From Propionivibrio sp. (GTDB lineage Bacteria > Pseudomonadota > Gammaproteobacteria > Burkholderiales > Rhodocyclaceae), in the NCBI RefSeq assembly GCF_017995515.1, contig NZ_JAGOIT010000036.1, positions 1-33,203 of the forward strand: a stretch of 33,203 bases of DNA, written 5' to 3'. Below, in pieces: positions 1-33,203 of this stretch; the first letter of the stretch is position 1; each line of letters starts with the position of its first letter. The notes below the pieces were generated by a model. It was not told the DNA's origin, ran no database searches, and saw only the letters and a program-made list of their open reading frames with translations. Made by a program: the position numbers and the translations under genes.

Positions 1-78
1 CTGCCCACAAGCTCCACAGCGCTCAATCCAATCGATATAAAATCCGGGAAAGTCAAAACCAAATCCCCGGCACCGGCC

Positions 79-444
79 TTAGCTTATTCCTCCCCGGTGA
101 CTGTCCAAACGACCGGGACCACCGCAATCCGCTTGTGTTGCTGTATTGCGCCTATCTTGGTCGCTCTTAAGTTGCATGTCATAGTAGTCGCTCATCCCTT
201 GGGCAAGAGCAGTAGATGCAATCTGCCCAGCGAGGTCTTCGTGCACCATAAGTTCTTTTAGCACTGGTCGGGCATCTATAAGCTTCAAAACAAGAAAGAG
301 GACGAACGATATTCCTGAGATGGAAAAGAACCAGCGCCATTCGCTTACCTCACCGAAATAGGCCGTTCCAACGGCCAAGAGAAAGAGAGCAGACTCTCCT
401 GCAAGCAGCCCCCAGTGAATTAATCTTCGATTTGAATGTGCCAT
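79..444 (-). CDS. Small hypothetical membrane protein
   Basis: I do not recognise this 121-residue protein. It has two hydrophobic stretches near the N-terminus (about residues 10-30 and 38-54) joined by a short loop, so it is probably an inner-membrane protein with a polar C-terminal half. The last 20 or so residues are Gly/Arg-rich and look unlike the preceding helical part, so the true C-terminus may have been lost or frameshifted. The start codon overlaps the ATG of the divergent transposase frame at 443, and no strong ribosome binding site is visible. The decayed insertion sequence immediately upstream suggests that this edge has been rearranged. Confidence 0.5.
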   Translation of the reverse strand: MAHSNRRLIHWGLLAGESALFLLAVGTAYFGEVSEWRWFFSISGISFVLFLVLKLIDARPVLKELMVHEDLAGQIASTALAQGMSDYYDMQLKSDQDRRNTATQADCGGPGRLDSHRGGIS

Positions 445-922
445 GATCCCAAGAGCGCTGTTTGTTTTAGCTAAATCGATCGACGAACGCGAGAGACATC
501 ATTTTCGCATAGTGGATAATCTCAAGGTTGGTTTGGGTGGCCGAGGGCGAGCGTTCGACAACATCTTCGTCGAGCGGCTGTGGCGTAGCGTCAAACATGA
601 GGATGTGTACTTGAAGGGCTACGCCTCGATGGGCGAATTGTTGGTCGGTCTGACCGAATATTTCGCCTTCTACAACGGCGAGCGACCACACCAGTCGCTG
701 GGACAGAAAACGCCGGATGTTGTGTATCGAAGTGGCGTGGGTGGCGGTGCTTTGATCGTGGACAAGTTTGGCGGCGCGATGGAGGAATCCCCTGTTCCGC
801 TACGCTCCACAGGGGATTCCTCCATCACCAAGGCAAGTCCAGAGGCAACAGCAACAACAAAAGCAAAGGCAAAACCGGGGCAGCGCCGTCCAGCTGCGTG
901 TGAGGTCGAATGTGCTGCTTAA
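443..922 (+). pseudogene. IS3-family transposase, C-terminal fragment
   Basis: From about 530 the frame reads as the end of an IS3-family OrfB integrase core. It carries the FDNIFVERLWRSVKHE and YLKGY blocks, then FYNGERPHQSLG, the usual end of the rve_3 domain. Only the third catalytic acidic residue of the DDE triad (the E of VERLW) is present; the two upstream aspartates and the whole OrfA part are missing. The first 29 codons (443-529) do not resemble a transposase and are probably unrelated flanking DNA that happens to be open. The frame ends in a low-complexity Lys/Ala/Thr-rich tail containing a long palindrome. It cannot be active and marks an old insertion. Confidence 0.8.
778..826. 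repeat. Perfect 18-bp inverted repeat, 13-nt loop
   Basis: Arms 778-795 and 809-826 are exact reverse complements, separated by the 13-nt loop 796-808. The outer part of each arm contains GGAGGAATCCCCTGT or its complement. The hairpin lies inside the tail of the transposase fragment. No T-run follows, so it is not a canonical intrinsic terminator. It may be a REP-like unit inserted in, or carried by, the insertion sequence. Confidence 0.8.
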
Positions 923-977
923 ACTGACTGCTCAGGGGGCCACTTCATTCCCGGAGTACTTTCTGTAGTCGGACGGT

Positions 978-1640
978 TCAACCCGCCGACTGCATTGCCT
1001 GCATGATCGCCGCCGCCAGTGCGGCTGACGACTGTGCGCCCGAGACGGCCATCCGGCGCTGGAAGATGAAGAACGGCACGCCGGTCACGCCGAGTTTCCC
1101 GACCTTGTCGACGAGCGACCTGACCTGCTGCTCGGACTCGTTGCTCGCCAGGAATTCCTCGATATCTTCCTTGTCTTCACCGCGCTCTGCGGCGATACCG
1201 GCCAGGGTCTCGATGTCGCCGATATCCTCGCCGCGCTGGAAATGCGCGACAAAAAGCCGCTCGACCAGCGCCTCGACTTCGTCGGAATGATGCCCGATCG
1301 ACTGCACGCGGTAAACGAGCCGATGCGCACGCAGCGTGTTCGGCCGCGTCGCGATCCGATCGAACCGAAACTCGACGTCGGCATCGCGCCCGGCTTCCGC
1401 CACGTTGGCCTGAATACGATCAACCTCTTTCGCCCCGCCGAATTTGGTTTCTAGGTAAGCGCGATAGGACTCGCCAGCCTTCGGCGTATCCGGATTCAGG
1501 AAATAGGGTAGCCAGTTGATCTGAAACTCCACATCCGGATGTTTTTCCCTCACCAGCGCCAGCGCACCCTTCAAACGTGCCTTGCCGATGAAACACCACG
1601 GGCAGACAAGGTCGGAAACGATATCTATCGCAACATTCAT
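978..1640 (-). CDS. FrnE-like DsbA-family oxidoreductase
   Basis: A 220-residue DsbA-superfamily protein of the FrnE/2-hydroxychromene-2-carboxylate isomerase-like group. The CPWC active site is at residues 13-16, right after the first beta strand, and a helical insertion follows. The thioredoxin-fold cis-proline is in the GVTGVPFF segment near residue 187. There is no signal peptide, so a cytoplasmic dithiol oxidoreductase or isomerase is more likely than a periplasmic DsbA. It is the last gene of a minus-strand run (thioesterase, yccF, this gene), with 29 nt separating it from yccF and an AAAGGA ribosome binding site upstream. The family assignment is firm but the substrate is unknown. Confidence 0.88.
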   Translation of the reverse strand: MNVAIDIVSDLVCPWCFIGKARLKGALALVREKHPDVEFQINWLPYFLNPDTPKAGESYRAYLETKFGGAKEVDRIQANVAEAGRDADVEFRFDRIATRPNTLRAHRLVYRVQSIGHHSDEVEALVERLFVAHFQRGEDIGDIETLAGIAAERGEDKEDIEEFLASNESEQQVRSLVDKVGKLGVTGVPFFIFQRRMAVSGAQSSAALAAAIMQAMQSAG

Positions 1641-1669
1641 GCAGGTATTGGTCCTTTTCTATATATCGG

Positions 1670-2128
1670 TCAGGCATCGCGGCGCCGCGACAAATCCGCC
1701 TGCGCGTTCTCGCCACGCACCGCGGCGGCCAGCTCCTTTTCGACAATCGTCTTGCCGATCGGTGCCAGCGCGATGCCGGCCAGTTTGAGATGCTGAATGC
1801 CGAACGGGATGCCGATGATGGTGATGAAACAGGCCGCCGCAGATAGTACATGACCGATCGCCAGCCACACGCCGGCGAGTACGAACCAGATGATATTGCC
1901 GACGAGGCCCAAAGCACCTGTCCCAATATCTTCTCGACCCGACAAATCATCGCGGCTAACAGCCTCCTTGCCGAAAGGCCAGAAGGCGAACTGCCCGATG
2001 ACGAAACAGGCTTTGCCCCACGGAATTCCAACGATCGAGACAAAGGCCAGCAGACCGACCAGCCACCAACCGAGCCCCATCAGCACGCCACCCATGATGA
2101 ACCAGAGCAGGTTTCCGAGAGTACGCAT
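1670..2128 (-). CDS. yccF: YccF-family inner membrane protein
   Basis: A 152-residue membrane protein made of two similar halves. Each half has a hydrophobic helix pair followed by a conserved turn: IVGIPWGKACF in the first half and IIGIPFGIQHLKLA in the second. This is the duplicated YccF (DUF307) domain. The family has no established biochemical function. The Arg/Asp-rich C-terminus (about the last 20 residues) is predicted to be cytoplasmic. The gene starts 3 nt after the stop of the thioesterase gene and has a GGAAAGGATAGG ribosome binding region, so the two are probably co-transcribed. Confidence 0.88.
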   Translation of the reverse strand: MRTLGNLLWFIMGGVLMGLGWWLVGLLAFVSIVGIPWGKACFVIGQFAFWPFGKEAVSRDDLSGREDIGTGALGLVGNIIWFVLAGVWLAIGHVLSAAACFITIIGIPFGIQHLKLAGIALAPIGKTIVEKELAAAVRGENAQADLSRRRDA

Positions 2129-2131
2129 GAC

Positions 2132-2578
2132 CTATCCTTTCCTGTCGTTATCGTCACCGGTGTGATCCGTCATTCTGGCACGCAGATCATCGGGAATCGG
2201 CACGGACTTCCCGGTCACCACGTCCATCCACACGATCTTCGCGTCACCGGTCGCGTAGAGCGTCTCGTCGCCCTGAATGCGGATCTCGTAGCTCGTATGG
2301 ACGCTGCTTCGCCCGAGTGCACCGAAGTACATGCGGATCTCGACCGTTCCTGGAAATGTCAAGGGAACCAGGAAGGTACAACCGGCATTGATCAGCACCG
2401 GCGCCGAGCCCGTCGGCTGAACGGTCACGCCGATGCTCGCCAGATACTCGACGCGCACCTGCTCCATATAGCGAAAATAGAGCGTGTTGTTGACGTGCCG
2501 GTAGGCGTCCATATCCCCCCAGCGAATGGAAATGTAGCTGGTATACGCAAGCACCTTGGGCGGATGGGTGTGCTCCAT
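2132..2578 (-). CDS. Acyl-CoA thioesterase, 4HBT (YbgC/FadM-like)
   Basis: A 148-residue hot-dog-fold thioesterase. The N-terminal WGDMDAYRHVNN motif (residues 20-31) matches the 4-hydroxybenzoyl-CoA thioesterase family; the second Asp (D24) corresponds to the catalytic acid. An upstream in-frame extension to 2806 exists. I chose the ATG at 2578 because an AAGGAG site lies 7 nt upstream and the family starts just before this motif; the extension would also run through the divergent promoter region. The enzyme probably hydrolyses medium- or long-chain acyl-CoA. It is divergent from ETF-QO, shares an operator-like palindrome with it, and heads the run with yccF and the frnE-like gene. Confidence 0.85.
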   Translation of the reverse strand: MEHTHPPKVLAYTSYISIRWGDMDAYRHVNNTLYFRYMEQVRVEYLASIGVTVQPTGSAPVLINAGCTFLVPLTFPGTVEIRMYFGALGRSSVHTSYEIRIQGDETLYATGDAKIVWMDVVTGKSVPIPDDLRARMTDHTGDDNDRKG

Positions 2579-2612
2579 GGCGACTCCTTGAGCAGTGTGG
2601 AACGCCGGCAAG

Positions 2613-2642
2613 TTGACGGCGCAACGTCCTTTTCCATACGAT
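2613..2642 (+). promoter_or_regulatory. Candidate sigma70 promoter for ETF-QO
   Basis: TTGACG (2613-2618), an 18-bp spacer and TACGAT (2637-2642) lie about 95 bp upstream of the ETF-QO start. The -10 element sits inside the operator-like palindrome 2635-2650, the arrangement expected for a repressed promoter. Matches to consensus are 5/6 and 4/6. Transcript data are needed to confirm it. Confidence 0.5.
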
Positions 2643-2650
2643 ACCGTATT
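2635..2650. promoter_or_regulatory. Candidate TetR operator, CATAC-N6-GTATT
   Basis: The 16-bp site CATACGATACCGTATT is an inverted repeat and is the core of a longer palindrome. Over 2629-2656, 12 of 14 base pairs are complementary. It shares the CATAC-N6-GTAT(G) form with two sites in front of etfB and tetR. It lies between the divergent thioesterase and ETF-QO genes and overlaps the proposed ETF-QO -10 element. Assignment to the TetR protein at 9294 is inferred from the shared motif. Confidence 0.65.
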
Positions 2651-2736
2651 GAAAAGCGCTCCACAACCCGACTGCATACGACTCGCAGCGCACCAAGCCA
2701 GATTCGTAACTCCCGAGCCAGAAAACGAGGTAAACG

Positions 2737-4380
2737 ATGCTACGAGAATCCATGGAATACGAAGTTGTAATCGTGGGAGGCGGGCCGGCCGGACTGGCCG
2801 CAGCAATAAGGCTGAAACAGCTGGCCGCAGAGAAAGGTCAGGAAATCGGCGTTTGCCTGATCGAGAAAGCCGCCGAAATCGGCGGGCATATTCTCTCCGG
2901 TGCGATCATGGACCCGCGCGCGCTCAGCGAGCTTTTCCCGGACTGGAAAAGCATGGGTGCGCCGCTCGATACCGCGGTCAGCGAAGACCGCGTCCTCATG
3001 CTGACCGAGGGACGCGACGTCCGCATCCCCAACTGGATGCTGCCCGACTGCCTGCACAACGACGGCAACTACATCATCAGCCTCGCCAATCTGTGCCGCT
3101 GGCTAGGCAGGCAGGCGGAAGACCTTGGCGTCGAAATCTACCCCGGCTTTGCCGGTGCCGAGATGCTGTACGGCGCGGACGGCTCCGTCAGGGGCGTCGC
3201 CACCGGGGACATGGGGCGGCTGAAGGACGGCAACGAAGGACCATCCTTCCAGCCGGGCATGGAGCTGCACGCGCGCTACACCCTGTTCGCCGAGGGTTGC
3301 CGCGGGCACCTTGGCAAGCAGATCGAAGAGCGCTTCGGGCTGTGCAAGGAGTGCGAGCCGCAGGTCTACGGCCTCGGCATCAAGGAACTGTGGGAGATTC
3401 AGCCGGAGAAGCATCGACGGGGTCTCGTCATCCATTCCGGCGGCTGGCCGCTCGACAACCAGACGTATGGCGGCGGTTTCATGTACCACCTGGAGAACAA
3501 TCTGGTCTCGGTCGGACTGGTGACCGGTCTTGGCTACAGCAACCCCTACCTCTCGCCCTATGAGGAATTCCAGCGACTCAAGACACATCCGGCGTATCGC
3601 CACTTTCTTGAAGGCGGCAAGCGCATCGCCTACGGCGCGCGCGCGATCAGCGCCGGCGGACTACAGTCGATGCCGAAGACGATCTTCCCCGGTGGCGCGC
3701 TGATCGGCGACGACGCGGGCTTCCTCAACGCCTCGCGCATCAAGGGATCGCACGGCGCGATCAAGTCCGGAATGCTGGCCGCCGAAGCCTGTTTCGATGC
3801 ACTCACTGCGGGCCGCCGTGGCGACGAACTGACCGCCTTCCCGGAAACCTTCCAGCGCAGCTGGCTCTACGAAGAACTGTACAAGGCGAGGAACTTCAAG
3901 CCTTTGATGGCAAAAGGGCTGATGCTCGGCAGCATCATGTTCAGCATCGACCAACATCTGCTGCGCGGAAAGGCGCCGTGGACGCTGCATCACCCCGGCG
4001 CCGATCATACCCAGCTCAAGCGCAAGGCCGACTGCACCCCGATCGACTACCCGAAACCGGATGGCGTGCTCACCTTCGACCGCCTGTCGTCAGTCTTCCT
4101 GTCGAATACCAACCACGAGGAAGACCAGCCCTGCCATCTGCAACTCAAGGACGCGGCAGTCCCGATCAAGCTCAACCTGGCGCTCTACGATGCGCCGGAA
4201 CAACGCTACTGCCCGGCCGGGGTCTACGAAATCGTTCACGGTGAAGACGCCTCCCCGCGCCTGCAGATCAACGCGCAAAACTGCGTGCACTGCAAGACCT
4301 GCGACATCAAGGATCCGTCGCAGAACATCAACTGGGCGGTGCCGCAGGGCGGCGAAGGACCGAACTACGCCAATATGTAG
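2737..4380 (+). CDS. Electron transfer flavoprotein-ubiquinone oxidoreductase
   Basis: A 547-residue ETF-QO, which passes electrons from reduced ETF to ubiquinone at the inner membrane. The FAD-binding GGGPAGLAAAIRL motif lies near residues 14-26. The C-terminal 4Fe-4S domain has C492, C516, C519 and C522 in a CX23CX2CX2C pattern, with CVHCKTCDIKDPSQNINW being highly typical. The length fits the family. A GAGGT site 5 nt upstream supports the ATG at 2737; an internal ATG at 2752 is the alternative. The gene is divergent from a thioesterase and separated from acdH/etfAB only by an HDOD gene. Together these make one acyl-CoA-to-quinone electron route. It probably shares a TetR operator with etfBA. 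Confidence 0.95.
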   Translation: MLRESMEYEVVIVGGGPAGLAAAIRLKQLAAEKGQEIGVCLIEKAAEIGGHILSGAIMDPRALSELFPDWKSMGAPLDTAVSEDRVLMLTEGRDVRIPNWMLPDCLHNDGNYIISLANLCRWLGRQAEDLGVEIYPGFAGAEMLYGADGSVRGVATGDMGRLKDGNEGPSFQPGMELHARYTLFAEGCRGHLGKQIEERFGLCKECEPQVYGLGIKELWEIQPEKHRRGLVIHSGGWPLDNQTYGGGFMYHLENNLVSVGLVTGLGYSNPYLSPYEEFQRLKTHPAYRHFLEGGKRIAYGARAISAGGLQSMPKTIFPGGALIGDDAGFLNASRIKGSHGAIKSGMLAAEACFDALTAGRRGDELTAFPETFQRSWLYEELYKARNFKPLMAKGLMLGSIMFSIDQHLLRGKAPWTLHHPGADHTQLKRKADCTPIDYPKPDGVLTFDRLSSVFLSNTNHEEDQPCHLQLKDAAVPIKLNLALYDAPEQRYCPAGVYEIVHGEDASPRLQINAQNCVHCKTCDIKDPSQNINWAVPQGGEGPNYANM

Positions 4381-4391
4381 GATGCGTCCGA

Positions 4392-4423
4392 AAGGCTGGC
4401 AGCGTTCGGCGCTGGTCAGCCTT
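4392..4423. terminator. Possible bidirectional terminator hairpin
   Basis: AAGGCTG (4392-4398) pairs with CAGCCTT (4417-4423), and an inner CAGCG/CGCTG pairing with a bulge closes a short loop. It sits between the convergent ETF-QO and HDOD genes and overlaps the last codons of the HDOD gene. It has no T-tract, so the call rests on position and hairpin only. Confidence 0.4.
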
Positions 4424-5273
4424 CCAGCGCGATCGCGATCGAGTAGATCTCGTCGCCCGATGCAGCGATGATTTCCGACACCATCGTCTGGTCGAGCCCG
4501 AGCGCAACAGCGCTGTTGGCTAGCGGGATAACCCGCGCATCGAGTTCATCGAATGGGTCCGGACGAGGAGAAACGGCGCCGGCGATGAAGAGGACATCCC
4601 CCATCGTGGTCGGCGGCATGGTTCCGCTGAACTTGCGCGATGCGAGCACGGCGTCGACGACCGACGGAGGCAGATTGAGTTCGCCGAGGATGCGCTCGGT
4701 CGTGCGTTCCGTCAGGTCGTTGATCGTCTCGGCCAACACGACGCTGTCCTCAAGCAATGCGGGGAATTCAGCGGCGCGCGACAACAGGTAGAAGCGCCCC
4801 AGATCGTGCACGATCCCGGCAAACATCACTTCGTCCGCGTTCAGGCGCGTCAGCTTCTTGGTCAGGACATAGGACAGCGCGGCCACATGAACGCTGCGCT
4901 CCCACAGGCGATTCGACAGCTCGCGCGTCGCCACGTGGCGCTGCGAATGGCGCAGCTGATCCATGATCAGCACCATCGCCAGCGCCTTGATCGGGTCCAT
5001 GCCGACGCGAACGACGGCTTGGCGCACATCGCGCACGACCATGTTGCCGGGATTGAGCGCGACCGAATTCGCGAGGCGGATCACCTTGGCCGACAACAAG
5101 GGCTCGGCAACGACGATCTTCGCCAGCGCCGACAAGCCGATATCGGGATTCTCCACGGCCTTGAGCACGCGCCGGCTGGCGTCCAGGCTGGTCGGAAAAC
5201 TGAGTTCGCCAACGGTCGCCGCGCTGATCGTTCGGCGAAATGCTGCAACCGAATCCTGCATCGTCTGAATCAC
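4416..5273 (-). CDS. HDOD domain signalling protein
   Basis: A stand-alone HDOD-domain protein of 285 residues. It shows the FPTS..ASRRVL entry helix, AEPLLSAKVIRLANS and the AVVRVGMDPIKALA helices typical of the family. It also keeps a VHDLGR segment, so the HD pair is retained here, unlike in the second HDOD protein of this window. HDOD proteins are linked to signalling and stress control, with no fixed enzymatic role. I prefer the GTG start at 5273, with GGAG 6 nt upstream. The ATG at 5261 is possible, and the frame is open to 5318 without a better signal. It converges on ETF-QO with only 35 bp between stop codons. Confidence 0.85.
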   Translation of the reverse strand: MIQTMQDSVAAFRRTISAATVGELSFPTSLDASRRVLKAVENPDIGLSALAKIVVAEPLLSAKVIRLANSVALNPGNMVVRDVRQAVVRVGMDPIKALAMVLIMDQLRHSQRHVATRELSNRLWERSVHVAALSYVLTKKLTRLNADEVMFAGIVHDLGRFYLLSRAAEFPALLEDSVVLAETINDLTERTTERILGELNLPPSVVDAVLASRKFSGTMPPTTMGDVLFIAGAVSPRPDPFDELDARVIPLANSAVALGLDQTMVSEIIAASGDEIYSIAIALEG

Positions 5274-5373
5274 GTTGCACTCCTTCGCAATCAAGTACTG
5301 CCCGCATTCTAAACTCATGCCGGGCAGTTTTGAGCAAACAACCGTGATCGAGCAGGCCCCGCTCGTGCAGGGT

Positions 5374-7167
5374 TCAGTATTGGTCGAGCGGCATGGCCAA
5401 GACTGCCGCGGAACCGTCGATCACCGTCGACGCCAATCCTTCCGCTTGCGTCAACAGGTGATCGGCGTAGAAACGTGCCGTGATCACCTTTGCGTGATAG
5501 AAGGAATCATCGTCACCGGCGTCGACCCGCGCCTGCGCAACCAGCGCCGCGCGTGCCATCTGCCAGCCGCCGGCGACGACGCCGAAGAGCCGCAGGAACG
5601 GCACGGCGCTTGCCGAGACAGCACGCACATCGACCGGAAACCTCTGGACGATCCAGTCCCCCGCCCGGTTCAGCGCATCCACCGCGACCGCCAGCCTCGC
5701 GCCGATGGCCTCGAGATCAGCGCTGGCCGATCCGGCGAGCTCGCGCTCGACCTCGCGCATCACGCCAATCACGCGCTTGAAGACCGCGCCGCCATCGCGC
5801 GCCATCTTGCGCCCGATCAGATCATTGGCCTGGATGCCGGTCGTTCCCTCGTAAATCGTCGAGATGCGCGCGTCGCGCAGGTACTGCGCCGCACCGGTCT
5901 CCTCCATGTAGCCCATGCCGCCATGCACCTGGATACCCAACGACGCGACCTCGATCCCGATCTCGGTACTCCAGCCCTTGACCACTGGAATCATCAGATC
6001 GACAAAGGCTTGGTTGCGTTGGCGCTGATCGGCATCGGGATGGCAGGTCGCCGCGTCATGCGCGCCGGCGACCACATAGGCCAGCGCGCGCGTGGCCTCG
6101 GCCTGCGCACGCATCGTCATCAGCATCCGCCGCACGTCCGGATGCGCGATGATCGGCACGCGCGGACCGCCGCGCACGCCGATGTCGGTCCCCTGAATCC
6201 GCTCATTCGCGTAATCACGCGCCCGCTGATAGGCGCGCTCGCTAACCGAGACGCCCTCCATGCCGACGCCAAAGCGGGCGACATTCATCATCACGAACAT
6301 GTATTCGAGGCCGCGATTCTCTTCGCCAACCAGATAACCGACCGCGCCGCCGTGGTCACCGAAGGCCATCACAGCGGTCGGGCTGGCGTGAATGCCGAGC
6401 TTGTGTTCGATCGATACGCACCAGGCATCGTTGCGCTCGCCCAACGTGCCGTCCGGTTTCACGAGGAACTTCGGCACGATGAACAGCGAAATGCCCTTGA
6501 CGCCTTCCGGCGCCGTCGGCGTGCGCGCAAGGACGAGGTGGACGATGTTGTCCGCCATGTCGTGCTCACCGTAGGTGATGAAGATCTTCTGGCCGAAGAC
6601 GCGATAACTGCCGTCGGCCTGCGGTTCGGCGCGCGTGCGCACAGCAGCGAGATCGGAACCAGCGCCCGGTTCGGTGAGATTCATCGTCCCGGTCCATTCC
6701 CCGGTGACCATCTTCTCGAGGAAGGTCTTCTTGAGCTCGTCGGAGCCCGACAGCACCAGCGCGTCGATCGCGCCGCCGGTGAGCAGCGGACACAGCGAAA
6801 AGGCGTGATTGGCCGATTTCCACATTTCCGCCACCGGCGTCGCCACCAGTCGCTGCAAGCCTTGCCCGCCCCACTCCGGCTCGCTGCCAAGTGCCGTCCA
6901 GCCGCTTTCGGCGAAAAGCTTGTAGGCTTCCTTGAAGCCCTTGGGCGTCGTGACCTTGCCCTCGGAGAAACGCGCGCCTTCCTTGTCGCCCGAGGCATTG
7001 AGCGGCGACAAGACCTCTTCGGCGAACTTGGCGGCTTCCTCAAGAACGGCATCGACCACATCGGGCGCCGCCTCCTCGCAGCCGGGCAGCTTCGCCAACT
7101 CCTCCAAACCGGCCAGTTCCTTCAGCACGAACTGCATGTCACGAATCGGCGCACGGTATTCGCTCAT
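5374..7167 (-). CDS. Acyl-CoA dehydrogenase, DmdC-like large form
   Basis: A 597-residue acyl-CoA dehydrogenase of the longer subfamily with an extra C-terminal domain, often annotated as DmdC-like (3-methylmercaptopropionyl-CoA dehydrogenase). Visible features are TMNLTEPGAGSDLAAVRT (FAD/substrate loop), KIFITYGEHD, and IYEGTTGIQANDL, whose Glu (about residue 440) is the probable catalytic base. It dehydrogenates an acyl-CoA and reduces ETF; the acyl chain is not readable from sequence. GGGAGG lies 5 nt before the ATG. It is downstream of etfBA on the same strand but separated by a 239-bp gap with an inverted-repeat element, so it may have its own promoter. I see no CATAC-N6-GTATG site just upstream. 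Confidence 0.92.
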   Translation of the reverse strand: MSEYRAPIRDMQFVLKELAGLEELAKLPGCEEAAPDVVDAVLEEAAKFAEEVLSPLNASGDKEGARFSEGKVTTPKGFKEAYKLFAESGWTALGSEPEWGGQGLQRLVATPVAEMWKSANHAFSLCPLLTGGAIDALVLSGSDELKKTFLEKMVTGEWTGTMNLTEPGAGSDLAAVRTRAEPQADGSYRVFGQKIFITYGEHDMADNIVHLVLARTPTAPEGVKGISLFIVPKFLVKPDGTLGERNDAWCVSIEHKLGIHASPTAVMAFGDHGGAVGYLVGEENRGLEYMFVMMNVARFGVGMEGVSVSERAYQRARDYANERIQGTDIGVRGGPRVPIIAHPDVRRMLMTMRAQAEATRALAYVVAGAHDAATCHPDADQRQRNQAFVDLMIPVVKGWSTEIGIEVASLGIQVHGGMGYMEETGAAQYLRDARISTIYEGTTGIQANDLIGRKMARDGGAVFKRVIGVMREVERELAGSASADLEAIGARLAVAVDALNRAGDWIVQRFPVDVRAVSASAVPFLRLFGVVAGGWQMARAALVAQARVDAGDDDSFYHAKVITARFYADHLLTQAEGLASTVIDGSAAVLAMPLDQY

Positions 7168-7237
7168 TTCAACCTCCCGTCTGGATCAGGCACTCCCGAA
7201 ATTATTGCGCTTCGTAAAAGTGACTGACAGCTTTCTA

Positions 7238-7350
7238 CTACCGTTCGCCCTGAGCCTGTCGAAGGGCCGGATGCCCCGCTTCGGGGTCCGTTCATGGTTC
7301 GAGGCCCCGAAGGAAATCCCCCTGGAGGACAAGCTCACCACGAACGGTAG
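7238..7350. repeat. Inverted-pair REP-like element (113 bp)
   Basis: The gap between etfA and the acyl-CoA dehydrogenase gene begins and ends with an imperfect inverted repeat of about 23 bp. The outer ten bases, CTACCGTTCG and CGAACGGTAG, match exactly. The left arm reads on into CCTGAGCCTGTCGAAG, and a related single unit occurs at 19423-19456. It resembles the dispersed CTGAGCCTGTCGAAG-type repeats of many proteobacteria. There is no ORF inside. Confidence 0.75.
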
Positions 7351-7406
7351 ATAGGTCATCAGTTACATGTACGATTCTGAAGAACAACCATACCTGCGAC
7401 GCCGAT

Positions 7407-8336
7407 TTACAAAGCGGCGGTCAGCGCCGGAACGATTTCGAAGAGGTCGCCAACGAGCCCATAATCGGCGACCTGGAAAATCGGCGCGTCGGCGTCCTTG
7501 TTGATGGCAACGATCACGCGGCTTTCCTTCATCCCGGCCAGATGCTGAATGGCCCCCGAGATGCCGACCGCGATATAGAGCTGCGGCGCGACGATCTTGC
7601 CGGTCTGCCCGACCTGGTAGTCGTTCGGCACGAAGCCGGCATCGACGGCGGCGCGCGACGCGCCCATCGCCGCGCCGAGCTTGTCCGCCAGCGGCTCCAT
7701 CAGCTTGTGGAAGTTCTCGGCGCTGCCCAGGCCACGCCCGCCGGAAACCACCACCTTGGCGGCGGCCAGTTCCGGGCGCGCCGATTGCGTGAGTTCGCGT
7801 GAAACGAGCGCGCTGCTTCCGCAATCGGGTACAGCGTCGATCGCTTCGACAGCCGCCGAACCACCCTGCCCGACCGCCTCGAACGCCGTCGTCCGCACGG
7901 TGATCACCTTGACCGCATCGAGCGACTGCACCGTCGCCAGCACGTTGCCGGCGTAGATCGGGCGAACGAAGGTGTCGGGCGATTCGACCGCGACGATGTC
8001 CGACACCTGCGCCACGTCGAGCGAGGCGGCGACGCGCGGCATGAAGTTCTTGCCCGCCGTCGTCGCGGCGGCGAGGATGTGGCTGTAGCCGGTGGCCCTG
8101 GCCACGACCAGCGCGGCGATGTTCTCCGGCAGATGGTCGGCGTACTGCGGCGCATCGGCGAGCAGCACTTTGGCGACGCCGGAGATCTTCGCCGCCGCGT
8201 CGGCCGCCGCCGCACAGCCCTTGCCGGCGACCAGCAGGTGAATCTCGCCGCCGATCTTTGCCGCCGCGGTCACGGCGTTGAGGGTCGCCGCCTTGAGCGA
8301 AACATTGTCGTGTTCAGCGATTACCAGGATGCCCAT
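7407..8336 (-). CDS. etfA: Electron transfer flavoprotein alpha subunit
   Basis: A 309-residue EtfA. The C-terminal FAD domain is clear: [14 protein letters not shown], then [45 protein letters not shown] in overlapping blocks, and [26 protein letters not shown] at the end. It forms a heterodimer with EtfB, binds FAD and carries electrons from acyl-CoA dehydrogenases to ETF-QO. The ATG at 8336 lies 1 nt after the etfB stop codon, so the two are translationally linked. The length matches the usual 305-315 residues. Confidence 0.96.
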
Positions 8337-8337
8337 G

Positions 8338-9087
8338 TCAGATCACCTTCGCTTCATTCTTGAGTTTGGCGACCAGTTCGCCCACATCGGCCACCTTGAC
8401 GCCGGCGACCCGTTTGGCCGGTTCGGCCACGCGCAGGGTCGTCAGGCGCGGCGCGACATCCACGCCCAGCGCATCCGGCGTCAGCGTATCGAGCGGCTTC
8501 TTTTTCGCCTTCATGATGTTGGGCAACGACGCATAGCGCGGCTCGTTCAGCCGGAGGTCCGTACTGATCACGGCCGGCAAGGTCACGGCGACGGTCTCCA
8601 GACCGCCATCGATTTCGCGTTCGACGGTCACCTTGCCGTCGGCGACCGCCACTTTCGAGGCAAAGGTTGCCTGCGGCCAGCCGAGCAGCGCGGCGGTCAT
8701 CTGGCCGGTCTGGTTGGCGTCATCGTCGATCGCCTGCTTGCCGCACAGGACGATCTGCGGCTGTTCGCGCTCGCAAACCGCCTTGAGCAGCTTGGCGACG
8801 GCCAGCGGCTGTAGTTCAGCATCGGTTTCGATCAGGATCGCGCGATCGGCGCCGAGCGCCAGCGCGGTACGCAAGGTCTCCTGGCAAGCCGGGACACCGG
8901 CCGACACGGCGACGACTTCGGTCGCGACGCCGGCTTCCTTGAGCCTGACCGCCTCCTCGACGGCGATTTCGTCAAAGGGATTCATCGACATCTTGACGTT
9001 CCCCAGGTCGAGCCCGGAACCGTCGGCCTTGACGCGCACCTTGACGTTGTAATCGACGACTCGCTTGACTGGAACAAGGATCTTCAA
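8338..9087 (-). CDS. etfB: Electron transfer flavoprotein beta subunit
   Basis: A 249-residue EtfB, exactly the usual family length when started at the TTG at 9087. That start is preceded by GAGGAG with a 7-nt spacer and gives the canonical N-terminus [19 protein letters not shown]. The longer frame to 9171 adds 28 residues foreign to the family. The conserved blocks include [32 protein letters not shown] and [20 protein letters not shown] (AMP/adenine binding region). Its leader carries a strong promoter overlapped by two palindromes, suggesting repression by the divergent TetR protein. The rare TTG start may keep its output matched to EtfA. Confidence 0.95.
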
Positions 9088-9181
9088 AGCTGATCTCCTC
9101 TGCATTACGCGACGAAAGCACAGCCACGAAAGCGGCCGACAGTGGGTTTGACACGAGCCGTCATCCGGCACGACAATAGCC

Positions 9182-9197
9182 CATACTCAACAGTATG
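9182..9197. promoter_or_regulatory. Candidate TetR operator 1, CATAC-N6-GTATG
   Basis: CATACTCAACAGTATG is an inverted repeat with 6-bp arms (CATACT/AGTATG) and a 4-bp centre. It lies at or just downstream of the expected etfB transcription start. Its centre is 22 bp, about two helical turns, from the neighbouring site at 9204-9219, suiting two repressor dimers on one DNA face. Confidence 0.7.
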
Positions 9198-9201
9198 GAC
9201 G

Positions 9202-9230
9202 AGCATACGGATCGGTATGGTCGCTGTCAA
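9202..9230 (-). promoter_or_regulatory. Near-consensus sigma70 promoter of etfBA
   Basis: Read on the minus strand, TTGACA (9230-9225) is a perfect -35, followed by a 17-bp spacer and TATGCT (9207-9202) as -10. Transcription would start near 9195, giving a leader of roughly 110 nt before the TTG of etfB. The palindrome 9204-9219 covers the spacer and most of the -10, and a second palindrome lies just downstream, so bound repressor would block RNA polymerase. Confidence 0.7.
9204..9219. promoter_or_regulatory. Candidate TetR operator 2, CATAC-N6-GTATG
   Basis: CATACGGATCGGTATG is an inverted repeat with CATAC/GTATG outer arms and a GATC centre; only one position per half breaks symmetry. It overlaps the -10 element and spacer of the etfB promoter. 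It is the same motif as 9182-9197 and 2635-2650. Confidence 0.7.
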
Positions 9231-9293
9231 CATGAATAAAACGCCCGTTTGAATATAGTCCAGCGAAAAGCAGCTTGAAAGGACAACTCCGTA

Positions 9294-9914
9294 ATGAAAT
9301 CAGTTCCAGCCAAACCGAGAACCCAACTCGATCGCATCGGGTGGATCGAAGGCGCTTTCGAGGCACTGGCCGAGGAAGGCCTGCCGGGAATGCGCGTCGA
9401 AGCGCTGGCCAAACGCTTCGGCGTCACCAAGGGCAGCTTCTACTGGCACTTCAAGGATCGCCAGGATCTGTACGACGCCATGCTGCAAACCTGGAAGGAA
9501 GGCCGCATCCGCGACATCGACAAGCAGAGCGCGATCCCGACCGGCAACGAAGGCGAACAACTGGAGCAGATCATCGACGTCTACAGCGCCAACCGTAACC
9601 GCAAGGGCATCGCGATCGAACTCGCCGTGCGCGACTGGGCGCGGCGCGACGCGCAGGCGAGCGCGGTGGTCGAGGAAGTCGACAGCTACCGCCTGGAAAG
9701 CGCACGCAAGCTCTTTGTCGCCACCGGCCTCTCGGACAGCGAGGCCAAGAGCCGCAGCCTCCTGCTCTACGCCTACGTCTTCGGCCAGAGCCTGATGGCC
9801 TACGACCGCTTCGACCCGAAGATCATCGACATCAAGCAGTGGATTTCCCGCTATATTGTTTCCGGCGGGACCAACAGGAGCGTAGACGCTTCCGACGGCA
9901 CCGCACATCGCTAG
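9294..9914 (+). CDS. TetR-family regulator, probably of ETF/acyl-CoA genes
   Basis: A 206-residue TetR/AcrR-type repressor. The helix-turn-helix is at about residues 34-60 (RVEALAKRFGVTKGSFYWHFKDRQDLYDAML). The remaining all-helical domain would bind an effector and dimerise, ending in a polar tail. It is divergent from etfBA with two palindromes in the gap and a third copy in front of ETF-QO. It therefore most likely represses this electron-transfer regulon and is released by an acyl-CoA or related ligand, as for PsrA- or FadP-type regulators. The ligand is inference only. Its own promoter is weak: TATAGT at 9254-9259 is a possible -10, placing both palindromes upstream of it. Confidence 0.9.
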   Translation: MKSVPAKPRTQLDRIGWIEGAFEALAEEGLPGMRVEALAKRFGVTKGSFYWHFKDRQDLYDAMLQTWKEGRIRDIDKQSAIPTGNEGEQLEQIIDVYSANRNRKGIAIELAVRDWARRDAQASAVVEEVDSYRLESARKLFVATGLSDSEAKSRSLLLYAYVFGQSLMAYDRFDPKIIDIKQWISRYIVSGGTNRSVDASDGTAHR

Positions 9915-9981
9915 GCTCGCCCGCAAGCGCGCGGTACGCTTTGCGTCTATGATGCCACTGTGTTTTTCCCGGTAATGCCAC

Positions 9982-11910
9982 ATGCGTCTCGTCGATCCTG
10001 ACCGCTATGCCGCGCTGAAAGCGACGGGCAAACTGCCATCGCCGAAGGGCGTCGCGCTGTCGATCATTCGCCTGCTGCAACGCGACGACTTCCGGATTGG
10101 CGACCTCGTCCGCCTGGTTCAGTCCGATCCGGCCATCGCCGGACGCATTCTCTACTTTGCCAACGCCGCCGCCTTCGGGCGCTCGCGGCCGATCGTCTCG
10201 CTGCAACGCGCGATCGTCGCCCTCGGCTCGTTCCGCGTGCGCGATCTCGTCATTGGACTGTCGGTCATGCACAGCCATCGCAGCGGCACGTGCAGCGAAT
10301 TCGACTATGAAGGCTTCTGGGCGCATTCGCTGGCGACCGGCATCGCCTGTCAGGAACTCGCGCACTTCGCTCAGATCGCCAGCGAGGAACTGTTCACCAT
10401 CGGCCTGCTCTCGCGCGTCGGCGAACTCGCGCTGGCCACGCTCTATCCTGACGAATACGCCGGCATCCTGATCAAGTGCCGCAACGAGCGCAGCGAAATG
10501 GCCGCGCTCGAAGAGCAGCGCTTCGCCATGGATCACCACGAATTGGGCGCCACCCTGCTCAACGAATGGGGTCTGCCCGACGTACTGATCCAGGCCGCCT
10601 TCCATCACGAGAGTCCCGAGGCAGCCGGCTTCGCCGACGGCTCGCGCGTGCAGACGCTGACCCATTCGCTGAGCTTCGCCAGCGCGCTCGCGCACCTGTG
10701 CATGGTCGATGAGGAATCGCGCTGGAGCCTCTTGCCGGCGCTGCTGGCGCGCGCTGCCCGGCTCGGCATCGGCGGGGAAGTGCTCAACGAACTCGTCGAC
10801 CGGATGGTCGAACGCTGGCGCGAATGGGGCGCCAAGTTGCAGGTGCGCACGCAGGACGTGCCGCCGTTCGCCGAAATCCTCGCGGCGACGCCGCCGATGC
10901 GGCGCATGGGGAACAGCGGCGCCGGAGATGCGGAAAATCGTCGCTCGCGCGGGCCGTGCCTCAACGTTCAGCTGATCGGCATTCCCCTCGCGGAGCTGCA
11001 ACCGCTGATGCAGCAGATCGAACGCTTCGGGCATCAGCCGATCCTGATCGACGACACCCGGGAGGCGCTCAACCACGTGCTGCGCCATCCAGCCCAGGTC
11101 ATCATCGCCGACCTGTGCATGCCAACTCAGGATGCAGTCGAGTTCTGCCGCACGTTGCGCCAGAGCGCCGCCGGCAAGGAGAGCCACGTCCTGTTGCTGG
11201 CTTCGCCCGAATTAGAACACCGGACGCTCGAAGCCATCGATGCCGGCGCCGACGACGTGCTGATCAAGCCGATCAACGAGCAGACGTTGCGCGTGCACTT
11301 GAGCACGACGGCGCGCATGACGATGCTGCGCGAGGAGATGCATCGCGAGCGGATCGGCATCATGCGCTCGACCGACGAACTCGCCGTTGCCCAGAAGCGC
11401 TTGTTGCAAGACGCGCTGACCGACACGCTGACGCAACTCCCGAATCGGCGCAATGGCTTGGACTTCCTCGCCTCGGAGTGGGTTTTCGCGCAGTCGAGCG
11501 GTGCGCCGCTGGCCTGCCTGATGCTCGACATCGACCACTTCAAGCGGATCAACGACGACTACGGCCACGCGGCGGGCGACGCCGTGCTGCGCCAGCTGGC
11601 GGACGTACTCAAGAACGCCTCGCGCGCCGAAGACATGGTGTTCCGCTACGGCGGCGAAGAGTTCTCGGCGATCCTGACCAACGCGCCCTTGAAGATCGCA
11701 CTGCAGATCGGCGAACGGATTCGTGCGCTGGTCGAAAAAACCGACTTCGTCTGGGAACAACAGCGCATCCCGGTGACGCTGAGCGTCGGCGTTGCCGTCA
11801 CCACGGGCACGGAACGCGACAGCCAGGCGCTGATCCAGGCCGCCGACACGGCGCTCTACGAAGCCAAGGAGCGCGGACGCAACCGAGTAGTTGCCTCCAG
11901 CACCGCCTAG
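9982..11910 (+). CDS. HDOD-receiver-GGDEF signalling protein
   Basis: A 642-residue protein with three parts. An HDOD domain (about 12-205) has the usual HD pair replaced (GLLSRVGEL). A receiver-like domain (about 328-445) has D377 in IIADLCMP and K429 in LIKP. A diguanylate cyclase domain (about 475-640) has an intact GGEEF at 557-561 and an RxxD inhibitory site (RAED, 548-551) five residues before it, so c-di-GMP synthesis with product inhibition is expected. The receiver's first strand (VQLIGIP) lacks the acidic pair that normally binds Mg, so phosphorylation is doubtful. The gene starts 67 bp after tetR on the same strand. Loss of HD residues is common in HDOD proteins. Confidence 0.9.
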   Translation: MRLVDPDRYAALKATGKLPSPKGVALSIIRLLQRDDFRIGDLVRLVQSDPAIAGRILYFANAAAFGRSRPIVSLQRAIVALGSFRVRDLVIGLSVMHSHRSGTCSEFDYEGFWAHSLATGIACQELAHFAQIASEELFTIGLLSRVGELALATLYPDEYAGILIKCRNERSEMAALEEQRFAMDHHELGATLLNEWGLPDVLIQAAFHHESPEAAGFADGSRVQTLTHSLSFASALAHLCMVDEESRWSLLPALLARAARLGIGGEVLNELVDRMVERWREWGAKLQVRTQDVPPFAEILAATPPMRRMGNSGAGDAENRRSRGPCLNVQLIGIPLAELQPLMQQIERFGHQPILIDDTREALNHVLRHPAQVIIADLCMPTQDAVEFCRTLRQSAAGKESHVLLLASPELEHRTLEAIDAGADDVLIKPINEQTLRVHLSTTARMTMLREEMHRERIGIMRSTDELAVAQKRLLQDALTDTLTQLPNRRNGLDFLASEWVFAQSSGAPLACLMLDIDHFKRINDDYGHAAGDAVLRQLADVLKNASRAEDMVFRYGGEEFSAILTNAPLKIALQIGERIRALVEKTDFVWEQQRIPVTLSVGVAVTTGTERDSQALIQAADTALYEAKERGRNRVVASSTA

Positions 11911-11923
11911 AACCGATCCAGAA

Positions 11924-12268
11924 CTACGCCGGCAGGTCGTCTTTCCGATCGAGCATGCGCTCGGTTTCGGCGACACGCACCGCCTCGCCTTCGATCACAT
12001 CGCCGTCGGACGTCGCCCCGGTCGTCTGTGAACCGGCATTGCGGTACTGCGCCTGCGCACGCATCTGTTCTTCGAGCTGTGCGCGGATGGCGCGCGTTTT
12101 CCACCAGAAGTAGACCCAGAAGATCAGCCCGGCGACCGCGATAACGGCCAGAAACACCAGCGAGAACATCGCCGCGCCGATCAGCACGACGACACCGACA
12201 ACTGCAGTCACGACTTGCGCGAACACGCCCTGTGGCTTTCGCTGCCCTGCATTAAAGTTGATACGCAT
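11924..12268 (-). CDS. Small membrane protein downstream of cysB
   Basis: I do not recognise this protein of about 114 residues. It has a basic N-terminus, a long hydrophobic region (about residues 14-54, two adjacent helices ending in FWVYFWWKTR) and a charged, acidic cytoplasmic tail. The ATG at 12268 (or 12271) lies inside the last codons of cysB; the genes overlap by 17-20 bp, so translation is probably coupled. CGGAG lies upstream within cysB. Its position suggests co-transcription with cysB, but nothing in the sequence shows a sulfur role. Confidence 0.7.
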   Translation of the reverse strand: MRINFNAGQRKPQGVFAQVVTAVVGVVVLIGAAMFSLVFLAVIAVAGLIFWVYFWWKTRAIRAQLEEQMRAQAQYRNAGSQTTGATSDGDVIEGEAVRVAETERMLDRKDDLPA

Positions 12269-13199
12269 CATCCGCTCCGGGACCGGCCATCGCCCTATCG
12301 ACGGTCTTCTTTGACAATTGTGAGGCAAACAGCTCGATGAAGTCGTACTCGTACTGGCGGATGTAGGTTCCCCGCCGCAATCCGATACGCGTCGTGTTCG
12401 AGCCGAAGAGGTGCGCCGCGTCGATCGCCTGCAGGCCGAAGTCGCGCGCCGGGTCGTAAGCCATGCGGGCGATGATGCCCAGGCCCAGGCCGAGGCTGAC
12501 GTAGGTCTTGATCACGTCGGCATCGATCGCGGCGAGCACGACGTTCGGCTCCAGCTGCGCGCGCTCGAAGGCCTTGTTGATCAGCGAGCGCCCGGCGAAC
12601 GCGGGATCGTAGGTAATCAGCGGCCAGTTGGCGAGCGAAGCCAGCGACAGGCTCTTCTCGGCGAGGATCGGATGCCCGTCGGGCGCGACCACGCAATGTC
12701 CCCATTGGTAGCACGGCAACATCACGAGCTGTGGGTACTGGTCGAGCGCTTCGGTCGCGATGGCGATGTCGGCCTCACCCTTGATCGTCCACTCGGCGAT
12801 CTGCGTCGGGCTACCCTGATGCATCGAAAGCCGCACCTTCGGATGGCACTCGATGAACTGCTTGACCACCGCCGGCAAGGCATAGCGCGCCTGCGTGTGC
12901 GTGGTGGCGATCACCAGGCTGCCGGAATCGCCGCCGGCGTACTCCTCGCCGACGCGCTTGATGTTGTCGACTTCGCGCAGGATGCACTCGGCGATGTCGA
13001 GCACACGCTTGCCCGGCTCGGTGACTGCCGTCAGGCGCTTGCCGCTGCGCTCGAAGACGATCACGCCCAGCTCGTCTTCCAGCATCTTGATCTGCTTGGA
13101 GACGCCCGGCTGCGAGGTGTAGAGCACTTCGGCGGCTTCGGAAACGTTGAGGCCGCGCCGCGCGACTTCAACGAGATAGCGGAGTTGTTGTAGCTTCAT
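12252..13199 (-). CDS. cysB: CysB-type LysR transcriptional regulator
   Basis: A 315-residue LysR-family activator of the CysB/Cbl group. The winged HTH is at the N-terminus (KLQQLRYLVEVARRGLNVSEAAEVLYTSQPGVSKQIKMLEDELG in adjoining blocks). The effector domain has the CysB-typical TTHTQARYALP segment (effector pocket), HQGSPTQIAEW and YVSLGLGLGIIARMAYDP. CysB responds to N-acetylserine or O-acetylserine and to sulfide-derived signals and switches on sulfate assimilation genes. It is divergent from the TauE/cysI/cysH/cysDN set, with a LysR-type inverted repeat in the gap, so it most likely controls that set and itself. Confidence 0.93.
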   Translation of the reverse strand: MKLQQLRYLVEVARRGLNVSEAAEVLYTSQPGVSKQIKMLEDELGVIVFERSGKRLTAVTEPGKRVLDIAECILREVDNIKRVGEEYAGGDSGSLVIATTHTQARYALPAVVKQFIECHPKVRLSMHQGSPTQIAEWTIKGEADIAIATEALDQYPQLVMLPCYQWGHCVVAPDGHPILAEKSLSLASLANWPLITYDPAFAGRSLINKAFERAQLEPNVVLAAIDADVIKTYVSLGLGLGIIARMAYDPARDFGLQAIDAAHLFGSNTTRIGLRRGTYIRQYEYDFIELFASQLSKKTVDRAMAGPGADDAYQL

Positions 13200-13214
13200 C
13201 TACGCTCGATTTTA

Positions 13215-13229
13215 ATAACATACGGTTAT
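13215..13229. promoter_or_regulatory. Candidate CysB binding site
   Basis: ATAACATACGGTTAT is an inverted repeat with exact 5-bp arms (ATAAC/GTTAT) and a 5-bp centre, matching the LysR T-N11-A rule. A second overlapping palindrome, GTTATAAC, occupies 13225-13232. It lies 16 bp upstream of the cysB start. A possible plus-strand -10, TACTAT (13242-13247), would place this site over a poor -35, as expected for an activator. Confidence 0.6.
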
Positions 13230-13307
13230 AACAATCTAACTTACTATTCTTTTTCAAGCAATAACCCTATTGCTACCATGCATCCACTCTCTTTTCCAGG
13301 GTGCGTC

Positions 13308-14084
13308 ATGGATCCTCTCTACACACTGTCGGGTTTTGTCGTCGGCGGCATCGTCGGCCTTACGGGCGTCGGCGGCGGCTCCTTGATGACGCCTCTGCTC
13401 GTGCTGCTCTTCGGCATCCATCCGGCCACCGCGGTGGGTACCGACCTGCTCTACGCAGCGATCACCAAGGCCGGCGGCACCGTCGTCCACGCCAAGAAAG
13501 GCCACGTCAACTGGCGCATCACCGGGCTCCTCGCCGCCGGCAGCATCCCGGCCTCGATTCTGACCATCTGGGCCTTGTCCTACCTGCCCAAGCAAAGCCC
13601 CGCCGTCACGCACATCATTTCCGTATCGCTCGGCGTCGCGCTGCTGCTCACCGCCTGCGCCATCATCTTCCGGCAAAAACTCCAGCGCTATGCGCTGAGC
13701 CACGCAGATGATTCCGCACACACGGAATTTCAAGCCCCGATCACGGTCGTAACCGGCATCCTCCTCGGTATACTTGTCACGATTTCTTCGGTCGGCGCCG
13801 GCGCCCTCGGGGTCGCGGTGCTGTTCTTCCTCTATCCGAAGCTGCCGGCCCTGCGCATCGTCGGCAGCGACCTCGCCCACGCCGTCCCGCTGACGCTGAT
13901 CGCGGGGATCGGACACTGGTTCATCGGGAGTGTCGACTGGGCCTTGCTCGGCAGCCTGCTGCTCGGTTCCTTGCCGGGCATCTGGCTCGGCAGCCACGCT
14001 TCGTCCCGCGTACCGGACCGGATACTGCGCCCCATCCTGGCCGCGATGCTGGTCCTGGTCGGCGGCAAGTTGATTTCGTTGTAA
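13308..14084 (+). CDS. TauE/SafE (TSUP) family permease
   Basis: A 258-residue TSUP-family membrane protein with about eight hydrophobic segments. Family hallmarks are GFVVGGIVGLTGVGGGSLMTPLL near the N-terminus (in overlapping blocks), the repeated GILVTISSVGAGALGVAVL at mid-protein, and a GSDLAHAVPLTLIAGIGHW segment. Members move sulfite, sulfoacetate, sulfate or related anions. Its place between the CysB site and cysI suggests sulfate uptake or sulfite export serving assimilation; which one is not readable. I prefer the ATG at 13308, which starts just before the first helix. A longer start at 13278 has no ribosome binding site. Confidence 0.88.
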   Translation: MDPLYTLSGFVVGGIVGLTGVGGGSLMTPLLVLLFGIHPATAVGTDLLYAAITKAGGTVVHAKKGHVNWRITGLLAAGSIPASILTIWALSYLPKQSPAVTHIISVSLGVALLLTACAIIFRQKLQRYALSHADDSAHTEFQAPITVVTGILLGILVTISSVGAGALGVAVLFFLYPKLPALRIVGSDLAHAVPLTLIAGIGHWFIGSVDWALLGSLLLGSLPGIWLGSHASSRVPDRILRPILAAMLVLVGGKLISL

Positions 14085-14113
14085 AGCGCGCGGCAACGCA
14101 CAAAGGAATACCC

Positions 14114-15817
14114 ATGTATCGCTACGACACCATAGACCAGCAACTCATCGACGAGCGCGTCGCGCAGTACCGCGACCAGATCGCGCGCAATCGCGCCGGT
14201 ACGCTCTCCGACGACGAGCTGCGCCCGCTGCGTCTGCAGAACGGCCTCTATATCCAGCGCCACGGCCCGATGCTGCGTATCGCCATTCCCTACGGCCAGC
14301 TTTCCTCGGCACAGCTGCGCAAGCTCGCCGACATCTCGCGCCGCTACGACCGCAAGGTCGGCCACTTCACGACGCGCCAGAACATGCAGTTCAACTGGCC
14401 GAAGTTCGAGGAAACGCCGGAGATTCTCGGCGAGCTGGCGACGGTCGAAATGCACGCCGTCCAGACCTCGGGCAACTGCATCCGTAACATCACGACCGAC
14501 GAGTTCGCGGGCATCGCGCCGGACGAGCTGACCGATCCGCGCCCGTGGTGCGAGGTGCTGCGCCAGTGGTCGACCTTCCACCCGGAATTCGCCTTCCTGC
14601 CGCGCAAGTTCAAGATCGCCGTCAATGCGGCGGCCGAGGACCGCGCCGTCATCCGCGCGCACGACGTCGGCCTCGAGATCGTGCGCGGCGACGATGGCGA
14701 ACCCGGTGTCCGCGTCTTTGCCGGCGGCGGCCTGGGCCGTACGCCGATTCTCGGCAAGGTCGTGCGCGAGTTCCTGCCGCGCAAGCACATGCTCTCATAC
14801 CTCGACGCCCTGCTCCGCGTCTACAACCGCTACGGGCGGCGCGACAACCTGTACAAGGCGCGCATCAAGATTCTCGTCAACGCGCTTGGCGTCGAAGAGT
14901 TCGCCCGCCAGGTCGAGGAAGAATGGTCTTGTATCAAGGACGGCCCGACGACGCTGACCGACAAGGAGTTCAACCGCGTCGCCGCGCACTTCGCGCCGCC
15001 GGCCTACGAGACGCTGCCCGCGAACGATGCGGCCTATCTCGGCGCGCTCGCCAGCGACAAGGCCTTCGCCGCCTGGGTGCGCCGCTCGGTGCATGCGCAC
15101 AAGGTTGCCGGTTACGCCGCAGTGACGCTCTCACTCAAGGCACCGGGCGTCGCGCCGGGCGATATTTCGGACGTGCAGATGGAGGCTGTCGCCGACCTTG
15201 CCGATCGCTTCAGCTTCGGCGAGCTGCGCGTCGCGCACGAGCAGAACGTCGTGCTCACCGACATCCGCCAGCGCGACCTCTACGAACTGTGGCAAGCCGC
15301 GCGTGCGCACAAACTGGCGACGCCGAACGTCGGCCTGCTGACCGACATGATCTGCTGCCCGGGCGGCGACCTCTGCTCGCTGGCCAACGCGCGCTCGGTG
15401 CCGATCGCCGAGGCGATCAACCAGAAGTTCGACGACCTCGACTACGTGTTCGACATCGGCGACATCTCGGTGAACATTTCCGGCTGCATGAACTCCTGCG
15501 GGCACCACCACGTCGCCAACATCGGCATCCTCGGCGTCGACAAGAACAACGAGGAGTGGTACCAGATCACGGTCGGCGGCAAGCAGGGCAACGGCACGAC
15601 GATCGGCAAGGTGATCGGGCCGTCGTTCTACGCCGAGGAAGTGCCGCAGGTGATCGAAGCGCTGATCAACGTCTATGTCGAGCAGCGCGCGCCAAGCGAA
15701 CGCTTTATTGACACCGTCGAACGCTTGGGAACAGAGCCGTTCAAGGCGCGCGCCTACGCCGGCCGCGACCGGCGCAAGACCGCGGCCGCCAACGTGGAGG
15801 AAGCCGTCCATGCCTAA
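14114..15817 (+). CDS. cysI: Sulfite reductase hemoprotein (CysI-like)
   Basis: A 567-residue member of the nitrite/sulfite reductase hemoprotein family. The 4Fe-4S/siroheme cysteines are in the usual CX5C...CX3C form: C415 and C421 in CCPGGDLC, C458 and C462 in CMNSCGHH. Basic siroheme-contacting motifs, including TTRQNMQFNW, are in the first half. It reduces sulfite to sulfide in the cytoplasm. No flavoprotein (cysJ) gene is present nearby, so the electron donor is unknown. AAAGGA precedes the ATG at a good distance, and the stop overlaps the next gene by 8 bp. A nitrite substrate is possible in principle, but the cysteine-biosynthesis context favours sulfite. Confidence 0.9.
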   Translation: MYRYDTIDQQLIDERVAQYRDQIARNRAGTLSDDELRPLRLQNGLYIQRHGPMLRIAIPYGQLSSAQLRKLADISRRYDRKVGHFTTRQNMQFNWPKFEETPEILGELATVEMHAVQTSGNCIRNITTDEFAGIAPDELTDPRPWCEVLRQWSTFHPEFAFLPRKFKIAVNAAAEDRAVIRAHDVGLEIVRGDDGEPGVRVFAGGGLGRTPILGKVVREFLPRKHMLSYLDALLRVYNRYGRRDNLYKARIKILVNALGVEEFARQVEEEWSCIKDGPTTLTDKEFNRVAAHFAPPAYETLPANDAAYLGALASDKAFAAWVRRSVHAHKVAGYAAVTLSLKAPGVAPGDISDVQMEAVADLADRFSFGELRVAHEQNVVLTDIRQRDLYELWQAARAHKLATPNVGLLTDMICCPGGDLCSLANARSVPIAEAINQKFDDLDYVFDIGDISVNISGCMNSCGHHHVANIGILGVDKNNEEWYQITVGGKQGNGTTIGKVIGPSFYAEEVPQVIEALINVYVEQRAPSERFIDTVERLGTEPFKARAYAGRDRRKTAAANVEEAVHA

Positions 15818-16319
15818 GATCATCAAGAATGGCCGCGTCGTCGACGACGCCTGGCAAGTGTTCAAACTCGGCGAAGGCGAAAGCGCCGAAACGGTGGCGC
15901 TGCCGGCGACGCCGACGCTGTTCCCGCTCGCCGTCTGGCAGGCGCGCAAGGACGAACTGCTCGCCCGCAACGCCACGGCCGGCGTCTGGCTCGACAGCAA
16001 CGAAGGCCCGGAAGTGCTCGCCGGCGATCTCGAAAGTCTTGCCGTCATCGGCGTGAACTTCCCCAGGTTCGCCGACGGACGCGGCTACTCGACCGCCCGC
16101 CTGCTGCGCGAACGTTACGGCTATGGCGGCGAAATTCGCGCCATCGGCGACGTGCTGCACGACCAGTTGTTCTTCATGCGACGCTGCGGCATCGACGCCT
16201 ACGCCGTGCGCGCCGACAAGGACATCGAGGCCGCGCTCGCCGGGCTGAGCACCTTCAGCGAAACCTACCAGGCGGCCGTCGATCAGCCGCAACCCCTGTT
16301 CCGGCGCCGCGCTGCCTGA
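15810..16319 (+). CDS. DUF934 family protein of the cys operon
   Basis: A 169-residue soluble protein of the DUF934 family, typically found between cysI and cysH in betaproteobacteria and some alphaproteobacteria. The conserved segments are ADGRGYSTARLLRERYGY and GDVLHDQLFFMRRCGIDAY. The ATG at 15810 overlaps the cysI end by 8 bp and has GGAGG 9 nt upstream; the in-frame extension to 15675 lies within cysI and is a shadow. Its biochemical role is not established. The constant pairing with a CysI lacking CysJ suggests a part in sulfite reduction, but that is inference. Confidence 0.88.
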   Translation: MPKIIKNGRVVDDAWQVFKLGEGESAETVALPATPTLFPLAVWQARKDELLARNATAGVWLDSNEGPEVLAGDLESLAVIGVNFPRFADGRGYSTARLLRERYGYGGEIRAIGDVLHDQLFFMRRCGIDAYAVRADKDIEAALAGLSTFSETYQAAVDQPQPLFRRRAA

Positions 16320-16328
16320 GGAGAAATG

Positions 16329-17051
16329 ATGGCAATCCAAGTCAATCTGAACGACCAGGCGCTGCTCGACTCGGTCGCCACCAAGGCCGAAGCCGCCAAG
16401 GCGCTGCTCGCGCGCATCGCCGACGAGTTTGCCCCCGCTGCCTTCGCCAACAGCCTCGGCGCCGAAGACATGGTCCTGACCGACCTGATCGACGCCATCC
16501 AGGCGCCGATCGAAATCTTCTCGCTCGACACCGGGCGCCTGCCGACCGAGACCTACGACCTGATGGCCGAAACGCGCGTTCGTTACGGCTTCCAGCTCAA
16601 GCTGTACTACCCGCGCCACGATCTCGTCGAAACCTACACGCGCGAGCACGGCATCAACGCCTTCTACGAGTCGGTCGAGTTGCGCAAGGGCTGCTGCTTC
16701 GCGCGCAAGGTCGAGCCGCTGCGCCGCGCGCTGGACGGCAAGAAGGCCTGGATCACCGGCATGCGCGCGCAGCAGTCGGCAACGCGCGACGCGCTGCCGC
16801 TGCAGACGTTCGACGAAGGCAACGGGCTGGAGAAGTTCAACCCGCTGACCGACTGGACGGAAAAGGAAGTCTGGGCCTACATCAAGCTGCACCAGGTGCC
16901 GTACAACGCCCTGCACGACAAGTTCTACCCGAGCATCGGCTGCGCCCCGTGCACGCGAGCCATCACGCCGGGCGAGGACATCCGCTCAGGGCGCTGGTGG
17001 TGGGAGAATCCGGAATCGAAAGAATGCGGATTACATGTTAAGAATGCTTGA
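16329..17051 (+). CDS. cysH: Adenylylsulfate reductase, thioredoxin-dependent
   Basis: A 240-residue CysH-family reductase. It has the paired cysteines C122-C123 and the later C205/C208 (GCAPC) that bind a 4Fe-4S cluster, the mark of APS-type rather than PAPS-type enzymes. It also has the C-terminal ECGLH catalytic cysteine (C233). PP-loop-like residues SLGAEDMVL lie near 43-51. It converts APS to sulfite and AMP using thioredoxin. Absence of an APS kinase (cysC) in the cluster agrees with direct APS reduction. Two ATGs stand side by side (16326, 16329); AGGAG spacing favours the second. It begins 10 nt after the DUF934 stop. Confidence 0.94.
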   Translation: MAIQVNLNDQALLDSVATKAEAAKALLARIADEFAPAAFANSLGAEDMVLTDLIDAIQAPIEIFSLDTGRLPTETYDLMAETRVRYGFQLKLYYPRHDLVETYTREHGINAFYESVELRKGCCFARKVEPLRRALDGKKAWITGMRAQQSATRDALPLQTFDEGNGLEKFNPLTDWTEKEVWAYIKLHQVPYNALHDKFYPSIGCAPCTRAITPGEDIRSGRWWWENPESKECGLHVKNA

Positions 17052-17055
17052 ACCT

Positions 17056-17159
17056 CTTTCAACGCAGAGTGCGCAGAGGCGCAAAGGGCGCAGAGAAGAA
17101 CTACAAAGAAATGGTTTTACTTTACGATCTCTGCGTCTCTGCGTACTCTGCGTTGAAAG
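17056..17159. repeat. Long-stem hairpin element, CGCAGAG type
   Basis: The gap between cysH and cysD is filled by a large imperfect inverted repeat. Both outer arms begin CTTTCAACGCAGAGT (17056 inward and 17159 inward on the other strand). The arms match for about 26 bp with two mismatches, then the left arm carries a 9-nt insertion. The arms are built of CGCAGAG units, as in the element at 24336-24450. It may act as an mRNA hairpin that separates cysH from cysDN expression. Confidence 0.8.
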
Positions 17160-17183
17160 CGTTGCTTTTTTGAAAGTCCAACA

Positions 17184-18098
17184 ATGACAACTATGACAAA
17201 ACAAACGCTCTCCCACCTCGACTGGCTGGAATCCGAGGCCATCCACATCATGCGCGAGGTGGCCGGCCAGTGCGCCAACCCGGTGCTGCTGTTCTCCGGC
17301 GGCAAGGACTCGATCTGCATGCTGCGCATCGCCGAGAAGGCGTTCCGTCCGGGCAAGTTCCCCTTCCCGCTGATGCACATCGACACCGGCCACAACTACA
17401 AGGAAGTGACCGACTACCGCGACAAGCGCTCCGCCGAACTCGGCGAGCGGCTGATCGTGCGCTCGGTGGAAGACTCGATGAAGCGCGGCACGGTCGTGCT
17501 GAAGTCCGCCGACGAGTCGCGCAACAAGCACCAGTCCGTCACGCTGCTCGAAGCGATCGAGGAATTTGGCTTCGACGCCTGCATCGGCGGTGCCCGGCGC
17601 GACGAGGAAAAGGCCCGCGCCAAGGAGCGCATCTTCTCGTTCCGCGACGAGTTCGGCCAGTGGGACCCGAAGAATCAGCGTCCGGAACTGTGGGATCTGT
17701 ACAACGCGCGCAGCTTCAAGGGCGAAAATATCCGTGTCTTCCCGATCTCGAACTGGACCGAGTTCGACGTCTGGCAATACATCGAGCGCGAAAATCTCGA
17801 ACTGCCGTCGATCTACTACGCGCACACCCGCCCGGTCGTGCGCAAGGCCGGCGGCCTCTTGCCGGTGACCGACATCACCCCGGCCAAGCCGGACGACAAG
17901 GTGGAACTCCTGCAAGTGCGCTTCCGCACGGTCGGCGACATCACCTGCACGGCGCCGGTCGAATCGGACGCCGACACCATCACCAAGATCATCGCCGAGA
18001 CGGCGACCACCACCATCACCGAACGCGGCGCCACGCGCCTCGACGACCAGACGTCGGAAGCGTCGATGGAACAACGCAAGAAAGAGGGTTACTTCTAA
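17184..18098 (+). CDS. cysD: Sulfate adenylyltransferase subunit 2
   Basis: A 304-residue CysD, the small catalytic subunit of ATP sulfurylase. It has the PP-loop SGGKDS at residues 38-43, then MHIDTGHNYKEV, GGARRDEEKARAKERIFSFR and PISNWTEFDVWQYI. It makes APS from sulfate and ATP together with the GTPase subunit CysN. The start is uncertain between 17184 and the in-frame ATG at 17193, as the upstream region is a hairpin repeat with only GAAAG as a possible binding site. The stop codon overlaps the cysN start by one base (TAATG), so the pair is translationally coupled. Confidence 0.95.
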   Translation: MTTMTKQTLSHLDWLESEAIHIMREVAGQCANPVLLFSGGKDSICMLRIAEKAFRPGKFPFPLMHIDTGHNYKEVTDYRDKRSAELGERLIVRSVEDSMKRGTVVLKSADESRNKHQSVTLLEAIEEFGFDACIGGARRDEEKARAKERIFSFRDEFGQWDPKNQRPELWDLYNARSFKGENIRVFPISNWTEFDVWQYIERENLELPSIYYAHTRPVVRKAGGLLPVTDITPAKPDDKVELLQVRFRTVGDITCTAPVESDADTITKIIAETATTTITERGATRLDDQTSEASMEQRKKEGYF

Positions 18099-19384
18099 TG
18101 TCCGCCATTGAAAACATCCAGCCCGAGATCAAGGACAACGGCCTGCTCCGCTTCCTCACCTGCGGTAGCGTGGACGACGGCAAGAGCACACTGATCGGCC
18201 GCCTGCTCTACGACACCAAGGCGATTCTCGCCGACACGCTGCACGCCATCGAGCGCACGTCGAAGAAGCGCGGCATGGAGGCGATGGACCTCTCGCTGCT
18301 CACCGACGGCCTGCAGGCCGAGCGCGAACAGGGCATCACCATCGATGTCGCCTACCGCTACTTCACCACCGGCACGCGCAAGTACATCATCGCCGACGCG
18401 CCGGGGCACGAGCAGTACACGCGCAACATGGTCACCGCCGCCTCGACCGCCGACCTCGCCATCATCCTGATCGACGCGCGCAAGGGCGTGCTGACGCAGA
18501 CGCGCCGCCACTCCTACCTCACGCACCTGGTGAACATCCCGCACCTCGTCGTCGCCATCAACAAGATGGACCTCGTCGACTATTCGCAGGACGTGTTCAA
18601 CCAGATCATGGCCGACTACCTCGACTTCGCTGCGAAGCTCGGCATCAGTGACGTGCGCTTCATCCCGATGTCGGCGCTCAACGGCGACATGGTCGTCGAG
18701 CGCGGCGACCGGCTCGACTGGTACACCGGCCCGACGCTGATCGACCTGCTCGAGACGGCCACCGCCTCGCACGTCGAGCACGAGGAGCCGTTCCGCTTCC
18801 CCGTGCAATACGTTTGCCGCCCGCAGGACTCGGCCAATCCCGAACTGCACGACTACCGCGGCTTCATGGGCCGCGTCGAATCGGGCTGCATCAGCGTCGG
18901 CGACGCCGTCACCATCCTGCCATCCGGCCGTGAGACGCGCGTCAAGGACCTCCAGGTGCTCGGCCAGACGCTGCCGACCGCGTACGCCGAACAGTCGATC
19001 GCCATCCTGCTCGAAGACGAAATCGACATCTCGCGCGGCGACATGATCGTCAAGACCGGCGAGGAACCGAACGTCGTGAAGCAGTTCGACGCCATGCTCT
19101 GCTGGCTCTCCGAAACCCCGCTCGACCCGCGCCGCAAGTACTTGATCCGCCATACCACGCGCGACAGCAAGGCCATGCTCGCCGGCATCGAATACCGCAC
19201 CGATGTGAACACCATGGAGCACGTCGCGGCCGACAAGCTCACCATGAACGACATCGCCAAGGTCAGCTTCAAGCTCGCGCAGCCGATCTTCCCCGATCCC
19301 TACACGAGCAACCGCGGCACCGGCGCCTTCATCGTCATCGACGAGTCGAGCAACAACACGGTCGGCGCGGGGATGATTCTGTAG
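18098..19384 (+). CDS. cysN: Sulfate adenylyltransferase subunit 1 (GTPase)
   Basis: A 428-residue CysN, the EF-Tu-like GTPase that drives APS synthesis by CysD. The G1 motif GSVDDGKST is at residues 23-31, G3 is DAPGHEQ and G4 is NKMD; beta-barrel domains follow. The ATG overlaps the cysD stop. The open frame continues upstream to 17270 only as a shadow of cysD. There is no C-terminal APS kinase domain: the protein ends after the third domain (NNTVGAGMIL). This agrees with an APS-type CysH and no PAPS step. It is the last gene of the sulfate cluster and is followed by a REP-like unit. Confidence 0.96.
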   Translation: MSAIENIQPEIKDNGLLRFLTCGSVDDGKSTLIGRLLYDTKAILADTLHAIERTSKKRGMEAMDLSLLTDGLQAEREQGITIDVAYRYFTTGTRKYIIADAPGHEQYTRNMVTAASTADLAIILIDARKGVLTQTRRHSYLTHLVNIPHLVVAINKMDLVDYSQDVFNQIMADYLDFAAKLGISDVRFIPMSALNGDMVVERGDRLDWYTGPTLIDLLETATASHVEHEEPFRFPVQYVCRPQDSANPELHDYRGFMGRVESGCISVGDAVTILPSGRETRVKDLQVLGQTLPTAYAEQSIAILLEDEIDISRGDMIVKTGEEPNVVKQFDAMLCWLSETPLDPRRKYLIRHTTRDSKAMLAGIEYRTDVNTMEHVAADKLTMNDIAKVSFKLAQPIFPDPYTSNRGTGAFIVIDESSNNTVGAGMIL

Positions 19385-19422
19385 TCGCCGAACGTCAGCG
19401 TCATTGCGATTTCTGCCAATCT

Positions 19423-19456
19423 GAACGGGCTTCGACAGGTTCAGCCCGAGCGGTAG
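19423..19456. repeat. Single REP-like unit after cysN
   Basis: Read on the minus strand this 34-bp stretch starts CTACCGCTCGGGCTGAACCT and continues GTCGAAGCCCG, closely matching the left arm of the element at 7238-7350. The GGGCT/AGCCC parts can pair as a small hairpin. It lies 38 bp after the cysN stop and could also mark the transcript end. The remainder of the gap to 19559 shows nothing I can identify. Confidence 0.65.
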
Positions 19457-19559
19457 TTGAGACATCTTCTTGCGGGATCAATGGATCGAGGGTGACAACT
19501 TCATGCATCCTCGGACCGGATCTGCATCACGCCATTTCTTCCCTTGTCTGAGCGGTGCA

Positions 19560-19979
19560 CTACGTACACCAAGCACGCATCAGCAAGAAGCCGCCGACGC
19601 CGATGGCGATCGTTCCGACGACGTGCAGCAACGGCCGCCAGTAACCGATCGGGTACATGTGGCGGCCCGGCGAGCGCGCCATGCGCGTTTCCTCAACCCA
19701 GTTGACGACTTCGCCAAGGGTGAAGAGACAGGCGAGACCAAAGGCGAACGAGCCGACGATGATCGTCGCGAGTTGCCCTTCGCCGGTACGGCAGGAGAAA
19801 TTGATGCCGAGCCAGCCGCGCGTCAGCGGATCGAAACCAATGGCCATGCGCACGCCGGCGAATGCCAGGAGGCAGAAGAGCAGCACGACGGCAAAGTAGA
19901 TCCAGAACTCGCGCGTCCGGATGAGCCGTGCGGCCTCGATCAGCTGTGACTTCAGTTCGGCGAAGAATCCGGCAAGCAT
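19560..19979 (-). CDS. Hypothetical inner membrane protein
   Basis: I do not recognise this 139-residue protein. It has three clear hydrophobic segments (about 25-47, 70-92 and 112-135), each preceded or followed by short charged stretches, including the amphipathic N-terminus FFAELKSQLIEAARLIRTREF. A CRTGEGQLATI loop lies between helices one and two. AGGGAG stands 5 nt before the ATG, so it is translated with a good signal. It converges on cysN and diverges from ycaO; the gap to ycaO (19980-20144) is AT-richer and probably holds promoters for both. Confidence 0.75.
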   Translation of the reverse strand: MLAGFFAELKSQLIEAARLIRTREFWIYFAVVLLFCLLAFAGVRMAIGFDPLTRGWLGINFSCRTGEGQLATIIVGSFAFGLACLFTLGEVVNWVEETRMARSPGRHMYPIGYWRPLLHVVGTIAIGVGGFLLMRAWCT

Positions 19980-20144
19980 GAAACTCCCTTTGTTTCGCGA
20001 TCAGTCAATTCACGTGCGACTCGACAGCGGACTGCGGCAGAATCTACCGCATCCTTGCTTGCCACGCGCTCCCGATACTGATATAGAACCGCTCCTGATT
20101 GATATATCGAACCTTCACGCCAGGACTTTACCGCGGACCACTCC

Positions 20145-21893
20145 ATGACCATAGAACATTACATCGCAGGCAAGGACGCCTCGCTCGAATCGACGATCGA
20201 CCGCATGCAGCACCGGCTCGCCGAGATCGGCTTTCACGTCGTCGAGCGCTCGTGGCTCAACCCGGTCGATGGCATCTGGTCCGTTCACGTCAGCGACCGC
20301 GACTGCCCGCTGCTGTTCACCAACGGCAAGGGCGGTTCGAAGCTCGCCGCGCACGCCAGCGCCTTGGGCGAGTTCTTCGAGCGTCTGGCATGCAACTATT
20401 TCTGGACGCACTACTTTCTCGGGCGCAAGTACGCCGCGCAGCGCTTCACGCACTACCCGCAAGAGCGCTGGTTCCTGCCCGACGAGGATGACAACTGGCC
20501 GGAAGAGCTGCTGACGCCGGAGCTGCACGCGCTCTACAACCCGGACGGCAACATCACGGCCGAAGTGCTCGTCGACCACAACTCGGGCAACGTCGAACGC
20601 GGCATCTGCGCCCTGCCCTTCACCCGCCTCGACGACGAGCGCACCGTCTGGTTCCCGATCAACGTGATCGGGAACCTGTACGTGAGCAACGGCATGTCGG
20701 CGGGCAACACACTCGCCGAGGCGCGCGCACAGGCGCTCTCGGAAATCGTCGAGCGCCACATCAAATTCCGCATCATCAGCGAGGGACTCTGCCTGCCGGA
20801 CGTGCCGGATGAGATCATCGCGCGCTATCCGCGCATCGCCAACGGCGTGCGCGAACTGCGCGATGCGGGTTACGGCATCCTGGTCAAGGATGCCTCGCTC
20901 GGCGGGCAATACCCGTTGATGGCCGTCACTCTGCTCAACCCTAAGGATCAGGGCTGCTACGCCAGCTTCGGCGCACACCCGCGCTTCGAGGTTGCGCTCG
21001 AACGCGCGCTGACCGAACTGTTGCAGGGCCGTGCGCTCGATGCGCTGGACGGCTTCCCCGAACCCGGTTTCGATCTCGACGAGATCGCCAGCACGCCGAA
21101 CATCGAGATTCACTTCGTCGATTCGAGCGGCATCATCAGCTGGAACTTCCTCGGCGACGCGCCCGACTACGACTTCTGCGACTGGAACTTCAGTTCGACG
21201 ACGACGGAAGACTACGAATGGCTGGTCGAGATGATCCAGAAGGAAGGCTACGACATCTACGTCGCCGACTACACGCACCTTGGCATCTACGCCTGCCGCA
21301 TGATCGTGCCCGGCATGTCGGAGATCTACCCGATCGACGACCTCGAGTACGAGAACAACAGCTTCGGCAACGACATCCGCGAGGCGATTCTTTACCTGCC
21401 CGACCTCGACGACGATGAATGCGAAGCGCTGCTCGATACGCTGAACGAATCGTCGCTGGCCGACGAACGCCCGGTCGCTGCGTTGATCGGGCTCGCTCCC
21501 GACGCCGGCTCGTTCTGGGAAGACCTGCGCATCGGCGAACTGAAAACCTTGCTCGCGCTGGCCACCGGCAACGAGGAAGCAGCGCACGAGGGCTGTGACT
21601 GGATACGCCACTTCGGCCAGATCGACGCCGGACGCCGCCGGGTGTACGGCTGCATCGAGAGCCTTTTGAAGCTATGCGACTCGGGCGATTACGAACCCTA
21701 TCGCGCCGCGCTCGCCGGCCTTTACGGCAACGGCGCGCTGCAACGCGCCGAAGACCTGCTGGCGCGCCGCGAGCGTTTCTTCGGCATCGCCATGCCCGGC
21801 CTCGAGTTCGACGGCTGCGACATGCACCACCGGCTGCTCGCCGCCTACGACAAGGTGCATCGCCTGCACCTCCAGCAATCCGCGAAAGCCTGA
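20145..21893 (+). CDS. ycaO: YcaO-domain protein (E. coli YcaO type)
   Basis: A 582-residue protein of the long YcaO type, close in length to E. coli YcaO. The ATP-binding motifs are present: SALGEFFER at 72-80 (E76, E79, R80) and QALSEIVER at 196-204 (Q196, E200, E203, R204). After the YcaO core (to about residue 400) a helical C-terminal region follows, and the Pro-rich C-terminus of azoline-forming cyclodehydratases is absent. YcaO proteins use ATP to activate peptide amides. E. coli YcaO has been linked to RimO-dependent methylthiolation of ribosomal protein S12. Nearby sulfur genes and a small ORF 7 bp downstream are notable. No E1-like or RiPP biosynthetic partner is seen. Confidence 0.93.
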   Translation: MTIEHYIAGKDASLESTIDRMQHRLAEIGFHVVERSWLNPVDGIWSVHVSDRDCPLLFTNGKGGSKLAAHASALGEFFERLACNYFWTHYFLGRKYAAQRFTHYPQERWFLPDEDDNWPEELLTPELHALYNPDGNITAEVLVDHNSGNVERGICALPFTRLDDERTVWFPINVIGNLYVSNGMSAGNTLAEARAQALSEIVERHIKFRIISEGLCLPDVPDEIIARYPRIANGVRELRDAGYGILVKDASLGGQYPLMAVTLLNPKDQGCYASFGAHPRFEVALERALTELLQGRALDALDGFPEPGFDLDEIASTPNIEIHFVDSSGIISWNFLGDAPDYDFCDWNFSSTTTEDYEWLVEMIQKEGYDIYVADYTHLGIYACRMIVPGMSEIYPIDDLEYENNSFGNDIREAILYLPDLDDDECEALLDTLNESSLADERPVAALIGLAPDAGSFWEDLRIGELKTLLALATGNEEAAHEGCDWIRHFGQIDAGRRRVYGCIESLLKLCDSGDYEPYRAALAGLYGNGALQRAEDLLARRERFFGIAMPGLEFDGCDMHHRLLAAYDKVHRLHLQQSAKA

Positions 21894-21900
21894 GACTGCC

Positions 21901-22122
21901 ATGACCTACGAAGAGTACCTCGACGAAATCGCCACCCTGCTGACCGAGATCTACACGCTGGACGACGACGTCGCCATCGGCATCGTCATGCGCGCGCAGG
22001 ACGACGAGTTCTTCTGTCCGCACGACGACGACCCGTCGATGTGCACACTGGAACGCGCGCAGCAGGACGCGCGCACCGTTTTCAAGAAGTACAAGCCGGC
22101 GAAGTTCCCGCGCCGCCCGTAG
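21901..22122 (+). CDS. Small acidic protein following ycaO
   Basis: A 73-residue protein of unknown function, beginning 7 bp after the ycaO stop on the same strand and probably co-transcribed. The N-terminal two thirds are acidic, with MTYEEYLDEIATLLTEIY likely helical. A short CP-HDDDPSMC segment has C39 and C48, and the C-terminus is basic (KKYKPAKFPRRP). The Asp-rich cysteine segment might bind a metal, and the shape (acidic leader-like helix plus Cys-containing stretch) would fit a YcaO partner or substrate. That is speculation; no family is recognised and the ribosome binding site is weak. Confidence 0.65.
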   Translation: MTYEEYLDEIATLLTEIYTLDDDVAIGIVMRAQDDEFFCPHDDDPSMCTLERAQQDARTVFKKYKPAKFPRRP

Positions 22123-22142
22123 CGAGCGGCAGGCGTCAACCT

Positions 22143-22508
22143 TTACAGGCCGCCAGCAGTAACCCTGACCAATACCGCACTCAATTCGTCGTCATCAAGG
22201 GCGGTGAGCAGCATCAACCCGGCGCGAACGAGTTCGCTCTTCTTCACCGGCGTTCCCCGGTCGTTGAGGCGGGCTTTCAGATCGAGCAGCTGTTCGTACT
22301 CAAACGCCGGTATCGCGAACTTCTCGCGCACCGTCTGTTGCTTCCTGAGTTCCTTGTCGAGCGGCCGGGGAAAGGCCTTCGCGAGGCGCTTTCGCTTCTT
22401 CGCAACGTTGGCGCGTTCGGGCGCAGCCGGCACCAGCTTTTTGCCCGGTGTTTCGGCCGGTGATTTTGCCTTGATGCCAGTCGAAGTCGTTGCCTTTGTT
22501 GTTGCCAT
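22143..22508 (-). CDS. Basic hypothetical protein
   Basis: I do not recognise this 121-residue protein. The first 60 residues are rich in Lys, Ala, Thr and Pro and probably disordered. The second half (from about FEYEQLLDLKARLNDRG) looks helical and ordered, and TPVKKSELVRAGLMLLTAL resembles the second helix of ribbon-helix-helix-like DNA-binding proteins. A DNA- or nucleoid-associated role is therefore possible. GGATGGA lies just before the ATG. It converges on the small ORF after ycaO and lies 35 bp from the end of the SulP frame, facing the same way. Confidence 0.65.
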   Translation of the reverse strand: MATTKATTSTGIKAKSPAETPGKKLVPAAPERANVAKKRKRLAKAFPRPLDKELRKQQTVREKFAIPAFEYEQLLDLKARLNDRGTPVKKSELVRAGLMLLTALDDDELSAVLVRVTAGGL

Positions 22509-22543
22509 GATCCATCCAGAACGGTCACCCGTTCGTGCTCCTG

Positions 22544-24292
22544 TCAGTAAACGTCGATTGTACTCGACGACGCCGTGCCCGAAATTTCACCGGCATCCAG
22601 CGCCTTGCGCCGTTCAAAGGACTCGACCGCCTTCTTGACCGAAACGTAGAAGTGCTCGCTGCCGACCTTTGCCGACAGCCCGACCTTGATCAGTTGCTCG
22701 CGGAACGGACGGGGAGAATCCGCAATCTTGAGTTCGACGCCAAGTTCGGTCAGCTCCTGGTACAGCTCGGTGAAGCGTTGTGCCGCGGTCACGTCGAGGT
22801 CCGAAATTGCTTGCGCGTCGATGACCAGGCATTCGAGCCCGACCGACTGGTCGACCAGCTCGCGAATCCGCGCCATGACATAGCGCGCGTTGGCGAAGAT
22901 CAGCGGTGCGTAGAGCCGGTAGACGATCAGTCCTGGCACCGTCTCGCCTTCGTCCGGATCGAGGCAGTCGTGGAACTTCCCGTCGCTCGGCAGGCGCCGC
23001 AGCATGGCGTCGCGAGGCCGCGAAATCTCATACAGCACGTCGATCAGCGAGAGCAGGAGGCCGGCGATGATCCCCGGCACGACGCCGGTCAACAGGATGA
23101 CCAAGGTAACGCCGACGGCGATCGCGAACTCACTGCGGTCGATCTTCAGCAACATGCGCAGGGACGCGGTTTCGAGCATGCCGAAGGCGGTAACGATCAG
23201 GATCGCGCCGAGTGCGGCCTTGGGCATCAGCGCGAGCAGCGGCGTGAGAAACAGCAGAAAGAGGACCAGGCCGCCGGCGGCCACGAGTTGCGCGACCTGC
23301 GACTTGGCACCCAACGCGTCGACGACGGAGCTGCGCGATTGACTCGCCGACACGGGGAAGCCTTGCGCCGCCGACGCCATCACGTTGGCGACGCCGAGCG
23401 CCAGCAATTCCTGGTTGGCTTCGACGTCGTAGTTATTCTTTTCGGCAAAGGTCTGCGCCAGGAGGATTCCGTCCGAGAACGCCAGGAAGGCGATCGCCAC
23501 GGCGGCGGGCGCCAGCGCCGCGACGTCGCTCCAGCGCGGTTTGAAGAGCTCGATCGACGGCAAGCCCGGTTCGACCGTACCGACGAGCGAAACGCCCTCT
23601 TGGCCAAGGTCGAACAGAGAGACGCAAGCGATCGCGACCGCCGAAACCAGCAAAGCCGCCGGCACGCGCGGCAGCCAGCGCGCGAGCGCGACAAGCAGAC
23701 AGAGGAGAAAGACGCTCAAGCCAAAGGTCGGCCAATTCACCTCCGGCAGCCGTTCAATCACGGTGACAACGAGCGTGAAGAACTCTTCGCCCTCGGTCTT
23801 GATCCCGAAGATCTTGCCAAGCTGCGTCGCGATCAGGACGAGCGAAGCGCCGTTCAGATAGCCGACGAGGACCGGACGCGAGAGCAGATCGGCGATGGTA
23901 CCCAGCTTGAGCTGCGAAGCGGCGAGCAGGATGAGGCCGGAAAACACGGCCAGTTCGGCCGCCAGGATTGCGATGCGTGCCGGATCGTTGCCGGCCAGCG
24001 GCAGGATGGCCGAGCCGGCGAGCAGGCCGATCGCCGCGTCCGGCCCGGCGATGACGTGGCGTGAACTCGAGAACACGGCGTAGCCGACGCAGGCCATGAT
24101 CGCGGCGTAGATGCCGGTGATCGGCGGCAGATGGACGAGTTCGGCATACGCCAGCACGGACGGAATCATCACGATGCAGGCGGTCAGGCCGGCAATCGCA
24201 TCCTTGCCCAGCCAATGCATCGGGTAATGGCGCAGTACCGAGAGTATCGGCACCAGCGAGGGAATCTGCCGCAATCGACGCCTTGCTTTCAC
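22544..24292 (-). CDS. SulP-family anion transporter with STAS domain
   Basis: A 582-residue SulP (SLC26) transporter. The membrane part spans roughly residues 20-420 and has AGLTACIVMIPSVLAYAELV, PPITGIYAAIMACVGYAVF and the PVSASQSRSSV segment. A cytoplasmic STAS domain follows (about 440-560; VIDAQAISDLDVTAAQRF). It could carry sulfate or bicarbonate; the sulfur cluster nearby favours sulfate only weakly. I chose the GTG at 24292, with TGAGGA upstream. The frame stays open to 24451 but runs through a hairpin repeat, and its translation there has no family match. Confidence 0.9.
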   Translation of the reverse strand: MKARRRLRQIPSLVPILSVLRHYPMHWLGKDAIAGLTACIVMIPSVLAYAELVHLPPITGIYAAIMACVGYAVFSSSRHVIAGPDAAIGLLAGSAILPLAGNDPARIAILAAELAVFSGLILLAASQLKLGTIADLLSRPVLVGYLNGASLVLIATQLGKIFGIKTEGEEFFTLVVTVIERLPEVNWPTFGLSVFLLCLLVALARWLPRVPAALLVSAVAIACVSLFDLGQEGVSLVGTVEPGLPSIELFKPRWSDVAALAPAAVAIAFLAFSDGILLAQTFAEKNNYDVEANQELLALGVANVMASAAQGFPVSASQSRSSVVDALGAKSQVAQLVAAGGLVLFLLFLTPLLALMPKAALGAILIVTAFGMLETASLRMLLKIDRSEFAIAVGVTLVILLTGVVPGIIAGLLLSLIDVLYEISRPRDAMLRRLPSDGKFHDCLDPDEGETVPGLIVYRLYAPLIFANARYVMARIRELVDQSVGLECLVIDAQAISDLDVTAAQRFTELYQELTELGVELKIADSPRPFREQLIKVGLSAKVGSEHFYVSVKKAVESFERRKALDAGEISGTASSSTIDVY

Positions 24293-24335
24293 GCTGCAAT
24301 CCTCACGAACGATCTGAGAGGTTGTGAATAAATGC

Positions 24336-24450
24336 TGAAACACCCACCACAGAGACGCAGAGACGCAGAGTTTTCGCAGAGAGAGCCTTTGGAAGCGGTG
24401 GCTTTTCTCCGCGTCTCCTCTGCGCCTCCGTGCCTCTGTGGTGGGTTTCA
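24336..24450. repeat. Long-stem hairpin element upstream of SulP gene
   Basis: A 115-bp imperfect inverted repeat whose outer arms begin TGAAAC and CCACCACAGAG in both directions (left arm from 24336, right arm ending 24450; the left has a 2-nt insertion). Inside, both arms consist of ACGCAGAG-type units, as in the element at 17056-17159. It lies about 45 bp upstream of the SulP start codon, in its leader or promoter region. The rest of the 248-bp gap (24293-24540) shows no gene. Confidence 0.8.
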
Positions 24451-24540
24451 AGTTTTTTCACAGACTCTGACCGCCCTATTCCCGAGGCGAACGCCTCGTC
24501 TTTCATCTTGAGAAACGAGTTCCGCAAGGCCGCCCGGAGG

Positions 24541-25194
24541 CTACTTCCTGGTCGCCGCCGTTGCTGGCGCAGTCAGCTGACACGGCACCATCGCCTTGCT
24601 CTTTTCCAACGCCCCGAGCCAGTCCGCCAATTGCGACGAGAGCGTCGATCCCGCTGCCACCAGCGCATCGACGCCGCCACGCGCGTCCTGGCTTGCAGCG
24701 GGTTGCTCGATCAGGAAGTCCCTGCCGGCGATGCGCTGCTTGCGCGCGTCGATCAGGCTGGCGGTGCCCTGCAGCACGCCGCGACTTTGTGTCGGCGCAT
24801 CGAACACCTGCGAAAACTCCTGCAATTCGAAGCGCAACAGGCAACTGGCCGCGGCGTTGCCGCTCGAAGTCGCCATGCCGAGTCGCTGCCGCAATCTTTG
24901 CGCCAGCAGCACACCGGGCGCACCGGCCCAGCGGCTACCCGAGTATTCGCGTTGTTTCAGCGGGTCGTCGTAGGCCAGACGGTAATCGACATTCAGTGCA
25001 TCGAACCAGGGCGGCGCCACCACTTCCAGTGCGATCCGCGGCCATTCACCCTCGCCGCCGTTGCGCGCGGACGGAAGGCCAAAGTCGTAGACGGCCGGCG
25101 ATCGTCCGTTGCCCGGGCTGATCGCACAGCCGCCGAGCAACGACGCGGCGAGCAGCAGAGGACATAGACGCCGGACTTCGGCACGCGTTCTCAT
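24541..25194 (-). CDS. PqiC-like transport auxiliary lipoprotein
   Basis: A 217-residue outer-membrane lipoprotein candidate. A signal peptide with lipobox LLGGC puts the lipidated cysteine at C23. The mature part matches the ABC-type transport auxiliary (PqiC/YmbA-like) fold: a YDFGLP start, EVVAPPWFDALNVDYRLAYDDP, SGSRWAGAPGVLLAQRLRQRL and a C-terminal helix of the ADWLGALEK type. Such proteins bridge or anchor MCE systems at the outer membrane. It overlaps the MCE-protein gene by 4 bp and is last in the four-gene operon. It may take the role that periplasmic MlaC and MlaA have in classical Mla systems. Confidence 0.87.
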   Translation of the reverse strand: MRTRAEVRRLCPLLLAASLLGGCAISPGNGRSPAVYDFGLPSARNGGEGEWPRIALEVVAPPWFDALNVDYRLAYDDPLKQREYSGSRWAGAPGVLLAQRLRQRLGMATSSGNAAASCLLRFELQEFSQVFDAPTQSRGVLQGTASLIDARKQRIAGRDFLIEQPAASQDARGGVDALVAAGSTLSSQLADWLGALEKSKAMVPCQLTAPATAATRK

Positions 25195-26126
25195 GGTTTT
25201 TCTCCCTTGGCCGCCGGCGCGGCAAAACCCGGTTCACCCGGGCCGGGCGCCGCCTTTGGCTGTCCGAAAATCAGGCTTTGCGGCGATTCTTCGAGCATCT
25301 GCAGGACGCGGTTGAGTTGCCGCGAGTTGCCCGAGAGCTCGGCGCTCAGTTCGTTCAAGCGCGGCAGCAGCGCGCCGGCGCCACCGGTCGCCGAATCGCC
25401 GAGCGCCACATCGAGGCGATCGCTCACCGATTGCAGGCGCGACACCAGGCCGCGCGCCTCGGCGAAGAACGGCCCGGCCTGGCCTGCCGTCTGCTCGGCG
25501 CGGACCAGCGTCGACTTCAAGAGACGCACGTTCTCCGGCGTCAACACCTGCTGCAACTGTGCGGTCGCCTCGCGCACGTTGCCGGTCGTCGCTTCGAGAT
25601 TGGCCAGCGTTCCGGCAATCGCCCGGCGGTTCTCCGGACTCAACACCTCGTTGGCGTTCTGCAGGAAGTCGCGTGCATTGCGCATGACGTCGCCGCCCAC
25701 GTCGGTCAATTCCTGGATCAGCGAATCCTGCATCCGGATTCTGGGCAGGCCGTCACCCGCCTCCAGCGGCGAGAAGTCCTTGCCCGACGCTTCGAGCAGC
25801 ACGTGCGCGATGCCGGTCACGCCCTGGTAGCCGAGCTTGGCGATGGTCGCCTTGGTCACCGGCGTGCCCTTGGTGACGCTGATGTGGATGAGCGTGTTGG
25901 CCGGATTCTCCGGATCAAGCTCGATCGACAGCACCTTGCCGACGCGTATCCCGCGATAGCGCACCTGCGCCTGCCCATTGAGGCCGGTGACGTTGGACGT
26001 CGTCACCACCACATACTCGTCGGTCGGTTCCTGCTTGCCGCCGAACCACCACAGCGAGGCAACAGCCGACAAGCCGAGCAGCAGCGTGAACAAGCCGGCG
26101 AAAAAGGCGTGTGAACGATTCTCCAT
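25191..26126 (-). CDS. MCE-domain (MlaD-like) membrane protein
   Basis: A 311-residue periplasmic MCE protein with an N-terminal anchor helix (about 8-28). A single MCE domain (about 38-117) has VVTTSNVTGLNGQAQVRYRG, VGKVLSIELDP and GYQGVTGIAHVLLE. A long helical region (about 140-290) has LANLEATT.. and RLQSVSDRLD repeats and probably forms a coiled coil or tube. The C-terminus is Pro/Gly-rich. MCE rings hold lipid in transit between membranes. It is longer than E. coli MlaD (about 183 residues) because of the helical part. It starts 2 nt after the ATPase gene ends. Confidence 0.92.
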   Translation of the reverse strand: MENRSHAFFAGLFTLLLGLSAVASLWWFGGKQEPTDEYVVVTTSNVTGLNGQAQVRYRGIRVGKVLSIELDPENPANTLIHISVTKGTPVTKATIAKLGYQGVTGIAHVLLEASGKDFSPLEAGDGLPRIRMQDSLIQELTDVGGDVMRNARDFLQNANEVLSPENRRAIAGTLANLEATTGNVREATAQLQQVLTPENVRLLKSTLVRAEQTAGQAGPFFAEARGLVSRLQSVSDRLDVALGDSATGGAGALLPRLNELSAELSGNSRQLNRVLQMLEESPQSLIFGQPKAAPGPGEPGFAAPAAKGEKP

Positions 26127-26128
26127 GA

Positions 26129-26899
26129 CTACGACGACCTCTTTTGCATGACCGCCTTCGCGTGATCGGAACAGAAAAAGCTGTGGATGAACGGGTGATC
26201 GACCGCCAGCACCTCGGCCGGCGTTCCGCAGGCGATGATACGCTGCGCGGCCAGCACCGCGACGCGCGTCGCCAGCCCGCCCAGCGTTTCCAGATCGTGC
26301 GTCACCATGACGACGGTGAAGCCGAGTTCCTGTTGCAGCATGCGAATGAGCTGGACGAAGTTGTCCGCCAGATCCGGATCGAGCCCGGCGGTCGGCTCGT
26401 CGAGTACGAGCAGCTCGGGTTCGAGCGACAGCGCGCGCGCCAGCGCCACGCGCTTGATCATGCCGCCGGACAGTTCGGCGGGCATCAGGCGCGCGTGTCG
26501 CGGCTCAAGCTCGACGAGACTCAGTTTCAACATGACCAGATCGCGAATCATCGCTTCGTCGAGAATCCGCAGCTCGCGCAGCGGAAACGCGATGTTGTCG
26601 AAGACCGAAAACGCCGAAAACAGCGCGCCTTGCTGGAAGAGCATGCCGAAGCGACGGCGCACCGAGCGGCGGATGGCCGGATCGGGATCGAGCACCGGAT
26701 GCCCGAACAGGCGGACGGTGCCCTTGGTCGGGACGAGAAGTCCGACGATTTCGCGCAGCAGCGTCGTCTTGCCGCTGCCCGATCCGCCGACCATGCCGAG
26801 GATCTCGCCGGCGTTGACGTCGAGGTCGATACCGCGATGCACGACCGTGTCGCCGAAGCGGGTGTGCACGCCGCGCACTTCGATGACAGGCGCGCTCAT
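26129..26899 (-). CDS. ABC transporter ATP-binding protein (MlaF-like)
   Basis: A 256-residue ATPase of the MCE-associated (MlaF/Ttg2A) type. Walker A is GGSGSGKT at 38-45. The signature is LSGGM rather than LSGGQ, as usual in this subfamily, and Walker B is LLVLDEPTAGLDP with a following switch His in VTHD. It powers lipid transport with the MlaE-like permease. The ATG at 26899 overlaps the permease stop in an ATGA arrangement; the longer open frame upstream is a shadow of the permease gene. The C-terminal SFFCSDHAKAVMQ tail is also family-like. Confidence 0.94.
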   Translation of the reverse strand: MSAPVIEVRGVHTRFGDTVVHRGIDLDVNAGEILGMVGGSGSGKTTLLREIVGLLVPTKGTVRLFGHPVLDPDPAIRRSVRRRFGMLFQQGALFSAFSVFDNIAFPLRELRILDEAMIRDLVMLKLSLVELEPRHARLMPAELSGGMIKRVALARALSLEPELLVLDEPTAGLDPDLADNFVQLIRMLQQELGFTVVMVTHDLETLGGLATRVAVLAAQRIIACGTPAEVLAVDHPFIHSFFCSDHAKAVMQKRSS

Positions 26900-28014
26900 A
26901 CGGCGGGCATCCCGATACTGCGCGTCAGGATCGCGAACACGGCGTCGACGATGATGACGACGGTAATCGCTGTGACGACCGAACTCGTCGTCCTCGACGA
27001 CAGGCTTTCCGTGTTCGGGCGGACCTTCAGCCCGAAATGGCAGGCGATGAGCGCGATCAGCATGCCGAAGAAGAAACCCTTGCCGATGGCGATCCACAGA
27101 TTGGCGACAGGAACGGCCCGCGGCAGCGTCTCGATGAAGTAGCCGTAGGCCAGCCCCATCTCCAGGTTGGCCGACACCATGCCGCCGACGATACCGGCCG
27201 CCGAACACCAGATGACGAGCAAGGGCATCGCCAGCGACAGTGCTGCCACCTTGGGCAGCACCAGCCGAATACTGCGCGAGACGCCCATCGTCGCCAGCGC
27301 GTCGATTTCCTCGGTCACACGCATGACGCCGATCTGCGCCGTCATCGCCGACCCGGAACGCCCGGCGACGAGCACGGCGACGATCACCGGCCCCAGTTCG
27401 CGGATGACGCTGATACCGATCAGGTTGACGATGAAAATGTCTGCGCCGAAGGTCTTGAGCTGAAGCGACGACAGGTACGACAGCACGATGCCGATCAGGA
27501 AACCGACCAATGCGGTTACCGGCAAGGCCTGGGCGCCGCTCTTGTACAGCGTTGCGGAAAACTCGCGCAGCGGGAATTCCTGCGGGTTGCGCAACAGATA
27601 CAGGACATCGAGAACCATCTGGCCGATCAAGGTGACGATGTCGCGCAAGTTCTTGACCGCTTTCAGCACGAGCCGGCCGACGCCTACGATCCATGCGTCG
27701 TAGGTCCGAGGCATGGCAACGGTGGCCGTGGCAGGCAGCGCGGCGACGCGCTCGATGACGCGCCGTTGCTGCGGCGAGAGTTCAAGCGATTGCGGCCAGC
27801 GGCGCCCCCAGGCGCGCCAGAGCAGGATGGCGCCGACGCTGTCGATGCGTTCAATTCCAACGAGATTCCAGGCCGGATTGCCGACGGCCAGATCGGCGAG
27901 CCGCGCTTCAAGACCGGCGATCGGCGTTGGCAGTGACGCCAGCGTCCAGTCACCACTGAGCGAAACCCGGGTAACGCCGTCCCGCTCGCCCGTTTCAATC
28001 GCGGCGCTGGCCAT
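26896..28014 (-). CDS. MlaE-family permease with N-terminal STAS domain
   Basis: A 372-residue protein. The first 90 or so residues form a STAS-like domain (SLSGDWTLASLPTP, GIERIDSVGAILLWRAWG). The rest is the MlaE permease, with SGAQALPVTALVGFLIGIVLSY, FIVNLIGISVIRELGPVIVA and RVTEEIDALATMGVS, hallmarks of the family. Fusion of STAS to MlaE replaces a separate MlaB. It heads the operon; 5 nt separate it from the ppx gene upstream, so it may be co-transcribed with ppx. It forms the membrane core of the lipid transporter with the ATPase and MCE protein. Confidence 0.93.
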   Translation of the reverse strand: MASAAIETGERDGVTRVSLSGDWTLASLPTPIAGLEARLADLAVGNPAWNLVGIERIDSVGAILLWRAWGRRWPQSLELSPQQRRVIERVAALPATATVAMPRTYDAWIVGVGRLVLKAVKNLRDIVTLIGQMVLDVLYLLRNPQEFPLREFSATLYKSGAQALPVTALVGFLIGIVLSYLSSLQLKTFGADIFIVNLIGISVIRELGPVIVAVLVAGRSGSAMTAQIGVMRVTEEIDALATMGVSRSIRLVLPKVAALSLAMPLLVIWCSAAGIVGGMVSANLEMGLAYGYFIETLPRAVPVANLWIAIGKGFFFGMLIALIACHFGLKVRPNTESLSSRTTSSVVTAITVVIIVDAVFAILTRSIGMPAV

Positions 28015-28019
28015 ACGCG

Positions 28020-29531
28020 CTACTCCAGACTGTACGACGTGCTGCGGCGTTTGATCTTGAGCACCGAGCCGGCGCGCTGCCAGAGCAAGGATTCCTCGGC
28101 GAGCGCCGCTGCGCTGAGCGGGTTGCCCGCAAGCCAGTCGGCCGGAAGCTCGACCTGAAATCCAGAGCCCGACTGCCGGACGAAAAACACCGGCAAACCC
28201 TCGTCGTCACGCGAGCGGTGAAGCAAGGACGAGAGTCGCAGGCAGAAGACCAGGCGCCAGATCGGGTCGGTCACCGATGGCTCCGACAGCTTTTCCAGCT
28301 TGCCGCGCTGCCCGAGCAAAAGCGTCGCCAGCCGCTCCTGATCCATCTTCGAGAAACCCGGCATGTCGGCGTAGCGCACGATGTAGGCGCCGTGCCGGTG
28401 AAAACCGCTATGCGCGATCGAAATGCCGATCTCGTGCAGGAGCGCCGCCCAGCGCAGGAAATTGACATCGCGCTCGTTCTCCGGCCAGTCGATGCGGATC
28501 AACTGGCCGAGCAATTCAAACGCCGTCCGCTCGACGCGCTCGGCCTGTTTCGCGTCGACCTGATAACGATGCATGAACTGCTGCACCGTGGTGTCGCGCA
28601 TGTCGTGGTGATGAAAGCGCCCGAGCAGGTCGTAGAGCACGCCCAGGCGCAGCGCACCTTCAGAGTACGTCAGGTGGTCGACACCCAACTCGTCGAACAC
28701 GGCCGACATGATGGCGATGCCGCCGGGCAGAACCGGCACGCGATCCAGGCGCAAGCCGGCGACTTTCAACGCGCTGGCCGAACCGGCGCGGACAATCAGT
28801 GCCCGCAGCCTGGCCAGACCCTCGCGCGAAATGCCGCTCTGCCCATCCGGATTGAGTCCGTTGCATTCGAGCAGATCGGCAATCGCCCGCGCGGTGCCGG
28901 AGGTCGCAACGGCCTCGATCCAGCCGGTGCGCCGATACTCACGGGCAATGGTTTCGATCTCCCGCGCCGCCGCGATCTCGGCTTCCTGAAAACGCTTCTT
29001 GTCGACCTTGCCATCAGTGAAAAAGCGCAGCGAGTAACTGACGCAGCCCATGAACAGCGATTCGAGCAGCACGGGATCGAGCTTCTTGCCAATGATGAAT
29101 TCGGTCGAGCCGCCACCGATATCGACGACGAGACGCTTGTGCCGCGCAGGCGGTAGATCGTGTGCTGCACCGACGTAGATCAGGCGTGCTTCTTCGCGCC
29201 CGGCGATGACTTCGATCGGAAAACCCAGCGCGGCCTCGGCCTGCGGCAGGAAGGTCGGCGCGTTTTTGGCGATGCGCAGCGTGTTGGTCGCCACGGCGCG
29301 TACGGCTTCCGGCTGAAAGCCGCGCAGGCGTTCGGCGAAGCGCTGCAGCGCTTCAAGCGCGCGCACCTGTGACGCATCGTCGAGCCACTTCTCCCGGCTC
29401 AGCCCGGAAGCGAGCCGGACGGGTTCCTTGAGGGTATCGAGCGGATAGACCTGATCCCCGACCACGCGCCCGATCTGCAAGCGAAAACTGTTTGACCCGA
29501 GATCCACCGCCGCGATCTGCTCATAACCCAT
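28020..29531 (-). CDS. ppx: Exopolyphosphatase, Ppx/GppA family
   Basis: A 503-residue phosphatase of the actin-like ATPase fold. The phosphate-binding motifs are AVDLGSNSFRLQIGR (N-terminus) and VVDIGGGSTEF near residue 140, and the C-terminal HD-like helical domain has WAALLHEIGISIAHSGFHRHG. It hydrolyses terminal phosphate from polyphosphate; a GppA-type pppGpp activity cannot be excluded. Divergent ppk1 lies 175 bp away and makes polyphosphate, so synthesis and breakdown share one control region. The downstream MCE operon begins only 5 nt after its stop. Confidence 0.94.
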   Translation of the reverse strand: MGYEQIAAVDLGSNSFRLQIGRVVGDQVYPLDTLKEPVRLASGLSREKWLDDASQVRALEALQRFAERLRGFQPEAVRAVATNTLRIAKNAPTFLPQAEAALGFPIEVIAGREEARLIYVGAAHDLPPARHKRLVVDIGGGSTEFIIGKKLDPVLLESLFMGCVSYSLRFFTDGKVDKKRFQEAEIAAAREIETIAREYRRTGWIEAVATSGTARAIADLLECNGLNPDGQSGISREGLARLRALIVRAGSASALKVAGLRLDRVPVLPGGIAIMSAVFDELGVDHLTYSEGALRLGVLYDLLGRFHHHDMRDTTVQQFMHRYQVDAKQAERVERTAFELLGQLIRIDWPENERDVNFLRWAALLHEIGISIAHSGFHRHGAYIVRYADMPGFSKMDQERLATLLLGQRGKLEKLSEPSVTDPIWRLVFCLRLSSLLHRSRDDEGLPVFFVRQSGSGFQVELPADWLAGNPLSAAALAEESLLWQRAGSVLKIKRRSTSYSLE

Positions 29532-29706
29532 GGTTCATGCTCTCTGAAATCCGGTTATTTTTGATCGCGCCATTCTATCACCGCCGCCGAACGCCCCTCG
29601 CCGCGGTGTTTTGCTACCCGAAACGCCCAAACGGCGGGACAATGGCACTTTCCGCGAACACGCCGGTCCACTTCCACCTCGCATTCATTGCCGATCCAAT
29701 TCGCCC

Positions 29707-31812
29707 ATGACACCGCCGCCCGACATCACGACCACTGACCCCTCCCACTTCCCCACCGAGAACTTCCTGAACCGCGAGCTGGGGATCCTCGCCTTCAATC
29801 GTCGTGTTCTCGCACAGGCCAAGAACCACAAGACGCCGTTGCTCGAACGCTTGCGCTTTCTCTGCATCGTCAGCAGCAACCTCGACGAGTTCTTCGAGAT
29901 CCGCGTCGCCGGACTCAAGGAACAGGTCAAGCTCAACTCCGTCGCGGTGACGCCGGACGGCCTGACCGCGCGCGCAGCCTACCGGCAGGTCAGCGACGAA
30001 GCGCACGCCATCGTCGAGGAGCAGTACGCGCTGCTCAACCAGGACATCCTGCCCGGGCTGGCGGCCGAGGGCATCAGCTTCATCCGGCGCAGCGAGTGGA
30101 CGGAAGCGCAGCTCGCCTGGATCCGCGACTACTTCTTCCGCGAGGTGATGCCGGTGCTCACGCCGATCGGGCTCGATCCCTCGCACCCCTTCCCGCGCGT
30201 GCTCAACAAGAGCCTGAATTTTGCCGTCGAGCTTGAAGGCAAGGATGCCTTCGGCCGCAGCTCCGGCGCCGCCATCGTGCAGGCGCCGCGAGTGCTGCCG
30301 CGCATCATTCGCCTGCCGTCCGAACTGTGCGACTGCGAATACGCCTTCGTCTTCTTCTCGTCGGTGCTGCACGCCTTCGTCGGCGAACTGTTCGCCGGCA
30401 TGAACGTATTGGGCTGCTACCAGTTCCGCGTCACGCGCAACAGCGATCTCTTCGTCGACGAGGAAGAAGTCAAGAACCTGCGCACCAAGATCCAGGGCGA
30501 GCTGCCGCAGCGCCACTTCGGCGACGGCGTGCGCCTCGAAGTCGCGGACAACTGCTCGCATACGATGGCCGAGTTCCTGCTCTCGCAGTTCAACCTCAAC
30601 CCGAGCGACCTCTACCGCGTGGCCGGCCCGGTGAATCTGGTGCGGATGATGCAGGTACCGGACTGGGTCCTGCGCGACGACCTGAAATTCCCGCCCTTCG
30701 CACCGGGTGTTCCTAAATCCCTGCAGAAAGGCCACAACGTCTTCGACGCGATCCGCGCCGGCGACATCCTGCTGCACCACCCGTACCAGAGCTTCTCGCC
30801 GGTCATCGAGCTGATCGAGCAGGCGGCGACCGACGCGCGTGTCGTCGCGATCAAGATGACCGTGTACCGCACCGGGACCGACTCGGTGCTCATGCAGTCG
30901 CTGTTGCGTGCCGCGCAGAACGGCAAGGAAGTCACCGTCGTCGTCGAACTGATGGCGCGCTTCGACGAGGAAGCGAACATCGGCTGGGCAACCAAGCTTG
31001 AGGAAGTCGGCGCGCACGTGGTCTATGGCGTCGTCGGCTACAAGACGCACGCCAAGATGCTGATGATCGTCCGTCGCGAAGAAGGCAAGTCGGGCAGCCT
31101 GCTGCGCCGCTACGTCCATCTCGGCACCGGCAACTACCATCCGAAGACCGCCCGCCTCTACTCCGACTTTGGTTTGCTGACGTGCGACGTCGAAGTCGGC
31201 GCCGACGTCAACGAGGTGTTCAAGCAACTGACCGGCCTCGGGCGCGCACAAGCGCTCAAGCATTTGTGGCAGGCGCCGTTCTCGCTGCACCAGAACGTCG
31301 TCGCCGCGATTCGGGAAGAAGCCGCCGCCGCGCGTAGCGGGAAACGCGCACGCATCATCGCCAAGATGAATTCGCTGCTCGAACCGGCGGTCATCGCCGC
31401 GCTATATGAAGCGTCGCAGGCCGGCGTCAGGATCGACCTCATCGTGCGCGGCGTTTGCGCGCTGCGCCCGGGGATCAAGGGCAAGTCGGAGAACATCCGC
31501 GTGCGTTCGATCGTCGGGCGGCTGCTCGAACACCACCGCGTCTTCTACTTCTACGCCGGCGGCGAGGAGAAGGTCTATCTTTCCAGCGCCGACTGGATGG
31601 AGCGCAACTTCTTCCGCCGCATCGAACTCGCCTTCCCGATTGTCGACAAGAAGCTCAAGCGCCGTGTCATCGCCGAGGGCCTGCGCGTTTACCTGACCGA
31701 CAACGTCCAGGCGTGGGATATGGACGCCAACGGCCACTACCACCCGCGCCGCAGCTCGCGCACCAAGCCACGCTGCGCGCAGAGCCAGCTGATCGAACTG
31801 CTGAAGCCGTAG
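29707..31812 (+). CDS. ppk1: Polyphosphate kinase 1
   Basis: A 701-residue PPK1. It has FLNRELGILAFNRRVL, RLRFLCIVSSNLDEFFEIRVAG (both N-terminal), MTVYRTG, and the catalytic GYKTHAKM motif with H448, the probable autophosphorylated histidine; a second His pair is at 609-610 (LEHHRVFYF). It reversibly transfers the gamma phosphate of ATP onto polyphosphate. I chose the ATG at 29707 because it precedes the conserved N-terminus and gives a normal length; the frame is open from 29611 but that extension is Arg/Pro-rich and not family-like. No strong ribosome binding site is visible. It is divergent from ppx and followed after 6 nt by a kinase-like gene. Confidence 0.95.
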   Translation: MTPPPDITTTDPSHFPTENFLNRELGILAFNRRVLAQAKNHKTPLLERLRFLCIVSSNLDEFFEIRVAGLKEQVKLNSVAVTPDGLTARAAYRQVSDEAHAIVEEQYALLNQDILPGLAAEGISFIRRSEWTEAQLAWIRDYFFREVMPVLTPIGLDPSHPFPRVLNKSLNFAVELEGKDAFGRSSGAAIVQAPRVLPRIIRLPSELCDCEYAFVFFSSVLHAFVGELFAGMNVLGCYQFRVTRNSDLFVDEEEVKNLRTKIQGELPQRHFGDGVRLEVADNCSHTMAEFLLSQFNLNPSDLYRVAGPVNLVRMMQVPDWVLRDDLKFPPFAPGVPKSLQKGHNVFDAIRAGDILLHHPYQSFSPVIELIEQAATDARVVAIKMTVYRTGTDSVLMQSLLRAAQNGKEVTVVVELMARFDEEANIGWATKLEEVGAHVVYGVVGYKTHAKMLMIVRREEGKSGSLLRRYVHLGTGNYHPKTARLYSDFGLLTCDVEVGADVNEVFKQLTGLGRAQALKHLWQAPFSLHQNVVAAIREEAAAARSGKRARIIAKMNSLLEPAVIAALYEASQAGVRIDLIVRGVCALRPGIKGKSENIRVRSIVGRLLEHHRVFYFYAGGEEKVYLSSADWMERNFFRRIELAFPIVDKKLKRRVIAEGLRVYLTDNVQAWDMDANGHYHPRRSSRTKPRCAQSQLIELLKP

Positions 31813-31818
31813 CGGGCG

Positions 31819-32733
31819 ATGCAGCCCCGACGGCCTGCCCTCGACCCGGCGCTGGAAGCAGCGCTGATCGAGGCCATCGCCGGCGTCACGGGTTCGCCCG
31901 CACAGATCGCGCAGATCATCGAAGTGGGCGGCGGCTCGATCTCCCGGACCTTTTGCTTGCAGACGGCGGATGCGCGCTACTTCCTCAAGCTGAACGCCGC
32001 CGAGCACGACGAGATGTTCGCGGCGGAAAGCGACGGGCTCGAAGCGCTCGGCGCCTGCAACAGCATTCACGTGCCGCGCGTACTTGCGCGCGGCGTGTGT
32101 GGGCCGGATGCCTACCTGCTTCTCGAGTACGTGGAACTCCGCCCCCTGCGCGACGGTGACGCGGGCTGCGCTGCGGGCTCGGCGCTCGCCGACCTGCACG
32201 GAACCGAAGGCAGACATTTTGGCTGGCACCGCGACAACTTCATCGGCAGCACGCCGCAACGCAACGGGGAATCCGATGACTGGCCGACCTTCTTCGCCAA
32301 CCGGCGACTGAAGCCACAGCTTGAATTGGCACGAGAAAAGGGAATCCGCGGACGGTTGATCGCCAACGGCGAACGCCTGATGGAGCATCTGCCCGCCCTG
32401 TTTTCCGACTGCGCGCCGAAAGCAAGCCTGTTGCACGGCGACCTCTGGTCAGGGAATGCCGCGCTTGACGACACCGGCCGGCTCGCGCTATTCGACCCCG
32501 CCATCCATTACGGTGATCGGGAAAGCGACCTCGCGATGATGCAGCTGTTCGGCGGCTTCCCAGCGAGCATGCTCGCGGCGTACCGGGAAGCCAGGCCGCT
32601 GGCGAGCGGCTTCGAGCCGCGCCGGACGCTCTACCAGCTCTACCATGTGCTCAACCACATGAATCTCTTTGGTGGCGGCTATCAGGCGCAGGCGGAGCGG
32701 ATGATCGGTTCGTTACTGGCCGAACTCGCTTAA
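31819..32733 (+). CDS. Fructosamine/ketosamine-3-kinase family protein
   Basis: A 304-residue small-molecule kinase of the fructosamine-3-kinase family (APH-like fold). The N-terminal lobe has GGGSISRTFCLQT and FLKLN (ATP Lys). The catalytic loop HGDLWSGN has H206, D208 and N213, and the metal-binding DPA has D226. GWHRDNFIGSTPQ and YQLYHVLNHMNLFGGGY are typical of the bacterial group (YniA-like). These enzymes phosphorylate ketosamines or other glycation products, leading to protein deglycation. It is 6 nt behind ppk1 and probably in its operon, although a link to polyphosphate is not known. Confidence 0.92.
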   Translation: MQPRRPALDPALEAALIEAIAGVTGSPAQIAQIIEVGGGSISRTFCLQTADARYFLKLNAAEHDEMFAAESDGLEALGACNSIHVPRVLARGVCGPDAYLLLEYVELRPLRDGDAGCAAGSALADLHGTEGRHFGWHRDNFIGSTPQRNGESDDWPTFFANRRLKPQLELAREKGIRGRLIANGERLMEHLPALFSDCAPKASLLHGDLWSGNAALDDTGRLALFDPAIHYGDRESDLAMMQLFGGFPASMLAAYREARPLASGFEPRRTLYQLYHVLNHMNLFGGGYQAQAERMIGSLLAELA

Positions 32734-32775
32734 CCGTCCGGCTTTCGTAGATGCTGTAGTCGGAATCGAACGCCA

Positions 32776-32940
32776 ATCGCGCAGAAAATCTGCGCTCCTA
32801 CAAAACCCTATACGCATCGCCAGCCACCTGATAGGAGCGCAGTTCCACTGGGCGAAAAGGCGGCCTCTTCGGCAGAAAGGTCGTCATCGCGCAGCAAGCT
32901 ACGCCCCGCAGGAAGTCCCCTGGGGGGGGGGCGCTCCTAC
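32776..32940. repeat. REP-like repeat cluster
   Basis: The gap between the kinase gene and the right-edge gene holds several related units. The first (32776-32802) has a GCGCAGA/TCTGCGC stem with an AAA loop and ends CTCCTACA. A unit in opposite orientation starts TAGGAGCGCAG at 32832. A third GCGCTCCTAC occurs at 32931-32940, right after a run of ten G (32922-32931). The motif TGTAGGAGCGC is the style of REP elements common in gamma- and betaproteobacteria. I see no gene in 32734-32947. Confidence 0.75.
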
Positions 32941-32947
32941 CCACCCA

Positions 32948-33203
32948 TCAGCACTCGAAACTGTCGCCCGTTACGAAAAATGAGCCGCCGGCCTGGTAAT
33001 GAATCGTCCGCGAATCCGTGTCGGGGAAGAGCCAGCGCCCGCCTGAAAACAGTGCCGGGTCCGCCCAGGCGGCGACCACCTTGTCGGCGATCCTGCGACA
33101 CGGAATGCTGAGCGCAAACTCGCCCGAGACTTCGATCAACTCGCGCGTCAGTGTCTGGCTATCGACGACGAGCAGGACTTTCGCCGGATCGAAGTCGAGC
33201 GGC
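32948..33203 (-). CDS. Flavin reductase-like protein, C-terminal part (cut by window)
   Basis: The frame is open through the window end, so the start lies beyond 33203; about 84 residues are visible. The segments VLLVVDSQTLTRELIEVSGEFA, SIPCRRIADKVVAAW and the end RTIHYQAGGSFFVTGDSFEC resemble the flavin-reductase-like (FMN-binding split-barrel, flavoredoxin) family, in which a S-x-T-R-x-L-I-E-x-(S/T)-GEF stretch contacts FMN. The partial length limits certainty. A TTG at 33139 could be mistaken for a start, but the conserved residues continue upstream of it. Confidence 0.65.
   Translation of the reverse strand, partial: PLDFDPAKVLLVVDSQTLTRELIEVSGEFALSIPCRRIADKVVAAWADPALFSGGRWLFPDTDSRTIHYQAGGSFFVTGDSFEC

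What the first reader, a model, noticed from the sequence alone, without database searches (positions are those of the whole stretch)
2635..9219. A shared 16-bp operator links ETF-QO/thioesterase and etfBA to the local TetR regulator
Three inverted repeats of the form CATAC-N6-GTAT(G/T) occur in the window: 2635-2650, 9182-9197 and 9204-9219. All fall in divergent promoter gaps of genes in one pathway (ETF, ETF-QO, thioesterase), and two lie next to a tetR gene. Centres of the paired sites are 22 bp apart. TetR-type control of fatty-acid genes (PsrA, FadP) is established; this motif and regulon are read from sequence, and the assignment is inference.
Basis: partly seen in the sequence, partly recalled or inferred. 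Interest (0 to 1): 0.75.

Follow-up and report, generated by a model that had tools for sequence, protein, structure and literature searches.

The report
TetR repressor switch for fatty-acid oxidation
A short mirrored DNA sequence beside several fat-burning genes is very probably the docking site of the repressor encoded next door, and the same switch recurs in many relatives in the bacterial family Rhodocyclaceae: a real and testable control circuit of a familiar type.

Summary
The three inverted repeats are where stated and look like real operators. In 80 of 80 named relatives' loci holding an orthologue of the window's TetR, a site lies within 400 bp upstream of tetR, two or more in 64; etfB is divergent in 73 of 80. 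In relatives without a match to this TetR, etfB promoters carry no site (0 of 15 loci) and ETF-QO promoters no intact one (0 of 15). In relative G006 etfB has moved away from tetR, yet both places keep sites. Among exact and one-mismatch sites, the own genome has one more of high score, 90 bp upstream of fadD. Relatives carry exact sites before further beta-oxidation genes. The operators overlay predicted promoters. Best reading: an autoregulated TetR repressor of fatty-acid/acyl-CoA oxidation, different from the PsrA-like regulator the genome also encodes. The inducer is unknown (acyl-CoA inferred); no binding was measured; the ETF-QO link is lineage-specific (6 of 15). Known kind; I saw this motif and regulon in none of nine literature listings.

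The parts
2132..2578 (-). acyl-CoA thioesterase-like gene (4HBT_2 family), 148 aa
   Evidence: translation; Pfam 4HBT_2 E 4e-21
2613..2642 (+). sigma-70-like promoter towards ETF-QO, TTGACG-18-TACGAT
   Evidence: 9 of 12 consensus positions; shuffles mean 0.0; prediction only
2635..2650 (.). operator of the thioesterase/ETF-QO gap, covers the predicted -10 box
   Evidence: (19.7 bits); identical 16-mer upstream of ETF-QO in G076
2737..4380 (+). ETF-ubiquinone oxidoreductase, 547 aa
   Evidence: Fer4_ETF_QO E 7e-52, ETFQO_UQ-bd E 7e-43
5374..7167 (-). acyl-CoA dehydrogenase, 597 aa, last gene of the presumed etfBA-acd operon
   Evidence: Acyl-CoA_dh domains; operon inferred from strand and order
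7407..8336 (-). etfA, ETF alpha subunit
8338..9087 (-). etfB, ETF beta subunit, 249 aa, TTG start
   Evidence: ETF domain; frame and start set
9148..9177 (+). sigma-70-like promoter towards tetR, TTGACA-18-GACAAT
   Evidence: prediction only; a TTTGACA...GACAAT-like block is visible in several of the 13 relatives printed
9182..9197 (.). operator 1; covers the expected start points of both promoters
   Evidence: (22.3 bits)
9202..9230 (-). sigma-70-like promoter towards etfBA-acd, TTGACA-17-TATGCT
   Evidence: prediction; -35-like hexamer 10-11 nt beyond a site in 53 of 80 relatives
9204..9219 (.). operator 2; lies in the spacer of the etfB promoter and overlaps its -10
   Evidence: (20.4 bits)
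9294..9914 (+). TetR-family regulator, 206 aa, the presumed binder of all three sites
   Evidence: (TetR_N E 2e-12)

Best explanation
The 16-bp repeats are operators of the TetR-family repressor encoded at 9294-9914. A TetR dimer on each of the tandem operators at 9182-9219 would block two face-to-face promoters at once, its own (autoregulation) and that of etfB-etfA-acyl-CoA dehydrogenase; a dimer on 2635-2650 would cover the -10 box of the ETF-QO promoter and perhaps also lower the divergent thioesterase; a fourth site lies before fadD elsewhere in the genome. When fatty acids enter and acyl-CoAs (or a related metabolite) build up, the ligand would release TetR and switch on acyl activation (FadD), dehydrogenation (Acd), electron transfer (ETF to ETF-QO to quinone) and CoA release (thioesterase). 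Shown by computation: the sites, their conservation, their tie to the TetR gene, their positions before target genes. Inferred: binding, repression, the ligand.
For: etfB divergent in 73 of 80 (6 loci too short, 1 without). Relatives without a TetR match: etfB promoters 0 of 15 loci, ETF-QO promoters 0 of 15 loci intact; exact 16-mers 10 in about 54 Mb of 15 such genomes against 45 in about 50 Mb of 12 TetR-bearing genomes picked by hand, reversed control 5 and 7. A natural rearrangement: in G006 etfB is not at tetR but on another contig near ETF-QO, and still has an exact site of 25.4 bits upstream, while tetR keeps its pair. Of the 45 exact sites, 14 precede tetR and 18 precede fatty-acid/acyl-CoA/ETF genes (12 of the 18 checked by profile search named by eye). 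Own-genome fourth site 90 bp before a FadD over NCBIfam's cut-off. Promoter overlay. Of 14 distant homologues of the TetR, 4 have an exact site and 3 a one-mismatch site upstream.
Against: No binding, expression or ligand data. 13 of the 45 exact sites in 12 relatives have no evident link to the pathway. ETF-QO sites of 15 bits or more are in only 6 of 15 TetR-bearing genomes sampled. Two of the 10 exact sites in TetR-less genomes score above 20 bits; their neighbours were not examined. 7 of 14 distant homologues have no site, among them two Azospirillum ones at 51-52% identity. One-mismatch sites in the own genome are hardly above the control (15 against 11). Repression rather than activation is inferred from site position alone. 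Named and unnamed relatives probably overlap and are all phylogenetically linked, so the counts are not independent. In one search at most 10 candidates per genome were scored, so for two of the 15 TetR-less genomes (G068, G073) a missed TetR is not fully excluded.
Confidence: 0.83

Rival explanations
1. The paired sites serve only TetR autoregulation; etfBA lies there by synteny, and the ETF-QO and fadD sites are minor or accidental.
For: Dechloromonas denitrificans L157 has both sites although no etfB was found in the locus; distant homologues with the sites neighbour other genes; no ETF-QO site of 15 bits or more in 9 of 15 TetR-bearing genomes.
Against: In G006 etfB has left tetR and still has an exact site; an etfB-directed -35-like box stands 10-11 nt from a site in 53 of 80 relatives; sites recur before eight further fatty-acid gene types in relatives; ETF-QO sites in 6 of 15 TetR-bearing against 0 of 15 TetR-less loci (Fisher p 0.017, not corrected for kinship, genomes picked by hand).
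Confidence: 0.08
2. The sites belong to another regulator, such as the PsrA-like protein, that controls the same pathway.
For: The genome encodes a PsrA-like protein beside a FadE gene.
Against: PsrA boxes have a different sequence (C/GAAAC-N2-4-GTTTG/C; PMC13104628 passages); such boxes stand before the psrA-like and fadB-like genes on that contig and none is in the window. CATAC sites follow this TetR gene and are missing from etfB promoters without it.
Confidence: 0.04
3. The regulator is the betaproteobacterial FadP, so that this is the already predicted FadP regulon extended to another family.
For: Same protein family, same pathway and a similar kind of target list as described for FadP in PMC5343134 and PMC12543098 (passages).
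Against: PMC5343134 places FadP in Ralstonia, Burkholderia and Comamonadaceae; among 24 genomes, one from each of 24 other families of the order, 1 has a relative of the window TetR at E 1e-20 or better; within that one's family its own TetR is found in 4 of 97 genomes, itself included. The FadP sequence and motif were not available to me.
Confidence: 0.15

Closest known systems
PsrA (TetR family; Pseudomonas and others)
   Same: TetR-type repressor in beta-oxidation with a palindromic box in its own promoter; DNA release by oleic acid (passages of PMC13104628)
   Different: Other operator (C/GAAAC-N2-4-GTTTG/C); the window TetR matches neither the PsrA model nor TetR_C_30; the genome has a separate PsrA-like protein
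FadP (TetR family; Ralstonia, Burkholderia, Comamonadaceae)
   Same: TetR-type regulator of many beta-oxidation operons, with a fadP deletion phenotype on adipate (passages of PMC5343134 and PMC12543098)
Bacillus FadR (TetR family, acyl-CoA-responsive)
   Same: Same fold; FadR chains, one with stearoyl-CoA (3whc), are among the nearest structures to the predicted model
   Different: Far below the NCBIfam FadR cut-off (21.9 against 200 bits); other TetR-type chains score as well
Tn10 tetA/tetR control region (recalled, from no call)
   Same: Two tandem operators within overlapping promoters of a TetR gene and its divergent target
   Different: Here the predicted promoters face each other with overlapping start points, and the targets are catabolic

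Membership tests
TetR-family regulator | N-terminal TetR helix-turn-helix domain | tested here: met
   TetR_N 47.5 bits against a cut-off of 24
TetR-family regulator | all-helical fold of known TetR-type regulators | tested here: met
   model of mean pLDDT 83.8, helices only; top listed PDB matches are TetR/AcrR-type regulators
TetR-family regulator | palindromic operator in its own promoter | tested here: met
   (by sequence; binding not measured)
PsrA | match to the PsrA model / TetR_C_30 domain | tested here: not met
   neither among the hits of the window TetR. For comparison L132's regulator: TetR_C_30 over cut-off, PsrA model 157 bits, below its cut-off of 300
PsrA | C/GAAAC-N2-4-GTTTG/C boxes at its targets | tested here: not met
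   no exact box of this form in the window (scan of the + strand; the form of the box is the same on both strands)
FadP | orthology with R. solanacearum FadP and the same motif | not testable with these tools
   Kazakov 2009 not held; FadP sequence not at hand
FadP | control of fatty-acid degradation operons | tested here: inconclusive
   sites precede such genes; control itself not measured
Bacillus FadR | NCBIfam FadR cut-off | tested here: not met
   21.9 bits against 200
acyl-CoA-responsive regulator | release from DNA by acyl-CoA | not testable with these tools
   needs a binding assay

The most novel reading that the evidence does not exclude
Bacteria like this one split control of fatty-acid oxidation between two TetR repressors: a PsrA-like one governs the fadE and fadB clusters, while this so far undescribed TetR gates both ends of the pathway, acyl activation (FadD) and electron exit (ETF, ETF-QO). 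Its CATAC-N6-GTATG operator is an old signature of a TetR clade reaching Alphaproteobacteria and Streptomyces, whose targets were swapped while the DNA code was kept.
Probability: 0.4. Interest if true: 0.55.

Novelty: new member of a known kind. Interest (0 to 1): 0.42.

Why it matters
It gives a defined operator, regulator and target list for fatty-acid and acyl-CoA oxidation in a family that includes the wastewater bacteria Accumulibacter and Dechloromonas/Azonexus, whose physiology turns on uptake and storage of fatty acids (the latter from general knowledge). It predicts that electron exit through ETF and ETF-QO is controlled together with acyl activation and apart from the PsrA-like regulator, which can be tested directly in cultured strains.

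Tried and rejected
Rejected: the sites as chance repeats. Rejected: PsrA as the binder. Not usable: one-mismatch sites of the own genome, 15 against 11 for the reversed control; of the 9 not already known, 8 lie inside called reading frames and one (L120) scores below 9 bits. No CATAC site of 9 bits or more was found on the own-genome psrA/fadE/fadB contig stretch or in stretches around four enoyl-CoA hydratase genes. The neighbour of the perfect-score site in L082 was not resolved. The structure search names FadR-type regulators near the top but among other TetR-type ones, so it does not settle the ligand. Literature: nine searches showed, by titles and abstract starts, no paper describing this motif or regulator; one search listed 10 of 177 papers; the library lacks most subscription journals, and Kazakov 2009 was not held, so prior description there cannot be excluded. 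PMC5343134, PMC12543098 and PMC13104628 were seen as passages only; all others as search listings.

Errors found on the way: a first EtfB query was read in the wrong frame, so the etfB figures are void; repeated correctly. I first took the etfB of G006 for a second copy; one search shows that no etfB lies at its tetR within the stretch held. The gene caller is a simple composition heuristic that sets starts too far upstream; several sites reported as inside a frame lie before the first conserved domain.
Full report
OBSERVATION. The three repeats are present at the stated coordinates. Genes around them by Pfam: thioesterase 2132-2578 (4HBT_2), ETF-QO 2737-4380, an HDOD protein 4416-5318, acyl-CoA dehydrogenase 5374-7167, etfA 7407-8336, etfB 8338-9087, TetR 9294-9914. 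The exact pattern CATAC-N6-GTAT(G/T) occurs at six distinct places in the 3.56-Mb own genome; the reversed control hits once per strand.

OWN GENOME. A matrix from 47 distinct sites of relatives' tetR loci (own genome left out, close relatives included) scores the window sites 19.7, 22.3 and 20.4 bits. The one other exact site in front of a fitting gene is on contig C109, 90 bp upstream of the called start of a long-chain acyl-CoA ligase over NCBIfam's FadD cut-off (21.8 bits). The remaining two lie within reading frames that I take by eye for a DUF4432-like gene and dapB and score 13.7 and 10.2. Only exact and one-mismatch sites were searched for in the whole genome.

CONSERVATION. A match to the TetR (E 1e-20 or better) is in 199 of 297 genomes of the family, own included. 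In 41 loci (the best-matching ones; the own genome is one), 40 have a site with at most one mismatch within 450 bp upstream; the exception, L034, is from another family. In 80 named loci (the best 80 of 529; among them Accumulibacter, Dechloromonas, Azonexus, Zoogloea and Rhodocyclus), 80 have a site of 15 bits or more within 400 bp upstream, 64 two or more; in those 64 the two sites nearest tetR start 19-24 bp apart in 43, 52-53 bp apart in 17, and at other distances in 4. The two sets of relatives overlap in all likelihood.

CONTROL WITHOUT THE REGULATOR. Fifteen family members of 95-100% completeness without a TetR match were picked (for G068 and G073 only 10 of 13 and 10 of 15 candidates had been scored). 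One, G072, has neither an etfB nor an ETF-QO match. In the other 14, etfB promoters have no site (0 of 15 loci, best score 0.0) and ETF-QO promoters no intact one (0 of 15 loci). G018 shows CATACGATACCGGATT (11.5 bits) before ETF-QO, which looks like a decayed form of the site kept in congeners. In 15 TetR-bearing genomes picked by hand, 6 have an ETF-QO site of 15 bits or more and a seventh 11.7. Exact 16-mers number 10 in about 54 Mb without TetR and 45 in about 50 Mb with it; the reversed control gives 5 and 7. Of the 10, two score above 20 bits and none was followed.

REARRANGEMENT. 39 of the 41 loci hold an etfB match; the two without are L034 and L026, the tetR of congener G006. There an acyl-CoA dehydrogenase (by eye) is divergent to tetR, with two one-mismatch sites between. 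The etfB of G006, 84% identical to the window's over residues 107-249, lies on another contig near ETF-QO and has an exact site of 25.4 bits upstream. A site is thus kept at etfB away from tetR, which speaks for etfB as a target in its own right.

REGULON IN RELATIVES. The 45 exact sites of 12 TetR-bearing genomes: 14 before tetR; 18 before ETF-QO (3), 3-hydroxybutyryl-CoA dehydrogenase (5), enoyl-CoA hydratase (2, one shared with a divergent DUF485 gene), a fadH-like/enoyl-CoA hydratase gap (1), fadH-like (1), fadB-like (1), a thiolase (1), CoA-transferase (2), the etfB of G006 (1), fadD-like (1); 13 others without an evident link, by eye among them DUF485, gyrA, biotin synthase and intragenic ones. 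Twelve of the 18 were checked by profile search, six named by eye.

ANATOMY. Two predicted sigma-70 promoters face each other: + TTGACA 9148-9153 / GACAAT 9172-9177 towards tetR, and - TTGACA 9230-9225 / TATGCT 9207-9202 towards etfB. Both start points should fall in the operator 9182-9197; the operator 9204-9219 lies in the spacer of the etfB promoter and overlaps its -10. In 53 of 80 relatives a TTGACA-like box (5 of 6 or better) lies 10-11 nt beyond a site on the etfB-directed strand; five control hexamers were found within 25 nt in 1-22 of 80. The ETF-QO site covers the -10 of a predicted promoter at 2613-2642; none was predicted towards the thioesterase. This geometry is that of a repressor.

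SECOND REGULATOR. Contig C105 carries a PsrA-like TetR (TetR_C_30 over cut-off; PsrA model 157 bits, below its cut-off of 300) next to fadE and genes that I take, mostly by eye, for fadI, fadJ, fadL, fadB and fadA. CAAACGTTCGTTTA lies 75 bp before the psrA-like gene (one mismatch) and CAAACGAACGTTTG 65 bp before the fadB-like gene (exact); the same loose search of 12 kb gave eight further hits, one of them exact, inside a gene. The box is that of PMC13104628 (passages). No CATAC site was found there. Control thus appears divided in this genome; in the relative G034, by contrast, fadB has a CATAC site.

DISTANT HOMOLOGUES. Of 14 plasmid-borne homologues picked by hand (28-52% identity), 4 have an exact CATAC-N6-GTATG within 300 bp upstream (Methylocystis, Burkholderia cenocepacia, Microvirga, Streptomyces), 3 one with one mismatch (two Azospirillum, Pseudomonas putida S12), 7 none, two Azospirillum at 51-52% among them. 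In another family, G041 has CATAGGCTAGCCTATT and CATAGGGTACCCTATT and G398 one such site upstream of a TetR gene; two further matches there have none of that form. A lipase-like gene stands beside that of G041. The half-site may therefore be older than the fatty-acid role.

VERDICT. A conserved TetR operator system very probably controlling fatty-acid/acyl-CoA oxidation in Rhodocyclaceae; a new member of a known kind. Binding, direction and ligand remain to be measured. Whether it is the FadP of other betaproteobacteria could not be settled.

Noticed in passing
L132 (own genome, contig C105), 2982-2995 and 11588-11601: PsrA-like TetR gene beside a fadE and further fad-like genes, with PsrA-type boxes before the psrA-like and fadB-like genes but no CATAC site.
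   Followed up: partly
L110, 4719-4900 (genome G041, another family): A distant relative of the TetR beside a lipase-like gene has tandem CATAG-N6-CTATT palindromes, a variant of the same operator; two residues of its recognition region differ from the window protein (K46 to V, W51 to Y in the alignment).
   Followed up: partly
L265 (genome G018), upstream of etfB; L026 2180-2782: By eye a lexA-like gene stands beside tetR in G006 and upstream of etfB in the TetR-less G018, as if tetR had been lost from between them; G018 also has a decayed site before ETF-QO.
   Followed up: partly
window 4416-5318 and 9982-11910: Two HDOD-domain proteins, one with receiver and GGDEF domains, lie in and beside the etf/tetR block.
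   Followed up: no
L082, 2507-2527: A perfect-scoring site (CATACGGTACCGTATG) whose neighbouring genes could not be tied to fatty-acid metabolism.
   Followed up: partly
L084 2107-2535 and L089 4591-5001: Exact sites also lie before DUF485 genes, which often accompany acetate permeases (recalled), a possible link to acetate uptake.
   Followed up: no
L255 (Methylocystis plasmid), upstream of 1114: A 33%-identical TetR in another gene context has two operator-like sites upstream (21.5 and 17.1 bits).
   Followed up: partly
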